Assembly: GCF_003815875.1 (NCBI RefSeq)
Contig: NZ_CP033924.1
Span: 4,526,001 to 4,590,000, forward strand
Source of the DNA: Chryseobacterium lactis
GTDB lineage: Bacteria; Bacteroidota; Bacteroidia; Flavobacteriales; Weeksellaceae
Direction of reading: 5' to 3'
DNA: 64,000 nucleotides
Each line of letters opens with the position of its first letter. The first letter of the stretch is position 1. The position numbers and the translations under genes are program-made. Below the pieces are notes generated by a model, which saw only the letters and a list, made by a program, of their open reading frames with translations, was not told where the DNA came from and searched no databases. Positions 1 through 64,000 of the stretch are shown here, piece after piece.

Positions 1-24
1 TTTTGACAATATCTTGGAATATCC

Positions 25-969
25 CTATTTTTTGCGTTTCTGATAACGCTCCAAGGCAGAGCGAAAGGACCGTTCATCAGCATAACCCACTTCCATATAC
101 ACATCCTTGATCCCGATCCCCTGATCCAATAAAAGTAAAGCATGGCCAATACGCAGATCGGTGATAAATTGCTGAACGCTTACATGATAGGTACGCTTAA
201 ATATATTCAGCAAAGTTCTCTCGGTAACAAAGAATTGCGCTGCCAACTGCCTTACGTTTAAGGAGACATCACAATAATGCTCTTCTATAAACCCCTTGAT
301 CCGATAAGCCGCATCCTTATCCTGGTCTTCCAACAAGCTATCGTAATACTCCAGCAGCAAACTTACGTATTTGCGCAGATTGCCATCAAGTGCCCCTTTG
401 TTATTTTGCGAATAACTATAAATCTTATACAGCCAACGATGTATTTTCCTATCCATACGGCATTGCCCCATTGTTTCATAAGATTTTTTACCATCCAAGA
501 ACCTTTGCAGAATTTGTTGCACATTGTAATACTCCTGATCTATACTTTCAATCCAATCGGGATGTATGCTCAGCACTAGGGCAATGTGTTGTCCTCTTTC
601 AGCGTATGCTAAATATGATCCCTCGTCATAGTACGACATCAGGAATGTATTGGCTTGTATCTTAATTATAGGAATTTTTGAAGATGTGGTATAGAGCAGG
701 CTGCCTTTGAGCATAAAGAACATGAACAGTTGCCTGTCATGGATATCAAAGGGAATATGGGTTGGCTCTTTAACATTAATCTCTACCAGATCGACAAAAA
801 AAGGCTTGTAATTCAGTTGTTGGCTGAAAAGATCCATTTCAGGTATTTGGAAATGATGTGTTTTCTGGGCAAAGGTCAGTAGGTACCTGCTCGGTTCGGA
901 GAGGTTATGAGGCTCATTCTTGGATTTTACGTGCTCATTTTTAGAATACAACGTATATGGTATCTTCAT
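25..969 (-). CDS. AraC-family transcriptional regulator
   Basis: This is a probable DNA-binding regulator. The last ~100 residues form an AraC-type double helix-turn-helix: a first HTH around RQLAAQFFVTERTLLNIFKR and a second around IKDVYMEVGYADERSFRSAL. The N-terminal two thirds resemble a cupin-like sensor half and have no recognisable ligand signature. I chose the ATG at 969; an in-frame GTG at 993 would add eight residues. The gene reads leftward and stands alone at the window edge, so its targets are not visible. A TTGGGTTTAACTTGGG motif about 80-100 bp upstream recurs, with one mismatch and in opposite orientation, beyond the rteC-like gene near 8.66 kb. Confidence 0.85.
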   Translation of the reverse strand: MKIPYTLYSKNEHVKSKNEPHNLSEPSRYLLTFAQKTHHFQIPEMDLFSQQLNYKPFFVDLVEINVKEPTHIPFDIHDRQLFMFFMLKGSLLYTTSSKIPIIKIQANTFLMSYYDEGSYLAYAERGQHIALVLSIHPDWIESIDQEYYNVQQILQRFLDGKKSYETMGQCRMDRKIHRWLYKIYSYSQNNKGALDGNLRKYVSLLLEYYDSLLEDQDKDAAYRIKGFIEEHYCDVSLNVRQLAAQFFVTERTLLNIFKRTYHVSVQQFITDLRIGHALLLLDQGIGIKDVYMEVGYADERSFRSALERYQKRKK

Positions 970-1163
970 AGGCCAATGGTTTTCCCAATTCACTGGAAAT
1001 CATTTACAATAGCATTGGAGCTTATTATGAGAAATACAAATTTCAAATATATAATTGAATAAAAAACTAAAGTTGGGTTTAACTTGGGTAAAATTTTCTG
1101 ATCGTAAACTTTGTTGTTATTGATGATCAATTCAGTATATACTTTCGAAAAGGCAAACCAATT

Positions 1164-2084
1164 CTATAACTTCAGTACTTCTTTCAGTTTCTCTACTGCC
1201 TGGCTATGTTTTTTTTCTTCCATTTTTGAGAGATTGAACAATTTCCATTGAACGGATGGTAGTTGGGCAACCTCTGCCATATTAGGCAACCCCAGTAGTT
1301 CCCATTGTGGGTTTCGCTCTTTGAACGATAACAAAAATTTCCGCTCATTAGTGGTCATATCCGTATTGATAATTTCAATGAGTTGTTCCCTTGTGGCTTC
1401 CAGTGCTTCAACGGGAATATCCACTTCGGCCATTTGTGCAAATTCTGCTTCATATATTTCTCTTATATTTTTACGGTGAGGAGCCAAAAGTTCTGCCATT
1501 GGCCGTTGATGGCTGATTAGGAATACAAGGAACGTTTTGCGCAGGTCTTCAGTAAAGCCTTCGTTTTCGAGGAGGAATTTCACGTCAAATAAATCACGGG
1601 GATGTTGCCGGTCCAGGGCGGCTGCAATCTTTCCGGCATACAGATCGGGCAACGAAGCTACCTGTATTTCGGCATATCCGAACTCCCTCTCCACTGGTTC
1701 ACTTACCTCCATTCGTACTTCGGAGAATACCGTTCCACGGATCACCGGCGACAATTCCACCTTAATCCTTACATCTTCCACTTGCAGAAGTAAGCGAAGC
1801 GCATTGCCCTGTTCGTGTGCGTTTTGTATGTGAATGCCAGGAATGGTTTTCTTAATCAACTCACTTAATCGGGTTAATGCAGCACGAATGTTGACCAATG
1901 CTTCCTCACGGCCTTCGGAGGGCAGGTACAATAAATCTATATCTACAGAAAGCCGTGGCAGCTCCCTGTAAAAAAGATTGATAGCCGTGCCGCCTTTTAG
2001 TGCAAAACATTTTTCACTATCCAGTAGCGGTAGGATACGCACCAACAACTGCACCTGTTTGTAATATATGCTGTCCTTTTTCAT
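1164..2084 (-). CDS. AbiEii-type nucleotidyltransferase toxin (type IV TA)
   Basis: Family membership points to the nucleotidyltransferase toxin of an AbiE abortive-infection/type IV toxin-antitoxin system. The N-terminal NTase signature is visible: KGGTAINLFYRELPRLSVD followed by IDLLYLP, which gives the GG[ST] motif and the DxD pair. The later PDLYAGKIAAALDRQHPRD segment is typical of the family. The length (306 aa) is normal. The start lies one base beyond the upstream antitoxin stop codon, so the two genes are translationally linked. Known family members inhibit growth and are neutralised by AbiEi without a stable toxin-antitoxin protein complex. Specificity for a phage or plasmid cannot be read from the sequence. 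Confidence 0.85.
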   Translation of the reverse strand: MKKDSIYYKQVQLLVRILPLLDSEKCFALKGGTAINLFYRELPRLSVDIDLLYLPSEGREEALVNIRAALTRLSELIKKTIPGIHIQNAHEQGNALRLLLQVEDVRIKVELSPVIRGTVFSEVRMEVSEPVEREFGYAEIQVASLPDLYAGKIAAALDRQHPRDLFDVKFLLENEGFTEDLRKTFLVFLISHQRPMAELLAPHRKNIREIYEAEFAQMAEVDIPVEALEATREQLIEIINTDMTTNERKFLLSFKERNPQWELLGLPNMAEVAQLPSVQWKLFNLSKMEEKKHSQAVEKLKEVLKL

Positions 2085-2085
2085 C

Positions 2086-2874
2086 TTAGGATTGGAAATT
2101 TTTAGGAACGGTTATTTTGTAGGTTTTATCGAGATCGCCGCCTTTGACGATTACCCGGTTTCCGGAACCGAGGTCTATGCTATCGGTATTCAATTTTGAA
2201 AACCAGGTATAGTTGTGTCGTGAACCGAACCAAAGGAAAAGCCGTTTAACCTTTACATTGGTACAGGCTTCCAGTAATTTTTGCAAAGTGCGGGGCGATA
2301 AGGAGGTCATACCCTGTATAAGCTGATCAGCGTGTTCTAACGAGATTTTATCCGGTACTTCGTCCAGCATTTCGAGGCAGGCTCTTTCCGGACAGGATAT
2401 TTTAAGTTCGTCCAAACCCTCTTTCCAGAAAACAGTAGAAGTGTAGCTGTCGGATACTTGCCTTTCCATACCGGAAAACAGTTTATTCCGGGTATGGCGA
2501 ACAAATGTTATCGTTTCCGATAGTTCATTGGCCCATACAGGTAATTTATCATTGCCATAAAGCTGTATTGTTTCTTTTTTCGAAGTAGGCAGATAATGGG
2601 AAAAACCTTTTAATTCCAGTGCTGACATTCCTCCTGCAACAAGATCTGTTTTCATCACGGTTTGTAGCGTGTACAGCATACTTTGCCACGAAAGCTGAAC
2701 CTTCCCCCGTATATAAAGTCCTTTCCACAACAGCTTCAGTTGTTCACTCTTAACCAGGTTATCTATAGCATGTGTATCTAAAGCAGCCTGGTCCGTCAGC
2801 CACTTTCGCGTAACAATCATACTTTCAGGCATTATTCGCTCCAATAGTTTACGTCGTTCAGTGTTAAGCGCCAT
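2086..2874 (-). CDS. AbiEi-type antitoxin / transcriptional repressor
   Basis: This is the antitoxin partner of the downstream NTase toxin. The N-terminus (about residues 10-65, with MIVTRKWLTDQ and LWKGLYIRG) is the winged-HTH-like segment of AbiEi proteins, and the remainder matches the AbiEi C-terminal antitoxin domain in layout. Characterised AbiEi proteins repress their own operon by binding paired inverted repeats upstream. Two near-identical palindromes lie directly upstream here, at 2895-2911 and 2957-2973, which strongly supports the assignment. The gene pair sits beside topB and other conjugative-element genes, as expected for a defence or addiction cargo. Confidence 0.82.
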   Translation of the reverse strand: MALNTERRKLLERIMPESMIVTRKWLTDQAALDTHAIDNLVKSEQLKLLWKGLYIRGKVQLSWQSMLYTLQTVMKTDLVAGGMSALELKGFSHYLPTSKKETIQLYGNDKLPVWANELSETITFVRHTRNKLFSGMERQVSDSYTSTVFWKEGLDELKISCPERACLEMLDEVPDKISLEHADQLIQGMTSLSPRTLQKLLEACTNVKVKRLFLWFGSRHNYTWFSKLNTDSIDLGSGNRVIVKGGDLDKTYKITVPKNFQS

Positions 2875-2894
2875 ATTTATAAATTTTAATTTAG

Positions 2895-2911
2895 ACGGTG
2901 ATTATCGCCGT
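2895..2911. promoter_or_regulatory. Proximal AbiEi operator palindrome
   Basis: ACGGTGATTATCGCCGT is a near-perfect inverted repeat (ACGGyGATwATCrCCGT). It starts 21 bp upstream of the antitoxin start codon and repeats the sequence of the distal palindrome. AbiEi repressors are known to bind two such repeats. The assignment to this protein is inferred. Confidence 0.65.
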
Positions 2912-2953
2912 GAAAACAAATTTACATAAATATTTTTATTGCTCCCATAAAAA

Positions 2954-2976
2954 ATAACGGCGATTAACGCCGTTAT
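2954..2976 (-). promoter_or_regulatory. Distal AbiEi operator palindrome, also a possible topB terminator
   Basis: Nine-base arms (ATAACGGCG / CGCCGTTAT) enclose ATTAA. The core ACGGCGATTAACGCCGT matches the proximal operator at 15 of 17 positions. Read on the minus strand it lies just after the topB stop and runs into a T-rich stretch, so the same hairpin could terminate topB transcription. One element may serve both roles. Confidence 0.65.
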
Positions 2977-2992
2977 AATAAACTTATATAAA

Positions 2993-5071
2993 CTATTTCT
3001 TTTTCTTCTTTTCAAACTCAAAGGTAGTTTTGCAATAATCATCCAATACGATATACGCATCGAATTTCTTTCCTGCCTTGCTTTTCATTCCTTTGATAAG
3101 CGAAGTACTCTTTTTATTGACAAGGCTTTCAATATCGGCTATGCAAATTTGTACGCCACACACATTGCGGAACTGCACCCAGCTACAACCCTCATCAGGA
3201 CATTTGACAATCTTATCACGAATGATGAGTTGCTGACTTTTGCATTTAGGGCAAACCAGTTGAGGCAGGTTGTTATGGGCAATGGAAGTTTGCAGCAATT
3301 CATTGGTAATAGTAGACGCATAAGTTTCCATTTCCTTTTGGAATGCCCCGACATCCGCATCGTTATTTTCTATTTTCTGTAAAGCCAATTCCCACTCGGC
3401 CGTCATTGACACATCCGCAATTTTGCGATCCTTAACCAAATCATACACTTGCAATCCCTTTTCTGTAGGGATCAGGGACTTCTTTTCCCTTTGGATGTAA
3501 TTGCGTGCAAACAGGGTTTCGATGATTGCCGCCCTTGTTGCCGGAGTACCTATACCGATATTTTGAAGGGCTTTACGTTCGTCTTCATTCTCGATTTCTT
3601 TTCCTGCGGTTTCCATTGCCGACAATAGCCCCGCCTCGGTATAAAGTACAGGCGGTTTGGTTTTCTTTTCGAGAACGGAGGCTTCTTTTATTTTGAGTTC
3701 ATTGCCTTTTTTCAGTTCAGGCAAATCCTGTACAGGTTCCGTATCATCGTCCGTAAAACTTCCTTTAATAGAACGCCAGCCAGGTTCCATAATCTTACAG
3801 CCTTTTGCTGAAAAATCGTAATGCAACACCTGTAAACCCACATCGGTTATTTCTTTGATACAGGCTTGCGAAAGCGCTTCGAGCAATCGAAATGCAATCA
3901 TATCATATACCTCATTTTCTTTTGCGTTCAGGGCTGACGGGATTTTATCCGTAATCAGTAATCCGTGGTGGTCGGTAACACGCAGATCGTTCACGATCCG
4001 TTTATTGAAACGCCCCCATTTTACTTTTGATACGGCCTGCTTGCAGGTTTCCCTATCTTGCAAAGCCCTCACCAGATTGGGAATTTCTGCCCATACATCT
4101 TCAGGAATGTATTTACTTCCCGTACGAGGATACGTAATGAACTTTTTTTCATACAGACTTTGCGCAATGTTGAGGGTTTCTTCGGCTGAGAGGTTCAACT
4201 TTTTATTGGCTTCTTTTTGTAATCCGGTAAGGTCGAACAATAAAGGCGGTTGCTCTGTAACGCTTTTGGTTTCTACCGATATAACTGTTGCCGTTTCATT
4301 TCGCTGAATGGCCTTCAGTGTATCATCGGCAAGTTTTTGATCCTCCCATTTTGTTTTGGAAATGCTTTTAAAATCTATCAGTTCTTTGTTGTGCAATAAC
4401 TGGATCTGCCAATATTTCGTTACCGAGAAATGCTTGTTGTCTAAATAGCGTTTGCATATTAAAGCCAATGTAGGTGTCTGTACCCTTCCAAGCGAATAAA
4501 TGCCGTTTCCCGCGGCAATACTTAAGGCCTGTGTGGCATTGATACCCACAAGCCAATCGGCACGGCTTCTGCCTCGTGCCGCCTGGTACAGTCCGTCAAA
4601 TGCAGCACCGTCTTTCAGGTTATCAAACCCTTGCTTAATGGCCTTTTCGGTAAGCGAACTAATCCAAAGGCGTTCAAAGGGCTTGTTGCATTTCAGGTAT
4701 TCGTAAATATAGCGGAATATCAATTCGCCCTCACGACCTGCATCGGTAGCCACAATGATGCTGTTGCTTTGGTTAAAAAGCCGTTCTATGACTTTGAGCT
4801 GCTTTAAAGCTCCAGGATCTGCGGTATAACCTTTGTCCTTTTTGATTTTCCGGACAGTCAGTAAAAAAGGGTTGGGGATTATGGGCAAAGCTGATTTGTC
4901 AAATCCCGATATACCGTAATCTTCGGGCATTCCCAATCCAATTAAATGACCGAATGCCCACGTAACAAAATAGCCGTTACCTGTCAGGTAGCCATCCTGT
5001 TTATCGGATGCCCCAACTAGTCCGGCTATTTCCCTTGCTACGCTTGGTTTTTCTGCGATGATTGTTTTCAT
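2993..5071 (-). CDS. topB: DNA topoisomerase III
   Basis: This type IA topoisomerase cleaves and passes single DNA strands and resolves intermediates during replication and transfer. The TOPRIM domain begins at residue 1 (IIAEKPSVAREIA), with the acidic metal site VATDAGREGELIF near residue 110. The active-site tyrosine is in FITYPRTGSKY (Tyr314). A C-terminal zinc ribbon (CPKCKSQQ...KCPDEGC) ends the conserved part. The 692 aa length is typical. In Bacteroidota, topB directly followed upstream by a DUF4099/DUF3945 gene is a hallmark of CTnDOT-like integrative elements, so this is probably the element copy rather than the housekeeping one. The downstream hairpin at 2954-2976 may be its terminator. 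Confidence 0.95.
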   Translation of the reverse strand: MKTIIAEKPSVAREIAGLVGASDKQDGYLTGNGYFVTWAFGHLIGLGMPEDYGISGFDKSALPIIPNPFLLTVRKIKKDKGYTADPGALKQLKVIERLFNQSNSIIVATDAGREGELIFRYIYEYLKCNKPFERLWISSLTEKAIKQGFDNLKDGAAFDGLYQAARGRSRADWLVGINATQALSIAAGNGIYSLGRVQTPTLALICKRYLDNKHFSVTKYWQIQLLHNKELIDFKSISKTKWEDQKLADDTLKAIQRNETATVISVETKSVTEQPPLLFDLTGLQKEANKKLNLSAEETLNIAQSLYEKKFITYPRTGSKYIPEDVWAEIPNLVRALQDRETCKQAVSKVKWGRFNKRIVNDLRVTDHHGLLITDKIPSALNAKENEVYDMIAFRLLEALSQACIKEITDVGLQVLHYDFSAKGCKIMEPGWRSIKGSFTDDDTEPVQDLPELKKGNELKIKEASVLEKKTKPPVLYTEAGLLSAMETAGKEIENEDERKALQNIGIGTPATRAAIIETLFARNYIQREKKSLIPTEKGLQVYDLVKDRKIADVSMTAEWELALQKIENNDADVGAFQKEMETYASTITNELLQTSIAHNNLPQLVCPKCKSQQLIIRDKIVKCPDEGCSWVQFRNVCGVQICIADIESLVNKKSTSLIKGMKSKAGKKFDAYIVLDDYCKTTFEFEKKKKK

Positions 5072-5077
5072 ATTATA

Positions 5078-6547
5078 CTACATTTTTCTGCCTTTAGATT
5101 TTGCGGGTGTTTGAGGTTTTTCCTGTTGTTCCTGCTGCTTTTTGTCTTTTGGGGCTTGCTGTCCTGACTTCAAAGGCTCTTTGATGTTCTTGGTCGCTTC
5201 ATTAGTTTTACCTTCCGAATTAACCGCTGTTTGGGTTTTATGGGTTTCAACAGGTTTTGCCTGTGCCTTAACCTGGCTTGGAAACTGGAAGTTCGTTTTT
5301 CCGGTTTCGGCATTGAAAGTAATATAACCTTGGTACGGTTGTCCTTTCTTATCCTTCAACCCATCAATGTAAACGGTTTGCCCAGCTTTGAAATCCTTGT
5401 ATTGTTCGTCTGTCAGTTCTTTTCCCCTGAATGTTTTCGGGGCTTCCTGCGGTTGATCGTTCTGATTGCTTTGTTGCGTATTCTGTCCGTTGTTTTGCGT
5501 TTGTCTGTTGGTGTTGTTGCGGTCAAACAGAAATTCTACATAACGTTTGTCTGCATTGAACTGTACCGTTGCAGAAAATTCAGTTCCTTTTTTGGAAAGC
5601 ATACCATCCAGCTGAAGCGGTTTGCCCTCCATTAAGGTTTGCTTTTGTGCGTCGTCCAATTTTACCCCTTTTATCTCATCGGGGATTTTTATGAAATCTG
5701 TCCGAAGAGCAATAAGTTCATTGGTCAGTCTATCCACGCTGACAATGGAGGGCATCATTTCTCCCGTCTTAGTGTTTTTCAAATCAACCACTCTGCCCAT
5801 ATTGCCGGTTTCGAGTAGATTTTTTTTATCCTCATCCGTGAATTTGTGCCCAAAAAACTCAAAATTCAGATTGGGTTCTTTTCGGATACCGTGTATTGCT
5901 GCCACCACTTGTCCATCTTCTGTAGACTGTAAAGACAAACGGGCATCGGTGCGTACAATCGCACCACCGAGGTTTACACTTACGGGCACAAGCTCATTGG
6001 TTTTATAGCCTTTCAACAAAGGGTCTAACAAATTCAGTTTTTCAAGGCGATCTTTACCCAATCCAAGATTGTTCATTGTTTCCCAATCAATCTGTTCCGG
6101 CTTAAAGCGATATTCGCTTGTGTCCGTTGTTGTTTGTGTTGTTTCCATATCATTTTTATTTTCTTGTTTTTTATCCTGTTGCGTTTCAGCCTTCACTTCA
6201 TGCTGCTTCATCAGTTGCTCACCTTCAGGAGTAGGCTTATCAACCTGCTTTTGCATTGCATCTGCAGTATCAATAGCTACAGGTGCAGGTACCTTGAAAA
6301 AAGAGAAATTGGTCGGGTTCTTCAACTGGCTGAAGAAATTGGAGAAGAAATTGGAAAAGAAATCTCCATGCTTATCCACACGCATAAACTGATTTTTGTT
6401 TTTCTTCGTGGGATCAACGGTTTCCATATTGCCGTTCTCGTCAATGCTTTTTACAGCCTGGATTTTCTTTTTCTCTTTATCCAGCACCAACAATATATCT
6501 GAGAATTGTTCTGGCATTTCTTGCCTATGTGTGGTTTCCTCGCTCAT
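5078..6547 (-). CDS. DUF4099/DUF3945-type conjugative-element protein
   Basis: This protein of unknown biochemical function is regularly encoded next to topB in Bacteroidota integrative elements. An N-terminal region (residues 1-160) is low in order and contains a tandem FFSNFFSNFFSQ motif. The DUF4099-like part is around YRFKPEQIDWETMNNLGLG, with repeated LLETGNMGRVVDL and TLMEGKPLQLDGM modules characteristic of DUF3945. A long Gln/Lys/Pro-rich tail follows. The gene lies six bases upstream of topB and is certainly co-transcribed with it. The repeated segments suggest binding to DNA or protein, but nothing in the sequence fixes the role. Confidence 0.8.
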   Translation of the reverse strand: MSEETTHRQEMPEQFSDILLVLDKEKKKIQAVKSIDENGNMETVDPTKKNKNQFMRVDKHGDFFSNFFSNFFSQLKNPTNFSFFKVPAPVAIDTADAMQKQVDKPTPEGEQLMKQHEVKAETQQDKKQENKNDMETTQTTTDTSEYRFKPEQIDWETMNNLGLGKDRLEKLNLLDPLLKGYKTNELVPVSVNLGGAIVRTDARLSLQSTEDGQVVAAIHGIRKEPNLNFEFFGHKFTDEDKKNLLETGNMGRVVDLKNTKTGEMMPSIVSVDRLTNELIALRTDFIKIPDEIKGVKLDDAQKQTLMEGKPLQLDGMLSKKGTEFSATVQFNADKRYVEFLFDRNNTNRQTQNNGQNTQQSNQNDQPQEAPKTFRGKELTDEQYKDFKAGQTVYIDGLKDKKGQPYQGYITFNAETGKTNFQFPSQVKAQAKPVETHKTQTAVNSEGKTNEATKNIKEPLKSGQQAPKDKKQQEQQEKPQTPAKSKGRKM

Positions 6548-6631
6548 GTTCCGAAAATTTTAAAGTTCATAGCCGAATTTATATAAAGCCGTGAGCGCAT
6601 TTTGTTATATGGCACTCAAAGGCAGTGTTTG

Positions 6632-6940
6632 TCACTTAATGGCGTTCAACTTAGTTGCCGGCGGATTAAAACTTTCCCGTATAAATTGATGTACGTCAGA
6701 TAGTTTATAATACAGTTTTCCGCTTATGGTATAATACGGCAGCTTGCCGATGGATCGGTAACGTTGCAGCGAGCGGTTACTAATTTTGAGCATCTGAAGC
6801 AAATCCTGATTGTCCAGCAGTTCCTCACCGTCTATACTGTTGCGTTTCCTTTGCAGCTCATCTATATTATCGCCCAACATATCCAGGCGACCCATCAGGC
6901 GTTCCATCCACGCCAAAAATTCCATTCTGTCAATATTCAT
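6632..6940 (-). CDS. Small helix-turn-helix (HTH_17) protein
   Basis: This 102 aa protein has an excisionase/MerR-like winged helix in its C-terminal half: NQDLLQMLKISNRSLQRYRS, followed by the IGKLPYYTISGKLYYKLSDV wing. The N-terminal 40 residues look like a short coiled coil (MDRLMGRLDMLGDNIDEL region). Small HTH_17 proteins in tandem next to topB and RteC genes are typical of Bacteroidota conjugative elements. There they act as excision or transfer regulators (Xis-like or regulatory), though which role applies here is unknown. It follows a second HTH_17 gene by 26 bp and is probably co-transcribed with it. Confidence 0.82.
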   Translation of the reverse strand: MNIDRMEFLAWMERLMGRLDMLGDNIDELQRKRNSIDGEELLDNQDLLQMLKISNRSLQRYRSIGKLPYYTISGKLYYKLSDVHQFIRESFNPPATKLNAIK

Positions 6941-6966
6941 AGGAATATAATTTTAAAGGTTCATGC

Positions 6967-7320
6967 TTATTTTCTGTCTGTCTTTAGCTTTCTGCCTTTT
7001 TCGATATAACTTTTGCCTTTTGCCATAAGCTGCTGCACATAATCGTCACTGCTCTGTATGGCATTGGCTTTAAGCATATCCTTTATTGCTCCAATGGTAT
7101 AGAAATACTGCCCATAGATTTTTGAATAAGTAATCTCGCCTTTGGTCCGCATGCGCCATAAGGTCTTTTCGCTGATGTGCAGGTATTGGCATACCTCGTG
7201 GTTGTTGAGCCACAAGTCATCATAACTTGTATTGTCCAATCTTTTCAGGTAATCGGCAATCGCGTTTATGCGGCTGTTGAGCTGTTGCCACGCATCTTCT
7301 TCGATAGTTATTATTTTCAT
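6967..7320 (-). CDS. Helix-turn-helix (HTH_17) protein
   Basis: This 117 aa protein has the same architecture as its downstream neighbour. A helical N-terminus (WQQLNSRINAIADYLKRL) is followed by an HTH_17 domain, LNNHEVCQYLHISEKTLWRM, with the wing KGEITYSKIYGQYFYTIGAI. It is likely a DNA-binding regulator or excision factor of the integrative element. The start codon is embedded at one edge of a perfect inverted repeat (TTGCATAGT...ACTATGCAA, 7320-7349), a candidate autoregulatory site or mRNA hairpin. Its targets cannot be seen. Confidence 0.82.
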   Translation of the reverse strand: MKIITIEEDAWQQLNSRINAIADYLKRLDNTSYDDLWLNNHEVCQYLHISEKTLWRMRTKGEITYSKIYGQYFYTIGAIKDMLKANAIQSSDDYVQQLMAKGKSYIEKGRKLKTDRK

Positions 7321-7349
7321 TGCATAGTTTTTAAATATTCACTATGCAA
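7320..7349. promoter_or_regulatory. Inverted repeat over the HTH gene start
   Basis: TTGCATAGT and ACTATGCAA form perfect nine-base arms around a 12 bp AT spacer. The repeat touches the start codon of the HTH_17 gene. It could be an operator for the encoded protein or an mRNA hairpin limiting translation. Confidence 0.45.
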
Positions 7350-7429
7350 AATTCCTAAAGGTGGCAGTGTTTGTCTGCCAAGCCTTACCCATTGGTTTGG
7401 CGGGTTTTTAAAAATTTTTACAAATAGGG

Positions 7430-7454
7430 AAAACCCTTGTTTAATAAGGGTTTT
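7430..7454. repeat. Inverted repeat in the HTH-rteC intergenic region
   Basis: AAAACCCTT and AAGGGTTTT are perfect arms around a 7 bp loop. No long T-run follows on either strand, so a terminator role is uncertain. It lies between the rteC terminator and the HTH operon. Confidence 0.35.
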
Positions 7455-7522
7455 GGAGCATTTAAGATATTTTGCAAAGGAGTTTTACCAACACTTGCCA
7501 ATTGGCAGGTATGGGCAAAGAA

Positions 7523-7549
7523 AAAGCAGTACATTTTGTGTACTGCTTT
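7523..7549 (-). terminator. Intrinsic terminator of the rteC-like gene
   Basis: AAAGCAGTACA and TGTACTGCTTT are perfect 11-base arms with a 5-base loop. On the minus strand they are followed by a T-rich run, about 25 bp beyond the rteC-like stop codon. Confidence 0.75.
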
Positions 7550-7571
7550 GGATTTACTGTTTAACCTTTAG

Positions 7572-8417
7572 CTAAAGGTCTCTATCCATATATTCTTCCA
7601 ATGAGGTTTTAAGTTGGTCTAAAAATGCAGTTCGTGAGCCTGCTCTTGTTTTCATCCGGTGAAAAGCATGGTGTAGATCGCCGAGCGGAATACGGAAGAT
7701 AATTTGGAACATCAGGCTTATTTTTCTGATGCCAATTTTACCGTGCGATATTGCCCCTGAAGCATAAAGCGCATAGACTAACTCTATAAGGGCATTTTTA
7801 CTGTCCGTCCAGAAAACATCTTTTGAACTTTCCGAATTTTGCAAAATTGAATCTGGATTTTCATCGGGACTTATTTTCGTCAGGAGATAGGTATATAACA
7901 ATTCGTTGGAAATAATTCTAGCTACCTTGTAGTCGTAAAAAGTAGAAAAAGAAGGATCTATCTCAAACACAATACTGTTCAACCCATCGTGATAGTTGAT
8001 CTGTCCACGCTTAAAATAAGTTTCGTCCCTGTCTGTGCGACCTGAACGATAATACCGATAAAAATCCGAATTGCAGACATGTTCGATATATTCCCGTTTA
8101 AGATTAGCCAACTGTATCGAAAAATAACTCATCCCCATTTTTCCATTATTGACAGGACAGGTCGTTTCTATGCGATAAATCTTATTGTAATAAATCAATT
8201 TACCGAGTACCTGAGGCTTTATCGTACGGAAGAAATGCATCTCTTCTGTTTCGTCTTTAAATCCTTCTTCCACTATAAATTTTTTGATTGAAAATAGCAG
8301 ATCCTGGAGATAAATTGTCATTTCATAAGCTTCATCAATCAATCTTTTACTTTGCGAAGAAATCAGGTCTTCTTTCTTGTGAATCTCTAAAATAACGTTT
8401 TGTAGAATGTATTTCAT
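7572..8417 (-). CDS. RteC-family regulator (copy 1)
   Basis: RteC proteins are regulators of Bacteroides-type conjugative transposons; in CTnDOT, RteC activates the excision operon. This 281 aa protein shows the family layout: a helical N-terminus (residues 1-60), a KPQVLGKLIYYNKIYRIE core, FYRYYRSGRTDRDETYFKRGQ, and a C-terminal helical DNA-binding region (IELVYALYASGAISHGKIGI). I chose the ATG at 8417; a TTG at 8447 is in frame but unlikely. It is a distant paralogue of the second copy at 12.8 kb, to which it aligns from the first residue. It has its own terminator and an upstream palindrome at 8496-8519. Confidence 0.88.
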   Translation of the reverse strand: MKYILQNVILEIHKKEDLISSQSKRLIDEAYEMTIYLQDLLFSIKKFIVEEGFKDETEEMHFFRTIKPQVLGKLIYYNKIYRIETTCPVNNGKMGMSYFSIQLANLKREYIEHVCNSDFYRYYRSGRTDRDETYFKRGQINYHDGLNSIVFEIDPSFSTFYDYKVARIISNELLYTYLLTKISPDENPDSILQNSESSKDVFWTDSKNALIELVYALYASGAISHGKIGIRKISLMFQIIFRIPLGDLHHAFHRMKTRAGSRTAFLDQLKTSLEEYMDRDL

Positions 8418-8832
8418 AGCTATTAATTTATTTAAGTTGATTCTCAATTGCGTTATTTACCAATTACAAAGATGAGTATTCCATATACAAACGTCACACA
8501 AGTTCAACCCAACTTGTGTAAGATTTTATCAAACATAAAGTCATTGTCTCTTAATTTACGATGAACCGTTCTTACTATCTTTTTTTTACAAGTAGTAAAA
8601 ATGGTCGGCTGAATTAAATCATATAGAACTGCTACTGAATGGTTAATTTTCAATTTCCCCAAGTTTAACCCAAGTTGTGAAAAATTGCTGCACATATTTG
8701 CAGCTGACATTAGGATTTTATGCTCGGTTGATCTTATTCTTGAATACTTTGATGCGGCGTGAAATGTCGCTATTAACTTCATCCATTGATTAAAAAAAGC
8801 TACCTTTGGGCCATAAATATGCGGCGATAGAT
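8418..8832. other. Intergenic regulatory stretch between rteC-like gene and copper module
   Basis: No convincing gene is present in this stretch of about 415 bp. It holds a perfect inverted repeat at 8496-8519 and a related motif (CAAGTTTAACCCAAGTTG) near 8661-8678. A TACCTTTG -7-like box lies at 8801-8808, ahead of the rightward small gene. Confidence 0.5.
8496..8519. promoter_or_regulatory. Palindrome upstream of rteC-like gene
   Basis: ACACAAGTT and AACTTGTGT are perfect nine-base arms around CAACCC, about 80 bp upstream of the rteC-like start codon. The core AAGTT-N6-AACTT also occurs upstream of the AraC gene (1071-1086, spacer GGGTTT). It may be a binding site for a shared element regulator. 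Confidence 0.5.
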
Positions 8833-9228
8833 TTGAGAAAATTCTCTAAAATAGCAACTCCCTTTTTGGCTTTCATAATGCTTTTTGGAATTATGAGGAA
8901 CAATCTGTTGTATGTTATTTATGAGTACGATACGGCTCTTTTCATCAGCCTGTTTTGTGAAAACCAAAATAAACCTCAACTCAAGTGTAATGGGAAGTGT
9001 AAGCTTGCCAAAATGCTTAAAGAGCAGAAAGAAGAAGAGGCAGCAAAAGTATTGAAACAGCTGCAAACAGAGGTGTTATACTATCCCCAACCTGTATTTA
9101 CCTATCCTTCCAGACCGGAAAAGTTTGAAGAGGTAAAAAGGAAACATCCTTTGAGCAATCAAAGTTTGTATTCATTCCTGTTCACTATGAGGAATGACAA
9201 ACCTCCGGAATATTTTACATCCATATAA
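8833..9228 (+). CDS. Small membrane-anchored CNGKC-motif protein
   Basis: I do not recognise a defined function. The protein (about 131 aa) has one hydrophobic segment near the N-terminus (ATPFLAFIMLFGIM) and then a cysteine cluster FCENQNKPQLKCNGKCKLAKM. This pattern recurs in small Bacteroidota proteins encoded beside metal-related TonB receptors. The remainder is polar and Lys/Glu-rich. The best start is the TTG at 8833. An in-frame TTG at 8806 would overlap the TACCTTTG promoter-like box, so it is unlikely. The gene precedes a YtkA-like lipoprotein and an OprC-like receptor on the same strand. The three cysteines could bind copper; this is inference. Confidence 0.7.
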   Translation: MRKFSKIATPFLAFIMLFGIMRNNLLYVIYEYDTALFISLFCENQNKPQLKCNGKCKLAKMLKEQKEEEAAKVLKQLQTEVLYYPQPVFTYPSRPEKFEEVKRKHPLSNQSLYSFLFTMRNDKPPEYFTSI

Positions 9229-9250
9229 TTCTATAGTATTAGGTGTGGTT

Positions 9251-9317
9251 GCTGTTTAGATACCAGAACTTTCTTTGTTCTGAATGCTAATGGTATGCGG
9301 CATTACGATTAAACAGC
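9251..9317 (+). ncRNA. Candidate structured leader with alternative helices
   Basis: Outer arms GCTGTTTA (9251-9258) and TAAACAGC (9310-9317) enclose an inner hairpin, CAGAAC/GTTCTG (9264-9282). Two competing helices also lie inside: ATACCA/TGGTAT, and AATGC/GCATT (9283-9304). The element is about 140 bp upstream of the lipoprotein start in the copper module. It could be a cis-regulatory RNA or a protein operator. It matches no family that I can name. Confidence 0.35.
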
Positions 9318-9457
9318 AGTCAGACTTGTCTTTTTCGGCGTGCAGATAGCTGATAACTTTTTGCGGTTATTAGATTTGATATGCCCGGTAAAATAAATTT
9401 CAGTTGGAATACATCCGATTCCAGCTAAACGTAGTTAACTATAAAAATTTTCAGAAA

Positions 9458-10303
9458 ATGAATACTCTAAAAATATTAAAATACTTTCTTATTATAATTG
9501 CGGGCAGCTTCCTTATTTCCTGTTCTAAAGATGATAATCCCATTATTGAGAATGAACTTAATGGCCTGAAATTGGTAACAACGTTATCCAATACAACACA
9601 TAAGGTGGAATTGTATACCCTCAATGGAAAATTACAAACAGGCTTCAATAATATCTTTTTTCAGATCAAAAATACAGATGGTACGACAATCGATAATGCC
9701 ACGGCATCCTGGATTCCGGAAATGAATATGATGAGCATGAAACATTCCTGTCCATATTCAGAGATAAGCAAAGCCAAAAATTCAACATCTACCTACATGG
9801 GCTTTATTGTCTTCCAGATGGCGGGAAGTGAAAGCGAATATTGGGACCTGAACCTGAACTATTCTATAAATGGTAAGGATTATACGATTAAAGACAGAAT
9901 ATCGGTAGTTGAAGCAAACAGACGGGTAGTTGAATCTTTTCAGGGCAGTGACAGCAAACGGTATATATTGGCCATGGTAGAGCCAACGGCTCCTAAGGTT
10001 GCCATTAATGATATGAAAGCCGTGTTGTACCGTATGGATGGGATGATGAATTTTCCTGTAGTGGACAACTACAAAATTGTAATAGACCCGAGAATGCCCG
10101 GTATGGCCAACCATAGTTCGCCTAATAATACAGACCTGGTACAGGGGACAGACAAAATGTATCAGGGCAAATTAAGCCTCACAATGACCGGGTACTGGAA
10201 AATCAATTTACAGCTACTTGATTCGATTGGTACAGTGATAAAGGGGGAGAAAGTAACGGAAACAAACGAAGGTAGCAGTATTTATTTTGAGTTGGAATTC
10301 TAA
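9458..10303 (+). CDS. Lipoprotein with two YtkA/FixH-like domains
   Basis: This exported lipoprotein has a lipobox FLISC (Cys near residue 21 from this start) after a hydrophobic signal sequence. Two repeated beta-rich domains follow. The first contains the Met/His-rich WIPEMNMMSMKHSCPYSE. The second contains DPRMPGMANHSSPNN and YQGKLSLTMTGYW, as in YtkA/FixH-type domains that are often linked to copper handling. The ATG at 9458 gives a proper signal peptide; the longer in-frame start at 9404 does not. The gene lies about 70 bp before an OprC-like TonB receptor, so the protein may present or receive copper at the outer membrane. Metal identity is inferred from motif and context. Confidence 0.78.
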   Translation: MNTLKILKYFLIIIAGSFLISCSKDDNPIIENELNGLKLVTTLSNTTHKVELYTLNGKLQTGFNNIFFQIKNTDGTTIDNATASWIPEMNMMSMKHSCPYSEISKAKNSTSTYMGFIVFQMAGSESEYWDLNLNYSINGKDYTIKDRISVVEANRRVVESFQGSDSKRYILAMVEPTAPKVAINDMKAVLYRMDGMMNFPVVDNYKIVIDPRMPGMANHSSPNNTDLVQGTDKMYQGKLSLTMTGYWKINLQLLDSIGTVIKGEKVTETNEGSSIYFELEF

Positions 10304-10376
10304 CATTCTCTAAAAGTGCGTAACGATCCGGGCAGAGACTTCGCTTTCTGCCGGTATCGTACCTAATTTTTTTATC

Positions 10377-12383
10377 ATGTATCGATCATTCATAATTATT
10401 ATAACTATGGTGTTGTGGTCAGGGAAAGGTTTTTCCCAGACAGATACAACACGGAGACAAGATTCACTCCGATCTGAACAGTTACAGGAGGTTATCGTTA
10501 TATCCCAACGCAACCTGAAAGATAACACAACCAAGCCTCTGGCAACACTGGACCATTACCTTGAAAAGTCTGGTATGGTCAATATGATCAGACGGGGCAG
10601 CTATGCCTGGGAACCTTTTCTGAACGGTATGGCTACAGAACGCAGTGTCATCACCATTGATGGTATGAGGATCTACGCTGCTTGCACTGACAAGATGGAC
10701 CCTATTACATCTTATGTTGAGGTTACCAATCTGGCAAGAGCGACCATCCACAGCGGATCTGCCAGTTCAACGGGTGGATCAACCATCGCCGGGACCCTGG
10801 ATCTTGTCAGAAAAAAGGGTTCATTTGGTCAGAGCGCATTGAACGGCATGGCTTTTACCGGATTTGAGACTAACAATAAACAAAAAATAGTAGGAGGATC
10901 TCTGAATTACTCACATCCTAAATTCTTCTCAGATGTAGACTTCACCATTCGGGACGCAGTTAATTATCGTGCAGGGGGCGGTCAGGAGATACAGTACTCA
11001 CAGTTTACCAAATACAATATCTCAGCACAGGCTGGTTATAAAATAAAAGAACACCAACAAATAGAGGCGTCATTAATCTATGACAAGGCATTAGATGTAG
11101 GTTACCCCGCATTGCCCATGGATGTTTCCCTTGCCAAAGCACTTATTGGTTCAGTCTCCTACACCCGTCATCACATATCGCCGCTGATATATCAATGGCA
11201 GACCAAGGTTTATTACAATGATGTTACACATGTCATGGACGATACTAAACGGCCCAATGTACCCATTAGAATGGATATGCCAGGATGGAGTAAGACTGCT
11301 GGCTTTTATTCGATGTTGCAGGGCACTTCCAACCGGCATGACTGGAAAGCTAACCTCAGTGGTCATTATAACAAATCATTGGCTGAGATGACCATGTTTT
11401 CGAATACGCCAAACGAAAAAGACATGTTCATGCTGACGTGGCCGGGAGTACAGACCTATTACGGAGACCTGTTCATTGAAGACAAGTATGCGCTATCTGA
11501 TAGATGGAATGCAACATTTAGTGCGGGACTGGCGGTACATCATAATAACATCGATAATCAATTTGGACTGGAAAGCTTAAGGATATTTTATCCTGAGATG
11601 CCCGGCAGCAAAATCCGGTTACTGAAAAGGCTTTCAGCTTCCGTTAGACATGATGCCGCTAATTGGAGCTATACTTTTGGTGCGGCTTATGGAGAGCGTG
11701 CTCCAAGTGTCTCAGAAGGTTATGGCTTCTATCTTTTCAACAGTTTTGACCGATTTGATTATATCGGCAACCCTAATATGCGTAATGAAAAATCCACAAG
11801 TGTAAATGCAAGTCTAGCCTATCAGAAAGCAGCCTTTACGGCCAAAATTAGTGGTTCGTACTTCTATATAGATGATTACATTTTAGGCAGACCAAGAAAC
11901 GGCCTGAGCGTAATGACAATTGGTGCCTATGGGATAAAAGTATACGAACAGCTAAAATACGCTACCATCCTCAATACTTCCATTGACTTAGGGTACCAGG
12001 TTACAAAGGAATTTCTATGGACCGGCCAATTGGGATATCGGAGAGGTACGGGCGAAAATGGCCTGTTATTGCCATTGATGCAACCATTTACCTATAATTC
12101 GGGTGTAACATTTTTCAGAAAATCCTTCTCCGCTGATGCGTCAATCAACGGCTCTTCCAGCCATACACGTTACAACCCTGAGTTTGGTGAAAAAGGTTTG
12201 CCTGCGTACGCTGTCTTTAATCTTTCTCTCGCCAATCGCTTTAAATTCAATGGCCCACAAGCACTTACTTTGAAAACAGGGGTGGAGAACCTATTCGATC
12301 GTAACTATACGACTTTTGCGGATTGGAACAGAATTCCTAGAATTGGCAGAAACTTTTTTATAAATCTGATATGGAACTTCTAA
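10377..12383 (+). CDS. TonB-dependent outer-membrane receptor, OprC/NosA-like copper type
   Basis: This 668 aa protein has a signal peptide (to about residue 20), a plug domain beginning LQEVIVISQRN, and a C-terminal 22-strand-type barrel ending in aromatic NLIWNF. The plug contains AACTDKMDPITSY, in which Cys103-x3-Met107 reproduces the CxxxM motif known for the copper site of Pseudomonas OprC. The barrel contains THVMDD (His285-x-Met287), equivalent to the HxM half of that site. The plug also has the GSYAWEPFLNGM and STGGSTIAGTLDLV stretches seen in NosA/OprC proteins. Copper uptake is therefore likely, supported by the adjacent YtkA-like lipoprotein. A shared terminator lies downstream at 12465-12500. 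Confidence 0.85.
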   Translation: MYRSFIIIITMVLWSGKGFSQTDTTRRQDSLRSEQLQEVIVISQRNLKDNTTKPLATLDHYLEKSGMVNMIRRGSYAWEPFLNGMATERSVITIDGMRIYAACTDKMDPITSYVEVTNLARATIHSGSASSTGGSTIAGTLDLVRKKGSFGQSALNGMAFTGFETNNKQKIVGGSLNYSHPKFFSDVDFTIRDAVNYRAGGGQEIQYSQFTKYNISAQAGYKIKEHQQIEASLIYDKALDVGYPALPMDVSLAKALIGSVSYTRHHISPLIYQWQTKVYYNDVTHVMDDTKRPNVPIRMDMPGWSKTAGFYSMLQGTSNRHDWKANLSGHYNKSLAEMTMFSNTPNEKDMFMLTWPGVQTYYGDLFIEDKYALSDRWNATFSAGLAVHHNNIDNQFGLESLRIFYPEMPGSKIRLLKRLSASVRHDAANWSYTFGAAYGERAPSVSEGYGFYLFNSFDRFDYIGNPNMRNEKSTSVNASLAYQKAAFTAKISGSYFYIDDYILGRPRNGLSVMTIGAYGIKVYEQLKYATILNTSIDLGYQVTKEFLWTGQLGYRRGTGENGLLLPLMQPFTYNSGVTFFRKSFSADASINGSSSHTRYNPEFGEKGLPAYAVFNLSLANRFKFNGPQALTLKTGVENLFDRNYTTFADWNRIPRIGRNFFINLIWNF

Positions 12384-12464
12384 ATCTATTTTTCTCTGCA
12401 GGTAAAGAGCGTTAGTGCTACCCCCTTAATTATTACTATTGGAAAAGGGGTTAAGATATATAAA

Positions 12465-12500
12465 AAAATTAGACTGAATCTTTTGGTTCAGTCTAATTTT
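12465..12500. terminator. Bidirectional terminator after the TonB receptor
   Basis: AAAATTAGACTGAA and TTCAGTCTAATTTT are perfect 14-base arms with an 8-base loop, flanked by A- and T-rich ends. It lies between the convergent receptor gene and the His-rich peptide gene, so it can serve both. Confidence 0.85.
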
Positions 12501-12508
12501 ATGTTGTG

Positions 12509-12706
12509 CTACTTTTCTTTATTCTTATCGTGATGCTCTTTTTCATCATGATGCTCATCCTCTGGATGGTGCTCTTTTTCTTTATGATGCTCCATCTCAT
12601 CAGCGTGTTCCTTACCCTCATGATGCTCCTTGTGCGGATGGTGTTCCTGATGTTCGTGGTGCTCAGGATGTTTGTGTGATTCCTTTTTTTGCTCTTCGTT
12701 GTTCAT
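12509..12706 (-). CDS. Histidine-rich small protein
   Basis: This 65 aa protein contains 19 histidines, mostly as HH pairs separated by Glu/Lys (EHHEHQEHH-type repeats), and only a few hydrophobic residues. It has no signal peptide or membrane segment. Such peptides commonly act as metal buffers or chaperones for Ni, Zn, Cu or Co. Here it sits between a copper-type receptor and a metal-efflux operon. Low complexity means the ORF could in principle be fortuitous, but the ATG, the regular repeat and the shared terminator favour a real gene. Metal binding is inferred from composition only. Confidence 0.65.
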   Translation of the reverse strand: MNNEEQKKESHKHPEHHEHQEHHPHKEHHEGKEHADEMEHHKEKEHHPEDEHHDEKEHHDKNKEK

Positions 12707-12808
12707 AACAATTTAATTTAAAAGTGAATACTATATGTTTACGTCCTTCTGGATATAAAAAGAACAAATAAGATGCCATATAGTTTCCTGTTTTTATTTA
12801 CAATTTTG

Positions 12809-13639
12809 TTAATCCAATTCTTCCATTCGTTTTAACAATTCAGTTTTTAAATTGTCAAGGAATTTCACTCTGTTAATTTTCCTATTTCTCAGTTCCAGAT
12901 AGATATGGTAGATATCCCCCAATTCAACATCAAACATAGTTTCAAATGTCCTGGATATCTCTTTAATGTCTGACCGTCCTTCATTGAATGCTCCGTAGGC
13001 ATTTAGTGCATATATAAGTTCTACCAGTGCAGATTTACTTGCCGTCCATTTAATTTTCTGCTCCTTGTTTTCTTTCACTAGTGGTAGACCTAGAGTATTT
13101 ATTAGTTTGTCCTCCAGATAAACCTGTATAAGGTCATTAGCTATGATCTTTGAAACTTTATAGTCATGGGATGTCGAAAAAGAATGATCTGACTCGAAAA
13201 AGAAAGTATCCAGATTAAGTTTGATATCGAAATTCCCCCGTACAAAATATTTGTGATCAAGATAATTACTGTTAGTGCGGTAATATTTATAAAATTCAAG
13301 ATTATTATCAAAAAATCTTTTCAGTTTGGAAAGCTCATTATTCAAGTATTTTTTAATATTTCGTTCTCCTCCGTAAGGACGCTTAGATTCAATCTTATAA
13401 ATGGCATTGTAATATATCAGCTTAGAAACAATCTTAGGCTTCAATTCTTTAAAGAAGTAGATTTCATCTTCAGTTTTTTCAAAACCTTTATCATCGATAA
13501 ACCTTTTTAACAATGAAATCTTCTTTAAAGTCAGTTCTATGAGCTTTTCCGACAATTGGAGGGTGTCTCCAATTTCAGAAGAATAAAAATTGGTTTCTTC
13601 ATCGAGTTCGGTAATAAGTTTTTGGCAATATTCAATCAC
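12809..13639 (-). CDS. RteC-family regulator (copy 2)
   Basis: This second RteC-type protein (276 aa) aligns with copy 1 from the first residue. Shared blocks include KPKIVSKLIYYNAIYKIES, FYKYYRTNSNYLDHKYFVRGN and ALVELIYALNAYGAFNEGR. Sequence identity is clearly partial, so this is an old paralogue rather than a recent duplication. The start is a GTG at 13639; no nearby ATG exists in frame, and alignment with copy 1 supports it. It lies at the downstream end of the leftward metal operon. It may control excision of a second, nested element or have taken on a local regulatory role. Confidence 0.83.
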   Translation of the reverse strand: MIEYCQKLITELDEETNFYSSEIGDTLQLSEKLIELTLKKISLLKRFIDDKGFEKTEDEIYFFKELKPKIVSKLIYYNAIYKIESKRPYGGERNIKKYLNNELSKLKRFFDNNLEFYKYYRTNSNYLDHKYFVRGNFDIKLNLDTFFFESDHSFSTSHDYKVSKIIANDLIQVYLEDKLINTLGLPLVKENKEQKIKWTASKSALVELIYALNAYGAFNEGRSDIKEISRTFETMFDVELGDIYHIYLELRNRKINRVKFLDNLKTELLKRMEELD

Positions 13640-13742
13640 TAAGTTTATTATTTATTGTTTGAAAATCGGTGAATTAAATTATAATCAAAAGCGTGCAATT
13701 TTAGTAAAATACATTATTTCTAAAGTTGCACTCAAAAAGCTC

Positions 13743-13973
13743 CTACCGAACAGTAGCTTTTGGATGCCCCTTTCCTGAAAGGTGAAGATAAACATGCTTT
13801 CCCTGCACAATTATTGCAATTATCAGGATGATGGACATGATCACGATCAAAAAAATCATAAACGGGGATTTTTTCTTCTTTCTATACTTTTGGTTCTGTG
13901 AACTCTGGTATGAATTAGTCCTCCGCTTTTTGACGGGTGATCGTCTTCTATGTATTTTTTTGTTTTTTTTCAT
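13743..13973 (-). CDS. Small basic single-span membrane protein
   Basis: This 76 aa protein begins with a strongly basic stretch (KKNKKIHRRR, VKKRR, KYRKKKK). One transmembrane helix follows, PFMIFLIVIMSIILIIAIIV, and then a short His-containing tail. The ATG at 13973 fits the 10 bp spacing from the PAP2 gene. An earlier in-frame start would overlap that gene and gives an unlikely N-terminus. No family is recognised. The positive-inside rule predicts a cytoplasmic basic N-terminus. It is the last but one gene of the leftward cargo operon. Confidence 0.6.
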   Translation of the reverse strand: MKKNKKIHRRRSPVKKRRTNSYQSSQNQKYRKKKKSPFMIFLIVIMSIILIIAIIVQGKHVYLHLSGKGHPKATVR

Positions 13974-13983
13974 TCTAAATCCT

Positions 13984-14754
13984 TTAAAAAACCAACAGAT
14001 AAGACATTCCAAGCCCTTTCGACTGATAATATGGAACGACCACACTTTTGTTATTCTTTTTCTTTCCGCTTATCAGGGTATTCATCTTTGGATATAGCCA
14101 ATAAGCGAGTTCGGTTGAAAGAATTCCGACTCCAGCTCCCGCAACCACATCTGTCATCCAATGTTTGTTGTTCAAGACTCTGTATACACCCGTAAACGCA
14201 GCAAACGGATAACCCGACAAACTCAACAGCAAATTGTTATCCCTATATTCCCTGTACATAAAATGCGCAGTTGAGAACGCTGTGGCTGCATGACCAGACG
14301 GAAATGATTTTCTATTGGAACCATCTGGTCTTTCTTCTGCAATTAGGTTTTTCGCGGGTGTAACGATAGCGGCCGATATCAGTTGGGAAGTTGCATAGAT
14401 AATTGTACGGTCTTTAAAACCGTGCTTACCCTTTATCCCGGCCAAATTCAATCCATACACCATTACCGCTGGAAAATATTGGGTATAATTGTCTAACGTT
14501 GTCTTTCCAGGCCTGTCATGGGCAACCTCTATCTTGGCAGAGAGATCCAGTTCTTTCATTGGCGGAATGGCGAAACTGATTGCGCCAGCCGAGATTAACG
14601 ACACCGGAAGAATGAGTTTACGATAACCTAACTTATAATTATTCGAATCGTTAACAATCGAATCCGGCTGTTCGGTCGTCATCACATTATCCTGAGCTAT
14701 GGTTAGTTTAGATGTGGTAAGTAAAAAAAAAATTAAAATTATTCTTGAAATCAT
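13984..14754 (-). CDS. PAP2-family membrane phosphatase
   Basis: This phosphatidic-acid phosphatase-type enzyme probably dephosphorylates lipid phosphates at the periplasmic face. The three PAP2 motifs are present: KNLIAEERP (KX6RP), SFPSGHAA (PSGH) and YRVLNNKHWMTD (RX5HX3D). A signal sequence (ISRIILIFFLLTTS) precedes them. The ATG at 14754 gives this signal peptide; a longer in-frame start would overlap the upstream ATPase gene. Possible roles are undecaprenyl-pyrophosphate recycling or lipid A modification, which the sequence cannot separate. It lies in the metal/ion cargo operon. Confidence 0.85.
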   Translation of the reverse strand: MISRIILIFFLLTTSKLTIAQDNVMTTEQPDSIVNDSNNYKLGYRKLILPVSLISAGAISFAIPPMKELDLSAKIEVAHDRPGKTTLDNYTQYFPAVMVYGLNLAGIKGKHGFKDRTIIYATSQLISAAIVTPAKNLIAEERPDGSNRKSFPSGHAATAFSTAHFMYREYRDNNLLLSLSGYPFAAFTGVYRVLNNKHWMTDVVAGAGVGILSTELAYWLYPKMNTLISGKKKNNKSVVVPYYQSKGLGMSYLLVF

Positions 14755-14779
14755 TTGATAATAGTCACTAATAAAAATT

Positions 14780-15328
14780 TTAAAGATTACGAAGGATGAA
14801 ATCAACACGTTCATCGGGTGGCAATACCGGAACCTGGATCACTGGGCATGGGGAGCGGTTATAAACATCGATGATCAGGTTATGAATTCGAATCTGCTCA
14901 TCCTCATCTTCCAGTCTAGCGTAATCATTGATCAACGGAAGTCTGTCAAGGATAAATACTTTCTGATAACAGAACTTCTTACACATTGTCACAAGTCTTG
15001 CGTCATATTCAATACCAAGAAATTCATAGTATGCCATCGCGTCCGGCAACGCCCTATCCAAAAAAGCCACTTGGTTTACGTCCAGCGTTGATTCCTCACT
15101 AATCTGCATGTTCAGAATATCCATTTGAAATTGCTCCTTGTTGCTTTTTATTTCTTCTATCGTACGGCCCTTTATCTTTTGGGTGTCAATATAATGTCTT
15201 GCCTGTTCGGCAATAGTCGCATATCCCCGTTCTGCCAGCAGTTCTATTACAGTGGTTTTACCTGTACACGGTCCCCCGGTAATTACGTACCAATTTGTCT
15301 TGATTTCTTTATGGTTGATGGTGTCCAT
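14780..15328 (-). CDS. AAA_28-type P-loop ATP-binding protein
   Basis: This 182 aa P-loop protein has a Walker A motif ITGGPCTGKTT near residues 17-26 and a likely Walker B or catalytic acid in VAFLDRALPDA. The pattern matches the AAA_28/NadR-like kinase-fold family, which comprises small stand-alone nucleotide-binding proteins. The substrate is unknown. It lies six bases downstream of the ATP-cone nuclease gene, so the pair is co-transcribed and may work together. Confidence 0.8.
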   Translation of the reverse strand: MDTINHKEIKTNWYVITGGPCTGKTTVIELLAERGYATIAEQARHYIDTQKIKGRTIEEIKSNKEQFQMDILNMQISEESTLDVNQVAFLDRALPDAMAYYEFLGIEYDARLVTMCKKFCYQKVFILDRLPLINDYARLEDEDEQIRIHNLIIDVYNRSPCPVIQVPVLPPDERVDFILRNL

Positions 15329-15334
15329 TATTAT

Positions 15335-16186
15335 CTATTTTGTTTGTTCACAAAGCATACGGCACTCATTAACCACTTCCCGGATCTTTGCCGGTGTCAG
15401 ACCTATCTGGATTAACATTTCCTGTTGTTGTAATAAAGTGCTGCACACAATTATATCATTAGCCAACAGAACCTTTTTATCCCTCTCTGTTAAGGAGATC
15501 AGGCAGGTTACCGGATACAGCCCGGAACGGTCTATGAGGTCCTTCAGCCCTTTATCTCTTGGATAATCCCATCCGACCAAAGACATTTTCATACATGTAC
15601 CGTACTGAATTGCATCTTCAGAAAAGCGGCCATTGGTCACTATCCAGCTTTGATGAAACTGGGGACCGTGACAACCGCTATCTTGCCACTGTTTTTCCAC
15701 ATCGAGAAATCTTGACTGGATGTACAACGGAATTTTGACATCACTAACAAATCCTTGCCGATTATGGAACTTGCATTCTATCATAATATGATGATCATCT
15801 TTAGTCGCTATCACATCTATTTCGTGTTTTACACAATGCCCCGGAACAATTACTCCTGTTCGTGTGCTATATCCCATAGATTCTAATATCGCTGAGGTAA
15901 GTTTTTCAAATGGAAAACCAGTAGGGCCCAGCGCCATGATCGCCTTTTTCAGGTTATATCTGGCCGAAGCAGGTTTTGCTATTTTTCTTAGCCATTTGAA
16001 AGCCGTCTTGTAGATATCTCGGGTCGCCATTCCATCGATAAGCTTGTCCTGCACTTTTTGCAGAACAAGCTCAACCTGCTGCGGAGGCGCTCCAGACCGG
16101 GACAGTGACTGTCTTAATTTATTACTGTCAAAAGCCACGCGCTGACCGGAAGCTTTTAAGATGTAAATATCTTTGTCTTTTTGCAT
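15335..16186 (-). CDS. ATP-cone / PD-(D/E)XK nuclease fusion
   Basis: This 283 aa protein joins two domains. Residues 5-90 resemble the ATP-cone nucleotide-sensing domain of ribonucleotide reductases and NrdR (LKASGQRVAFDSNKLRQSL). Residues 92-185 are an Mrr-like restriction-endonuclease fold with the catalytic set Asp124 (EIDVIA) and Glu137-x-Lys139 (MIECKF). A C-terminal helical region may be HhH-like. The natural reading is a nuclease gated by ATP/dATP. It sits between a metal-efflux ATPase and an AAA_28 protein, an unexpected place. The role could be defence or DNA repair; this is inferred from domains. Confidence 0.78.
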   Translation of the reverse strand: MQKDKDIYILKASGQRVAFDSNKLRQSLSRSGAPPQQVELVLQKVQDKLIDGMATRDIYKTAFKWLRKIAKPASARYNLKKAIMALGPTGFPFEKLTSAILESMGYSTRTGVIVPGHCVKHEIDVIATKDDHHIMIECKFHNRQGFVSDVKIPLYIQSRFLDVEKQWQDSGCHGPQFHQSWIVTNGRFSEDAIQYGTCMKMSLVGWDYPRDKGLKDLIDRSGLYPVTCLISLTERDKKVLLANDIIVCSTLLQQQEMLIQIGLTPAKIREVVNECRMLCEQTK

Positions 16187-16249
16187 AACCTCTTATCTTT
16201 AAACCTTAACACACGTTTCCATGCTGAAGGACAATTGTTGAATTGAAAG

Positions 16250-18286
16250 CTAAAACTTCATTCGCTGTATCCTGATGGCATTTAATATGGCAATCAATGA
16301 TACGCCCACGTCAGCAAAGACAGCTTCCCACATTGTAGCCAGACCGCCCGCACCCAAGACCAGAACGATGCCTTTTACTACAAATGCCAGTGTTATATTC
16401 TGCCACACTATTTTCTTGGTTTTCTTTCCGATATTGATTGCAATAGGAATTTTAGATGGTCTGTCATCTTGAATAACTACATCAGCGGTTTCAATCGTTG
16501 CATCGCTTCCTAGCCCCCCCATAGCAATACCTACATCACTTAGGGCTACTACAGGTGCGTCATTTACGCCATCTCCAACAAATGCTACCGTTTCGTTCTT
16601 AGTTTTGATTTCTTTTACCCGGTTCACTTTGTCTTCAGGTAACAGGTCCCCGAATGCATTATCGATTCCCAGCTTATCGGCAACAAATTTGACAACCGTA
16701 GTTTTATCTCCGCTCAACATTGTTACTTTGATATTGAGCTTATGCAGCAAATCAATCGTCTGTTGCGAGTCTTCTTTTATACTGTCAGCAATGGTAATGT
16801 AGCCAACAAATTTACCATCGTTGGCTACTGCGATAGTTGTGTAGACGATTGATGAGGGGTCCACATCGTATTTGATATTGAACTTGTCCATCAGTTTAAA
16901 ATTCCCGACCAGTAACTCTTTTCCATTAATCCGGGCTTTCAACCCGTGACCGGCAATCTCTTCCGTATTTTCCAATTTTATGGAATTGTCAATATCTCCC
17001 ACATACTCGTGTATGGCTGTTGCCACAGGGTGGGTACTAAGGCTTTCGATGGCATTTACGAGTTTTAGAATTTCATCTTTATCGAATTCAGGATTAAAGA
17101 TTACTTCCTGTACTTTAAACACGCCTTCGGTCATCGTCCCGGTCTTATCCATCACCACATTCTGTATGGCCGCCATGGCGTCAAGGAAGTTACTGCCTTT
17201 AAATAAAATACCATTACGGCTGGCAGCACCAATACCACCGAAATAGCCTAAAGGAATAGAAATTACCAGTGCGCAAGGGCATGAAATTACAAGGAAGACT
17301 AAAGCCCTGTACAGCCAGTCATTGAACACATAGGTGTCTACGAAGAAATAAGGAAGCAAACAGATGCCTATTGCCAGAAAAACAACGATAGGTGTATATA
17401 CTTTCGCAAACTTCCTGATAAAAAGTTCTGTAGGTGCTTTCTGAGACGTTGCATTCTGGACCAGTTCCAAAATCTTACTCAGCTTGCTATCCGTATAAGC
17501 GGTAGTTACTTTAACCTGGGCAACGGTATTCAGGTTGATCATGCCTGCAAGTACTGTTTCCCCTTTATTTTTTGTATCCGGTTTACTTTCACCTGTCAGT
17601 GCGGCAGTATTAAAAGAAGCAGTATCCGTGAGTAGTTCCCCATCAAGTCCAAGCTTTTCTCCCGGTCTTAATTGAATTGTCATGCCGATCTGTGCTTCTT
17701 CAGCTTTAATAACTTTAGTCTGATTGTTTTCAAGAATGGTTACTTCATCCGGGCGTTGATCCAGTAAGGCTTTTATATTGCTTTGTGCTCTTGAAACCGC
17801 CAGTGTTTGAAAGACTTCACCAACTGCATAGAACAACATTACTGCTACTCCTTCAGGATATTCCCCTATAAAAAAAGCACCTATTGTTGCAATGCTCATC
17901 AGAAAAAACTCCGAGAATACTTCACCTTTCGAAATACTTTTAACAGCATCTTTAATAACAGGGAAACCTACGATTCCATAGGCTACCAGATACCAAACAA
18001 ACCTCACTGTTCCTTTAAACCATTCCTGAGGCATCCAGTTATCGAATGCTATGGCAATAAGTAAGAGTAACAGGGAAAGGATGGATGGAAGAAACATTTT
18101 AAATGGACTCCCGCTGGCACTACTGTGGTCGTGACCATCATCATCGCTATGACCATGATCGTGTCCGTCATTTTTTTGGTGTTCTTCTTTCACCAATTCT
18201 TTTGCGCCCGCTTTGGTATAGACCTTTTCGGTCTGTGTACAACAAATCTGTTTGCCCCGGGCGTCGTATTTGTGCTTGTGTTCCAT
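16250..18286 (-). CDS. Zn/Cd/Co-type P1B ATPase, ZntA-like, with His-rich N-terminus
   Basis: This heavy-metal exporting ATPase of the inner membrane shows TGES (231-234), the metal-binding CPC in TM6 (336-338), the phosphorylated Asp380 in DKTGT, and HP (SLSTHPVATA). It also has the GDGVND hinge and a C-terminal FADVGVSLIAILNA segment, which together fit the P1B-2 (Zn/Cd/Pb) group. The usual N-terminal HMA fold is absent. It is replaced by a short QICCTQ motif and GHDHGHSDDDGHDH-type histidine stretches. At 678 aa it is a normal length for such variants. It sits mid-operon with MgtC, bestrophin and a czcA remnant, consistent with a metal-resistance cargo. Confidence 0.93.
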   Translation of the reverse strand: MEHKHKYDARGKQICCTQTEKVYTKAGAKELVKEEHQKNDGHDHGHSDDDGHDHSSASGSPFKMFLPSILSLLLLLIAIAFDNWMPQEWFKGTVRFVWYLVAYGIVGFPVIKDAVKSISKGEVFSEFFLMSIATIGAFFIGEYPEGVAVMLFYAVGEVFQTLAVSRAQSNIKALLDQRPDEVTILENNQTKVIKAEEAQIGMTIQLRPGEKLGLDGELLTDTASFNTAALTGESKPDTKNKGETVLAGMINLNTVAQVKVTTAYTDSKLSKILELVQNATSQKAPTELFIRKFAKVYTPIVVFLAIGICLLPYFFVDTYVFNDWLYRALVFLVISCPCALVISIPLGYFGGIGAASRNGILFKGSNFLDAMAAIQNVVMDKTGTMTEGVFKVQEVIFNPEFDKDEILKLVNAIESLSTHPVATAIHEYVGDIDNSIKLENTEEIAGHGLKARINGKELLVGNFKLMDKFNIKYDVDPSSIVYTTIAVANDGKFVGYITIADSIKEDSQQTIDLLHKLNIKVTMLSGDKTTVVKFVADKLGIDNAFGDLLPEDKVNRVKEIKTKNETVAFVGDGVNDAPVVALSDVGIAMGGLGSDATIETADVVIQDDRPSKIPIAINIGKKTKKIVWQNITLAFVVKGIVLVLGAGGLATMWEAVFADVGVSLIAILNAIRIQRMKF

Positions 18287-18369
18287 AATATTTTGTTTTT
18301 GAGACGTTTTTTAATCTATATTCATAAACTTCATTATTGTTCATTAAATTGCTTACCAATCATTTACTC

Positions 18370-19044
18370 TTATTGATAGTATTTATTGTAAATGGCACTA
18401 ATTAATAAATTACCGTCGTTATCTGATTCGGTCAGACTTTTCAAAGCTTTTACTTCCTTTATGAACCACGGATTGGAAAAATCCTTTTCAAGGTTTTTAA
18501 CACTGAGCCTCTCAAGGGGAGCGTTTATATCCTTGCTGTAAAAATAATAGGTGCGACTTGCGTACCTGTAGCCTCCTCGTTCGTATTTAGAATAGATAAT
18601 CAATCCACTACTCACAATAATTTTATGATACCCATAGGTGCCAAAGGTTGTTCCTTTATTAAAATAGCGGAATACATCTTTACCTCTTTCGTATCCCCAT
18701 AAACTACCGTGTGGGTATTTTTGCTTCTGTTGGCCATGTTTTAAAGTAAGCTTATTATAATAAACACTGAATTTGTGCTTTTTACCTGAAAGGCAGATGC
18801 TGTCAATAAATTTTCCTTCACTATACTCCGAATAGGATCTATAGAGTTTTACATTATCCATACAGTATTTCGAAGCTCTTGTTTGAGATTCAGCCTTCGC
18901 GGGATTCAAAAATGCCATAAGAAGTATTGTCAATAACATTATCTTGTATGTCAATATTTTCTCACCAGCCTCTTCAAGTTCTTTTCTTATCTGCGGTAAG
19001 CATAAGTCTCTAACACGTGCACTATGTTGATGGTAGAATTTCAT
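18370..19044 (-). CDS. Hypothetical exported protein
   Basis: I do not recognise this 224 aa protein. Residues 36-52 (MLLTILLMAFLNPAKA) look like a signal sequence, so the mature form would be periplasmic. In that case translation might begin at the internal ATG at 18939 rather than 19044. The body is rich in Tyr, Lys and Ser and predicted to be beta-rich (YGYHKIIVSSGLIIYSKYE), with no enzyme motif visible. The 5 bp gap from the upstream CHAD-like gene indicates co-transcription in the leftward operon. Confidence 0.6.
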   Translation of the reverse strand: MKFYHQHSARVRDLCLPQIRKELEEAGEKILTYKIMLLTILLMAFLNPAKAESQTRASKYCMDNVKLYRSYSEYSEGKFIDSICLSGKKHKFSVYYNKLTLKHGQQKQKYPHGSLWGYERGKDVFRYFNKGTTFGTYGYHKIIVSSGLIIYSKYERGGYRYASRTYYFYSKDINAPLERLSVKNLEKDFSNPWFIKEVKALKSLTESDNDGNLLISAIYNKYYQ

Positions 19045-19049
19045 ATATT

Positions 19050-20024
19050 CTATTTTAAAAGATTTATCAATATTTTATCTTTAAAAAACTGTTTAGTAAT
19101 CCCATTTGCTTCACTTAATATGTCTGCAATTGATGGTTCATTCTTATCCAAATATTCACTTGCCCGAATTATAGCCTTGTCGATCTTTATACCTTCAGTT
19201 TCTTTCACCGCTTCCGCTAGAGCGAGCAATCCAAGCCCCTGATCTTTCAGGATGCCCAACTGTTCGATCATCCAGCTGATTGCATAAAAGCAAAATTTAG
19301 AAAGGGCCAGGGGATGCATTTTTTTATCTTCCACAAGTGGCAGCTTATTGTAAGGAGAACTCAGAACAGAGTCAGTAAGATAGTTCTCCAGGTCTAACCT
19401 TTCTTGTTCGATATCGACAAGTTCAATACATCCCTGTAGCGCCTGCGCGTAAATGCTCAGCCAGCGTAATTTTCTCCGAAACTCATGGATTCCCGACTCC
19501 ACATCTTTAAAAGCCTGCTTGCCATTCTTCGCAAAATCCATTATCTTTTCAATTTCCGACCGGTAGAATTTAACAAGACGGCTGTGCTGCTCGTCCTTTC
19601 CTTTCCAATTTATTTTTTCAAGGTCACGGCTGATCTTTTTTAATTGCTTCCCGTCTAACCAGTTCTTGGTTTTGAGTAATTTATTGAACTTTCTTAAAAC
19701 CTTTTCTTCTTGACCGGAAAAGTAAGACCTGACGTCTTCGGGAATTTTCTTATTGTCCGAGTATTCTTTACTAATGGCCTCAAAATAATCTATACTCCCG
19801 AGCATGTCTTCCAACTGCTTGAATTTTTCCCCTATCTTACCGAACCGTTTCTTTTTGGGACCGGTAACACGGTATATCCTTGCCAATGCTTCAACTTGGA
19901 ATAACGGTGTTCTCAGATCGTTCTGAAAAAGATAACGGCCAGGGTTTTCTTCTTTTTGCGCCTCTTTTAATAAAGTGGATATTTTTTGCAGATGCAGATT
20001 GAATTGAATATTATTCTGTTTCAT
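19050..20024 (-). CDS. CHAD-like alpha-helical protein
   Basis: This all-helical, Lys-rich protein has about 324 aa. The segment SGIHEFRRKLRWLSIYAQAL resembles the conserved His/Arg pattern of CHAD domains, which bind polyphosphate. The rest is helical and unassigned, so the CHAD match is tentative. The ATG at 20024 overlaps the end of mgtC by about 14 bp, which implies translational coupling; an in-frame start at 20078 is less likely. No catalytic residues are evident. The basic, helical character fits binding to an anionic polymer or nucleic acid. Confidence 0.6.
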   Translation of the reverse strand: MKQNNIQFNLHLQKISTLLKEAQKEENPGRYLFQNDLRTPLFQVEALARIYRVTGPKKKRFGKIGEKFKQLEDMLGSIDYFEAISKEYSDNKKIPEDVRSYFSGQEEKVLRKFNKLLKTKNWLDGKQLKKISRDLEKINWKGKDEQHSRLVKFYRSEIEKIMDFAKNGKQAFKDVESGIHEFRRKLRWLSIYAQALQGCIELVDIEQERLDLENYLTDSVLSSPYNKLPLVEDKKMHPLALSKFCFYAISWMIEQLGILKDQGLGLLALAEAVKETEGIKIDKAIIRASEYLDKNEPSIADILSEANGITKQFFKDKILINLLK

Positions 20025-20475
20025 GATCGCTGTTCTTGTTGTTAGATAATTTTTTAATAAATCTCTTGTACCATGCAAATTGATTCATGCCAAAAATCAG
20101 CAGGGTAATAGCTGTTGCTGATACAGCCAGTACAAACATATTCAGTGCGATTGCTATTCCGACGGCAGCAATTGTCCATAGGCCAGCTGCCGTAGTTAAG
20201 CCTGTTGGCATACCTTTCTCGCTACGAAAACCTATGCCTGCACCTATGAAGCCCAGTCCGGTAGCAATCGCTGCCAGCATTCTGGCGGTTGCGGATCTGT
20301 CTTCCGTTAGATGGGCAGCAACAGATACAAAGAGGCATGAAGCAACACAGATACAGGCAAAAGTCCTGATGCCCATATTCTGTTGTTCTTTTTCCCGTTC
20401 AATACCTACAATGCTTCCTAACAGAAGAGCCAACAAAAGTTTGGCCGAGAGTAAGAGTTCAAAATTGATATCCAT
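20011..20475 (-). CDS. MgtC/SapB-family membrane protein
   Basis: This 154 aa inner-membrane protein has four to five hydrophobic helices. The MgtC/SapB signature is visible in LLGSIVGIEREKEQ and MGIRTFACICVASCLF, then GLGFIGAGIGFR and GLTTAAGLWTIAAVGIAIA. MgtC proteins influence Mg2+/phosphate homeostasis and virulence by interacting with other membrane transporters. The short C-terminus lacks the larger cytoplasmic ACT-like domain of Salmonella MgtC, so it is nearer to the SapB type. It overlaps the CHAD-like gene and follows bestrophin by about 30 bp. Confidence 0.9.
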   Translation of the reverse strand: MDINFELLLSAKLLLALLLGSIVGIEREKEQQNMGIRTFACICVASCLFVSVAAHLTEDRSATARMLAAIATGLGFIGAGIGFRSEKGMPTGLTTAAGLWTIAAVGIAIALNMFVLAVSATAITLLIFGMNQFAWYKRFIKKLSNNKNSDHETE

Positions 20476-20507
20476 AATATTTTTGGTTTATATTATTTAC
20501 AAATACG

Positions 20508-21389
20508 CTACATTGCATAATAAGAATCGCTTTTAGGCTTTGCCGGAATATCTTTTTCTCCGATCATCTCCAATAAGTTTATCTCAATCGTCTGCGCCAG
20601 TGAAGTCATTGGTATATCCACAGGCGTATCCTCAAAAGGATCTTGCATAATGATGGCTGTTTTTTCGATGGCAATAAAGAGCGTAGGAATGAGGATAGTC
20701 ATTACTATCTCGACAGTTAGCTGAGAATCTTCGAGCCCGAAGGGTAAAATGGCAGCAAAAACATAAATCAACGTATGCACCAGCAGACTGTATGATCTTG
20801 GAAAAACGGTGTTCTTAATACGTTCGCACTTACCCATGCTATCACATAACCTGGCGATTGTTTCATTTAGCTGAACCTGTTGAATATCTGAAATTGCCCC
20901 TGTAGTAGCAAGCTGCTTGATAGTCTCAGAGTGTTTATCCAGGATTGCGTTCGGTATATTTAGCGCTTTTATTTGATGGATGTTCAGGTAAGCCTGAACA
21001 TTGGGCGAAAATTGCTGATTTCGTAGGGATTCGCCCAATGCGTAGGTCCAGACGATCTGTCTGTCAGCAAACTCCCTAATTTCGTATTTTGGATTTTCGG
21101 GTGCAAACTGAATGAACTGCCTCAGCAAGCTTCTTGAATCATTTACAATGCCACCCCAGACAGTTCTTGCTTCCCACCAGCGTTCATAGGACTGTGCTGT
21201 TCTAAAAGCGAGGAGTACGGAAACCGCAGTTCCTACCAATGCAGGGATACTCAATGGCAGGGATACTTTTTTGAAAGTCGGTAGCATATCCAGTAAACCA
21301 ATGGATATAGCAAAGACACAGATCAGAATAATCTGTGCCTTGATTTCATTTACAAAGTACCAAATTGATATTTTTCGATTTAATAACAT
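20508..21389 (-). CDS. Bestrophin-family ion channel
   Basis: This member of the bacterial bestrophin (YneE/UPF0187) family forms a pentameric ion channel in the inner membrane. Characteristic features are SIPALVGTAVSVLLAFRTAQSYERWWEARTVWG in segments, the helix RSLLRQFIQF, and the late ALLPFGLEDSQLTVEIVMTILI-like region followed by EDPFEDTPVDIPM. The ATG at 21389 gives about 293 aa, the usual length; a TTG at 21419 is in frame but weaker. It is adjacent to MgtC in the same operon. Ion selectivity is not predictable from the sequence. Confidence 0.88.
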   Translation of the reverse strand: MLLNRKISIWYFVNEIKAQIILICVFAISIGLLDMLPTFKKVSLPLSIPALVGTAVSVLLAFRTAQSYERWWEARTVWGGIVNDSRSLLRQFIQFAPENPKYEIREFADRQIVWTYALGESLRNQQFSPNVQAYLNIHQIKALNIPNAILDKHSETIKQLATTGAISDIQQVQLNETIARLCDSMGKCERIKNTVFPRSYSLLVHTLIYVFAAILPFGLEDSQLTVEIVMTILIPTLFIAIEKTAIIMQDPFEDTPVDIPMTSLAQTIEINLLEMIGEKDIPAKPKSDSYYAM

Positions 21390-21436
21390 AACTAAACATT
21401 GGAGGTTGTTTGGAAACAATAATCATTTTTCTGTTT

Positions 21437-22174
21437 TTAAATAATAGAGGTTGCCAATCCTATACCCCTAATGAAATAGGCATTGGGCTTTTTATCGATA
21501 TACGCTCCGCCCGTATTCTGATTGTTTTTTTCAAGAGCAGTGAAAATTTCCGGAATGCTGACTCCCATTGCTCTTAATTTATCTGGATTTACCGCGACCT
21601 CATATTGTTTCAATTGGCCACCAAAACTGTTTACTTCAGCAATCCCGGGAGTTCCGTATAATTGCCTTGCCACAATCCAATCCTGCATTGTACGCAGGTC
21701 TTTTGCGTTGTATTTGTCTTCACTACCTTTTTTGGGATGGATAATGTACTGATAAACTTCTCCAAGTCCCGTACTTACCGGTGCCATTTCGGGGGTACCT
21801 ATCCCTTGTGGGATTTGGTCAACAGCTTCCTTTAATCTTTCATTAATGAGCTGCCGCGCAAAGTAGATGTCTACATCTTCATCAAAAACGACCGTAATCA
21901 CCGATAAACCGAAACGGGAAATGCTTCGAATTTCTTCGATCTTGGGAACATTTGCGATACTCTGTTCAATGGGGAATGTAACGAGCTGTTCAACCTCCTG
22001 TCCAGCCAATGTAGGGCAGGAAGTGAATATTTGAACCTGATTGTTGGTAATATCAGGTACGGCATCTATGGGCAGTTTGGTTGCACTCCATGCTCCCCAG
22101 ATGATAAGTAACAACGTCATTAAGCCAATAATGATCTTGTTCTTAATACTGAATTTTATGATATTGTCTAACAC
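21437..22174 (-). pseudogene. czcA: Truncated CzcA/CusA heavy-metal RND pump (N-terminal fragment)
   Basis: The fragment retains the first ~240 residues of a heavy-metal efflux RND transporter. TM1 is IIIGLMTLLLIIWGAW, followed by KLPIDAVPDITNNQVQ and GLGEVYQYII. Full-length family members exceed 1000 residues. Homology stops at FIRGIGLATSI, after which a stop codon appears, so most of both periplasmic loops and 11 of 12 TM helices are gone. The genes for the usual CzcB and CzcC partners are also absent. This is a deletion scar that joins a czc operon start to the bestrophin gene. The start is a GTG. The product cannot be a working pump. Confidence 0.85.
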
Positions 22175-22383
22175 AATGTATTTTATTAATTTAACATTTA
22201 ATAGAAATAGAGGTGAAATCCACCTGTAACTGAAAAGGCGGAAAAAATGGAAATTAATATCAGGTTGAAATATTGATAACTAGAAACATTTACACTAATT
22301 AGAAGTGCTAAGTATCAATACAACATTAGAGGCAATGTATATGAATATACATTACGCCAATAGACATAATATTCCCAATAAAA

Positions 22384-22707
22384 TTAAACGTTAAATTTCG
22401 GCGGTTGCCAGATTGTACCAGAGTAGTGGGATATAAAGCTAGAATCCCTGATAACAACTTTTTTAGAAGTAAATATGTGTGTAAGAATACCAAATTCTGG
22501 CAGTTCAAAATTGAAAGATGCTACTGAAACACTACAGCAGGCACACTGACAAAAAGGTGTGCAGGAATCATCTTTGTCCTGGTCATGATCGTGAGATGTT
22601 ACTTTCGTAACTCCGACAGAACTTTCGCAACTATTATTCGCATCACTACATGGTACTAGAAAAAGTGCCATGATGTAAACCAAAAATATTGTTGCCTTCC
22701 ATTTCAT
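22384..22707 (-). CDS. DUF6660-type small exported Cys/His protein
   Basis: This 107 aa protein has a signal sequence (KATIFLVYIMALFLVPCSDA), a SHDHDQDKDDSC stretch and a FCQCACC cysteine cluster. It matches the small DUF6660-type proteins that precede czcA/cusA genes in Bacteroidota metal-efflux loci. The ATG at 22707 gives the signal peptide; upstream codons are open but improbable. The Cys and His clusters suggest a periplasmic metal sensor or chaperone. It heads the leftward operon, although its normal partner czcA is truncated. Confidence 0.72.
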   Translation of the reverse strand: MKWKATIFLVYIMALFLVPCSDANNSCESSVGVTKVTSHDHDQDKDDSCTPFCQCACCSVSVASFNFELPEFGILTHIFTSKKVVIRDSSFISHYSGTIWQPPKFNV

Positions 22708-22860
22708 ATTTGCTGACAAAGATAATAAAAAAATTCGTGCAATAGAATTGCATAAGTTATTTTTTGTTTTATGAACGTCATTATTAGCTAAATCAACGAT
22801 ATACCTTGGGTGATAATTGATTTTGAACAATGGATTTCATTGCTATCTGACTAATTTTAT

Positions 22861-22887
22861 TATCTTTGTCATTGTAGTATTACAATG
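22861..22887 (+). promoter_or_regulatory. Orphan promoter with palindrome near the island edge
   Basis: A TATCTTTG -7 box (22861-22868) is followed by CATTGTA-GTAT-TACAATG (22870-22887), a perfect seven-base-arm inverted repeat at the expected transcription start. No intact gene follows before the ppk1 fragment. It looks like the control region of a lost metal-responsive gene. Confidence 0.45.
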
Positions 22888-22993
22888 GAAATTTAATCAA
22901 AAGGAGTGTAATAAGCACCATTACTAAATCGTTACCTACAGCGATTGCCACTCTTATAAACTACACACTATAAGCTACTTTAGCAATTTTTAA

Positions 22994-23605
22994 AGTTTTT
23001 TATTAAAAAAGAGAAAACCTTTAAGTTCAGATGAATTGACTTTTAACCACCTAGCGGTAGGACAATTTAACCTGATGACCTTTCTTTTGGAAATGATTGA
23101 TCGGGAAATACAGAACCATAAAATGGGAAAACCTGCAGGAATCATTATAAAAGTAAATAATCTTGAGGAAATCATCATCATCAGCAAGTTGTATGAAGCA
23201 TCACAAGCAGGCGTAAAGGTTGAACTTATCGTAAGAAGCATTTGCTGCCTCATTCCTGAAATGCCGGGACAAAGTAAAAATATAAAAGTAACCAGAATTA
23301 TAGATCGTTATCTGGAACATGGCCGGATTTTCATTTTTAAAAATGAAGGAAAAAATGATATCCTCATCGGATCATCAGATATCATGAACCGCAGCATGTA
23401 TGATCGGATTGAGGTACTATGCCCTGTGTACTCTCCCCAATTAAAATATGAAATACTGGAAATCATAAAAATTCAAATGAGTGACAATGTGAAAGCAACA
23501 GAAATCAATATAAAACTGGATAATAAACCGGTTCAGTCTAATGGCCTCGGTATTCGTTCACAATATGACATCTATAATCATATCAGCCGCAACTTTACCG
23601 AGTAA
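22994..23605 (+). pseudogene. ppk1: Polyphosphate kinase 1, C-terminal fragment
   Basis: The reading frame encodes only the last ~200 residues of PPK1, which normally has about 690. Recognised blocks are LAVGQFNLMTFLLEMIDREI, SKLYEASQAGVKVELIVRSI with CCLIP, and IDRYLEHGRIFIF with the conserved His of the second phospholipase-D-like site. IMNRSMYDRIEVLCPVY follows. An in-frame stop lies at 22991-22993, and homology begins about there. The N-terminal, head and first catalytic domains are missing, including the autophosphorylated His. The 5' part was probably separated by insertion or recombination of the island on the left. The product cannot be an active kinase. Confidence 0.85.
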
Positions 23606-23663
23606 TTAAGTCTTTCTGCTAAAATACCTATACAAACAAACCGCATACAATACCTAACCTGAA

Positions 23664-25988
23664 ATGATTTTAAATAAGTCTACATATAATAGCCTTCAAG
23701 GAAATACTGTTGAATTTTCTTTTGCTCCTTTTTTAAATTATTTAAAGGATTGCGCCAACCGGGACAGCATCCTTAAAAAAGTAATTAAAAGCTCAATAGA
23801 CAAAATCAACAAGCAATTCCCGGAATTACAGTATGCTATTACTTATGAGGATATTCCTCAATATGAAGATCTTTATTTTCTTGTGTATCAATTGATGAAT
23901 TCAACTCTTGTGGATGAAAATGAGTTTTCATGGGGAGTTTCTGCGCCTTTCTCACATGATTTCATCTTTGGAACACCGGCGATTGCAAAACAGCTAAAAT
24001 CACTTCAGGCTACAAAAAAAGCCAATATCATTCATTGGGAAGAGCAGAAAATACTTGATGAAAAGGAAGTTTTTGAAACACTGGCTTACAATTTTATCGT
24101 CAAGCATGTATATGATATCAATCCTTTTGATGAAATGGAACTGGTCATCTGCATCAATGAAAATGGTTCTGAACGATATCTTCAGTTTAATATCAATAAT
24201 GACTTCATTGAAATAGACGGCGTTTTTCCGGACATTAAAAAGATAAAGTCTGAGATGGTTTCAAAACAGTCGGTGCTGGAGTTTCTGAAAAAAAATCTTC
24301 CTCTTGAAAAAGTAAATTTTAAAGGATTTTCTATCATCAGAATTGAAGATGTAACCTATAAAGTAACGAAAGACAAACTTCGTAAACTTTTCATTTCACA
24401 AGATATTAAAAGTGATTTTCTACTTCAGACCACGGAAACAATGAAGAGCCTGATCGGTTCAAGTGATATGGATCTTCTGTTTCTTCCTATTCTGGAAATA
24501 GACGGGAAACTGAATACAGAAATATGGAAGGATTTTAGCCCTGTACTTTCGGGGATTCTTATCAAATACAAAGCTTCATTTTCTGACTTCACTACTTTTT
24601 TAGAAAATTATATAAAAAATCCTGAAATCAGATACCAAAAAAGTGAAGAAGAGACCTGGTATTCTTTTGAAAACACTTCTATTTCAGGACTTTTTGTGCT
24701 GCCAATTTTTTATCAGGAAAAAATCGTGGGTGTTTCCATCATCTTGTATGAAAATGCAGGACTGCAAACAGATCTTGTTATTTCCAGTTTTAAAGAATTT
24801 ACATTTCCTCTTCAGAATCTGTTTATTTCCAGCATTAACAGGTATTTAGGAGAACTCAGCAAAACCATTAAAAATCATTTTACAGCCATTCAGCCTGCTG
24901 TGGAGTGGAAATTTAATGATGCCGGAATTGCCTATTTAAAAAATAAAAAAGATAATGAACAGCTTCAACCTATTCCTATTCAGTTTGATGATATATATCC
25001 GATCTATGGAGCCATCGATTTCCGGAATTCTACTATTGAACGTAATAAAGCTTTAACAGAGGACTATACTGTTCAGCTGAATGCCTTAATACAGACTTTA
25101 CAGACTCTTAAGCAAATAAGAAATGTAGATCTTTTAGGAGAACTCATTTATCAGGCTGAAGTTTTTATTAAAAGAATACAAAGCAATCGTTTAAGCATTA
25201 ATGACGACGCTGAGGTCACCTACTTTCTGACAGTAGAATCCCTGGAACTCATTTTACAGATGTGTATTAATGATGATGAGGTTCAGAGTATCACATCACC
25301 TTACCTGAAAGAACTTCCTGAGGACGGAGTTTTTCACAAAGAAAGTGCCGCGTTGGAAGAAACATTCCTAATACTGAATACGCATATCATTTCAGTGCTG
25401 GATAAAATGAACGAAGAACTTCAGAACTCCTACCCTTACTATTTTGACCGCTACAGGACGGATGGTGTAGAATTTAATATATACATCGGGCAGTCTATTG
25501 ATCCTGAAAAACCTTTTAACGAAGTGTATCTTAGAAATGTCAGATTACGCCAGTTGATATCAATGGTTAATACTGCTATTATCACAGAATCCTGTCAAAA
25601 CCTTCTTCCTAAAAAAATCCAGACTACCCAGCTGATTTTTGTACAGCCCAATACCATTACCATTAGTTTTCGTAATGATGAAAAAAGATTTGATGTTGAA
25701 GGAGCTTATAATATACGATATGAGATTATCAAAAAAAGAATTGACAAGGCACTCATCAAAAACACAAATGAAAGGCTTACACAACCCCGAAAAATAGCCA
25801 TTGTGTACTACAATAAAAAGGATATTGAAGATTACCTGAAACATATTGAATACCTGCAGAAAAACAACATCCTGGAACCGGCAATAGAGGATCTGGATCT
25901 CGAAGATATGCAGGGAGTATCCGGGCTTAAGGCCATAAGGATAACTATTCAAAATGCATCTGTGAACAGCATAAAAACAAAAAAATGA
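23664..25988 (+). CDS. Large GAF-like cytoplasmic protein of unknown function
   Basis: This 774 aa soluble protein has no signal or membrane segments. Residues about 310-400 (SGLFVLPIFYQEKIVGVSI) look like a GAF-type sensor fold. The central DDIYPIYGAIDFRNSTIERN motif is characteristic of a Bacteroidota-specific family often annotated only as GAF-domain proteins. Long helical segments follow (DYTVQLNALIQTLQTLKQIR). It has no recognisable cyclase, kinase or phosphodiesterase active site. The stop codon overlaps the start of the HD-PycTM gene by four bases (ATGA), which implies coupled synthesis. It follows ppk1 by 58 bp and was probably in its operon. Confidence 0.75.
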   Translation: MILNKSTYNSLQGNTVEFSFAPFLNYLKDCANRDSILKKVIKSSIDKINKQFPELQYAITYEDIPQYEDLYFLVYQLMNSTLVDENEFSWGVSAPFSHDFIFGTPAIAKQLKSLQATKKANIIHWEEQKILDEKEVFETLAYNFIVKHVYDINPFDEMELVICINENGSERYLQFNINNDFIEIDGVFPDIKKIKSEMVSKQSVLEFLKKNLPLEKVNFKGFSIIRIEDVTYKVTKDKLRKLFISQDIKSDFLLQTTETMKSLIGSSDMDLLFLPILEIDGKLNTEIWKDFSPVLSGILIKYKASFSDFTTFLENYIKNPEIRYQKSEEETWYSFENTSISGLFVLPIFYQEKIVGVSIILYENAGLQTDLVISSFKEFTFPLQNLFISSINRYLGELSKTIKNHFTAIQPAVEWKFNDAGIAYLKNKKDNEQLQPIPIQFDDIYPIYGAIDFRNSTIERNKALTEDYTVQLNALIQTLQTLKQIRNVDLLGELIYQAEVFIKRIQSNRLSINDDAEVTYFLTVESLELILQMCINDDEVQSITSPYLKELPEDGVFHKESAALEETFLILNTHIISVLDKMNEELQNSYPYYFDRYRTDGVEFNIYIGQSIDPEKPFNEVYLRNVRLRQLISMVNTAIITESCQNLLPKKIQTTQLIFVQPNTITISFRNDEKRFDVEGAYNIRYEIIKKRIDKALIKNTNERLTQPRKIAIVYYNKKDIEDYLKHIEYLQKNNILEPAIEDLDLEDMQGVSGLKAIRITIQNASVNSIKTKK

Positions 25989-27157
25989 TAGACTATAAAG
26001 AACTTACTACTCTCGCCGAAACTGAAGTAATAACAATTTTCGAATCCAATCTGCATCCTGAGCTTATCTATCATAATCTTCAGCATACTATTTCTGTGGT
26101 AACCGCTGCGGAAATAATGGCGACTCATTACCAATATGAAGAAAGATCAAAGGCGCTTCTGTTGACAGCAGCCTGGTTTCATGATATAGGTTATTTAAAA
26201 ACAAAAGGTGAAAACCATGAAATAATAAGCGCAGAAATCGCTGAGGAGTTTTTAAAGAAGAATGATGCTCCCGATGATGATATACAGTACGTGAAAAGAT
26301 GCATCCTGTCCACAAAAATTCCACAAAACCCACAATCTGAGGAAGAAAAAATAGTATGCGATGCCGATTTATCTCACTTTTCCTTATCTGATTTTCTCGA
26401 ATATAATAACAGACTTTGGAAGGAAAGAGAAAAAATATTGGAAAAAAATATTCCTCAGGAAGAATGGATGACCGATACCCTGAGTTTTATGTCCTCCCAT
26501 TCTTATTTTACAACCTATGCAGATTCTAACTACACCAATGGAAAACAAAGCAACATTAACATTATCAAAGAGATATTAAATAAAAATAAACAGGAAAATC
26601 CTTTAGCCTTAAAAAAAGAAAAGGTTGAAAAGCCTAGTAAAGGCATTGAAACCATGTTCCGGATCGCTTCGGGAAACAATCAGAGAATGGCAGATATGGC
26701 AGATAAAAAAGCCCATATTTTGATCACAGTCAATTCTATTATTATGTCCATTGTTTTCAGTCAGCTATTAAAAAAACTGGAAGTTCACTCCTATTTAAAT
26801 ATCCCGATTTACATCCTGTTATCTATAAATCTTATTTCAATGTTTTTTTCGCTTCTGGCCACCCGTCCCAACCTTTCTCCGGGAAAGTTCAGTCAAAAAG
26901 ACCTGGAAGAAAAAAAGGTAAATCTTATATTTTTTGGAAACTATTACCGGATGCCTTTTGACAATTATTACCAGGGAATGAAAATCGTAATGGGAGATCA
27001 TGATTATTTATATCAAACATTAACTAAAGATGTTTATGCACAGGGAATAGTTTTAAGCAAGAAGTACAAACTTTTGCGGATTTCTTACAGCGTGTTCATG
27101 TTTGGAATTGTTATATCCGCCCTCAGTTTCGTTATTGCCACTGTTCTTTTAGGTTAA
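25985..27157 (+). CDS. HD-domain protein with Pycsar-effector-type membrane domain (HD-PycTM)
   Basis: This 390 aa fusion has two parts. Residues 1-195 form an HD-superfamily phosphohydrolase with His34, His66-Asp67 (WFHDIGYL) and Asp126 (CDADLSHF), all metal ligands intact. Residues 215-390 match the PycTM (DUF5706) membrane domain: FRIASGNNQRMADMADKKA leads into three or four TM helices (ILITVNSIIMSIVF, PIYILLSINLISMFFSLLA, VFMFGIVISALSFVIATVLL). PycTM proteins are the membrane-disrupting effectors of Pycsar anti-phage systems, activated by cCMP/cUMP. Here the HD domain may degrade or sense a nucleotide signal. No pyrimidine cyclase is adjacent, so a defence role is unproven. Confidence 0.85.
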   Translation: MIDYKELTTLAETEVITIFESNLHPELIYHNLQHTISVVTAAEIMATHYQYEERSKALLLTAAWFHDIGYLKTKGENHEIISAEIAEEFLKKNDAPDDDIQYVKRCILSTKIPQNPQSEEEKIVCDADLSHFSLSDFLEYNNRLWKEREKILEKNIPQEEWMTDTLSFMSSHSYFTTYADSNYTNGKQSNINIIKEILNKNKQENPLALKKEKVEKPSKGIETMFRIASGNNQRMADMADKKAHILITVNSIIMSIVFSQLLKKLEVHSYLNIPIYILLSINLISMFFSLLATRPNLSPGKFSQKDLEEKKVNLIFFGNYYRMPFDNYYQGMKIVMGDHDYLYQTLTKDVYAQGIVLSKKYKLLRISYSVFMFGIVISALSFVIATVLLG

Positions 27158-27224
27158 TTACAGCCAGTCAGACAGATAATTCTGTCCGAAAAGAAGACCA
27201 CAACCTCTTTAAACAAGTAAAATT

Positions 27225-30200
27225 ATGCAGTTCAATATTAAAAATACAGTCCCCGTTTCCATTAAAATTTCTCTTCTTGGAATCATTCTTCAATCCTGTG
27301 CAACCTATGATGTACAAAAAAGTAAATCGCTGGCCGAACTTCCGCTTCAGGACTCTGCTAACATTGCGCACCAATTCCTGCTTATTGGCAATTTAGGAGG
27401 CGCAGACCGTCATAGCAGTCAAAAAACGTTACAAAAACTACAAAACAGATTAAACAATGCTTCAGCTAAATCTACTCTCCTTTTCCTGGGTGACAATCTC
27501 TATTCACAAGGCATGTCCGGGGAAAACAACAAAGAAAGTAAACAAGCGCAATCAATTGTTGAAAATAAATTGAAAATCACTAAAAACTATAAAGGGAATA
27601 CCGTTGTTATTCCCGGTAATCATGACTGGCAGTATGGACTTAAAGGGATGAAAAATCAGGAAAAAGCAGTTTCTCAATACCTGAATACAAAAAAAGCATT
27701 CCTCCCTAAAAATGGCTGCCCTATCGATAAATTAAAACTCGAAAATAATATAACCCTGATCACTGTTGACAGTCAATGGTTTCTGGAAAATTGGGAAAAC
27801 GATTCAAAAATCAATGCTGATTGCGATATTAAGTCCCGCGAAGATTTTTTCAAAGAATTTGAAGGTTTGATTAATAAAAATCAGAACAATCTTATCGTAG
27901 TCGCATTACATCATCCACTTATCAGCAAGGGAATCCATGCAGGTTATTTTTCTTGGAAAGACCAGCTTTTTCCTCTTGGAAATCAGGTTCCTCTGCCAGG
28001 AATCGGTACGTTGATCAACGCCTTCCGTTCTACATCAGGAATCAGTCCACAAGATATGAATAATGCTCATTACATTGCGCTGACAAGCCGCCTGAAATCA
28101 ATTGTACAAAATAACGACAACGTCATTTTTGTATCCGGGCATGATCATAATCTTCAGTATCTGGAAGAAAAAAATGTACGGCAAATCATCAGTGGTGCCG
28201 GCTCTGAAAACGGAGCTGCCAAAATAGCCCACTCTCAGGGCTTTTCCTATGGTGGAAACGGTTATGCAGTTTTAAATATCAATCAGGACGGAAGTGCTAA
28301 TGTAGCCTATTACAGTACCCAAAATAATTCTGAAAGACTTTTGACGACTATTCAGGTATTAAAAAAAGTTCAACACCCCACTCCAACAAACAACACTTCC
28401 GAAAAATTTTCAAAAACCATCATGACTTCGGTATATCCTGAATCTTTAACAAAAAAATCCAGGTTCTACACGTGGCTGTGGGGAGAACATTATAGAAAAT
28501 ATTACAGCATTCCCATAGAGGCTAAAGTAGCAACATTAGACACTTTAAAAGGCGGAGTTACTCCCGTTCGTGCCGGAGGTGGACATCAATCCAACTCATT
28601 GCAACTGGTTGCCAAAAATGGACAGGAATATGCAATGAGAGGAGTAAAAAAAAGTGCTATACGATTCTTTAATGCTGTTGCATTTAAAAATTCAAGTCTG
28701 GGGGCAGATTTTGAAGGGACAGCTGCAGAAAGATTTCTATTGGATTTTTATACAACAGGGCATCCCTACACTCCTTTTGCCATTGAAAATATGGCGGAAA
28801 AAATAAACGTTCTTCACACCAATTCTCAACTCTATTACATTCCTAAACAAAATAAGCTTGGTGGTTTCAACTCCGAATATGGCAATGAACTTTATCAGAT
28901 TGAAGGAAAATTATCAGGAAGTAAGGAAGATCTGAAGCAGCTAAACGGAGCCAAAGCAACGATGAACACAATGGATATGATGGAAAACCTGCATAAATCC
29001 GAAAAATATTCCGTTGATCAGCAAAGTTATATCCGCGCCCGTATTTTCGATATGCTTTTGGGAGATTGGGACAGACATGAAGGACAGTGGCGTTGGGTTG
29101 AATATAAAGAAAACGATCGTTATGTCTATAAACCGATTCCCAAAGACCGTGATCAGGCCTTCAGCAAATATGATGGGGTTGTGTTTAAGTTTATTATGAT
29201 GGCTCCGGCATTACGCCATATGCAAACATTCAAACAGGATATACGAAATGTAAAATGGATGAACAGAGAGCCTTATCCACTGGATCTTGCATTTTTAAAG
29301 AACGCTACTGAGCAGGACTGGAAAAGAGAAGCAGCCTATATTCAGCAAAATTTATCGGACAAGGTGATTGATGAAGGTTTTCGCAATTTACCTCCTGAGG
29401 TACAGGATGAAACCATCAGGCTTATTCAGAAAAATCTTAAAATAAGACGCGATAAAATGGTGCAGTATGCCACAGAATATTACAAAGCATTACAAAAAAC
29501 AGTCGTCCTTACCGGAACCAATCATCAGGATCAGTTTGTGATTAAAAAAGAAAAAAATAAGATTAACATCACACAATACCGGGTAAAAAAAGAGGGTAAC
29601 GAGCTTGTTTTTCAACGGGAATATCCCAAAGATATGACAAAAGAAATCTGGGTGTACGGATTAGATGACAATGATACTTTTGATGTATCAGGAACGGAAA
29701 ATTCAGGGATAAAAGTAAGAATTATCGGTGGTGAAAATAATGATGTTTACAATATTGCCAATGGAAGAAATATTAAGCTTTATGATTTTAAATCCCAAAA
29801 GAACACTTATCAATTGGCAGGACATACCACAAAAAAGATAAGTGATGATTATGAAATCAACACCTATAATTATGCAAAGCCAACCTATGATTTTTTTGCA
29901 GGATATCCCAGTATAAGCTACAACCCGGATGAAGGAGCCAAAATCGGAGCTCACGTAGGATATACTCAAAACGGCTTCGAAAGAAATCCCTACTCTGCCA
30001 GACATACTTTACAAGCCAATTACCTGACTGCAACAGGCGGAGCAGAATTCATCTATGATGGCAGCTTCCCCAATGCAATCGGCAAATGGGCATTTAATCT
30101 AAATGCACGTTTTACCACTTCCAATTTTGCACAGAATTATTTTGGCTTTGGAAATGAAACCGTGAACAACCAGGATCAATTTGGCAAAGATTATAACAGG

Positions 30201-30932
30201 GTAAAAATGCAGCAGATTCAATTTACCCCCTCTCTATCCAGAAAAAGCTTTTTGGGTTTTGTACAATCGATACAGCTGAAGTATGAAGATTATAAACCGA
30301 AGTATACTCCGGAACGTTTTATTACACAATCCGGCCAGATCGATTCCCGCACATTTGATAGCCAGAAATTTTTGGGAGCCAAATATACATTCAGTTATGA
30401 CCACAGTGATTCTCCTTCTTTTCCTACTATGGGATTTGGATTTTCTCTCTCTGCTGCCTGGAAAACCAATCTGGAAGATACCAAACGTAATTTCATGACC
30501 TATGAAGGGTTGCTGAATATGGCTCATCGTATCGATAATAAGGGACATTTTGTATTTGCCACAAAAGTACAGGGAAGGTATATCAACAATCAACATTATG
30601 AATTTTTTCAGGGAGCCGAATTGGGAGGGAATAATGGGCTAAGATCTTTTAGAGATTACAGGTTTCTGGGGCGCTCGTCATTATTTCAAAATAGTGAAGT
30701 CCGCTGGAATTTCGGAAGGATAAAGAATGGAGTTGCTCCGGTGGACTTCGGAATACTGGGCGGATATGATTACGGACGTGTCTGGATGGATGGTGATGAT
30801 TCAAGAAAATGGCATCAGTCTGTTGGAGGAGGAATCTGGATGAGTGCTTTAGAAACCCTTTCAATAAGAGCTACTTATTTCACCGGAAGTGAAGGAGGCC
30901 GATTCTCCGCCGGAGCGGGATTTTGGTTTTAA
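27225..30932 (+). CDS. Metallophosphoesterase lipoprotein fused to an outer-membrane beta-barrel
   Basis: This 1235 aa lipoprotein has a lipobox Cys near residue 25 (LQSCATYD). Residues 48-370 are a calcineurin-like phosphoesterase with GDNLYSQG (89-96), PGNHDW (130-135), ALHHP and SGHDHN metal motifs. The central region (about 420-750) has the conserved LGDWDRHEGQWRW and IPKDRDQAFSKYDG blocks, whose function I cannot name. The final ~380 residues form an Omp85/surface-antigen-like barrel (ISYNPDEGAKIGAHVGYTQ ... FSAGAGFWF). The architecture recurs in Flavobacteriia. Phosphate scavenging or lipid remodelling at the outer membrane is plausible but unproven. The following hydrolase gene starts 30 bp downstream. 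Confidence 0.82.
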   Translation: MQFNIKNTVPVSIKISLLGIILQSCATYDVQKSKSLAELPLQDSANIAHQFLLIGNLGGADRHSSQKTLQKLQNRLNNASAKSTLLFLGDNLYSQGMSGENNKESKQAQSIVENKLKITKNYKGNTVVIPGNHDWQYGLKGMKNQEKAVSQYLNTKKAFLPKNGCPIDKLKLENNITLITVDSQWFLENWENDSKINADCDIKSREDFFKEFEGLINKNQNNLIVVALHHPLISKGIHAGYFSWKDQLFPLGNQVPLPGIGTLINAFRSTSGISPQDMNNAHYIALTSRLKSIVQNNDNVIFVSGHDHNLQYLEEKNVRQIISGAGSENGAAKIAHSQGFSYGGNGYAVLNINQDGSANVAYYSTQNNSERLLTTIQVLKKVQHPTPTNNTSEKFSKTIMTSVYPESLTKKSRFYTWLWGEHYRKYYSIPIEAKVATLDTLKGGVTPVRAGGGHQSNSLQLVAKNGQEYAMRGVKKSAIRFFNAVAFKNSSLGADFEGTAAERFLLDFYTTGHPYTPFAIENMAEKINVLHTNSQLYYIPKQNKLGGFNSEYGNELYQIEGKLSGSKEDLKQLNGAKATMNTMDMMENLHKSEKYSVDQQSYIRARIFDMLLGDWDRHEGQWRWVEYKENDRYVYKPIPKDRDQAFSKYDGVVFKFIMMAPALRHMQTFKQDIRNVKWMNREPYPLDLAFLKNATEQDWKREAAYIQQNLSDKVIDEGFRNLPPEVQDETIRLIQKNLKIRRDKMVQYATEYYKALQKTVVLTGTNHQDQFVIKKEKNKINITQYRVKKEGNELVFQREYPKDMTKEIWVYGLDDNDTFDVSGTENSGIKVRIIGGENNDVYNIANGRNIKLYDFKSQKNTYQLAGHTTKKISDDYEINTYNYAKPTYDFFAGYPSISYNPDEGAKIGAHVGYTQNGFERNPYSARHTLQANYLTATGGAEFIYDGSFPNAIGKWAFNLNARFTTSNFAQNYFGFGNETVNNQDQFGKDYNRVKMQQIQFTPSLSRKSFLGFVQSIQLKYEDYKPKYTPERFITQSGQIDSRTFDSQKFLGAKYTFSYDHSDSPSFPTMGFGFSLSAAWKTNLEDTKRNFMTYEGLLNMAHRIDNKGHFVFATKVQGRYINNQHYEFFQGAELGGNNGLRSFRDYRFLGRSSLFQNSEVRWNFGRIKNGVAPVDFGILGGYDYGRVWMDGDDSRKWHQSVGGGIWMSALETLSIRATYFTGSEGGRFSAGAGFWF

Positions 30933-30961
30933 AATATCATAAAAAAATAAAATTTAAAAAG

Positions 30962-31918
30962 ATGAAAGAAACTTCAAATTACTTACAGAAAAGTGTAGAC
31001 AGCAAACCTCATGAATTGTACTACACCCTCTATCAACCTGAAACAGCAACTGTAAAAGCAACCATACTCATTCTTCATGGGATGCAGGAGCACAGTGGTC
31101 GTTATGCAGATTTCGCAAAATATCTGGCTCATCAGGGTTTCGCCGTGCTTACCTATGACCATTTGGGACACGGAAAAACAGCAAAAACCAAAGAAGAAAT
31201 GGGATTCTTCGCATTGAATAATCCGGAAAAACAATTGATTACCACCGCTAAAAATATGGCTTCCCTTTTAGAAAAAAACTACCCGGAAGTTCCTCATTTT
31301 ATCATAGGCCATTCTATGGGATCCTTCATTACCAGAGCCTTATTAAAAAAGCAGTCATCCCGTTTCAGAGGTGCTGTACTTATAGGAACCGGAGGTCAAA
31401 ATCAGTTTATCAGACCCGCAAAAGGATTAATGTCTTTTCTCACTTCAATATCCCCGTATACGCGAAGTGAGCTTATCACCGACATATTCGGTAAAGTAAG
31501 CAACAGCCGTTTCAAAAGTGAAGATTATGATGGTATCAACTGGCTAAGTGTGGATAAACAAAACAGAAAAACCTTTATGAATGACGAGCTGTGTGGAGTT
31601 CCTTTTACCAACAACGGATTCTATACTCTTTTTTCACTCATGGAAATTGCTACGGCAAAAGACTGGTCAAAATCGATTTCCATAGACTTTCCATTGATGT
31701 TTGTGAGTGGTGCGGATGATCCTGTGGGTGATTTTGGTAAAGGGGTACAAGATACTGTTGAAAAATTACAAACCGACGGCTTTAAGAATATACAAATAAA
31801 CCTTTATCAGGGAATGCGGCATGAAATTTTAAATGAGAATATCAAAGATCAGGTCTATGATGATATTTTAATATGGCTTGATCTCATACTGGGTAATTCA
31901 GAATCCCAGAAATCATAG
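30962..31918 (+). CDS. Alpha/beta hydrolase, monoacylglycerol-lipase-like
   Basis: This 318 aa serine hydrolase belongs to the S33/monoglyceride-lipase type. The oxyanion motif is ILHGMQEHSGRY, the nucleophile is Ser118 in GHSMGS, the acid is Asp253 in SGADDPVGD, and the base is His287 in GMRHEILNE, so the triad is complete. It has no signal peptide, so it is cytoplasmic. The ATG at 30962 fits the family start; an upstream in-frame start would overlap the barrel gene. It follows the metallophosphoesterase gene closely and may process lipids released at the outer membrane. A degenerate paralogue lies next to it. Confidence 0.9.
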   Translation: MKETSNYLQKSVDSKPHELYYTLYQPETATVKATILILHGMQEHSGRYADFAKYLAHQGFAVLTYDHLGHGKTAKTKEEMGFFALNNPEKQLITTAKNMASLLEKNYPEVPHFIIGHSMGSFITRALLKKQSSRFRGAVLIGTGGQNQFIRPAKGLMSFLTSISPYTRSELITDIFGKVSNSRFKSEDYDGINWLSVDKQNRKTFMNDELCGVPFTNNGFYTLFSLMEIATAKDWSKSISIDFPLMFVSGADDPVGDFGKGVQDTVEKLQTDGFKNIQINLYQGMRHEILNENIKDQVYDDILIWLDLILGNSESQKS

Positions 31919-32109
31919 CTATTGAACCTTCTGCTTTAAATAATGGAATATTATTTATTCAAATTATTTAATGATTACAAATTTTTAGATTCTTCATAAC
32001 CATACGATTTTCAAACTGTTATGACATTAGTCTGTCGATGAGAATATCCAAATATTTCAAGGTTATTCTCATTGACGGCTAATTAATAAGCATTGATAAA
32101 AACTAAAAT

Positions 32110-33054
32110 ATGATTAAAGAAAATTCAGCTTACCTACAAAGCAACAGTATCGAGAATATCATCACCCATGAAATATATTATACTGTATTTCAACCTGAAA
32201 TGCCTATAAAAGCAAGCATCATCATTCTTCACGGCTTGCAGGAACATAGCGGACGTTACACAGGATTTGCCAGACATCTTGCTTCTCAAGGTTTTGCAGT
32301 GCTTACCTATGATCATTTAGGGCATGGAAAAACAGCAAAAAGCAAAGAACAACTAGGCTTTTTTATGCTAAAAAATGCAAAAGAACAACTGATTTATGAT
32401 GCCAAATTAATGGCTGAATTGATGGACAATTCTTTTCCCGATGCGCCTATCTTTATCATAGGTCATTCTATGGGATCCTTTATTACCAGATGCCTGCTCC
32501 GGCAATCATCCATCCATTTTAATGGTGCGGTTATTATAGGAACAGAAAATAAACCTGCAGGTACCAGCGTTATCACTGGCATTCTTTATTTTCTTGATGT
32601 AATTGCTCCCCGTCACAGAAGTCAATTGATCAACAATCTATTCAGGAAGCTGAACAATGGTTATTTTAAAAATAAATCAGGAAATCATCCTTTCAACCAA
32701 CCTGATCAGAAAGTATCTTTACGAAATAGATTACGTGATTCATCCTTTACCAACAACGTATTTTACACTCTTTTTTCATTGATAGAAACTGCTACTGAAA
32801 AGCGTTGGACAAGAAGTATTTCCAGACAATTTCCCTTTCTTTTTATCAACACCAATCCTGCCGAAAATCTTAATAAAAGACTACAATCTACGGTTGAATT
32901 TTTAAAAAATGATGGATTTAAAAATGTAGAATTGGCCGTACATTCTGATATTCAGGATAAAGTCCCGAATAAGACCATCAACAAACAATTTTTTGAAAAT
33001 ATTTCTTCATGGCTTAATAAAGTGTTTGAAGAAATGCCCATTGAAAATTTTTAA
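32110..33054 (+). CDS. Degenerate alpha/beta hydrolase paralogue
   Basis: This 314 aa protein is a clear duplicate of the preceding hydrolase. ILHGLQEHSGRY, AVLTYDHLGHGKTAKSKE and the nucleophile motif GHSMGS (Ser120) are retained. The C-terminal catalytic parts have changed. The segment equivalent to SGADDPVGD reads INTNPAENL, so the acid is missing. The segment equivalent to GMRHEILNE reads HSDIQDKVP, so the base is missing or displaced. The reading frame is intact with an ATG start, which favours a pseudoenzyme or a substrate-binding role over simple decay. A 191 bp gap separates it from copy 1, so it may have its own promoter. Confidence 0.82.
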   Translation: MIKENSAYLQSNSIENIITHEIYYTVFQPEMPIKASIIILHGLQEHSGRYTGFARHLASQGFAVLTYDHLGHGKTAKSKEQLGFFMLKNAKEQLIYDAKLMAELMDNSFPDAPIFIIGHSMGSFITRCLLRQSSIHFNGAVIIGTENKPAGTSVITGILYFLDVIAPRHRSQLINNLFRKLNNGYFKNKSGNHPFNQPDQKVSLRNRLRDSSFTNNVFYTLFSLIETATEKRWTRSISRQFPFLFINTNPAENLNKRLQSTVEFLKNDGFKNVELAVHSDIQDKVPNKTINKQFFENISSWLNKVFEEMPIENF

Positions 33055-33108
33055 TAATCAATACTACAAACAACACTTTATTGAAACAAAACGACTCTTA
33101 CAACATCA

Positions 33109-33459
33109 TCAAAGACTTTCCAGATATCTTTTCAAAATGATAGGATGGCAATGCTCTTCATCTTTTGCCGCATACAGCAGTGTAATTTTTTCCTGATCTT
33201 TATGTTGTTCTAAAAAGTCTTTTCCCAGGTTACTTTCATGAAGTTCCTGTACATATTTTTCAGAGAAATCTTTCCACAATTCAGGCTCGTGATGAAACCA
33301 TTTTCTAAGATCTGAAGAGGGTGCCAGATCTTTATTCCATTCATCGAGATGAGCCTCTTCTTTAGACAGCCCCTGAGGCCATAAACGGTCTACCAAAATA
33401 CGGCATCCATCTTTTGGAGAAGGAGTTTCATACACTCTTTTTAACGCAATTTCAGACAT
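33109..33459 (-). CDS. DUF488 family protein
   Basis: This 116 aa protein of the DUF488 (YeaO-like) family has the conserved block KDGCRILVDRLWPQGLSKE, then WNKDLAPSSDLRKWF and a C-terminal LLYAAKDEEHCHPIIL. Its biochemical function is unknown. The ATG at 33459 (MSEIALKRVYETP) matches typical family starts better than the longer in-frame alternative. It is convergent with the degenerate hydrolase and has no operon partners. Confidence 0.88.
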   Translation of the reverse strand: MSEIALKRVYETPSPKDGCRILVDRLWPQGLSKEEAHLDEWNKDLAPSSDLRKWFHHEPELWKDFSEKYVQELHESNLGKDFLEQHKDQEKITLLYAAKDEEHCHPIILKRYLESL

Positions 33460-33527
33460 TGTGAAGACTTTTAATACACTAATACAAAGCAAAATTTGTT
33501 CCTGTTACAAGATTAAAGTGTCTAAAA

Positions 33528-33555
33528 AAATGGCAACTCTTATAAGCTGCCATTT
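33528..33555 (-). terminator. Terminator downstream of the sphingomyelinase-like gene
   Basis: AAATGGCA and TGCCATTT arms are followed by seven T residues on the minus strand, 27 bp beyond the stop codon of the leftward gene. This is a good intrinsic terminator. Confidence 0.75.
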
Positions 33556-33581
33556 GTATATTATTCCATTTTGTATTACTT

Positions 33582-35159
33582 CTAGAACGGTTGTGGACTT
33601 GTATTATTCATTTTTACTTCAAATTGTACGTCAGAGCTCACGCTGGTTCCATTAAGATACACCCAGTCTGTTCCTGATTTATTATATACCTGAAGATAGT
33701 ACGTATTGCCCACTGCCGTTTTATCCTTGAAAGCAACAATATCTCCATCCTCCACACTCGCAGACTGATTTCCTGCTTTTTTCTTTACTATTTGAAGAGT
33801 AAGAGTTTTTAAAGATTTACCCTGTTTTGGGAAGAAATAATAACTTCCGCTGCTCACAGATTCCCAGTACCAGAAATTATTAATCCGTTCACTGCTTTCC
33901 ACTCTTACCAAGCCTTCTTTTAAATCAAAATAATTATCAGAAGCTCCCGTATTGATGATATTAAACCAGGTTTTTTCATCCGGCTGAGTGGAAGAAACAG
34001 TTAACCAGTCATCAGTTTTAGAAAGGTTCATATTGATGTATTTTCCGGTAGATACAGATTTCAATGAAATACGGTCATGCTTTCTGAATTTTAAACTTTT
34101 TGTGGGAGTGTTCTGATCCGGATATATATTTCCTTCCACCGGATAATGATCGGAATAATCTGCCCAATAATAGGGATCACCGGTCAAATTGGTATAATTC
34201 ATCAACGTTGAAGATACAGGATCAAATGCTACATTCTGCCACAAAGCAGGCACAAGATGAGCCTTGGAAACAAAAATATAATCAAGATATTCTCGTTGAT
34301 TAGCCGGGTAAGGATAATGGTAAGAAGCCATTGTATTCGTTTTTGTGTCCCATGTTGATGATAAACCCTTGTAAACAGGAGCATTTACATTAAGCGTTTG
34401 CAGCATTTTAGGATATTCCGGGCTATCTTTGATAATGTTGAAATCTCCTCCATACACCACCATTTCATCAGCCGGAATATTAAGTTTGTCAATATAAGAT
34501 TTCATAATACCCAATTGTTGCGCACGGATTTCTACTTCTTTTCCTTTACATCCGGGCTGCGTAGACTGTGTGTGAACTGAGATCAAATGGATTCGTTTTC
34601 CATCTTTAATGATTCTGACATAGGCGAAACCTTTTAAAGAAAGCGCATCAAAATCACATCCAGCCGGAAATATATATTGATCCGTTCTTTCTATGGGATA
34701 TTTACTCGCAATCATAACGCCTCCATTTTCCAGTCCACCGGAACTTATTTCACGCCAGTCTCCAAAAGTATTATTCCAGCCATTTTTCGTTTGTCCCAAC
34801 ACCGGAGTCTGATACGGAAAAGTAGGAAGAAGCTTTTGACGAAGCTTATTGGCTGCAGCATTATCGAAACATTCCTGAAGCAGAAGAACATCATAATTCT
34901 TCAAAAAAGAGGCCTCTCCCAACTTCTCTGCCCTGGCCTGCTGCGACCATTGAGTAGTAGAAGAAACACTGATATCCCTTAATAAAAATGTATTATAGGT
35001 AAGTACTTTTATACCCGCACCAGGAGCTATTTTCGCCATTTGTTGAGGATAACTTTCTTTTTCATTGGCAGAGGAAAGATCCTGATCTGATGTGCATGAT
35101 ACAAGAGCAAGGCAAAACACCGGTAAGAACCGGGATAAGAAGCGATACATGTAATTCAT
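33582..35159 (-). CDS. Sphingomyelinase-like secreted phosphodiesterase
   Basis: This 525 aa exported lipoprotein has lipobox LVSCTSD at about residue 22. Residues 50-350 belong to the endonuclease/exonuclease/phosphatase superfamily. VLTYNTFLLRD, LLLQECFD (metal-binding Glu), VYGGDFNII and ADYSDHYPVEG (catalytic His) follow the neutral sphingomyelinase order. A C-terminal domain of ~150 aa is beta-rich and trefoil-like (HDRISLKSVSTGKYINMNLS), with a possible carbohydrate- or membrane-binding role. Predicted activity is hydrolysis of sphingomyelin or a related phospholipid. It is monocistronic and ends at the hairpin at 33528-33555. Confidence 0.86.
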   Translation of the reverse strand: MNYMYRFLSRFLPVFCLALVSCTSDQDLSSANEKESYPQQMAKIAPGAGIKVLTYNTFLLRDISVSSTTQWSQQARAEKLGEASFLKNYDVLLLQECFDNAAANKLRQKLLPTFPYQTPVLGQTKNGWNNTFGDWREISSGGLENGGVMIASKYPIERTDQYIFPAGCDFDALSLKGFAYVRIIKDGKRIHLISVHTQSTQPGCKGKEVEIRAQQLGIMKSYIDKLNIPADEMVVYGGDFNIIKDSPEYPKMLQTLNVNAPVYKGLSSTWDTKTNTMASYHYPYPANQREYLDYIFVSKAHLVPALWQNVAFDPVSSTLMNYTNLTGDPYYWADYSDHYPVEGNIYPDQNTPTKSLKFRKHDRISLKSVSTGKYINMNLSKTDDWLTVSSTQPDEKTWFNIINTGASDNYFDLKEGLVRVESSERINNFWYWESVSSGSYYFFPKQGKSLKTLTLQIVKKKAGNQSASVEDGDIVAFKDKTAVGNTYYLQVYNKSGTDWVYLNGTSVSSDVQFEVKMNNTSPQPF

Positions 35160-35326
35160 AAGTGCTTTTTAGTTTAAAAATTTTTCACTAAACTATGAAT
35201 TAGACATTTCACCAAAATGAATCTAACGTTATCTATTTTTGAATTTTATGTAACCTCTATTCTTTGCTTTGCCTCGGTCATCTTTTGAAGTGCTATGAGA
35301 GTGGACATCCTAAATAATTTATGATT

Positions 35327-35363
35327 AATTAGTTTTAATTAAAACTAATTTTACGTACATTTG
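35327..35363 (+). promoter_or_regulatory. marR-usp promoter with perfect 24 bp palindrome
   Basis: A perfect palindrome occupies 35327-35350 (half-site AATTAGTTTTAA). It is followed by the -7 box TACATTTG at 35356-35363. The palindrome covers the -33 region and stands about 70 bp before the MarR start, so it is the likely MarR autoregulatory operator. Confidence 0.7.
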
Positions 35364-35432
35364 TTAGGAAGAGCAATGCCATTAGATTTCATTAAGTCTA
35401 TCGCTTTGAGTTGAATTATTATACCATTAAGC

Positions 35433-35882
35433 ATGTCAGGAAACCAAAATAACATCTCAGAACTGGCCTTAGAACTGGGCTGGGCGATGAGTGAAATGAA
35501 AAGCAGCTTACGTCAAAAGATTCAGGCTTGTATTAATGAGTATGAACCGGATCTTTCTGTTGAGCTGGTTGAAATCCTTGGACTTTTATCACGCAATGAC
35601 GGGATTAATCAACAGGAAATCGGCAATAAAGTGAGTAAAGATAAATCAAGCATTACCTATCTTATCAATAGCCTTGTCAAACGGGATTTGGTAGAACGGG
35701 TTGCTGATAAAAATGACAGAAGAAATAAACAGATTTTCCTGACTTCAAAAGGGAAAAAAATAATAGAAATTGTTTATCCCTGGGCATTGGAGCTTTATAG
35801 AAAAGCTGCAGGTGATTTTGATGAAGATGAAATCAATAAAGCACTTCTGTTAGTAAAGAAAATGACCGCAAACCTTGAATAA
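35433..35882 (+). CDS. MarR-family transcriptional regulator
   Basis: This 149 aa winged-HTH repressor has the DNA-binding region INQQEIGNKVSKDKSSITYL, the wing LVKRDLVERVADKNDRRNK and flanking dimerisation helices. The family usually binds a palindrome in its own promoter and is released by small ligands. A perfect 24 bp palindrome sits at its promoter. The universal stress protein gene follows by 23 bp, so the two form an operon. The ligand is unknown. Confidence 0.9.
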   Translation: MSGNQNNISELALELGWAMSEMKSSLRQKIQACINEYEPDLSVELVEILGLLSRNDGINQQEIGNKVSKDKSSITYLINSLVKRDLVERVADKNDRRNKQIFLTSKGKKIIEIVYPWALELYRKAAGDFDEDEINKALLLVKKMTANLE

Positions 35883-35905
35883 TCAGGATTTAAAATACCG
35901 ATAAA

Positions 35906-36754
35906 ATGAGAACAATCCTTGTACCTATTGATTTTACATCAACGACAGAAAATGCAGTAAGAGTTGCTGCAGAATGGGCAAAACACTACGAATACCAACA
36001 TATTATTCTATTGAAAATTGCCGGAGAATCTGAATTTGATTACTTGCATATTGCTGAAGGACATTCCTTTGTCAATGAAGAAAGCATCAACAATTTATTG
36101 GAAAGAACTGAATTATTATTTGATCAGCTAAGTACTATCGTAACGGAAATATCTCCTGAAATAAAAGTTTCAAGGCTATTAAGTGATTGGGCACTTACAA
36201 GAAGTATTAATGAGGTATTGAAAAATCAGCCTTCAATTGAACTGATTATCTTGGGAAGTGATGATTCTACGTCTTCTAATGAAAGCTTTGTTTCTGATAA
36301 TATCGTGAGCATTGCAAGAACAAGCCCCGTTAAAACACTGATCGTTCCCAATAGCTATAGATACAGTACCATCAAAAATATTTTTATTCCCTGCGATCTG
36401 AATGGGATTAAAAAGCTGGAAAGACTCTTTCATCACAAGTCTGTTATCCAGAAAAAAGATGTGCATTTATTGTTTTTGAATATCAATACCAAAGAAGATA
36501 CTGATATCAGCCCGGAAAAAAAGAGAGAATTAGAAACCTATATTCAACAACATCTGACGGACATCCCAAGCAGTATTCATTATTCTTATGACGAAAATAT
36601 CATCAACGGCATTTTGAATTTTGCTTCTTCCAACGATACAGATCTGATTATTGCTTTACCGGGAAGACATAGCTTCCTGTATTATCTAGCCAGCAGAAGT
36701 ATTTCTGAAGGAATTTATCAAAATACCAATCAGCCTGTTCTGATCTTAAAATAA
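35906..36754 (+). CDS. Tandem-domain universal stress protein
   Basis: This 282 aa protein has two UspA-like domains. The first (1-150) begins ILVPIDFTSTTENAVRVA and ends with a SPVKTLIVPNS strand. The second (155-282) begins IKNIFIPCDLNGIKKLERL and ends QPVLIL. The nucleotide-binding G-2x-G-9x-G motif is only partly visible (LGSDDSTSSNESF), so ATP binding is uncertain. Such two-domain Usp proteins act in stress survival. It is co-transcribed with marR, so MarR probably controls it. Confidence 0.85.
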   Translation: MRTILVPIDFTSTTENAVRVAAEWAKHYEYQHIILLKIAGESEFDYLHIAEGHSFVNEESINNLLERTELLFDQLSTIVTEISPEIKVSRLLSDWALTRSINEVLKNQPSIELIILGSDDSTSSNESFVSDNIVSIARTSPVKTLIVPNSYRYSTIKNIFIPCDLNGIKKLERLFHHKSVIQKKDVHLLFLNINTKEDTDISPEKKRELETYIQQHLTDIPSSIHYSYDENIINGILNFASSNDTDLIIALPGRHSFLYYLASRSISEGIYQNTNQPVLILK

Positions 36755-36791
36755 TCTCCGCCTATCATGGAGCATTGATTATTCTTTTCGA

Positions 36792-37388
36792 CTAATAATA
36801 GATTTTAGTACTATCCAGCTTAACTAATCTTTGCTCCTCCATTTTTTTCACATACCTGATGACGGTTTCTACCCGGAGGCCGGTTAAAGTCGCAATTTGT
36901 TGTCTGGTATAAGGAACAGGAAATGAATACATTTCATTAAAACCAAAGTAATTTTTAAGATGATCAAATAATTTTCTAAGTTTTACAATCGGGTCAGAAA
37001 TAGCCAGGAAACTGGAAATCATGTACCTGAAATGCAATCTGTCGGCTGTATAATTATTCAGTTTGAGCATTAATGCGGGATTCTCCAGCAGGAGAGGCAG
37101 AAATTTAGTCTTTGGAATCTTAATCACTTCACAATCAGTAACGGCAATTGCATTAACAGCGTAGTTATGCCCTGTAAACAGGTAGCTTTCACCCACACAA
37201 TGCCCATCAAAAGGAAGTCCGTGAACAAACTCTTTTCCATCTTCCAGGAACGTATTCAACTTTACGGTTCCGGTTCTGATCTGCAAATAAAATTTAGCAG
37301 ACGTTCCCTCCTGAAAAATATAATCCGAAGCATTATATTTTACCAATTGAGCCCCATGAGAAAAAAGTAAGTCTTCGCATATAATCAT
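36792..37388 (-). CDS. Crp/Fnr-family transcriptional regulator
   Basis: This 198 aa protein has an N-terminal cyclic-nucleotide-binding-like beta-roll (residues 10-115, YIFQEGTSAKFYLQIRTGTVK) and a C-terminal winged HTH (YTRQQIATLTGLRVETVIRYVK). It has no Cys cluster for an Fnr-type Fe-S centre. The effector is unknown. The gene is convergent with the usp gene. Neither neighbour is obviously its target. Confidence 0.87.
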   Translation of the reverse strand: MIICEDLLFSHGAQLVKYNASDYIFQEGTSAKFYLQIRTGTVKLNTFLEDGKEFVHGLPFDGHCVGESYLFTGHNYAVNAIAVTDCEVIKIPKTKFLPLLLENPALMLKLNNYTADRLHFRYMISSFLAISDPIVKLRKLFDHLKNYFGFNEMYSFPVPYTRQQIATLTGLRVETVIRYVKKMEEQRLVKLDSTKIYY

Positions 37389-37592
37389 CTTGTCATTATT
37401 AATTTGAGTAAAAATAACTAAAGTAGTAGAAATGATGCAACTTATTAATCCATAAAAAACTTAAAGTTATGTTAATTTATAAATAATACATTTTTATTGA
37501 TTTTTTAATTTCAAAAAAATATTATTATAAATCACAGCCTTTCAGGATCATACTCATCAAATTCCAGTTGAATTGGTACTTATTCCACCATC

Positions 37593-37949
37593 TCAGGCTG
37601 TAATTTTCTTTTTATGTTTTCTCCCCCAATCTGCTAAGGCAGCAATAACATCTCTCAATGACTGACTATATTCTGTAGGAATGTACTCCACCAACACAGG
37701 CGTCTGATCTGCAAGAACTCTTCTTTCCAACAAATGATTCATTTCCAGCTTTTTTAATTCATTGGACAATACTCTTGCTGAAATACCTTCTACCGTTCGT
37801 TGTAACTCATTAAAACGGTTATGACCTCCTAAAATAGCAATCATTACCCGCAAGGTCCATCGCCCTCCAAGAACATATAATGCATCTTCCGTAGCAGACA
37901 GATGAGTGCTGCACTGAGGTTGTGAATACAGTATTTTTTCTTCTTCCAT
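37593..37949 (-). CDS. HxlR-family transcriptional regulator
   Basis: This 118 aa winged-HTH protein has the HxlR pattern: YVLGGRWTLRVMIAILGGHNRFNELQR, then EGISARVLSNELKKLE and YIPTEYSQSLRDVIAALADWG. It lacks the redox Cys near residue 11 in a canonical position, although a Cys (PQCSTHL) sits before the HTH as in YodB-type sensors. The ATG at 37949 matches the family. It is divergent from an azoreductase gene, a common pairing in which HxlR represses the flavoenzyme in response to electrophiles. Confidence 0.9.
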   Translation of the reverse strand: MEEEKILYSQPQCSTHLSATEDALYVLGGRWTLRVMIAILGGHNRFNELQRTVEGISARVLSNELKKLEMNHLLERRVLADQTPVLVEYIPTEYSQSLRDVIAALADWGRKHKKKITA

Positions 37950-37968
37950 TCTCTTTATTTTTCTTGTA

Positions 37969-38038
37969 ACTAACCTAAATGTTACTACTAACCTTTGAGT
38001 AACTACTATCTTTTTATTAGTAAATATAAATAATTTTG
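37969..38038. promoter_or_regulatory. Divergent HxlR/azoreductase control region
   Basis: Direct repeats ACTAACCT occur at 37969-37976 and 37987-37994, within a TTACT/TAACTACT-rich tract. A TAATTTTG -7 box for the rightward gene lies at 38031-38038. This is a likely HxlR operator. Confidence 0.5.
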
Positions 38039-38066
38039 AAATGTAAAATTTTAAAAAAATTAAAAA

Positions 38067-38669
38067 ATGAAACAAGTACTTCATATCGTTTCAAGTCCAA
38101 GACGTGAATCTTCAATCAGTAAAAAACTGGGTAGCGCAGTTATTGAAAAAATCATTGCTAAATATCCCGACAGCATTTTAAAAAAACGTGACCTGACCCA
38201 TCCTCTTTTCCCACATCTGGAAGAAAAACACATCAGTGCCTTTTTTACCCCAGCTGAGAGCCGCACCACGGAACAACTAGAAACAGTAGCTCTTTCTGAT
38301 ACCGTAATTGCCGAACTGAAAGAAGCTGATATTATTGTCATAGAAGCTCCTTTGTATAATTTCAGCATCACTTCAACCCTGAAATCCTGGCTGGATCACA
38401 TTGCGAGAGCAGGTTCCACTTTCCGTTATACAGAAAACGGCCCCGAAGGATTGATTACAAATAAGAAAGTATATCTCGCTTTTTCAAGTGGCGGAATTTA
38501 TTCCGAAGGTGAAAAGCAGGCTTATGACTTTGTAGTTCCTTATCTTAAAAAGACCCTGGGCTTTATGGGCATGACAGATATTTCTGTGGTACGTGCAGAG
38601 GGCATGTCTGTTCCAGTCATTCAGGAAACGGCATTGCAAAAAGGGATTGAGAGTATTGTTGTTGAATAA
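38067..38669 (+). CDS. azoR: FMN-dependent NADH-azoreductase
   Basis: This 200 aa flavodoxin-fold oxidoreductase reduces azo compounds and quinones with NAD(P)H and FMN. The N-terminal SSPRRESSISKKL binds the FMN phosphate, EAPLYNFSITSTLKSWLDH is the conserved FMN-binding and dimer segment, and SSGGIYSEGE follows. Length and motifs fit AzoR. The divergent HxlR regulator suggests induction by quinones or electrophiles. A terminator lies just downstream. Confidence 0.92.
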   Translation: MKQVLHIVSSPRRESSISKKLGSAVIEKIIAKYPDSILKKRDLTHPLFPHLEEKHISAFFTPAESRTTEQLETVALSDTVIAELKEADIIVIEAPLYNFSITSTLKSWLDHIARAGSTFRYTENGPEGLITNKKVYLAFSSGGIYSEGEKQAYDFVVPYLKKTLGFMGMTDISVVRAEGMSVPVIQETALQKGIESIVVE

Positions 38670-38679
38670 ATAACTCAAA

Positions 38680-38712
38680 AATGCTGTTCGTCAGGAGCAG
38701 CATTCGTTTTTT
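38680..38712 (+). terminator. Intrinsic terminator of azoR
   Basis: AATGCTG and CAGCATT arms (with a G-U pair extending the stem) are followed by a run of six T residues, 12 bp beyond the stop codon. Confidence 0.75.
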
Positions 38713-38829
38713 CCATGAATATATATTAACGATTCGGATCATACATCATTAAAACAACTTTCTTCTCAACATATGTATATGTTTTCTCCGTTATTATCCT
38801 ATATTTTTATACCATTAAAAAAGAAGATC

Positions 38830-39249
38830 ATGGAAAATAATAAGCAACCCCAACTCATCAATCCTGCGGAACTGTTCAACCCCACTCCTTATGGTTTTTC
38901 GCATAGTATTTCAGTAGATTCTCCTTTTCAGATGTGTTTTATCTCTGGCCAAAGCGGTGGTGTTGGGGAAAATCATACATTAGCCCCTGACTTTAAAACT
39001 CAGGTTCAGGATGCTTTGAAAAATTTAAAAATAGTATTAAAAAGCCATTCTATGACATTTGATCATGTTGTTAAAATCACTCTGTTGATTGTTGACCACA
39101 ACCAGGAAAAGCTTGAAATATGGACTGAAGAGGCAAAGAAAGTATGGGATACAACCGATTTACCTACGAGTACTCTCATTCCGGTAAGTCAACTGGCATT
39201 ACCCGATATGCTATTTGAAATAGATGCGATTGCAGTAAAAATCAAGTAA
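38830..39249 (+). CDS. RidA/YjgF-family protein
   Basis: This 139 aa member of the Rid family hydrolyses reactive enamine/imine intermediates in its RidA branch. Visible blocks are FISGQSGGVGENHTLAPDF, QDALKNLKIVLKSHSMTFD and PVSQLALPDMLFEIDAIAV. The catalytic Arg of true RidA (normally in a PxR-x-C/V segment) is not evident; PTSTLIPVSQL replaces it, so the activity may differ. The ATG at 38830 is the family start. It is monocistronic, with a strong terminator downstream. Confidence 0.86.
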   Translation: MENNKQPQLINPAELFNPTPYGFSHSISVDSPFQMCFISGQSGGVGENHTLAPDFKTQVQDALKNLKIVLKSHSMTFDHVVKITLLIVDHNQEKLEIWTEEAKKVWDTTDLPTSTLIPVSQLALPDMLFEIDAIAVKIK

Positions 39250-39268
39250 ACTTCTCCTTTGAAACATT

Positions 39269-39312
39269 TATATAAAACCACGGACTTAATTAAAAATTCG
39301 TGGTTTTATATA
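39269..39312. terminator. Bidirectional terminator between RidA and lactonase genes
   Basis: TATATAAAACCACG and CGTGGTTTTATATA form perfect 14-base arms with a 16-base loop between two convergent genes. Confidence 0.75.
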
Positions 39313-39351
39313 TTCTCTTTACTTGTTGTTTTAAATCTTAATTCTGCCCGA

Positions 39352-40467
39352 TTAATATTTCCTGATCTGTACTGAAGAAACACCAAATATTTTGATCTTC
39401 TTTCCTACTTTTTTGAGAAGTCCTGTTTCTTCATTTCGTTTAAAGACAAATGCATCCCCGCTTACGGAATTGGTAGCTATTAAAAATTTTCCGGTCTCGT
39501 CAAGGGTGAATACTCTAGGATGCTTCCCTCCCGTTTTCTGATACCCTATTGTTTTCAAGGTACCGTCATTTTGGATTGAAAAGATGGCAATATTATTTTC
39601 AGAGCCTCTGTTTGATGCATATAAATAACGTCCATCAGGAGAAATATGGATGTCTGAGTTTTCAAAATTATCTTTAAGCTGATCCGGATGGGTATTGATT
39701 CTTTGAATACTTTCCAGTTTTCCGCTATCATAAGAATAGGCACTTACAGCTCCTCCCATTTCTTCTACACAATAAGCAAATTTACCATTGGGATGAAAAG
39801 TAAAATGCCTGGGCCCACTTCCTAAAGGTGCTTGTTTAAAAGGGATTTCCGTCAATGGTTCCGTTTTATTATTCTCAAATTGATATGCTCTGATTTTATC
39901 TGCTCCAAGATCGGGGGCAAAAACATAGTTAAAATCAGGAGAAAAAACGGTGGAATGAATATGAGAACGTTCTTGTCTGTCCGGATCTGTACTTCCCTCC
40001 GAATACTGAAAATTTTGTACCCTTGGCTCTATAAGCCCGTTCTCTGAAACCGGATACACAGAAACGCTTCCTTCGGTATAATTACCATTAATCAGCCATT
40101 TGCCGTTTTTGTGAGCGGTAATATAAACAGGATTCTCGCCTCCTGTTCTTTGGCTGTTGATAAAGGTCAGAGATTTTTTTTCGGGATTAAATTTAAAGCT
40201 GCTTACACTTCCTGCGTCTTTCGTTTTGCTTTCCGTACAGGCAAAAAGATATTGACCGTTGGGAGCCAGCGTTAGAAATGATGGGTTTAAAATTCCCTTA
40301 ACTGATGTTACTTTTGATAAGTTACCTTTGATGATATCCAATTCATATACATAAATTCCTTCTGTATTTTTGTCGCGGTTAAATGAACCGAAAAAGACAT
40401 ATGTATTCTGTGCATATACATTTATTCCTGATAAAAGTATAAGCATCACACTTACTATTTTCTTCAA
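39352..40467 (-). CDS. Exported lactonase-family beta-propeller protein
   Basis: This 371 aa protein has a signal sequence (KKIVSVMLILLSGINVYA) and a seven-bladed propeller of the YbhE/lactonase type. Repeats include FLTLAPNGQYLFACTESK, HSTVFSPDFNYVFAPDLGAD and FTFHPNGKFAYCVEEMGG. Cytoplasmic relatives are 6-phosphogluconolactonases, but this copy is exported. A different sugar lactone substrate is therefore likely, because a separate DevB-type pgl lies in the zwf operon. The start codon is probably a TTG, since no ATG precedes the signal peptide. It stands alone. Confidence 0.85.
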   Translation of the reverse strand: MKKIVSVMLILLSGINVYAQNTYVFFGSFNRDKNTEGIYVYELDIIKGNLSKVTSVKGILNPSFLTLAPNGQYLFACTESKTKDAGSVSSFKFNPEKKSLTFINSQRTGGENPVYITAHKNGKWLINGNYTEGSVSVYPVSENGLIEPRVQNFQYSEGSTDPDRQERSHIHSTVFSPDFNYVFAPDLGADKIRAYQFENNKTEPLTEIPFKQAPLGSGPRHFTFHPNGKFAYCVEEMGGAVSAYSYDSGKLESIQRINTHPDQLKDNFENSDIHISPDGRYLYASNRGSENNIAIFSIQNDGTLKTIGYQKTGGKHPRVFTLDETGKFLIATNSVSGDAFVFKRNEETGLLKKVGKKIKIFGVSSVQIRKY

Positions 40468-40590
40468 TTTTTTATTAGTTTTTAAAGTATTGGGGAAATA
40501 TCTGAGATGAATAGCAAATGTAGGAATTTACTTTAGTCTGAAGAAGAAAATTATTGAATTAGAAAACATTTTATTCTACACAAAAAAAAC

Positions 40591-40617
40591 AAACCCTTAC
40601 TGTTTTAGCAAGGGTTT
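40591..40617 (-). terminator. Terminator of the T9SS cargo gene
   Basis: AAACCCTT and AAGGGTTT arms with an 11-base loop. On the minus strand a T-rich run follows (GTTTTTTTTG). It sits 45 bp after the stop codon. Confidence 0.7.
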
Positions 40618-40661
40618 TATTTTTAGATAAAAAATCAATCTATACCAACTAATTTTCTATT

Positions 40662-42518
40662 TTATTCTTTAATGAGTCTTTGAGATATTATATTCCCTTT
40701 ACTATCCTTTCCTGTAATCATATACAATCCTTTAGGTAAATGAGAAATGTTCGCTTTTTCATGAGTTGAAGAGACTCCTGTATATTGACCATCCATGGTA
40801 TATATCATAATATCGGATACTGTTTCTGAAAAGTAAATATAATCCTTTGCCGGATTCGGATAAATTTTCACAGTATTATTTTTTCTGGCAACATCACTTA
40901 CTCCAAGTACGAGAGGAAAAATCACTTCATAGGCACCAAGGTTAGGAATTCCCGTGCGGGTTGCTCCTGTACAATCGGTAGCAGGTGCACCGGAAGTAGT
41001 TCCTGAAGATCTGCAAATACTGTTGCTTACTAACGCGAGACCATCATCGTCAGTAAGTGGAACTCCATCTGCTCCTAGTGGATTGGCAGGATTACCAAAA
41101 CCTGGGTTTTGCCCAAATATATTTCCCTGAGCATTAGATCCTAAAAAATTAAAATTAGCAATCATATACATGGAACTTTGAAGCTGTAACAGGTTATTTG
41201 TAAAACTGACTTGCGCAGAGTTATTTATATTATAAAAATCTGAGCTTACAGTATTATTTGATATCCCTTTTTTATTATCCCAAAAAATATTGTTTTTAAA
41301 CGTCCCGGAACCTGCAGTAGTGAAAATCCCGCCTCCTTCTCTGTTTGTATTGATAGAGTTACTGTATATTGTATTATTAATTATGGTATGAGTTCCAGTT
41401 CCCATGTAGATTCCTCCTCCATAATTACTCGATCTATTTTTAAAAATAATATTATTCGTCAATGTATTATTACCGGTTAACAATACTCCTCCACCAACAC
41501 CCAACGCTGTATTTTCATAAATAGCATTATTAAATATGGTATTGTTTCCGTAATTAAGATAGAGCCCACCGCCACCGTTATGGTCCGTTTTATTATTATT
41601 GATAATGTTATTATTGATAATACTTGTACCACTTGTCACATATATTCCTCCACCTTCACCCCAGACTATATTTTCATAAATCTTGTTTCCGCTAATGGTA
41701 TTGGTACTGTAATATGTTGCAAATCCTCCTCCGGTACTTGCCGTATTATTACGAATAATGTTATCTGAAACCGTGATGGAAGTATTGGTGTAAGAATAAA
41801 TAGCACCACCATCGATAGCATTGTTATTGTAAAATGTATTTGAGGAAATTACAATATTACTGTTATTTAAAGAATTAATTGCACCACCATTATTTCCTGC
41901 TGTATTATCATAAAAAATATTATTACTGATCATACTTTTTCCATAGCAGGCATATACTCCTCCTCCGTACCATCGAAAAATACTCTTACCATTTACTTCC
42001 ATACCGCCTGAGGAACTATCAGCATTCCCTCCTGTGATTGAAAAGCCATCAATAGTAACCCCTAAAGTACCGTCTGAAGCAATAACAACGTGGTAGCAGT
42101 TATCATCTTTGGAGCCAATTGCCCCTAAATCACCACTGAGAATCGTTTTGTTAACAATAGGATTACGTTGATTGAACAGCGTTTCAGTTCCTGAAAATCC
42201 ACCAAAAATTTTAACTCCATCTTTTACAAAAAAAGTATAATCTCTTGAGTTTAAAACTGTAGCTCCACCCAAAGTTGTTCCTATTGCCCCTAAAGGAAGT
42301 GAATTCGGTATATAAGTACCTGAAGCAATCCAGATTTCATCTCCTGCAACACTTTCGTTAATGACAGTCTGGAGGTCATTTCCGGCAGTCGCCCATGATG
42401 TATAGGGTGCAGATCCTGTAATATTTGATAGGTTAACATACCGCACTGTGGCTTGTAAAGTATTGAATGATGCGACAGCAATCGTAGATCCAATCAATAA
42501 TTTATAAATTTTTTTCAT
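40662..42518 (-). CDS. Secreted parallel beta-helix protein with T9SS type A sorting domain
   Basis: This 619 aa protein has a signal peptide (KKIYKLLIGSTIAVASFNTLQA) and a long region of short Asn/Thr/Gly-rich turns (NNIFYDNTAGNNGGAINSLN, repeated about 20 residues at a time). That region is typical of right-handed parallel beta-helices and polymorphic outer-membrane-like repeats. The final ~75 residues (VKIYPNPAKDYIYF ... LPKGLYMITGKDSKGNIISQ) are a type A C-terminal sorting domain. Secretion through the type IX system and attachment to the surface are expected. Adhesion or glycan binding is a guess. The ATG at 42518 gives the proper signal sequence. Confidence 0.88.
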   Translation of the reverse strand: MKKIYKLLIGSTIAVASFNTLQATVRYVNLSNITGSAPYTSWATAGNDLQTVINESVAGDEIWIASGTYIPNSLPLGAIGTTLGGATVLNSRDYTFFVKDGVKIFGGFSGTETLFNQRNPIVNKTILSGDLGAIGSKDDNCYHVVIASDGTLGVTIDGFSITGGNADSSSGGMEVNGKSIFRWYGGGVYACYGKSMISNNIFYDNTAGNNGGAINSLNNSNIVISSNTFYNNNAIDGGAIYSYTNTSITVSDNIIRNNTASTGGGFATYYSTNTISGNKIYENIVWGEGGGIYVTSGTSIINNNIINNNKTDHNGGGGLYLNYGNNTIFNNAIYENTALGVGGGVLLTGNNTLTNNIIFKNRSSNYGGGIYMGTGTHTIINNTIYSNSINTNREGGGIFTTAGSGTFKNNIFWDNKKGISNNTVSSDFYNINNSAQVSFTNNLLQLQSSMYMIANFNFLGSNAQGNIFGQNPGFGNPANPLGADGVPLTDDDGLALVSNSICRSSGTTSGAPATDCTGATRTGIPNLGAYEVIFPLVLGVSDVARKNNTVKIYPNPAKDYIYFSETVSDIMIYTMDGQYTGVSSTHEKANISHLPKGLYMITGKDSKGNIISQRLIKE

Positions 42519-42720
42519 AGTTATTTCTTTACCAGTTTTTGAGGTTGCAAATATATGATTTTGTTTTAAAGAGTATATGCAACCTTTTTTCTTCGAGAAA
42601 GCCAATATACCTACGATAAAACCATGAAAAAGACAAAAACGAGATTCTGCTTTTATTAAATTAATTCCATACCAAGTGAATATTTTTTGTACAGGTTCTT
42701 ATTAAAAATAATAAAAGCAA

Positions 42721-42753
42721 AGAGACTGCTTTCGTTTTATAGAAGCAGCCTCT
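42721..42753 (-). terminator. Terminator of tetR paralogue 1
   Basis: AGAGACTGCTT and AAGCAGCCTCT pair with one wobble. On the minus strand a T-rich tract follows. It is about 35 bp beyond the tetR stop. Confidence 0.6.
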
Positions 42754-42788
42754 CATATATTTTTAGTAAAAATATTATTTATATCTTC

Positions 42789-43445
42789 TTATTCATCCTG
42801 TTCAGATTTCAGATGTTTATAAGTAGAATCTATTAAAAAAGAAATGGCTTTCTTCACATGCTCACGTCCGTCGGGACTATTAATATCTACCCCACAAAAA
42901 ACACTTCCGTTTAAAGCAGAATACATATTCATATAATAAAGACCCGCCACCATGATCGCCATAATTGAACGATAAACACCCATTTTTTCTTTAAAATGCG
43001 GAGTCATCATGAGTTTAAAAATATATTCTCCGTTTTCTTCCTGCTCATCAATCATTTTTTTCAATGATTTCCGGGGTTCAGAAATACTCCACAATAGTAA
43101 TTTTTGGGCTTCCTTATTGTTATAGACATAGTCAAATTGAGAAATCAACATTGCTTCAATAAATGACCTTCCCCCATCCTCTAAGTTAGGCTGTATTTTT
43201 TCAACTTCCTTACTGTTGACACGTACCCAATAATCCTGTGTCCGAAGATATTCGTCCATCAAACCATCCATTCCGCCAAAATAAGTGTAGATCATTTTCT
43301 TATCTACTCCTGCAATAGCAGCAATATCATTGATTTTTAATGCTGCATATCCCTTCGTGGTGAGAATTTTTCCAACCGCATCCAAAAATTTCTTTTTGCT
43401 GCGTTCTTTGTTTCTGATACTACCTGCTGCTGATTTTCTTTCCAT
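42789..43445 (-). CDS. TetR/AcrR-family regulator, paralogue 1
   Basis: This 218 aa repressor has an N-terminal HTH (residues 10-60), KINDIAAIAGVDKKMIYTYF with recognition helix DKKMIYTYFGG. The HTH is identical in key positions to the two other paralogues in this cluster. The C-terminal helical domain diverges more, as expected for ligand binding. It reads leftward from a degraded palindrome (43493-43510) that resembles the operators of the other units. Its promoter keeps the conserved TTAAACTTGTA segment shared by all three genes. It probably binds the AGACACT-type palindromes of this locus. Confidence 0.9.
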   Translation of the reverse strand: MERKSAAGSIRNKERSKKKFLDAVGKILTTKGYAALKINDIAAIAGVDKKMIYTYFGGMDGLMDEYLRTQDYWVRVNSKEVEKIQPNLEDGGRSFIEAMLISQFDYVYNNKEAQKLLLWSISEPRKSLKKMIDEQEENGEYIFKLMMTPHFKEKMGVYRSIMAIMVAGLYYMNMYSALNGSVFCGVDINSPDGREHVKKAISFLIDSTYKHLKSEQDE

Positions 43446-43492
43446 GACTAAACATTCAACAGTACAAGTTTAAGGAATTTTTTGCTATTTTT

Positions 43493-43510
43493 AAACACCC
43501 AAAAGTGTCT
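43493..43510. promoter_or_regulatory. Decayed palindrome P0 upstream of tetR 1
   Basis: The right half-site AGTGTCT (43504-43510) is intact. The left half reads AAACACC instead of AGACACT. The following -7 region (TATTTACA) no longer matches TATATTTG and no RNA body or terminator follows, so this looks like the remnant of a sixth unit. Confidence 0.5.
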
Positions 43511-43749
43511 TAATTAATATTTACATCTAAAACAAACCGGTCTGTACGGATAAAAAGATCTAAATTAAAAGCTAAAAATACCTCAGGGAATACTTGTTTT
43601 TCCATTTGAAAAAAAACAAAATAAAAGGAATCTATCTACAATACATCACGATTTCAGATAGCAAGCAAAATATAGATCATTTTAAAATGAAAATTATTAA
43701 ACTGATTTACAGCTATTTAAATTAAAATATTAAAATTTTTAATTATTTT

Positions 43750-43781
43750 AGACACTTAATAGTGTCTTATTTGTATATTTG
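43750..43781 (+). promoter_or_regulatory. Operator-promoter P1 of RNA unit 1
   Basis: AGACACT-TAAT-AGTGTCT (43750-43767) is a perfect palindrome with seven-base arms. It is followed six bases later by the -7 box TATATTTG (43774-43781). The palindrome sits between the -33 and -7 positions, where a bound TetR dimer would block RNA polymerase. Confidence 0.75.
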
Positions 43782-43786
43782 TACAA

Positions 43787-43940
43787 ACTAAAACCATCTA
43801 TATACACAAAAGCACTATTCAGGTTGAAAAACTAAACAATTTCGATGATGTGATCTTCCTTGATTAAAATTGGTTAATAAGTAATTAAGGTAAAAACACT
43901 ATTGTAAAAAGCCCCATTAGAAATCTAACGGGGCATTTTT
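43787..43940 (+). ncRNA. Putative small RNA, unit 1
   Basis: The predicted start is about 7 nt after the -7 box. The body of ~150 nt has no useful open frame. It contains an internal stem CCTTGATTA (43858-43866) / TAATTAAGG (43882-43890), the block AAGGTAAAAACACTA, and a terminator hairpin GCCCC...GGGGC (43911-43934) plus T-run. The hairpin also has T residues on the other strand, so it can end the convergent tetR 2. Confidence 0.7.
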
Positions 43941-43964
43941 ATTGTTGAACTGGCCTTTCTGAGC

Positions 43965-44618
43965 CTATTCTTTATTCTCATCTTTCAGATCTTCAAAAGT
44001 ATGATCTAATAAAAAAGAAAGAGCCTCTTTAATTTGGGTACGTCCTCCAGGAGTATTAACATCTATACCACAAAAAATACTGCCATTCATAGAAGAAAAC
44101 ATATTCAGGTAATACAACCCCGAAACCATGATGGCCATGACAGAACGAAAAACCTCAGAATTTTCTTTAAACTGTGAACCCATCGTATCAAAAAGAAACT
44201 TACCGTTTTCTTCCTGCGTATCCGTCATTTTTTTCAGTTCTTTCCGCGATTCGGACAACCTCCATAATAACAGCTTTTGGGTTTCTTTATTATTATATAC
44301 GTATTCGTATTGAGCCAGCAAAAGTTCTTCCGCAAATGATCTTCCTCCATCATCTGTTCTCGGATTCATCTTTCCAATTTCTTCACTGGTCGTCTTGCTC
44401 CAGTAGTCCTGTGATCGGATATACTCATCCATCAAACCATCTATACCTCCAAAATAAGTATAGATCATTTTTTTATCTACTCCGGCTGTAGCAGCAATAT
44501 CGTTCACCTTTAATCCTGTATATCCTTTTGTTTTCAGAATTTTTCCAACTGCATCCAAAAATTTCTTTTTACTGCGTTCTTTATTTCTAATGCTGCCTGC
44601 TGCTGATTTTCTTTCCAT
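43965..44618 (-). CDS. TetR/AcrR-family regulator, paralogue 2
   Basis: This 217 aa protein starts at the ATG at 44618; an earlier in-frame TTG is unlikely. The N-terminal block ERKSAAGSIRNKERSKKKF and the HTH VNDIAATAGVDKKMIYTYFG match paralogues 1 and 3 almost exactly. The C-terminal half is divergent in the ligand-binding region but keeps YYLNMFSSMNGSIFCGIDVN. It diverges from palindrome P2 and is convergent with RNA unit 1. The likely arrangement is a repressor flanked by two RNA units that it could control. Confidence 0.9.
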   Translation of the reverse strand: MERKSAAGSIRNKERSKKKFLDAVGKILKTKGYTGLKVNDIAATAGVDKKMIYTYFGGIDGLMDEYIRSQDYWSKTTSEEIGKMNPRTDDGGRSFAEELLLAQYEYVYNNKETQKLLLWRLSESRKELKKMTDTQEENGKFLFDTMGSQFKENSEVFRSVMAIMVSGLYYLNMFSSMNGSIFCGIDVNTPGGRTQIKEALSFLLDHTFEDLKDENKE

Positions 44619-44658
44619 GGTAAAATTCAATATACAAGTTTAAGGATTTTTTTATTAT

Positions 44659-44694
44659 TTTAGACACTACAAAGTGTCTAAATTTGTATATTTG
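44659..44694 (+). promoter_or_regulatory. Operator-promoter P2 (divergent tetR 2 / RNA unit 2)
   Basis: TTTAGACACT-ACAA-AGTGTCTAAA (44659-44682) has perfect ten-base arms. The rightward -7 box TATATTTG lies at 44687-44694. On the left, tetR 2 has a TAAACTTG element between the palindrome and its start codon, so one site can regulate both directions. Confidence 0.78.
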
Positions 44695-44699
44695 CATAA

Positions 44700-44864
44700 A
44701 ATAAAAATCAGTTGTAATTAAAAAGAACAATCTGATTACAATAAAAAACAACCTTGATTGTCGAATATCCTCTTAGTTTAAGCCAATTTTGAAGACTAAG
44801 CAATTGAGGTAGAACACTACTCATTGTCAGCATCGTTGAGTTTTTTAATGGTGCTGTTTTTTTT
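44700..44864 (+). ncRNA. Putative small RNA, unit 2
   Basis: The body of ~165 nt diverges most from the others but keeps the layout. The internal stem uses CCTC (44769-44772) with GAGG (44806-44809) in place of CCTT/AAGG, and CTTAGT with ACTAAG. The AGGTAGAACACTACT block follows. The terminator is CAGCATCGTT...AATGGTGCTG with G-U pairs (44828-44856) and eight T residues. No open frame of note is present. Confidence 0.65.
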
Positions 44865-44975
44865 ATTTAAATAAGATTTTTCATCTTGATAATAAAAGAG
44901 ATTTTCATATTTAAATAAAAAAAACATACTTAAAATCAACACGTTACAAAATATTAATAAAATTTAATTTAATTT

Positions 44976-45008
44976 AGACACTTCGAAGTGTCTTATTTTA
45001 TATATTTG
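44976..45008 (+). promoter_or_regulatory. Operator-promoter P3 of RNA unit 3
   Basis: AGACACTTCGAAGTGTCT (44976-44993) is a perfect 18 bp palindrome. A TATATTTG -7 box follows after seven bases (45001-45008). No tetR gene diverges from this site. Confidence 0.75.
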
Positions 45009-45013
45009 CACAA

Positions 45014-45182
45014 AACTAATAACCATTTTTATATTAAAACACTATTTAGATTGAAAACTAAACAATTTCGATAGCATTACGTTTCCCTTGATTAAGATAA
45101 TTAGTTTCGAAGATTTAATAATTAAGGTAAAATAAACTACTGAAAGCAGCATCATTTATCATCTAAATGATGCTGTTTTTTT
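45014..45182 (+). ncRNA. Putative small RNA, unit 3
   Basis: This unit is closely related to unit 1: CACTATT-AG-TTGAAAA and CTAAACAATTTCGAT blocks are shared. The internal stem is CCTTGATTA (45086-45094) / TAATTAAGG (45119-45127). The terminator is CAGCATCATTTA / TAAATGATGCTG (45147-45175), a perfect 12 bp stem with seven T residues. The RNA is non-coding by eye. Confidence 0.7.
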
Positions 45183-45298
45183 ATATTACAGAAAACACTT
45201 GTCGTAATATATTTCAAAGGATTTTCATCACTTAGAATAAAAATTAACACCTGAATAACAGTAAATTACAAATATTTTCAAAAAAAATAATTCAGTTT

Positions 45299-45331
45299 AG
45301 ACACTTCATAGTGTCTTATTTTATATATTTG
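45299..45331 (+). promoter_or_regulatory. Operator-promoter P4 of RNA unit 4
   Basis: AGACACT-TCAT-AGTGTCT (45299-45316), followed by TATATTTG (45324-45331). The arm sequence and spacing are the same as in P1-P3. Confidence 0.75.
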
Positions 45332-45336
45332 TACAA

Positions 45337-45470
45337 ACTAAAACCTTCTATATATAAAAACACGGGTCGAAAACAAAAGCAGTTATTATTAAGTTCCCTC
45401 TGTTTAAGACAATTTCGAACACTAAGGTAAAAACACGACACGCAAAACAGCATCTTCAGGATGCTGTTTT
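45337..45470 (+). ncRNA. Putative small RNA, unit 4
   Basis: This is the shortest unit (~134 nt). It shares the 5' block ACAAACTAAAACC-TCTATATA with unit 1 and CTGTTTAAGACAATTTCGAAC with other members, then AAGGTAAAAACAC. The internal CCT/AGG stem is weak. The terminator AAAACAGCATC / GATGCTGTTTT (45444-45470) is symmetric, so it can also end the convergent tetR 3. Confidence 0.65.
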
Positions 45471-45514
45471 GTATTTTACAACTTATTACAATGCAATAGG
45501 CATGAAAATAGGTT

Positions 45515-46168
45515 TTATTTATCAGAATTTTTAAGATGCTTATAGCTTTGTTCCAACAAATAAGATATTGCCTTTTTGATGTTCTCTCGATCTTTAGGAG
45601 TATGAATATCTATTCCACAAAAAATACTGCCGTTAACAGCAGCATACAGATTAAGGTAATATAACCCTGAAACGATAATGGCTAATATTGCCCGAAAATC
45701 TCTGGAACGTACTCCAAAATGGGGATCCATCATCAATTTAAAAATATGCTCTCCATTTTCTTCCTGAGTGTCGGTAAGTTTTTTTAACGATTTCCGGGGC
45801 TCAGATATACGCCACAATAATAATTTTTGTGCCTCTTTGTTGGTATAAACATAATCAAATTGAGATAACAGCATCTCTTCCATAAAAGATTTTCCACCAT
45901 CATCTATTTTAGGTTTTATTCTTTCAATTTCTTCAATCGTGATCATGCTCCAGTAATCCTTGGAGCGGATATAGGCATTTATAAGCCCATCAATCCCACC
46001 AAAATAGGTGTAAATCATTTTTTTGTCTACACCAGCGGTAGCGGCTATCGTATTAACTTTTAAAGCTTGATAACCTTTGGTTTTCAGAATTTTTCCAACT
46101 GCATCCAAAAATTTTTTCTTACTTCGCTCCTTATTGCGAATGCTCCCTCCTGCTGATTTTCTTTCCAT
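45515..46168 (-). CDS. TetR/AcrR-family regulator, paralogue 3
   Basis: This 217 aa protein has N-terminal ERKSAGGSIRNKERSKKKF and HTH VNTIAATAGVDKKMIYTYFG, with the same recognition helix as paralogues 1 and 2. The C-terminal domain is closest to paralogue 1 (LLLWRISEPRKSLKKLTDTQ). It diverges from palindrome P5 and is convergent with RNA unit 4. The shared recognition helix predicts that all three repressors bind the same palindromes, possibly with different inducers. Confidence 0.9.
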   Translation of the reverse strand: MERKSAGGSIRNKERSKKKFLDAVGKILKTKGYQALKVNTIAATAGVDKKMIYTYFGGIDGLINAYIRSKDYWSMITIEEIERIKPKIDDGGKSFMEEMLLSQFDYVYTNKEAQKLLLWRISEPRKSLKKLTDTQEENGEHIFKLMMDPHFGVRSRDFRAILAIIVSGLYYLNLYAAVNGSIFCGIDIHTPKDRENIKKAISYLLEQSYKHLKNSDK

Positions 46169-46214
46169 GGTAAAACGTTCAAGGATACAAGTTTAAGAAA
46201 ATTTTCAATATTTT

Positions 46215-46247
46215 GCACACTTTATAGTGTCTTATTTCATATATTTG
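46215..46247 (+). promoter_or_regulatory. Operator-promoter P5 (divergent tetR 3 / RNA unit 5)
   Basis: The site reads GCACACT-TTAT-AGTGTCT (46215-46232): the right half-site is intact and the left has two outer mismatches. TATATTTG lies at 46240-46247. It serves the rightward RNA and probably tetR 3. Confidence 0.7.
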
Positions 46248-46252
46248 TAAAA

Positions 46253-46422
46253 ACTAATAACCGCTTTTTATATTAAAACACTATTAATAAGTAGAAAAAC
46301 ACATAATTCAATTGAGTTATGTCCCTTATTTAATGACAGTTGGTTCGAACATTCAGTTAAGTGATTAAGGTAAAAAACACTACTTGTTTACAGCATCGTT
46401 AGAAATCTAGCGATGCTGTTTT
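46253..46422 (+). ncRNA. Putative small RNA, unit 5
   Basis: The body of ~170 nt starts like unit 3 (AACTAATAACC, TTTATATTAAAACACTATT). It has a short CCTTA (46324-46328) / TAAGG (46366-46370) stem, a GGTTCGAAC motif, and the block AAGGTAAAAAACACTACT. The terminator is CAGCATCGTTAGA / TCTAGCGATGCTG (46391-46418) with T-run. Its only ATG opens a four-codon frame. Confidence 0.7.
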
Positions 46423-46535
46423 GGCTTCAGCCATTATAGTTTTCTATGAGGGAATTGCAGGTAATTATATATTCTGTCGTTTCATTATTTTTAGTTATTA
46501 TTGTAAAAACTAATAATTTTAAACTAATCAAAACC

Positions 46536-47204
46536 ATGAAAAAAATTTTGATACTCTGTGGTTTAGTATTTTTAACCGCCTGTTCAAATCCTACGGGCAA
46601 AAAATACAATGAAGCCACGATGCCTCAGGATCTGAAAGAAATAGCGGAAAGTAAAAAATGGAACGAACAGGATGCCGGTTTATTTGCCGGTTGGGTCATC
46701 CGGGCAAAATTAAAAGGTGAATCGCTGGAAAGTAAAACCTATCAAAGTATTTTGGATGATGCTAAAAAGTTTAAAGCCGAAGAGGATGCATTGGCTGAAA
46801 AGGCCAAAAAAGAAATGGAAGCAAGAAAACAGAAAATGAAGGAAGCGCTTACCGTCACTATTTTTGCTAAAGAATATGTTCCAAGTAATTTTGATGCCGG
46901 AAGACTTGAAGATTATAACTTATTCAAATATGCGATACAGAATAAGTCGGCAAAGGAAATAAAAGCGGCAAAAATCAGTTTTAAAATATTTAATTCTTTA
47001 GGCGAACAAATCGGAGATTCCTACAGCATGGACTTTACAGATGACAGAATTGCAGGTAACTCAACCTTTAAAGGGGACGCAGCATTTGACTACAATCAGT
47101 TTTCCAATGATGATAAGAAAATAGCTTCTGCCAAATTTGAAGACTTACTATTTGATTTTGATGTGAAGAAAATTGTGTATTCTGATGGTTCAGTTTTAGA
47201 ATAA
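46536..47204 (+). CDS. Lipoprotein with coiled coil, unknown function
   Basis: This 222 aa exported lipoprotein has lipobox FLTACSNP after KKILILCGLV. Residues 60-110 form a Lys/Glu-rich coiled coil (DDAKKFKAEEDALAEKAKKE). The C-terminal half is an Ig-like or FxLYD-type beta domain (YNLFKYAIQNKSAKEIKAAK ... FDVKKIVYSDGSVLE). Its function is unknown. The ATG at 46536 is needed for the signal sequence. It follows RNA unit 5, separated by that unit's terminator, and ends at a strong terminator. Confidence 0.78.
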   Translation: MKKILILCGLVFLTACSNPTGKKYNEATMPQDLKEIAESKKWNEQDAGLFAGWVIRAKLKGESLESKTYQSILDDAKKFKAEEDALAEKAKKEMEARKQKMKEALTVTIFAKEYVPSNFDAGRLEDYNLFKYAIQNKSAKEIKAAKISFKIFNSLGEQIGDSYSMDFTDDRIAGNSTFKGDAAFDYNQFSNDDKKIASAKFEDLLFDFDVKKIVYSDGSVLE

Positions 47205-47215
47205 AAATAAAGAGA

Positions 47216-47245
47216 AAAGGCTTTCAAAATAATTTGAAAGCCTTT
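47216..47245. terminator. Bidirectional terminator between lipoprotein and pgl
   Basis: AAAGGCTTTCAAA and TTTGAAAGCCTTT are perfect 13-base arms, followed by a T-rich tract on the plus strand. It serves two convergent genes. Confidence 0.8.
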
Positions 47246-47281
47246 ATTTTAAGGGAAAACACCCTCATTTTTTATTCTATT

Positions 47282-47992
47282 TTATCCTCTCGCTTTTTCA
47301 TCTGTAAAAAAACGGAAGCCTTCTTTTTTCTCAATAAGTTGCATCGGATACAGCTCAGGATTGTAAGCTCCATTCAGAACTTCATTCAAAGCATGTTTTT
47401 TAGATTCTCCAAATGCTACTGCCAGTATATTTTCAGCCTTATTAATTAATGGTGCCGTTAAAGTGATTCTGAACATTTCCTGCGGCTTCAGATAGTAGGC
47501 AGAAACCCACTTTTCCTTTTCATTCAAGACCTCTTCACCCGGAAATAAAGATGCAGTATGCCCATCATCTCCCATTCCCAAAAGAATGAAATCAAAAACA
47601 CCTTCGTCTCCAAGGACATTTTTAATCTTTTGTTCATATTCTTTTGCATACTCTTCCGGAAGTATTCCGTCCTGATACATCGGAAAAACCTGATCCTTGT
47701 TAACAGGAACCTGATCCAATAATGTTTCAAAGGTCATTTTGGCATTGCTTTTATCATCATTCAAAGGCACCCATCTTTCGTCTACCCAAAAGAAATAGAG
47801 TTTATTCCATTCAATTTGAGCGGCATATTCTTCAGTGGCAAGCAATTTAAAAATAGCTTTGGGAGAAGAACCTCCGCTTAAAGCTACTGCAAATCTGTTA
47901 TGCTTCTGAATCGATTGTTTTGAAAGATCAACAAAAGTATCCGCTGCTTTTATATACAGTTTTTCTAAATCATCAAATACTGTAATATTCAT
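47282..47992 (-). CDS. pgl: 6-phosphogluconolactonase (DevB type)
   Basis: This 236 aa enzyme hydrolyses 6-phosphogluconolactone, the second step of the oxidative pentose phosphate pathway. The family motifs are ALSGGSSPKAIFKLLA, FFWVDERWVPLNDDKSNAKM and LLGMGDDGHTASLFPG. The gene is the last of the gnd-zwf-pgl operon, 26 bp after zwf. Confidence 0.95.
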   Translation of the reverse strand: MNITVFDDLEKLYIKAADTFVDLSKQSIQKHNRFAVALSGGSSPKAIFKLLATEEYAAQIEWNKLYFFWVDERWVPLNDDKSNAKMTFETLLDQVPVNKDQVFPMYQDGILPEEYAKEYEQKIKNVLGDEGVFDFILLGMGDDGHTASLFPGEEVLNEKEKWVSAYYLKPQEMFRITLTAPLINKAENILAVAFGESKKHALNEVLNGAYNPELYPMQLIEKKEGFRFFTDEKARG

Positions 47993-48018
47993 TTTTTTCT
48001 TTTTAAATTTTTATTGTG

Positions 48019-49500
48019 TTATACCCAGCTGTGCCCTTGTCTTTCAACTAATGCATTGCTGTCTTCCGGGCCCCAGCTTCCTGCCTTATAATTGGGAAAT
48101 GAAGAATCTTTACTATTTTCCCAAGCTTCCTGGATGGTGGTAACTACGTCCCAGGCCTCTTCTACCTGGTCCGAACGCATAAATAGGGTAAGATCTCCTA
48201 AAAGAGCATCCTGTAACAGGGTTTCATAAGCTTCCGGTGTATCTTCCTGGCAGGCAAAATTGTCAAAGATCATTTCTACCGGTTTCAGATCCATGCTAAG
48301 TCCTGGCTTTTTGGCCATAAACAAAAGTCTGATGTCCATCATAGGCTGGATATTAATGATCAGCCTGTTGGCAGACAACAGATAGGGTGTATCTGAAAAT
48401 GTTGAATGAGGAAGCGGCTTAAACTGAATGGTTATATAAGAATGTTTTTCTTTCATTTTCTTCCCTGTGCGAACGTAGAACGGTACATCCTGCCATCTTT
48501 CATTGTCCAGATAAAATTTTATCGCGGCAAATGTTTCTGTATTCGAATCAGGGGCAATACCACTCTCCTGGCGGTACCCTTTTACTTCAACTCCGGCAAC
48601 AATACTTCTTCCATACTGACCTCTTACAGCATAATGATCCACCTGGTCCGGGGAAATCCTGCGGATCGCCTTTAAAACATCTACTTTACGATCTCTGATT
48701 TCTCCTGATTTCAATGAAGCAGGTGGTTCCATAGCTACCATACACAGAATCTGCAACAAGTGATTTTGAATCATATCCTTTAATGCTCCTGTCTGCTCAT
48801 AGAAAGCACCTCTGGTTTCCACTCCTACTTCCTCAGCTACCGTAATCTGTACCGATTCTATATATTTATGGTCCCATAAAGGTTCAAAAATTGAATTTCC
48901 AAATCTGAATGCAAGTATATTCTGTACGGTTTCTTTTCCTAAATAATGGTCGATACGGTAGATCTGCTCTTCTTCAAAGGTTTGTGCCAGAAGACTGTTC
49001 AGTTCTATGGCAGATTGTTTATTGTGTCCAAAAGGTTTCTCAATAATGATACGGTCTTTTTTAGCATCAGAAGCTAATGACGTGTTTTTGATATGATTGG
49101 AAATCGTGGTAATGAAGTTGGGACTAATGGATAGGTAAAACAACCTGTTCGCTCTCATCCCATAGACACCATCGAAATCCTGTAATTTCTGATAGAGATC
49201 TTTATAGGAACTTTCCTCATCCAATTGGTGTTGGAAGTAAGTGATATGTGCCTGAAAGCCTGCCCAATCTTCAGATGTTACTTTTTTCCTGGAAAAGCTC
49301 TCCAGATTTTCTTTGATATAATTTCTAAAATTTTCGCTGGTATTCTCTGCTCTTCCTAAGGCAACAATATTAAAGCCTTTGGGCATTCTGCCATCGATAT
49401 ATAAATTGTAAAAGGCCGGAAAAAGTTTTCTTTTTGCCAAATCTCCTGTAGCCCCAAAAATAATTATAGTTGTGGGCTGCAAACTTCTATTTTCATTCAT
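48019..49500 (-). CDS. zwf: Glucose-6-phosphate 1-dehydrogenase
   Basis: This 493 aa enzyme oxidises glucose-6-phosphate with NADP+, the first step of the oxidative pentose phosphate pathway. The dinucleotide-binding IFGATGDLAKRKLFPAFYN lies at the N-terminus. The active-site motif YRIDHYLGKETVQNI and the substrate-binding EKPFGHNKQSA are intact. The length is typical. The gene lies 11 bp downstream of gnd and upstream of pgl. Confidence 0.97.
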   Translation of the reverse strand: MNENRSLQPTTIIIFGATGDLAKRKLFPAFYNLYIDGRMPKGFNIVALGRAENTSENFRNYIKENLESFSRKKVTSEDWAGFQAHITYFQHQLDEESSYKDLYQKLQDFDGVYGMRANRLFYLSISPNFITTISNHIKNTSLASDAKKDRIIIEKPFGHNKQSAIELNSLLAQTFEEEQIYRIDHYLGKETVQNILAFRFGNSIFEPLWDHKYIESVQITVAEEVGVETRGAFYEQTGALKDMIQNHLLQILCMVAMEPPASLKSGEIRDRKVDVLKAIRRISPDQVDHYAVRGQYGRSIVAGVEVKGYRQESGIAPDSNTETFAAIKFYLDNERWQDVPFYVRTGKKMKEKHSYITIQFKPLPHSTFSDTPYLLSANRLIINIQPMMDIRLLFMAKKPGLSMDLKPVEMIFDNFACQEDTPEAYETLLQDALLGDLTLFMRSDQVEEAWDVVTTIQEAWENSKDSSFPNYKAGSWGPEDSNALVERQGHSWV

Positions 49501-49511
49501 TTTTCCGAATT

Positions 49512-50930
49512 TTAACTATTTGCACTTTGCCATGAAGTATGAAATACTCCTTCTCTATCGATTCTCTGATAAGTATGTGCTCCAAAGTAATCACGTTGTG
49601 CCTGGATTAAATTGATAGGCAGATATTCTGTAGTATACGCATCAAAATAGCCTAACGCCGTTTGAAGTCCCAAGCTTGAAATTCCGTTTGAAACTGCAAA
49701 AGCGGCCGTTTTTCTCAATGAATCCATTTTTTCTTTAACGATAGCTGCAATTTCCTGATCGAGCAAAATATTAGACAAATTAGGATCTTTGGTATACGCA
49801 GTATAAAATTTCTCCAATAAAACCGAGCGGATAATACATCCGCCTCTCCAGATTTTAACTACATCTTTTAACGGAATTTCAAAGTGATATTCTTCAGATG
49901 CCTTTACCAGTAAGGCCAATCCTTGGGCATAGCTGATTAAACTAGCTAAAAACAGAGCGTCTCCAACTTCTTTGATGAATAAATCTATATTTTCAGGATT
50001 TGAAATTTCTTTTTTAGGATATAATTGAGAGGCCTTTACCCTTTCGTCCTTATAAGCGGATAAAATTCTTGAAGTTACCGCAATATCAATGGTTGGGATA
50101 GAAACCCCGATTTCCATAGCTTGTTCTGAAGTCCATTTTCCGGTTCCTTTAGCACCTGCTTTATCTAAAATCTGATCTAAAAGGTATTGATCGGTTAATG
50201 AATCTTTCTGCTGGAAAATATCTCTGGTAATCTCAATCAGGAATGAATTCATTTCACCATTATTCCATTCTTTGAAAACTTCGTATAGCTGATCGTTATT
50301 AAGATTAGTACCTCTTTTCAGCAGGTCGTACGCTTCACTGATAAGCTGCATAATGGCATATTCTATTCCGTTATGTACCATTTTTACGTAGTTTCCGGCC
50401 GAGCCTTTCCCCATATAAGCGGTACAAGCTTCGTTATCTACCTTGGCAGCAATCGCCTCCAACATAGGTTTAAGCTGGTGAAATGCTTCCAAGTCTCCTC
50501 CGGGCATGATACTCGGACCTGTTCTGGCACCTTTTTCACCTCCGGAAACTCCCATTCCCATAAAGTGAAGGTCTTTTGAAGCCAGATCAGCAATGCGTCT
50601 GTTTGTATCCTCAAAATAGGAATTACCGGCATCAATTACGATATCACCTTTGCTTAAAAGTGGGGTAATACTTTCCAGAACAGCATCTACGGGTTTTCCG
50701 GCCGGAACCATAAGAATAATTTTTCTGGGACTTTCCAGTGCTGATACAAAATCCTCCAAAGAGCCGATTCCCTTTACTTTCATTTCTGAAGTTGCCCCTT
50801 CCTGTAATTCTTTTATTTTCTGCTCGTCAAGGTCAAAGCCTGCGATTGAAAAGCCGTTATCAGCAATATTATAAAGAAGATTCCGCCCCATTACTCCAAG
50901 GCCAACCATTCCGTAACTATATCTCTCCAT
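49512..50930 (-). CDS. gnd: 6-phosphogluconate dehydrogenase, decarboxylating
   Basis: This 472 aa enzyme converts 6-phosphogluconate to ribulose-5-phosphate with NADP+. Motifs are GMVGLGVMGRNLLYNIADNG (NADP binding), GVSGGEKGARTGPSIMPGG and KGSAGNYVKMVHNGIEYAIM (catalytic Lys/Asn/His region). It is the first gene of the leftward gnd-zwf-pgl operon, so the whole oxidative branch is encoded as a unit. Confidence 0.97.
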   Translation of the reverse strand: MERYSYGMVGLGVMGRNLLYNIADNGFSIAGFDLDEQKIKELQEGATSEMKVKGIGSLEDFVSALESPRKIILMVPAGKPVDAVLESITPLLSKGDIVIDAGNSYFEDTNRRIADLASKDLHFMGMGVSGGEKGARTGPSIMPGGDLEAFHQLKPMLEAIAAKVDNEACTAYMGKGSAGNYVKMVHNGIEYAIMQLISEAYDLLKRGTNLNNDQLYEVFKEWNNGEMNSFLIEITRDIFQQKDSLTDQYLLDQILDKAGAKGTGKWTSEQAMEIGVSIPTIDIAVTSRILSAYKDERVKASQLYPKKEISNPENIDLFIKEVGDALFLASLISYAQGLALLVKASEEYHFEIPLKDVVKIWRGGCIIRSVLLEKFYTAYTKDPNLSNILLDQEIAAIVKEKMDSLRKTAAFAVSNGISSLGLQTALGYFDAYTTEYLPINLIQAQRDYFGAHTYQRIDREGVFHTSWQSANS

Positions 50931-51285
50931 TGTATTAATATAAATTCTGTTATACAGACAATAAAATTACGTAAATGCTCATGAGGAAAAAAATAAAAGA
51001 AGAGAAAAAATGTCTTGTTTTTCCCTTCCTGTTCATTTATAAGCTGATATTTATATTATTTGGGAGTATTATTCTTTTTTTATTTAAAAAAAATAAATTT
51101 TCGCTATTCTCGTTCTGCACCAACAGAACTTATTTAAATATCAATGTTTTATCTGTAAAAATGTAATTCATAATATCTAATTTTTAATAAGTCTTATAAA
51201 ATTCAATTATTATAATGTGAACGATCTATTAAAATGGTACTGGTTTTTGGGATAATTAAACTTATCTTTACCAAAATTTAAATTA
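50931..51285. other. Intergenic stretch with no supported gene
   Basis: This stretch of about 355 bp is very AT-rich. A 63-codon open frame (50975-51166) is dominated by Lys, Phe and Ile in homopolymeric DNA and is not credible. The region must contain the divergent promoters of gnd and of the rightward hypothetical gene; TATCTTTA near 51268 is a weak -7 candidate. Confidence 0.5.
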
Positions 51286-51645
51286 ATGAACTACAAGCTT
51301 GAGCTCAATACTCAGGAGCCTAATTCTAAAATTGTTTTTAATACCATTTTATTTGACTCGTTCAAGATTAATATAGTTGAAAGATACATTGGATCAATGA
51401 GGTCTCGCCCGACATTATGTGAAGCTTTATTTAAGGTGAGAACTTTAGATGATGTGCTTGTTGCAAGAAGAGACGGGAATACAAGAGTAAAAATAAAAGG
51501 TGATGAATTTGAAACGTATCAGAGACTGATAAGAGATTTAAGTTCTTACGAATATAAAAACAGACTGATCAACAGAAAAGATGTTGAACAAAATTATGTT
51601 CACTTCGTTTTGAGTTTGGTCATTGCTAATTATGATCTTAACTAA
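51286..51645 (+). CDS. Hypothetical protein
   Basis: This 119 aa protein has no signal, membrane segment or motif I can assign. It is moderately charged with a mixed alpha/beta appearance (KIVFNTILFDSFKINIVER, YKNRLINRKDVEQNYVHFVL). The ATG and codon use look genuine. The next gene starts 57 bp downstream on the same strand and may be co-transcribed. The function is unknown. Confidence 0.6.
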   Translation: MNYKLELNTQEPNSKIVFNTILFDSFKINIVERYIGSMRSRPTLCEALFKVRTLDDVLVARRDGNTRVKIKGDEFETYQRLIRDLSSYEYKNRLINRKDVEQNYVHFVLSLVIANYDLN

Positions 51646-51702
51646 TATTCAGATATAATCTATATATTGCACTTTGTACCACTAAGAAATTAGAACACCA
51701 TA

Positions 51703-52653
51703 ATGGCATTTATAGATTATAGCAACGAATCCAAAAGAATTTATGTTCTTGAAGACCGGACAATATCGGTTTTTGATAAGGATATAAAATTAACGGATGA
51801 AATCAAACTAGATTTTAATGCTCATTTTATTGAGAAAACAACCTTTTTTAAGTACTTAGAGAAGGTTCATTCTTTTGAAATGGCAGGTTGCGATTCTGAG
51901 AATATCTATTATTTCAAATTTGATGGGAGTGGTAATCTGGTTTCTCAGGAACTCCTCTCTCAGGATAAAAAAGATATTCTTTTAAGACTCAATGATCAAA
52001 ACAAAATAGAACAACTATTTTTTGATCAGCACTCGAGTTACCATTCCAATTGCAAAATCTTTAAAAATCATCAAGAGATCTTACAGGTCAATTTGCTGGA
52101 TCAATGCGAAAATGAAGAAAAAGACTGGGTTGGCTATGAATATATGGAATGCCTTAAAAGTACCAATCAACCCGGTCAATTAGCTTTTATTGCAACGCAT
52201 GCCACCTATGGAGTTCAGGGTGTAAAAGTTTTCGGGATCAACGATTCGCAGCAACTGGATATGGTGTATGATATGGATGATCTGGATTATGACGGAGCCT
52301 TTCACAATCTGGCTTTTAACGCCACAGGAGAAAAGTTTACGGTGCTACTCTATGAAAATGATGATGACTTAAATGATTCATTTTCCATTTTTGAATATTC
52401 TGTTCACAATAATATAAGCCCGTTAAAAATTCATAAAACAAATCATGGCTTTTTAAACTTTCATCGACTTCATACGCACTATTTGACGGATTCTATTCTA
52501 TGTATTGTAAGAAATTCAGATATCATCATTTTTGATTTGAATAATGGTAAAACAATTGATACGTTAAACCGTGATTTTAAATCAAGCTTCTTTATAGATT
52601 TCAATATTCTGATCTACCAATTGAATGATAAAATAATTGTTCTTGAATATTAA
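51703..52653 (+). CDS. Cytoplasmic beta-propeller-like protein, unknown function
   Basis: This 316 aa protein has no signal peptide. Recurrent beta-hairpin stretches (KRIYVLEDRTISVFDKD, FAFIATHATYGVQGVKVF-like, LCIVRNSDIIIFDLNNGKT) suggest a WD40/propeller fold without clear WD dipeptides. It has no catalytic motif. The gene follows another hypothetical gene. Downstream, 52708-52747 contains two mutually exclusive hairpins (ACCCTTC/GAAGGGT and GGTGCTG/CAGCACC) that may act as a terminator. Confidence 0.6.
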   Translation: MAFIDYSNESKRIYVLEDRTISVFDKDIKLTDEIKLDFNAHFIEKTTFFKYLEKVHSFEMAGCDSENIYYFKFDGSGNLVSQELLSQDKKDILLRLNDQNKIEQLFFDQHSSYHSNCKIFKNHQEILQVNLLDQCENEEKDWVGYEYMECLKSTNQPGQLAFIATHATYGVQGVKVFGINDSQQLDMVYDMDDLDYDGAFHNLAFNATGEKFTVLLYENDDDLNDSFSIFEYSVHNNISPLKIHKTNHGFLNFHRLHTHYLTDSILCIVRNSDIIIFDLNNGKTIDTLNRDFKSSFFIDFNILIYQLNDKIIVLEY

Positions 52654-52707
52654 ATTATTTGACATTTACTATTTTTTATACAACTCTTTCTTTCATTCCA
52701 TTCAAAT

Positions 52708-52747
52708 ACCCTTCATCGAAGGGTGCTGAGAAGTATTCCCCAGCACC
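52708..52747 (+). terminator. Overlapping hairpins downstream of the propeller gene
   Basis: ACCCTTC/GAAGGGT (52708-52724) and GGTGCTG/CAGCACC (52722-52747) share bases, so only one can form at a time. A clear T-run is lacking, so termination is a weak call. Confidence 0.35.
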
Positions 52748-52827
52748 AATATATTAAGACATTTGTGTATGAATAGGTATTGTTATTTCTTTATTTTTAC
52801 AATATTAAGTAAAGTTGTATCAGGACT

Positions 52828-53736
52828 TTATTGTTCTACGATGGTCAACGAGTTATATACTCCACTTCCGGAAATATCAAATTGACTGATTGTACCATCA
52901 AATCCTACAGTAATCCAGGTAAAAGGTCTTAATTTGTCTCCTTTGTTTAAGTAAACACTCACCGTACATGCCGAACCTACAGGAACCGCATTGGGACTGG
53001 CTCCGGTGTCAGAAGCATAGCCGTTGTTTGTCTTAACTCTCTGAGTGATGGTACCGGCAGGATTTCTAACTTCCCAAATGGCTTCGGTCTGGTTATTTTC
53101 GCCCGTATTTACCTGGCTGGACTGTAATGCAAAAGTAAAAGTAGCAAAATACACTCCTGTTCGTGGAGCAATAAATTCTCCCGTCGCAGGATTGAAATTA
53201 CTGGTAGGAACTCCCGAATCCGAATCCAGTTTTTCTTCCCAGTTGGTTAAATAAGAAGATCTGCGCTGTACTATTCCGGATTTCGTACCAATTTCTGAGG
53301 GTGTTGCACTTTCAAATACGTAAGTATCTTGTGTAGTTTTACTGGCCATAACTACAATCCGGGGCTTACCTTTAGGAAAAAAGCTCACCCAGGTTGTTCC
53401 GTCAGAAAATTCCAGATATCCTTTTACTCCGATAGCAGGACTCGCGACATAGCGCAAAGCTCCGGCGCCAGCCTGAACAGCAGTTTTATCTGTATTTCCT
53501 ACAGCTACCGCGCCACTGGCTCCACTGCGAAGATCGATTGCTACCTTTGGACTGGCAACCAATACTCCGAGCTTACCGGTATTGTCTATAATAACTTTAC
53601 CCGCATCAGTTTTAATTTCAACCGGGTTTACCGGATTATCAACACCCAATCCTATCTGGGCATTTATTTGAATTGCCCCAAAAAACAGAGGAATACAGGC
53701 AATTATTAGATTCTTTACTATATGCTGTTGTCTCAT
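52828..53736 (-). CDS. Secreted C1q-like domain protein, third of a tandem trio
   Basis: This 302 aa protein has a signal peptide ending near INAQIG. A conserved linker follows (IGLGVDNPVNPVEIKTDAGK, then VAIDLRSGASGAVAVG), and a C-terminal domain of ~160 residues is of C1q/TNF-like jelly-roll type. FNPATGEFIAPRTGVYFATF and the closing YNSLTIVEQ are characteristic. The substrate or partner is unknown; surface binding is likely. It lies 11 bp downstream of the second copy in a minus-strand operon of three. Confidence 0.82.
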   Translation of the reverse strand: MRQQHIVKNLIIACIPLFFGAIQINAQIGLGVDNPVNPVEIKTDAGKVIIDNTGKLGVLVASPKVAIDLRSGASGAVAVGNTDKTAVQAGAGALRYVASPAIGVKGYLEFSDGTTWVSFFPKGKPRIVVMASKTTQDTYVFESATPSEIGTKSGIVQRRSSYLTNWEEKLDSDSGVPTSNFNPATGEFIAPRTGVYFATFTFALQSSQVNTGENNQTEAIWEVRNPAGTITQRVKTNNGYASDTGASPNAVPVGSACTVSVYLNKGDKLRPFTWITVGFDGTISQFDISGSGVYNSLTIVEQ

Positions 53737-53747
53737 TATTTTATTTT

Positions 53748-54596
53748 TTATAACTCGCTAATACTCAAATTATTTAACTTCCCGTCATTCAAGGTATTTC
53801 TTGAAGAACCTATATTATGCTTCACACTAAATTTAATGGTATTGCCTGTTTTAAGGTTAAAAATAGCATTACAATTTCCACTGATGTAATTGCTTACTGC
53901 ACCAGCCTGAAAAGCCGGATAAGAATTCACAGTCTTGAATATCTGAATATTCTCAATACTACGGTCACTTTCTATTGCGGTTTCTATAAAGGTATTTTTG
54001 GGAATATTCCCATTCGCTAAAGTAATGTTGAAGGACACCAGATAAAATCCATCACGGGGAGCAGTAAAAGTTCCGCTGGAAGGATCAAAATCACCATTAG
54101 GCGTTGTACCCAAGTCTACTGTTTCGGTCCAGCCGGAGATATAGGTCGTTGTATTGCTGCCAATACTTTGGGCAGAGCTTTTACTTGCATTAACAAGCGC
54201 TTTCGTTGGAGCTGTAAGCGGTAAAGCAATCCATTGTTCACCATCGGAATATTCCATAAAGCCGCCTGCATTGTATCGTATTGCGCCAGGGCCAGCCTGG
54301 GCCGGGGTTTGAGTACCAATACCCAACCCGATCAAACCTTTATTATCCGGGGAACGAAGATCTACTTTAGTTATTGGATTTAAAAGACCCAGGCCAAGAT
54401 TACCTGTTGAACTTACCACTACATCATTGGACAACTTTGAAGCATCCGGTGATTTACCATTATCTTTTGCTGCATCAATTTGCAAAGGTTGAGCGGGACT
54501 ATCCGTAAAAAAGCCTACCTGAGCATTTATTTTACCTGAAGAAAAAAATAGAATACAAGCCAATAATGTATAGGTGATATTAATTTTTATTTTCAT
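53748..54596 (-). CDS. Secreted C1q-like domain protein, second of a tandem trio
   Basis: This 282 aa protein has a signal peptide (INITYTLLACILFFSSGKINA). The same linker pattern as its neighbours follows (DSPAQPLQIDAAKDNGKSPD, KVDLRSPDNKGLIGLG). The C1q-like domain has FDPSSGTFTAPRDGFYLVSF and a closing LNNLSISEL. The domain cores of the three proteins are alike but the loops differ, suggesting different ligands. The upstream gene ends 13 bp away. Confidence 0.82.
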   Translation of the reverse strand: MKIKINITYTLLACILFFSSGKINAQVGFFTDSPAQPLQIDAAKDNGKSPDASKLSNDVVVSSTGNLGLGLLNPITKVDLRSPDNKGLIGLGIGTQTPAQAGPGAIRYNAGGFMEYSDGEQWIALPLTAPTKALVNASKSSAQSIGSNTTTYISGWTETVDLGTTPNGDFDPSSGTFTAPRDGFYLVSFNITLANGNIPKNTFIETAIESDRSIENIQIFKTVNSYPAFQAGAVSNYISGNCNAIFNLKTGNTIKFSVKHNIGSSRNTLNDGKLNNLSISEL

Positions 54597-54609
54597 AATA
54601 CTCTATTTT

Positions 54610-55515
54610 TTAATGTTCTATAATGGTTAAATTATTAAATCCATCGTCCGGATTCGTAGGATCTGAGGAGTTAGTGGTTACCCTAAGAGCAACAGATCCG
54701 CTTGAAATAAGGTTGTGCCAAAGTCTGGTCACCACCTTTGTACCGGCGGTTAAGGTAAGAGTAACCGTACTTGATCCTCCTGCTTGCGTGGAACGGGTAG
54801 CATTTGCATCGTCCGGAGTTCCCGTCATCGATTGTCCGAAAGTTTTATAAACACTTGCCAGTACCGTATTGGCGGTGGTGTCATAAAATTGTGATTCTAC
54901 TCTTGAACCATCATTAATAACAGCTCCGTTAAAATTAAATGTCAATAAAAATGTATAGGTGCCATCACGGGGAGCAGTAAAAATACCGAGCGAAGCATCA
55001 AAGCTATTGCTCATATCACGAACCAGATTCCAGTTGGTAATGTTTGTGGCAGAACTTTGTGTAATAGACTGACTTGTAATTTTACGTGCTACCACCACAG
55101 CTTTTTGAGGGGCGATATATGCTTTATGCCAAACAGAACCATCCGATACTTCAATTTTTGCACCTACAGGTGTATTGATCACGTCATACCTCACGGCACC
55201 GGCACCGGCAGCAGCAGCAGTCATTGTGGTGGTGCTTAAGCCCAGAGCATTTTCCGGACCTGAGGATCTCATATCAAGCTTTACCTGTGGATTAAGAACT
55301 CCGACTCCGATAAAGCCTGTAGTTTTGTTGACAATAACGTCGTTGGCTACCTGTGCGGCAGTTGGTACTCCGGTAGTGGCATTGTCTTTAGCCCCGTCTA
55401 CGTGCAAAATTCCCTGTGGATTTGCAGTGCCAATCCCAGTTTGTGCATTCATGAGATCGACACAAGAATATAGGATCCCTATTATAAGGATTATCAAACG
55501 TATTCTTTTTTTCAT
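54610..55515 (-). CDS. Secreted C1q-like domain protein, first of a tandem trio
   Basis: This 301 aa protein has a signal peptide (RLIILIIGILYSCVDLMNAQ), the linker GIGTANPQGILHVDGAKDNA, and VKLDMRSSGPENALGL. A C1q-like domain follows with FDASLGIFTAPRDGTYTFLL and closing FNNLTIIEH. It is the first of the trio to be transcribed. The two HTH genes upstream (55.6-56.5 kb) read in the same direction, and the nearer ends 64 bp before this start, so regulation or co-transcription by them is possible. Confidence 0.82.
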   Translation of the reverse strand: MKKRIRLIILIIGILYSCVDLMNAQTGIGTANPQGILHVDGAKDNATTGVPTAAQVANDVIVNKTTGFIGVGVLNPQVKLDMRSSGPENALGLSTTTMTAAAAGAGAVRYDVINTPVGAKIEVSDGSVWHKAYIAPQKAVVVARKITSQSITQSSATNITNWNLVRDMSNSFDASLGIFTAPRDGTYTFLLTFNFNGAVINDGSRVESQFYDTTANTVLASVYKTFGQSMTGTPDDANATRSTQAGGSSTVTLTLTAGTKVVTRLWHNLISSGSVALRVTTNSSDPTNPDDGFNNLTIIEH

Positions 55516-55579
55516 GTGTTTTATTTTTAGTAAAAAATTGAGTTATTACAGTGATAAGGAAGTTTTTTTGAAAGTCTTT

Positions 55580-55906
55580 TTATTCGACTGAAAACTGATT
55601 TTTCCATTTTGCAATGGTATTTCTGCTTAATTTAAAATGCTGGGCAAGTTGGGAGTTATTCAGTTGATTTTTTTTCTGATATTCTAATATCTGATCAATG
55701 GCGGGTTTATTATAGGACGGATGTTTTTGGTTAAATTCTGTATTTTCTTTAGAGTCTTTGCTGAAAAGAATCCGGTTAATATCTATAACATCAAGGACTG
55801 ACAGATCTTTTTTAGATAGTAGATGAGTACATACTTCTTTTTTCTCAGGATATTTTACACTGATTAAATCGCTATATATTTTTTTATAATCAGGTGCGTT
55901 TTTCAT
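55580..55906 (-). CDS. Transposase-like HTH protein, B type (left copy)
   Basis: This 108 aa protein begins MKNAPDYKKIYSDLISVKYP and ends with an HTH of the transposase/Sigma70-r4-like kind (LNNSQLAQHFKLSRNTIAKW). A closely related copy lies at 62935-63279. The start at 55906 aligns with that copy; an in-frame ATG at 55921 is also possible. The protein lacks any DDE catalytic domain, so it is more likely a DNA-binding regulator than a transposase. It follows the A-type gene in the same operon. Confidence 0.78.
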   Translation of the reverse strand: MKNAPDYKKIYSDLISVKYPEKKEVCTHLLSKKDLSVLDVIDINRILFSKDSKENTEFNQKHPSYNKPAIDQILEYQKKNQLNNSQLAQHFKLSRNTIAKWKNQFSVE

Positions 55907-56015
55907 AATTTTTTTAATCATTTTTTGTGTTTCAAAAGTACTATATTTTCAAACTGTACAACATGCAGATGGCATAGATATAATTCGATAACAATATATT
56001 CTGGTCTTTTAATAA

Positions 56016-56465
56016 TTATTTCATGGAGTTTTTTAATTGTACATACTTGTTTTGCCATTTATACAAAGTCGTTTTAGGGATCCTATACTCTTTTATAACC
56101 TCAGCTTTTGTTTTTTTGCCGCTTTCAATTTGTTCCAGGATAAAATCAACAACTTCTTTTGTATAGATATTTTTTCTGTATTTAGGAAGAATCGTTTTTT
56201 CATTTCCGGAATGATTATATTTCATACCTTTCTGAGGAGCATACAGAATTAAATATTGCGAATAAATTCTAAAAAAATCATATTCCAGAAGTATGCTTAG
56301 TTTTAATAGAACCTCAGCTTCCAAAGACTTTTGCAAGAATATAGATTCCAATTCTTTTCCAGAACATTTTAAAAACTTACAGATACGTACTTCATTTATT
56401 TTACGCTCTTCGATACACAATTTCACGAGCGAACCCACGTGAATATTTTTAAGGTCGAGCATCAT
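56016..56465 (-). CDS. Two-HTH regulator-like protein, A type (left copy)
   Basis: This 149 aa protein has an N-terminal domain (IHVGSLVKLCIEERKINEVR ... LLEYDFFRIYSQYLILYAP) with a helical, XRE-like pattern. A C-terminal HTH follows (KAEVIKEYRIPKTTLYKWQN). A close relative with the same order is at 62459-62908. In other Chryseobacterium-type genomes these are often annotated as transposases, but no catalytic residues exist here. It precedes the B-type gene by about 110 bp. Confidence 0.76.
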   Translation of the reverse strand: MMLDLKNIHVGSLVKLCIEERKINEVRICKFLKCSGKELESIFLQKSLEAEVLLKLSILLEYDFFRIYSQYLILYAPQKGMKYNHSGNEKTILPKYRKNIYTKEVVDFILEQIESGKKTKAEVIKEYRIPKTTLYKWQNKYVQLKNSMK

Positions 56466-56712
56466 TCGGTAGTATATTTTGCAGTTATTTTTTTCATCAC
56501 TTGTGTTTTTGTTTTTTGAATACTTTTAGTTTTTAATCAAATATATTTTACTCATCATCAGAAGATTCTAAATACAGAAAACTCCATCATTATGTCTGCA
56601 AATCTAAATTATTGCCGTACACAACGTGGAGCTATATTGTAAGAAATTCGGATTATATCACTAAAAATACCGGCTGTTTTTGGTTGTTAAACCCACCTTA
56701 ACGACTTAATTA

Positions 56713-58203
56713 TCAAGGTAAATTCAAAATCCAGTCATTGATATCGGCTTCTGAAGGAATACTCAGTTTTTTTCGCAGCCTGAATTTTCTATGTTGCACC
56801 GTTTTTATAGTGACATAGGTATATTCGGCGATATCTTTGGTAGAGAAATTGAGATAAAGCATCGCGCAGAATTTAATTTCGGTATTCAGCAGTTTGGGTT
56901 CTATATTCTGTAATTTATGGTAATGTTCAGGGTACACTTCTTCAAATCTTTTGATAAACTCGGGACTATTGGTTTTTGCCAAATGAACGACATGTTCAAA
57001 TGATTCATTGATCTTTAGCTTAAGTTCATTCGTTTCAAGATCTTTTTTATGAATAATATGATCCTTTTCGATAATCTTCTTTTCAATATCTATTTCCTTT
57101 CTTCGCTGCTTTCTTTTTTGATGAAAAAATATAAAAAGAGATAAAATGACACCTGCTAAAGTGAGAGAAACAATTAAAATCCATTCTTTTCGGTTAGAAT
57201 TGGATATTTCTTTTTCATTTTGTTCAATTATGTTGGTAACCGATCTGTTAACTCCTCTGTCCGTTTCTTTGTCGATGCTGTCTTTTAACACCGTATACCT
57301 CAAAAGGTAGGCCTGTTCGGCTTTGGTATCGTTTAATTTGTGGTAAACATTGGCCTTTGACCTGTAAATATTCAAAAGTATAAAGGGCTTTTCTGCCTGT
57401 CTGGCCAGTTTTTCAGCTGCGTCATACTTTAATAAAGCATTTTGATAATCTTTTTTTAAAGTGAGTAACCCTGCATAATTATCAAAGGTAGCCGCTTTTT
57501 CGTAGATATTATCTTTAAATTTATTCGTTTCCAGCAACCTGAAAGCTTTCTGAAAGTTGACTTCTGCAGAATCGGTATTTTTCCCGTTATTGATATAATA
57601 TTCTGCAATATTGGTATATCCCAGAGGTGTTGGATCTGCATTGTTGGCTTTATAATAGTAAGCCAATACCGAGTCTTTTTTATCGAGACTCTCAAAATAT
57701 ATTGCCCGTGAAGCGTATACGTAATTCAAAAACCCTTTATCTCCATTTTGTCTGGCATAGCTGATGGCTGTTGCATTGCGTTGCAAAGCGATATCAAAGA
57801 GTTTTATTCTGTAATAGACCTGCGCATATTCCTGATTGATCTTTGCAAAAAGAAATGGATCATCAAGTCCCTTTGCTTTTTTTTCTGCATTTGATAAAGC
57901 TTTTATAGCATTTTCATATTGCCCCATCAACCACAAGTGATTGCCGATATTTACATATCCTAATGCCTCTCCTTTAGAATATCCTTTTTTTTCAGCGACT
58001 TGTATTATTTTTTGATTCAACCGAATGACCTCTTCGTTTGATAATTTTATGGTTACCGCTCCACTCGTCTGATAAAGAAGTCTATCAATTTCATTGATCG
58101 TAAGCTTATCAGAAACACTGTTTACAGAGAGTTCCTGGGAAAATGTTTTAACACCAAATAATAGCGAGAAAATAAGTTGAACAAATGCAATTTTCTGCCT
58201 CAT
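56713..58203 (-). CDS. TPR sensor-type membrane protein with LuxR-like HTH
   Basis: This 496 aa protein has a signal peptide (RQKIAFVQLIFSLLFGVKTF) and about six tetratricopeptide repeats (residues 60-300, YGKGEALGYVNIGNHLW-like). One transmembrane helix follows (ILIVSLTLAGVILSLFIFFH), then a coiled coil and a C-terminal LuxR/GerE-like HTH (FCAMLYLNFSTKDIAEYTYV followed by TIKTVQHRKFRLRKKL). The TPR part would lie in the periplasm and the HTH in the cytoplasm. Such one-component regulators are common in Bacteroidota. It sits between two surface-protein gene groups that it may control. Confidence 0.86.
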   Translation of the reverse strand: MRQKIAFVQLIFSLLFGVKTFSQELSVNSVSDKLTINEIDRLLYQTSGAVTIKLSNEEVIRLNQKIIQVAEKKGYSKGEALGYVNIGNHLWLMGQYENAIKALSNAEKKAKGLDDPFLFAKINQEYAQVYYRIKLFDIALQRNATAISYARQNGDKGFLNYVYASRAIYFESLDKKDSVLAYYYKANNADPTPLGYTNIAEYYINNGKNTDSAEVNFQKAFRLLETNKFKDNIYEKAATFDNYAGLLTLKKDYQNALLKYDAAEKLARQAEKPFILLNIYRSKANVYHKLNDTKAEQAYLLRYTVLKDSIDKETDRGVNRSVTNIIEQNEKEISNSNRKEWILIVSLTLAGVILSLFIFFHQKRKQRRKEIDIEKKIIEKDHIIHKKDLETNELKLKINESFEHVVHLAKTNSPEFIKRFEEVYPEHYHKLQNIEPKLLNTEIKFCAMLYLNFSTKDIAEYTYVTIKTVQHRKFRLRKKLSIPSEADINDWILNLP

Positions 58204-58277
58204 GACAAGATGGGTAATGTTATAGTAAATATACATATTAAGTAAATCAAAGAAAAAGATTAATTTTTTTCACTGCT

Positions 58278-58457
58278 TCAAAATAAATTAATGATATAGC
58301 TCACATCATCAGCGTTAGGACCAATGGCATTCAACTGAACATACAATTGATTTTGAATTTCGCAAAATATTGGATTATCAAGGCTTATACTTAATTTTAA
58401 AGTGCCTTTTCCTGGATATTCCGGATACCAACATCGTTTTAAGCTAACGATGATTTC
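58278..58457 (-). pseudogene. Remnant of a secreted beta-sandwich protein gene
   Basis: A frame of 59 codons without a start codon ends at 58278. It reads coding-like: KRCWYPEYPGKGTLKLSISL, then FCEIQNQLYVQLNAIGPN and SYIINLF. Alternating polar and hydrophobic residues and the closing aromatic residue resemble the C-terminus of the C1q-like neighbours. The 5' part is closed by a stop at 58458-58460. I treat it as a decayed fragment. Confidence 0.35.
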
Positions 58458-58980
58458 TTACGATATAAAAAATTGGAAATTGTATCAGTATTATTTTTAA
58501 TACTATCGGTAACCAGGACGATGAGCTGTGCTTTTTCATTTCAATTGCTTTTATGTTTTTTATATAGACAGGACTTATTGAGTACATCCATTTTCAGGGC
58601 TGATTACCTACTAAATGGTCGGCAAATAAAATAAAAGTCTGAGAAATAATCTAAAAACAAGATACTAAAAAGGTACTGATGTCATGTAACTAACATAAAG
58701 TAAGACGATTGTATATAAAAGGATTTATGATTGATAATCTTCTTTATGATTTCAATGTATTCAATTCATTCAACAAAACAAAAGAGAATTTAGCTTATTT
58801 CCGTGGCTTGTCGCCTTCATATTTTTACTATTTCTTTTATTGAAATTTTTATATCCGGCATTTTAAACACTCTTCAAACACCTTATTAACAGGGATTTTT
58901 TAAAAGTTTAGTATCTGTTTAGTAGGTCGTATTTGCATACTTTAACCGCTATAGATATAGCTTTGGAGAAACTAAAATTT
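58458..58980. other. Intergenic region upstream of the modular secreted-protein genes
   Basis: This stretch of more than 500 bp has no supported gene. It is AT-rich and must hold the promoter of the rightward secreted-protein gene. A GTATTTGC element at 58929-58936 is a weak -7 candidate. I see no repeats or RNA genes in it. Confidence 0.45.
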
Positions 58981-60468
58981 ATGATCAATTATTTATTACC
59001 TGGATTTATTCTTTTTTCCACCGCAGTATCATCGCAAGTTGGAATTAATACATCAACACCGCAGACTACATTGGATGTTACCGGAGTACCGGATGACACG
59101 GCCAAATTAGACGGCATCCTGGCACCCAGACTAACAGGTGTACAGTTGCGGGCTAAAAATTATACAAATGCTCAAAAAGGAACCTTGATATTTGTCACAG
59201 CGGCAGATACCTCTCCTTCAGGACAAACCATTAACGTTAGCTCTTCCGGCTATTATTTTTTTGACGGAACTGTATGGGTCAGGATTGCCTCAGGAATAAC
59301 ATCCTTTGATTCAACAGATGATGCTTTCATTAACAATCCTACCAATTCAAGATTAGAACTGGGAACTAATTCAAACGGAACGACTACCAGAGCAGCAGGA
59401 TCTGAATTTGTGATCTATGACAACGGACGGGTGGGAATTGGCAGCACCAATCCGGTAAGCGCACTTCAGATTACTGAAAATACATTGGCCGGAAGTAATG
59501 AATTAAGAGTTTCTTCTGCCAATAATGCCTCCAGAATTGTCGTAGACAGACTGAATCCGTCCGGTAACCTTTCGAGTAATGATGAGTTGGGACGTTTTGT
59601 TTTTAACGCTAAAATTGCCGGAGGATCTTTTCCCGTAGCCGGAATAGTTGCTTATTACAGAGGAACCGGAACCACCAATTCATCAAGTATGGTCTTTCGT
59701 ACAAGTGACAGCAACAAAATGATTATAGATGACGCAGGACGCGTATCTTTGGGATCGACTTATTCTAACTCTTCTGCAATTCTTGATTTGCAGGCAACAG
59801 ATAAAGGATTTCTTCCGCCAAGAATCAGTCTACAGTCTGTGAATGACGGGACAACGATCTCTTCTCCTGCGAAAGGTTTAATTGTTTATAACACCAATAC
59901 GAATACGGCTCAAATGCAGTATGGAGAAGGCCTTTATAATAATTCAGGAACTTCTTCATCTCCGGTCTGGGACAAGCTCTCTCCTCAGAGAAGCAGCTTT
60001 GTCCTCAGTGATATACTGTCCGTAGTGGCTACATCTCCTGTAGATCAACCGGCGGCAGGAACAGTCAATAACACCGACTTGGGACTTTCCCAGCCTGTTG
60101 TAATCCCAGCTAATTCAACGGCAAAAATAATTGTGGATTATAGTGTTCCTATGGGAACTACCGGAACAGCAACACCAGCAGGGTATTTTGGAGTACGGTT
60201 TTTAAAAGACGGAACAGAACAACCGGCGGGATCAAGGAAATTCACTGTTCCTAATACCGGCGCTGGATCTAATATGGTAAGTGTATCAGGTAAGTTTACA
60301 GAGCAAATCGTAAACAGTACGGCATCTGATGTTACGGTAACCTACACTTTGAACGGTTACACAGAAGGCACCAATCAGAATACCCGATTTAATATGTGGC
60401 AAACCAGCGGCAGCAATCTTAACTGGGGAAGAGCCAATATGGCGGTTACCATATTTGTGAAAAAGTAA
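58981..60468 (+). CDS. Modular secreted protein, variant 1 (beta-sandwich C-terminus)
   Basis: This 495 aa protein has a signal peptide (INYLLPGFILFSTAVSSQ). The N-terminal ~350 residues are shared almost exactly with the next gene: GINTSTPQTTLDVTGVP, SALQITENTLAGSNELRVSS, GRFVFNAKIAGGSFPVAGIV and MVFRTSDSNKMIIDDAGRVS. The C-terminal ~140 residues are unique, a beta-rich domain (SFVLSDILSVVATSPVDQPA ... INMWQTSGSNLNWGRANMAV-like) similar to C1q/TNF folds. The ATG at 58981 gives the signal peptide. The protein is probably surface-exposed. Confidence 0.8.
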   Translation: MINYLLPGFILFSTAVSSQVGINTSTPQTTLDVTGVPDDTAKLDGILAPRLTGVQLRAKNYTNAQKGTLIFVTAADTSPSGQTINVSSSGYYFFDGTVWVRIASGITSFDSTDDAFINNPTNSRLELGTNSNGTTTRAAGSEFVIYDNGRVGIGSTNPVSALQITENTLAGSNELRVSSANNASRIVVDRLNPSGNLSSNDELGRFVFNAKIAGGSFPVAGIVAYYRGTGTTNSSSMVFRTSDSNKMIIDDAGRVSLGSTYSNSSAILDLQATDKGFLPPRISLQSVNDGTTISSPAKGLIVYNTNTNTAQMQYGEGLYNNSGTSSSPVWDKLSPQRSSFVLSDILSVVATSPVDQPAAGTVNNTDLGLSQPVVIPANSTAKIIVDYSVPMGTTGTATPAGYFGVRFLKDGTEQPAGSRKFTVPNTGAGSNMVSVSGKFTEQIVNSTASDVTVTYTLNGYTEGTNQNTRFNMWQTSGSNLNWGRANMAVTIFVKK

Positions 60469-60779
60469 AATCTGAGAAAAAGATTCTTTATGGATACAAT
60501 ATGAAAAAACACTGTCTAAAGAAAAGCTATTTGTACCGGCATTTACCCGTTTTCATCGTTCTGTTCATAAAAACACAATGATAAGATATAAAAGCAGAGA
60601 GAAAAACAAATCAAGTAACAGTCATTTAGCTTTTCATTTTTAAAATTAACAGCAGACAATTCATTGGCTTTTTATGGCAAAAACTTGTCTCATAAGATTT
60701 TAAAAAACCTATGAAGCATTGTTGGTGCCTTCAATTCTTTAAAAAAAAATTCTTTTCGATTAAATTAAATACAAACACA
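60469..60779. other. Intergenic stretch between the two modular genes
   Basis: This is about 310 bp of AT-rich DNA. A 26-codon frame at 60501-60581 (KKHCLKKSYLYRHLPVF...) has an ATG but no other support. I see no terminator hairpin of quality and no RNA gene. Confidence 0.4.
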
Positions 60780-62312
60780 ATGAAAAAAATCTTACTTCTG
60801 GGATTAGTTGCTCATTTCGGATTTGCCTTTTCCCAAATAGGAATCAATACTCCTACTCCTAATGCTACTTTGGATGTTGTAGGAAAACCTTCTACAACTA
60901 CCGCAATGGACGGAATAATCCCCCCAAGGATTACAGGCACTCAGCTTAAGGCCAAAACCTACACGACAGCTCAAACGGGAGCATTTGTTTACGTGACAGC
61001 AGCAGATGCTTCACCATCAGGACAAACAGTGGATGTAACCTCCTCAGGGTATTATTATTTTGACGGAACATTAAATAAATGGGTCACCTTAAGCAGCACT
61101 TCAACAACAGGTGATCCTACTCCGGATGCTTTTATTGATGATCCCACCAATTCAAGGGTGCAACTTGGAACTACTTCCACAGGAGCAGCAAGAAATGCAG
61201 GATCAGAATTTGTTGTACAAGATAATGGACGTGTCGGAATTGGCACTGCCAATCCGGTGAGTGCGCTTCAAATTTCGGAAAATAAATTGGCAGGAAGTAA
61301 TGAATTGAGAGTGTCTTCTGCCAACACTGCACCCCGAATCGTAGTGGACCGACTCAACGCTTCCGGCAATCTATCAAAAGATGATGAACTGGGACGTTTT
61401 GTTTTCAATGCTAAAATTGCAGGAGCATCCTTTCCCGTAGCGGGAATCGTTTCTTATTACAGAGGAACAGGAACCACCAATTCATCTAGTATGGTTTTTC
61501 GTACAAGTGACAGCAACCAAATGATCATCGATGATGCAGGGCGTGTATCTTTAGGGACAACCTACTCTAATGCCTCTGCAATTCTTGACCTACAGACAAC
61601 AGATAAAGGGTTTTTACCTCCTAGAGTTTCATTAAATTCATTAAATGACGGAACTACTATTACCTCTCCCACAAAGGGACTTATGGTATACAACACCAAC
61701 ACCAATACCGCACAGATTCCGTCAGGTGAAGGCATTTATTATAATACCGGAAGTTTTTCTGCCCCAGTCTGGGAAAAAGCCTCGGGTGGGAATACCTATG
61801 GCGATATCAAATCCGGATTGCAAACTCAGGATCATAACGGGTGGGTCAAATTAGATGGACGTGGGGTGGCTGCTCTTACAGCATCTCAACGGGCAAGGGC
61901 TAATTCTTTAGGCTTTTCAACCAACCTGCCAAATGCTAGCAACAGCTATCTAGTACAAAATGGAACAGCACTTGGAAGTATCAGCGGAGCCAATACTAAA
62001 ACGATCTCCAGAAATCAGCTTCCAGATGCAACACTAAACGGAACCACCAGCAGTGTTGCCCCAAATATCCGTTATGATATCATTAATAACGGAGGGCGGG
62101 CAGCAACAGATACAAATTCGTATACATTTCTTGCAGGATTTATCGGATCAGGTACACGTAACAATGCGGTGGTAAACACAGGCGTTTTAGCGCAGGTAAG
62201 CCACAGCCATTCATTTACAACCAACAGTATAAACGGTGGTGTAAATCAGCAGGCTCTCGATACAACCCCAAAAAGTTTAAGTGTCAACATGTTTGTATAC
62301 TTAGGCTATTAA
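60780..62312 (+). CDS. Modular secreted protein, variant 2 (tail-collar-like C-terminus)
   Basis: This 510 aa protein has a signal peptide (KKILLLGLVAHFGFAFSQ). The N-terminal ~355 residues are a near copy of variant 1, with identical stretches such as SYYRGTGTTNSSSMVFRTSD and closely similar DNA. The C-terminal ~155 residues differ entirely: YGDIKSGLQTQDHNGWVKLD, then NASNSYLVQNGTALGS and a His/Ser-containing SHSHSF end. These resemble phage tail-collar or receptor-binding tips. A swap of C-terminal modules is the simplest explanation. The HTH pair follows by about 150 bp. Confidence 0.8.
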   Translation: MKKILLLGLVAHFGFAFSQIGINTPTPNATLDVVGKPSTTTAMDGIIPPRITGTQLKAKTYTTAQTGAFVYVTAADASPSGQTVDVTSSGYYYFDGTLNKWVTLSSTSTTGDPTPDAFIDDPTNSRVQLGTTSTGAARNAGSEFVVQDNGRVGIGTANPVSALQISENKLAGSNELRVSSANTAPRIVVDRLNASGNLSKDDELGRFVFNAKIAGASFPVAGIVSYYRGTGTTNSSSMVFRTSDSNQMIIDDAGRVSLGTTYSNASAILDLQTTDKGFLPPRVSLNSLNDGTTITSPTKGLMVYNTNTNTAQIPSGEGIYYNTGSFSAPVWEKASGGNTYGDIKSGLQTQDHNGWVKLDGRGVAALTASQRARANSLGFSTNLPNASNSYLVQNGTALGSISGANTKTISRNQLPDATLNGTTSSVAPNIRYDIINNGGRAATDTNSYTFLAGFIGSGTRNNAVVNTGVLAQVSHSHSFTTNSINGGVNQQALDTTPKSLSVNMFVYLGY

Positions 62313-62458
62313 CAAGCTAACCGAAGAAAACCAATAAGCATCTTCTTAATTGATCTGCCAATTTCAAAAATCATTGATTATTGGCAGATTTTTATCCTGG
62401 TTCATCACCAATAATACTTTCCCAATTAAAGGAATATAATATTATAAATCTTCAGAAA

Positions 62459-62908
62459 ATGACACTTGATAATTTTAAAAAAATACATTTAGGCTCTTTA
62501 ATAAAAACAAGAGTACATGAAACAGGCACAGAAATACAAAGAATATGCAATTTTGTTGAATGTGATGAAGACGATCTTGAAAAGTTCTTTGAAAGTGAAA
62601 CTATTGATACCGGTGTCCTGTTGAGGTTTTCCAAATTACTGAAATATGATTTTTTCAGATTTTACAGCCAACATTTAATATTATTTGCTCCTGCCGGGAG
62701 TAATCACAATCCTTCTTTTGAAAAAGTTAGAAATGAATCGCCTACCCTGCCTCAGTTCAGGAAAAACATTTACAATAGAGAGATTATCATTTTCATTTTG
62801 GAACTGATTGATTCCGGTGAGAAAACAAAGCAACAAATCATGGATGACTATAAAATACCAAAAACAACTCTGTACAAATGGATCAGCAAATACAAAAAGA
62901 ACATTTGA
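62459..62908 (+). CDS. Two-HTH regulator-like protein, A type (right copy)
   Basis: This 149 aa protein is homologous to the left copy at 56016-56465 over its full length. IHLGSLIKTRVHETGTEIQR, LLKYDFFRFYSQHLILFAP and QQIMDDYKIPKTTLYKWISK correspond to the left blocks. The ATG at 62459 matches the left start. A B-type gene follows 26 bp later on the same strand, as in the left copy. Confidence 0.78.
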   Translation: MTLDNFKKIHLGSLIKTRVHETGTEIQRICNFVECDEDDLEKFFESETIDTGVLLRFSKLLKYDFFRFYSQHLILFAPAGSNHNPSFEKVRNESPTLPQFRKNIYNREIIIFILELIDSGEKTKQQIMDDYKIPKTTLYKWISKYKKNI

Positions 62909-62934
62909 TACCCAACCAATTAACACATTATTCA

Positions 62935-63279
62935 ATGGACCATTCACAGCCTGATTATAAACGAATTTATAATGATCTTCTTTCTAAAAAATATCCGCAT
63001 AAAAAAGAAGAATGTCGATCTATTCTGATGCAGGATCATATTTCCGTTTTAGACATTATGAGGCTGGATGAGATTATTTTTAACCGGAGAGATAAAGAAA
63101 CCAATATTTTTAATCAAAAAGTACGTTCGTATGATCATTCGGCTATGGCTGAAATTTTAGAATTTCAAAAGAAGAACAGGTTGAGTAATTCCCAGACTGC
63201 CAATTATTTTAAAATGAGCAGAAATACGATCACAAAATGGAAAAAAATAGCAGAAAGTAAAAAGTCTGAATTGGATTAA
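62935..63279 (+). CDS. Transposase-like HTH protein, B type (right copy)
   Basis: This 114 aa protein is homologous to the left B copy. DHSQPDYKRIYNDLLSKKYP, SYDHSAMAEILEFQKKNRLS and TANYFKMSRNTITKWKK are conserved. The ATG at 62935 gives an N-terminus equivalent to the left copy. No catalytic domain follows. It ends the rightward surface-protein group. Confidence 0.78.
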   Translation: MDHSQPDYKRIYNDLLSKKYPHKKEECRSILMQDHISVLDIMRLDEIIFNRRDKETNIFNQKVRSYDHSAMAEILEFQKKNRLSNSQTANYFKMSRNTITKWKKIAESKKSELD

Positions 63280-63364
63280 AAATATGCAACGACCTGTCTT
63301 TATGAACAAATCAGGCTGCCTTTACAAAGACAGCCTGATTTATTTTATAGTATTACGCTCACTA

Positions 63365-63772
63365 TTAAATAACCACTCCTTTAAAAGATAATGTTTTAGG
63401 AGTTTTACTCTCACTTGTCGTAACATTCACTGTTTTCATGAAAGGTCCGGCAGCGGCAGCATTAAAACTCGCTTCAATAAAACCTTTTTTACCCGGTTGA
63501 ATTGGTGTTTTTGTATAATCAGCAGTTGTACATCCGCATGAAGGGGCAACATTTTGTATAATAACCGGTTTTGCACTGGTATTGGTAAATTCAAATCTGA
63601 TTAATTTTGGTTTTCCCTGAGGAATATTACCTACATCTATAGATTCTTTATTCCATTTGATGGCATCGGCAAGTACGTTTATGACAGCGGTACCTCCATC
63701 AGAAATTACATTAGCATAAAAAGGAGAAAATGCCAATACGGCAAGTAGTGCGGTGATTTTTAAATTTTTCAT
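63365..63772 (-). CDS. DUF1573 exported protein
   Basis: This 135 aa protein has a signal peptide (KNLKITALLAVLAFSPFYA) and one DUF1573 Ig-like domain with FEFTNTSAKPVIIQNVAPSCG followed by CTTADYTKTPIQPGKKGFIE. The SCGCTT motif is the conserved signature. The function is unknown; many such proteins are abundant in Bacteroidota periplasm or surface fractions. The ATG at 63772 yields the signal peptide. Confidence 0.88.
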   Translation of the reverse strand: MKNLKITALLAVLAFSPFYANVISDGGTAVINVLADAIKWNKESIDVGNIPQGKPKLIRFEFTNTSAKPVIIQNVAPSCGCTTADYTKTPIQPGKKGFIEASFNAAAAGPFMKTVNVTTSESKTPKTLSFKGVVI

Positions 63773-63937
63773 TGTATACATTTTAATTGTTAAACGTAAG
63801 TAACAGGTGTTATCTTTATGGTAACAAATGTAATGCTGATGGATGACAGAATTTGTTAACCGCTATCTAACATTTGTTAATGAGTTGTTAATGATCAGGA
63901 ATTAGTTATTTTTTTTGGATAATATTGCTTTTGCAAA

Positions 63938-64000
63938 ATGGAAATTAAAAAGCTCAATATTATTATATCTTTAGGGTTTGTTGCGATTATCGGTATTTTA
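63938..64000 (+). CDS. N-terminus of a probable sensor histidine kinase (cut by window end)
   Basis: Only 21 codons are visible from the ATG at 63938. They read EIKKLNIIISLGFVAIIGIL, a short basic start and a transmembrane helix. The pattern resembles the first helix of Bacteroidota sensor kinases. The call is a guess from this stretch alone. The gene continues beyond the window. Confidence 0.35.
   Translation, partial: MEIKKLNIIISLGFVAIIGIL

Follow-up and report, generated by a model that had tools for sequence, protein, structure and literature searches.

In the 64-kb stretch of Chryseobacterium lactis DNA that we analysed (the window), five short RNA units are interleaved with three tetR genes, and these units probably give rise to functional non-coding small RNAs that stem from a dead hydrolase gene, stand under TetR control and have multiplied together with their regulator. 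We also lean, if only slightly, towards the wider view that the regulon outlived its enzyme: the hydrolase would have died in the ancestry of the clade, its transcript would have become a regulatory RNA, and the resulting TetR-RNA switches would have multiplied while serving almost no other gene.

Architecture of the array

A preliminary description of this DNA had proposed the array, and its interpretation is partly supported by our analysis. The sequence, the open reading frames and Pfam confirm its placement of three tetR genes and of five units, each composed of operator, promoter, RNA and terminator (Table 1). The -7 box TATATTTG is present in all five units, 6 bp (P1) or 7 bp (P2–P5) behind the palindrome as described, and fits the consensus TAnnTTTG stated in PMC9723704 for the flavobacterial sigma-A -7 box of Flavobacterium psychrophilum. 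Each unit ends with an intrinsic terminator composed of a hairpin and a subsequent T-run. Four of the terminators had been credited with the pair CAGCATC/GATGCTG, which is exact in U3, U4 and U5, whereas U2 carries CAGCATC/GGTGCTG and U1 carries GCCCC/GGGGC. The coordinates also bear out the claimed orientation of tetR2 and tetR3 towards their neighbours, and the decayed palindrome said to precede tetR1 is present. Since a weak match to our RNA covariance model (43516-43608, 14.2 bits, E 0.075) lies 3' of this decayed operator, a sixth, decayed RNA unit is possible there. The same model scores 114.9 bits for U1, 101.6 for U2, 118.3 for U3, 99.2 for U4 and 102.2 for U5, the value for U1 not being independent because U1 was among the sequences used to build the model. 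A tRNA scan of the window found none.

Table 1. Features of the tetR-RNA array, with positions in the window
Feature	Position	Strand	Description
tetR1	42789..43445	minus	218 aa; ORF, TetR_N (PF00440)
Decayed operator	43493..43510		upstream of tetR1; from sequence
Operator P1	43750..43767		perfect AGACACT-N4-AGTGTCT
RNA unit U1	43774..43941	plus	from -7 box TATATTTG to T-run; terminator hairpin 43911-43934
U1 internal stem	43858-43865, 43883-43890		CCTTGATT pairs with AATTAAGG
tetR2	43965..44618	minus	217 aa; ORF, TetR_N; divergent from P2, convergent with U1
Operator P2	44662..44679		perfect; between tetR2 and U2
RNA unit U2	44687..44862	plus	terminator hairpin 44828-44856
Operator P3	44976..44993		perfect AGACACT-N4-AGTGTCT
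RNA unit U3	45001..45181	plus	terminator hairpin ~45146-45176
Operator P4	45299..45316		perfect AGACACT-N4-AGTGTCT
RNA unit U4	45324..45472	plus	terminator hairpin ~45445-45470
tetR3	45515..46168	minus	217 aa; ORF, TetR_N; divergent from P5, convergent with U4
Operator P5	46215..46232		one arm GCACACT (two mismatches); between tetR3 and U5
RNA unit U5	46240..46424	plus	terminator hairpin 46390-46420

TetR, AcrR and QacR are the archetypes of TetR/AcrR-family regulators encoded divergently from their target gene. The array shares with this family the TetR_N domain, which all three proteins contain above the Pfam cutoff (34.7-35.9 bits, cutoff 24), and a palindromic operator between divergent genes, but differs in having non-coding RNAs as the main visible targets. 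tetR1 and tetR3 are each 68% identical to tetR2. No NCBIfam model reaches its cutoff for the array TetRs, and their best solved relative is Mce3R (E 4e-8), with a match confined to the DNA-binding part. We regard the palindromes P1–P5 as putative operators of the adjacent TetR paralogues.

The RNA family resembles a decayed serine-hydrolase gene

Paenimyroides baculatum (locus L065) possesses an intact PF00144 serine-hydrolase gene behind a similar operator and -7 box, divergent from a tetR that is 60% identical. The long units of sister species are collinear with this hydrolase and interrupted by stops or frame changes. Compared with the hydrolase, unit L057 scores 60.5 bits (E 3e-15) and L059 44.3 bits, against at most 20.8 bits for the reversed units that served as control, and 5 of 133 units surpass 26.6 bits, the highest score that any of 20 shuffled sets attained. 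Among ten separately searched pieces of decayed units, none matched PF00144 and no relevant Pfam match was obtained; the link to the hydrolase comes solely from the comparison with the Paenimyroides protein. A motif scan of L022-L065 with ORFs of at least 200 aa revealed no intact hydrolase beside a Chryseobacterium operator, the sole intact copy being that in L065; set against P. baculatum, the Chryseobacterium gene is broken or has shrunk to a short RNA. The long units are evidently decayed copies of the PF00144 serine-hydrolase gene.

Short units, with U1, U3 and U4 representing the array, were compared with the long ones beyond leader and terminator. All 200 shuffles scored below the real sequence in 35 of the 49 comparisons; this held for U4 in seven of seven comparisons, for U1 in four of seven, for U3 in one of seven and for one type C unit in three of seven. 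Since U3 and the type C units align weakly with the long hydrolase units, their origin from the hydrolase is suggested mainly by the common operator, leader, 3' block and terminator. Taken as a whole, the RNA family looks like a relic of the protein-coding hydrolase gene, which would explain why the TetRs of the array seem to lack an enzyme target. This relic had been missed by the preliminary description, which saw non-coding RNAs in several copies associated with TetR paralogues; a conserved family of this kind is otherwise upheld by the lack of an Rfam match, conservation above that of synonymous sites, two-sided pair changes, operator placement and tetR co-occurrence.

Distribution and conservation of the RNA family

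The array is conserved in related genomes: the RNA model matches 36 of 108 genomes of the genus, all 36 of which also contain an array-type tetR; among the matches listed, each lies within ~1.5 kb of such a gene by coordinate comparison. Conversely, the RNA was found in all 40 genomes of the family sample with an array-type tetR (27, taken from a search with stricter filters, plus 13 of 13). No Rfam family, Flavo-1 included, reached the gathering cutoff in the window; relaxing the search of the array to E <=5 yielded only PyrR, AaHKsRNA82 and Spot_42, all far below cutoff. In the literature searched, at listing level, we found no TetR-controlled RNA of Chryseobacterium.

We compared the RNA with fourfold sites of the neighbouring tetR, relying on a grouping by operator features into two types (A, 24 of 24 usable; C, 17 of 19 usable). 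The RNA was more conserved in both comparisons, with 81.8% versus 61.2% identity (higher in 261 of 276 species pairs) and 84.7% versus 55.1% (136 of 136), the pairs being counted without correction for shared ancestry. It was also better conserved than the sequence behind the terminator at the same loci, in groups partly chosen by body motifs. The collection comprised 146 deduplicated units, of which 21 had no terminator by our rule (some because the locus ends) and were kept out of these tests; the genomes overlap in species, and merging was limited to units with identical first 120 nt. In alignment A2, built from 58 short units out of a non-redundant set of 60 (the odd units L056 and L058 were left out), two-sided changes occur at 13 of 15 terminator pairs. 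For the internal stem they occur at four of seven pairs, a number reached by 49 of 500 shuffles; the stem is gapped in 13 of the 58 units, two of its seven pairs in U4 are non-standard, and taken alone it is moderately supported. RNAalifold detected the terminator and no other structure in the alignment. Judged by its conservation, the RNA is under selection.

The units might instead have no function: they would be what is left of an operon under TetR control, perhaps with transcription still going on, and would have spread as the tetR module was duplicated. Such an origin would suit bodies that consist of decayed gene pieces and that, among U1–U5, fold clearly better than shuffles in U2 alone, and it would suit the decay or loss of some type A units (e.g. 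L033, L037, L083). We nonetheless consider it unlikely, since the RNA is conserved beyond both synonymous sites and the sequence behind the terminator, the terminator shows two-sided changes, and the -7 boxes are retained beside nearly all operators. Box invariance in A2 is partly by construction, its units having been selected on TATnTTTG; in the freer test, which took all palindromes of L022-L065 that were perfect or had a single mismatch, the box is missing by our rule beside just three (L026, L039 and L040).

Operators are nearly confined to the arrays

The 5.62-Mb C. lactis genome contains five perfect operators, four of them in the array, and no match to the reversed control pattern; hence their clustering is not due to chance. 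The fifth, equally spaced from a -7 box, precedes a 320-aa gene elsewhere, so that the RNAs, proposed as the main visible target, are not the only one that has such an operator. Across 26 genomes, 44 of 45 perfect operators lie within arrays (reversed control pattern, one). Among six loci of the neighbouring genera g9 and g21, an operator adjoins tetR only in L104 (Chishuiella), where the next long ORF is an MFS-like gene. The RNA leader pattern, searched with at most two mismatches, gave three matches as did its control; because of length variation it missed U1–U4 and recovered U5 alone, so the search has little to say on how general the leader is. Near-confinement to the array, together with P3 and P4 having no tetR of their own, would also be expected if extra operators titrated or co-ordinated the TetR paralogues and the transcripts were incidental, yet conservation of RNA body and terminator would then not be required, which makes this explanation very unlikely.

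It is still less probable that the units serve in cis, opposing a terminator or transcription to tetR genes that converge on them. U1 and U4 do face tetR2 and tetR3, and the model also matches both hairpins weakly on the opposite strand (19.9 and 18.3 bits), but U2, U3 and U5 are not convergent with any tetR and the body is conserved besides the terminator.

Coding potential

The claim that the units contain no reading frame held, in that 92 short units of all species share no consistent frame: for closed ATG frames, the mean length of the longest is 5.2 codons versus 11.3 in shuffles, and 41 units have no ATG frame at all. With GTG and TTG starts allowed, the mean is 14.8 versus 16.4 codons. 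A gene for a small peptide was rejected on the depletion of ATG frames, and a peptide with an unusual start is the least probable reading, as the 41 of 92 units with a GTG/TTG-permitted frame of at least 15 codons stay below the shuffled share of 53%, even though start-less short frames can be read by eye in type A and C bodies.

Discussion

The anatomy of the units, their origin, the selection on them and their near-dedicated operators are legible in the sequences themselves, and from these we infer transcription, TetR binding and its sign, a ligand, action in trans and RNA targets as follows. The ancestor would have had a tetR and a divergent operon with a PF00144 serine hydrolase, with an intergenic operator common to both. 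In Chryseobacterium, the hydrolase gene would have decayed except for its promoter, leader, terminator and a few internal blocks. These would have persisted as an RNA that multiplied together with the TetR regulator into arrays. Each RNA would have a promoter to itself, overlapped in its upstream part by the predicted operator AGACACT-N4-AGTGTCT. TetR dimers on these operators probably block the RNA promoters and, at divergent sites, their own promoters, until some ligand releases them. Several related RNAs (~140-175 nt here) would then be transcribed at the same time and work in trans, with base pairing to mRNAs as the most likely mode. Predicted pairing of the RNAs with the leaders of the three tetR genes was no better than that of shuffles.

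Qrr RNAs are multicopy sibling small RNAs. By description, the array resembles them in assigning a single type of regulator to a set of related RNAs, with different regulators and sequences. Small RNAs exapted from other sequence are reportedly reviewed by Jose et al. 2019; the RNAs considered here are alike in being probably functional RNAs from sequence with another history, but differ in that parent gene, intermediates and regulator are visible side by side. The birth of a small RNA in bacteria is rarely caught with its intermediates. An intact operon, long and half-decayed predicted transcripts, and compact conserved RNAs all occur among related species, whose regulators and operators are related too, so that the passage from mRNA to RNA becomes datable and testable.

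The predicted RNAs of the array resemble, by description, the independent short RNAs of F. psychrophilum such as Rfp18, which PMC9723704 describes as typically 176 bp and without coding potential; they are likewise short, non-coding and flavobacterial, and TAnnTTTG is the sigma-A -7 box of F. psychrophilum. TetR does not occur in the main text of that paper. The flavobacterial RNA family of the array comes with an experimental handle: if the TetRs repress, their deletion should turn the RNAs on.

Organization of the array

Between 42.8 and 46.4 kb of the window, which covers 4,526,001–4,590,000 of a 5.62-Mb single-contig genome, lie five rightward units (U1–U5) and three tetR genes. An operator of the type AGACACT-N4-AGTGTCT (P1–P5) precedes every unit, with one arm of P5 imperfect, and is followed in each after 6–7 bp by a TATATTTG box; TAnnTTTG is described as the mapped sigma-A −7 box of Flavobacterium psychrophilum (PMC9723704). 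None of the five bodies holds a consistent reading frame and each ends in an intrinsic terminator. The design given in the preliminary description (palindrome, −7 box, frameless body and terminator, with three tetR genes) is thus borne out by the sequence, and the gene positions agree with its claim that two tetR genes are divergent from P2 and P5 and convergent with U1 and U4; these are tetR2 (P2, U1) and tetR3 (P5, U4). P3 and P4 are stand-alone operators. A further, decayed operator is followed by a weak match to the RNA model, which suggests a sixth, dying unit.

An inverted repeat (22 nt, 95% complementary, 28 nt apart) directly follows U2. Beyond U5, the next gene, whose product has a lipoprotein-like N-terminus, has a promoter and leader similar to those of U5 (21 nt at 90%; weak model match of 19.4 bits).

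Coordinates of the features discussed
Feature	Location	Strand
tetR1	window 42789-43445	minus
tetR2	window 43965-44618	minus
tetR3	window 45515-46168	minus
Decayed operator	window 43493-43510	
Inverted repeat behind U2	window 44855-44926	
Promoter and leader resembling U5	window 46496-46634	
Operator outside the array, window's genome	G000:C1:1731591-1731608 (locus L010, 1500-1517)	
tetR paralogue L004, window's genome	G000:C1:3618624-3619250	
Disrupted array tetR copies	G270:C1:4448915-4451137	
Five consecutive operators, Chryseobacterium MAG	L050, about 5670-6840	minus

Distribution of the RNA and its regulator

The 58 units used to build a covariance model include the window's own; in the window's genome this model found exactly U1–U5, the next match having an E-value of 0.2. 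Conservation of the unit in other Chryseobacterium genomes was confirmed: under stricter filters the model matches 36 of 108 genomes of the genus, with one to seven matches per positive genome, and by coordinate comparison all matches listed in this search lie within about 1.5 kb of an array-type tetR. With tetR2 as query, 45 loci were obtained, 40 of them named Chryseobacterium, and relatives above 65% identity are confined to this genus among 246 genomes of the family. An array-type tetR is present in all 27 RNA-positive genomes contained in the tetR sample and also in the other nine. Forty of the 246 genomes carry such a tetR; the RNA had already been found in 27, and the remaining 13, tested directly, were all positive at E ≤0.01 (weakest best E 3e-4).

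In G270 (75% complete) the array tetR copies contain stops or split frames, possibly through assembly error. In a Flavobacterium MAG (L063), a tetR is divergent from an operator-like site followed by a terminator-ended unit of 192 nt; this unit has no clear similarity to the RNA family and may be an independent RNA.

Selection on and structure of the RNA

Orthologous units of different species were grouped by operator features alone (usable: 17 of 19 for type C, 24 of 24 for type A), and RNA identity over 125 nt behind the −7 box was compared with fourfold-degenerate sites of the adjacent tetR. Type C RNAs are 84.7% identical versus 55.1% at fourfold sites (TetR protein 84.4%), and type A RNAs 81.8% versus 61.2% (TetR protein 95.6%). 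RNA identity is the higher in 136 of 136 type C and 261 of 276 type A pairs, which share ancestry and are not independent tests. Identity is 50–60% over the 80 nt after the terminator, in groups partly picked by motif. These comparisons indicate purifying selection on both RNA and TetR. Recent transfer of the locus does not account for the gap between RNA and fourfold sites, because both measures derive from one locus. The type A unit is disrupted in some species (e.g. L033, L037 and L083).

Across the 58 units, 90.6% of terminator cells are paired, and 13 of the 15 terminator pairs show two-sided changes. For an internal stem, CCTCAGT/ACTGAGG in most units and CCTTGATT/AATTAAGG in U1 and U3, the corresponding figures are 88.8% of cells and four of seven pairs; this stem is missing through gaps in 13 units. 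Shifting the partners by 1–3 columns sharply lowers paired cells and covariation. On its own, this internal stem has less support: its two-sided-pair count is reached in 49 of 500 shuffles, its share of paired cells in none. RNAalifold predicts the terminator as the sole structure, and among the five window units only the body of U2 folds clearly above shuffles.

Operators and proposed function

The window's genome contains five perfect operators, four of them in the array, and no reversed pattern. The 26 RNA-bearing genomes hold 45 (at least one in 22 of them), against one match for the reversed control, and coordinate comparison places 44 of the 45 at a unit or a tetR; the operators are nearly dedicated to the array. 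The lone exception, in the window's own genome, stands 7 bp from a TATCTTTG box, as in the array, ahead of a gene for a 320-aa protein that appears secreted from its N-terminus and has no Pfam match. A search of 21 genomes yielded five full-length or nearly full-length homologues and nine partial ones. Among the full-length ones the operator is perfect only at this gene itself; its same-genome paralogue and one G192 homologue have 2-mismatch palindromes upstream, another G192 homologue a 3-mismatch palindrome further upstream, and the G213 homologue none close by. None of the nine partial homologues has a palindrome with ≤3 mismatches. In the window's lineage the regulon may therefore have a small branch that comprises protein genes.

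Since the operator lies directly upstream of the −7 box, a bound TetR dimer would, as is usual for TetR repressors, shut polymerase out of the promoter of the RNA and probably, at P2 and P5, out of that of tetR too; derepression would then release several related RNAs together. The conserved but non-coding body makes an RNA that acts in trans the most likely product. As a lead only, the ligand could be lipid-like: the 46%-identical tetR paralogue L004 overlaps the end of an upstream acyltransferase-like gene, which resembles BioF/Kbl and serine-palmitoyltransferase-type enzymes, none above curated cutoffs. No AGACACT-N4-AGTGTCT-type operator is in view at L004.

In type A units (L024–L045) 18 bp separate the operator core from the −7 box, and in L042 and L043 16–17 bp, about one helical turn more than the 7–10 bp seen elsewhere.

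Probable origin from a hydrolase gene

The units match no Rfam family, and a literature search, with subscription papers mostly outside its reach, did not find such RNAs in Chryseobacterium. In several single-unit species the units measure 300–570 nt and contain protein-like stretches interrupted by stops. In Paenimyroides baculatum (L065), a tetR 60% identical to tetR2 has a similar operator, behind which follow two genes, one of 308 aa and one for a serine hydrolase of 439 aa (PF00144, E 5.9e-50). Against this hydrolase, unit L057 scores 60.5 bits, with 41% identity across 87 residues and an internal stop within the match, and L059 scores 44.3 bits; reversed units reach at most 20.8 bits. 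Of 133 units compared, out of 146, five score above the highest of 20 shuffled sets (26.6 bits), and their matches all fall in hydrolase residues 4–122. Pfam searches on separate pieces of decayed units found nothing.

When seven short units, with U1, U3 and U4 from the window, were compared with seven long ones outside leader and terminator, 35 of 49 comparisons beat all 200 shuffles; U4 did so against all seven long units, U1 against four, U3 against one and one type C unit against three. By our reading, TTCCCTCAGTTTAA, which is conserved in many short units, corresponds to hydrolase codons in the long ones. No intact hydrolase lies beside a Chryseobacterium operator at the loci scanned; other PF00144-like genes do occur in the window's genome, the top one sharing 30% identity with the Paenimyroides hydrolase. 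Sibling RNAs under shared regulation are already known, as are RNAs exapted from other sequence; an array of TetR–RNA modules descended from a TetR–enzyme pair would, to our knowledge, add a new form to these.

The units behind the five consecutive operators of L050 contain stretches that, by eye, resemble the hydrolase active-site region.
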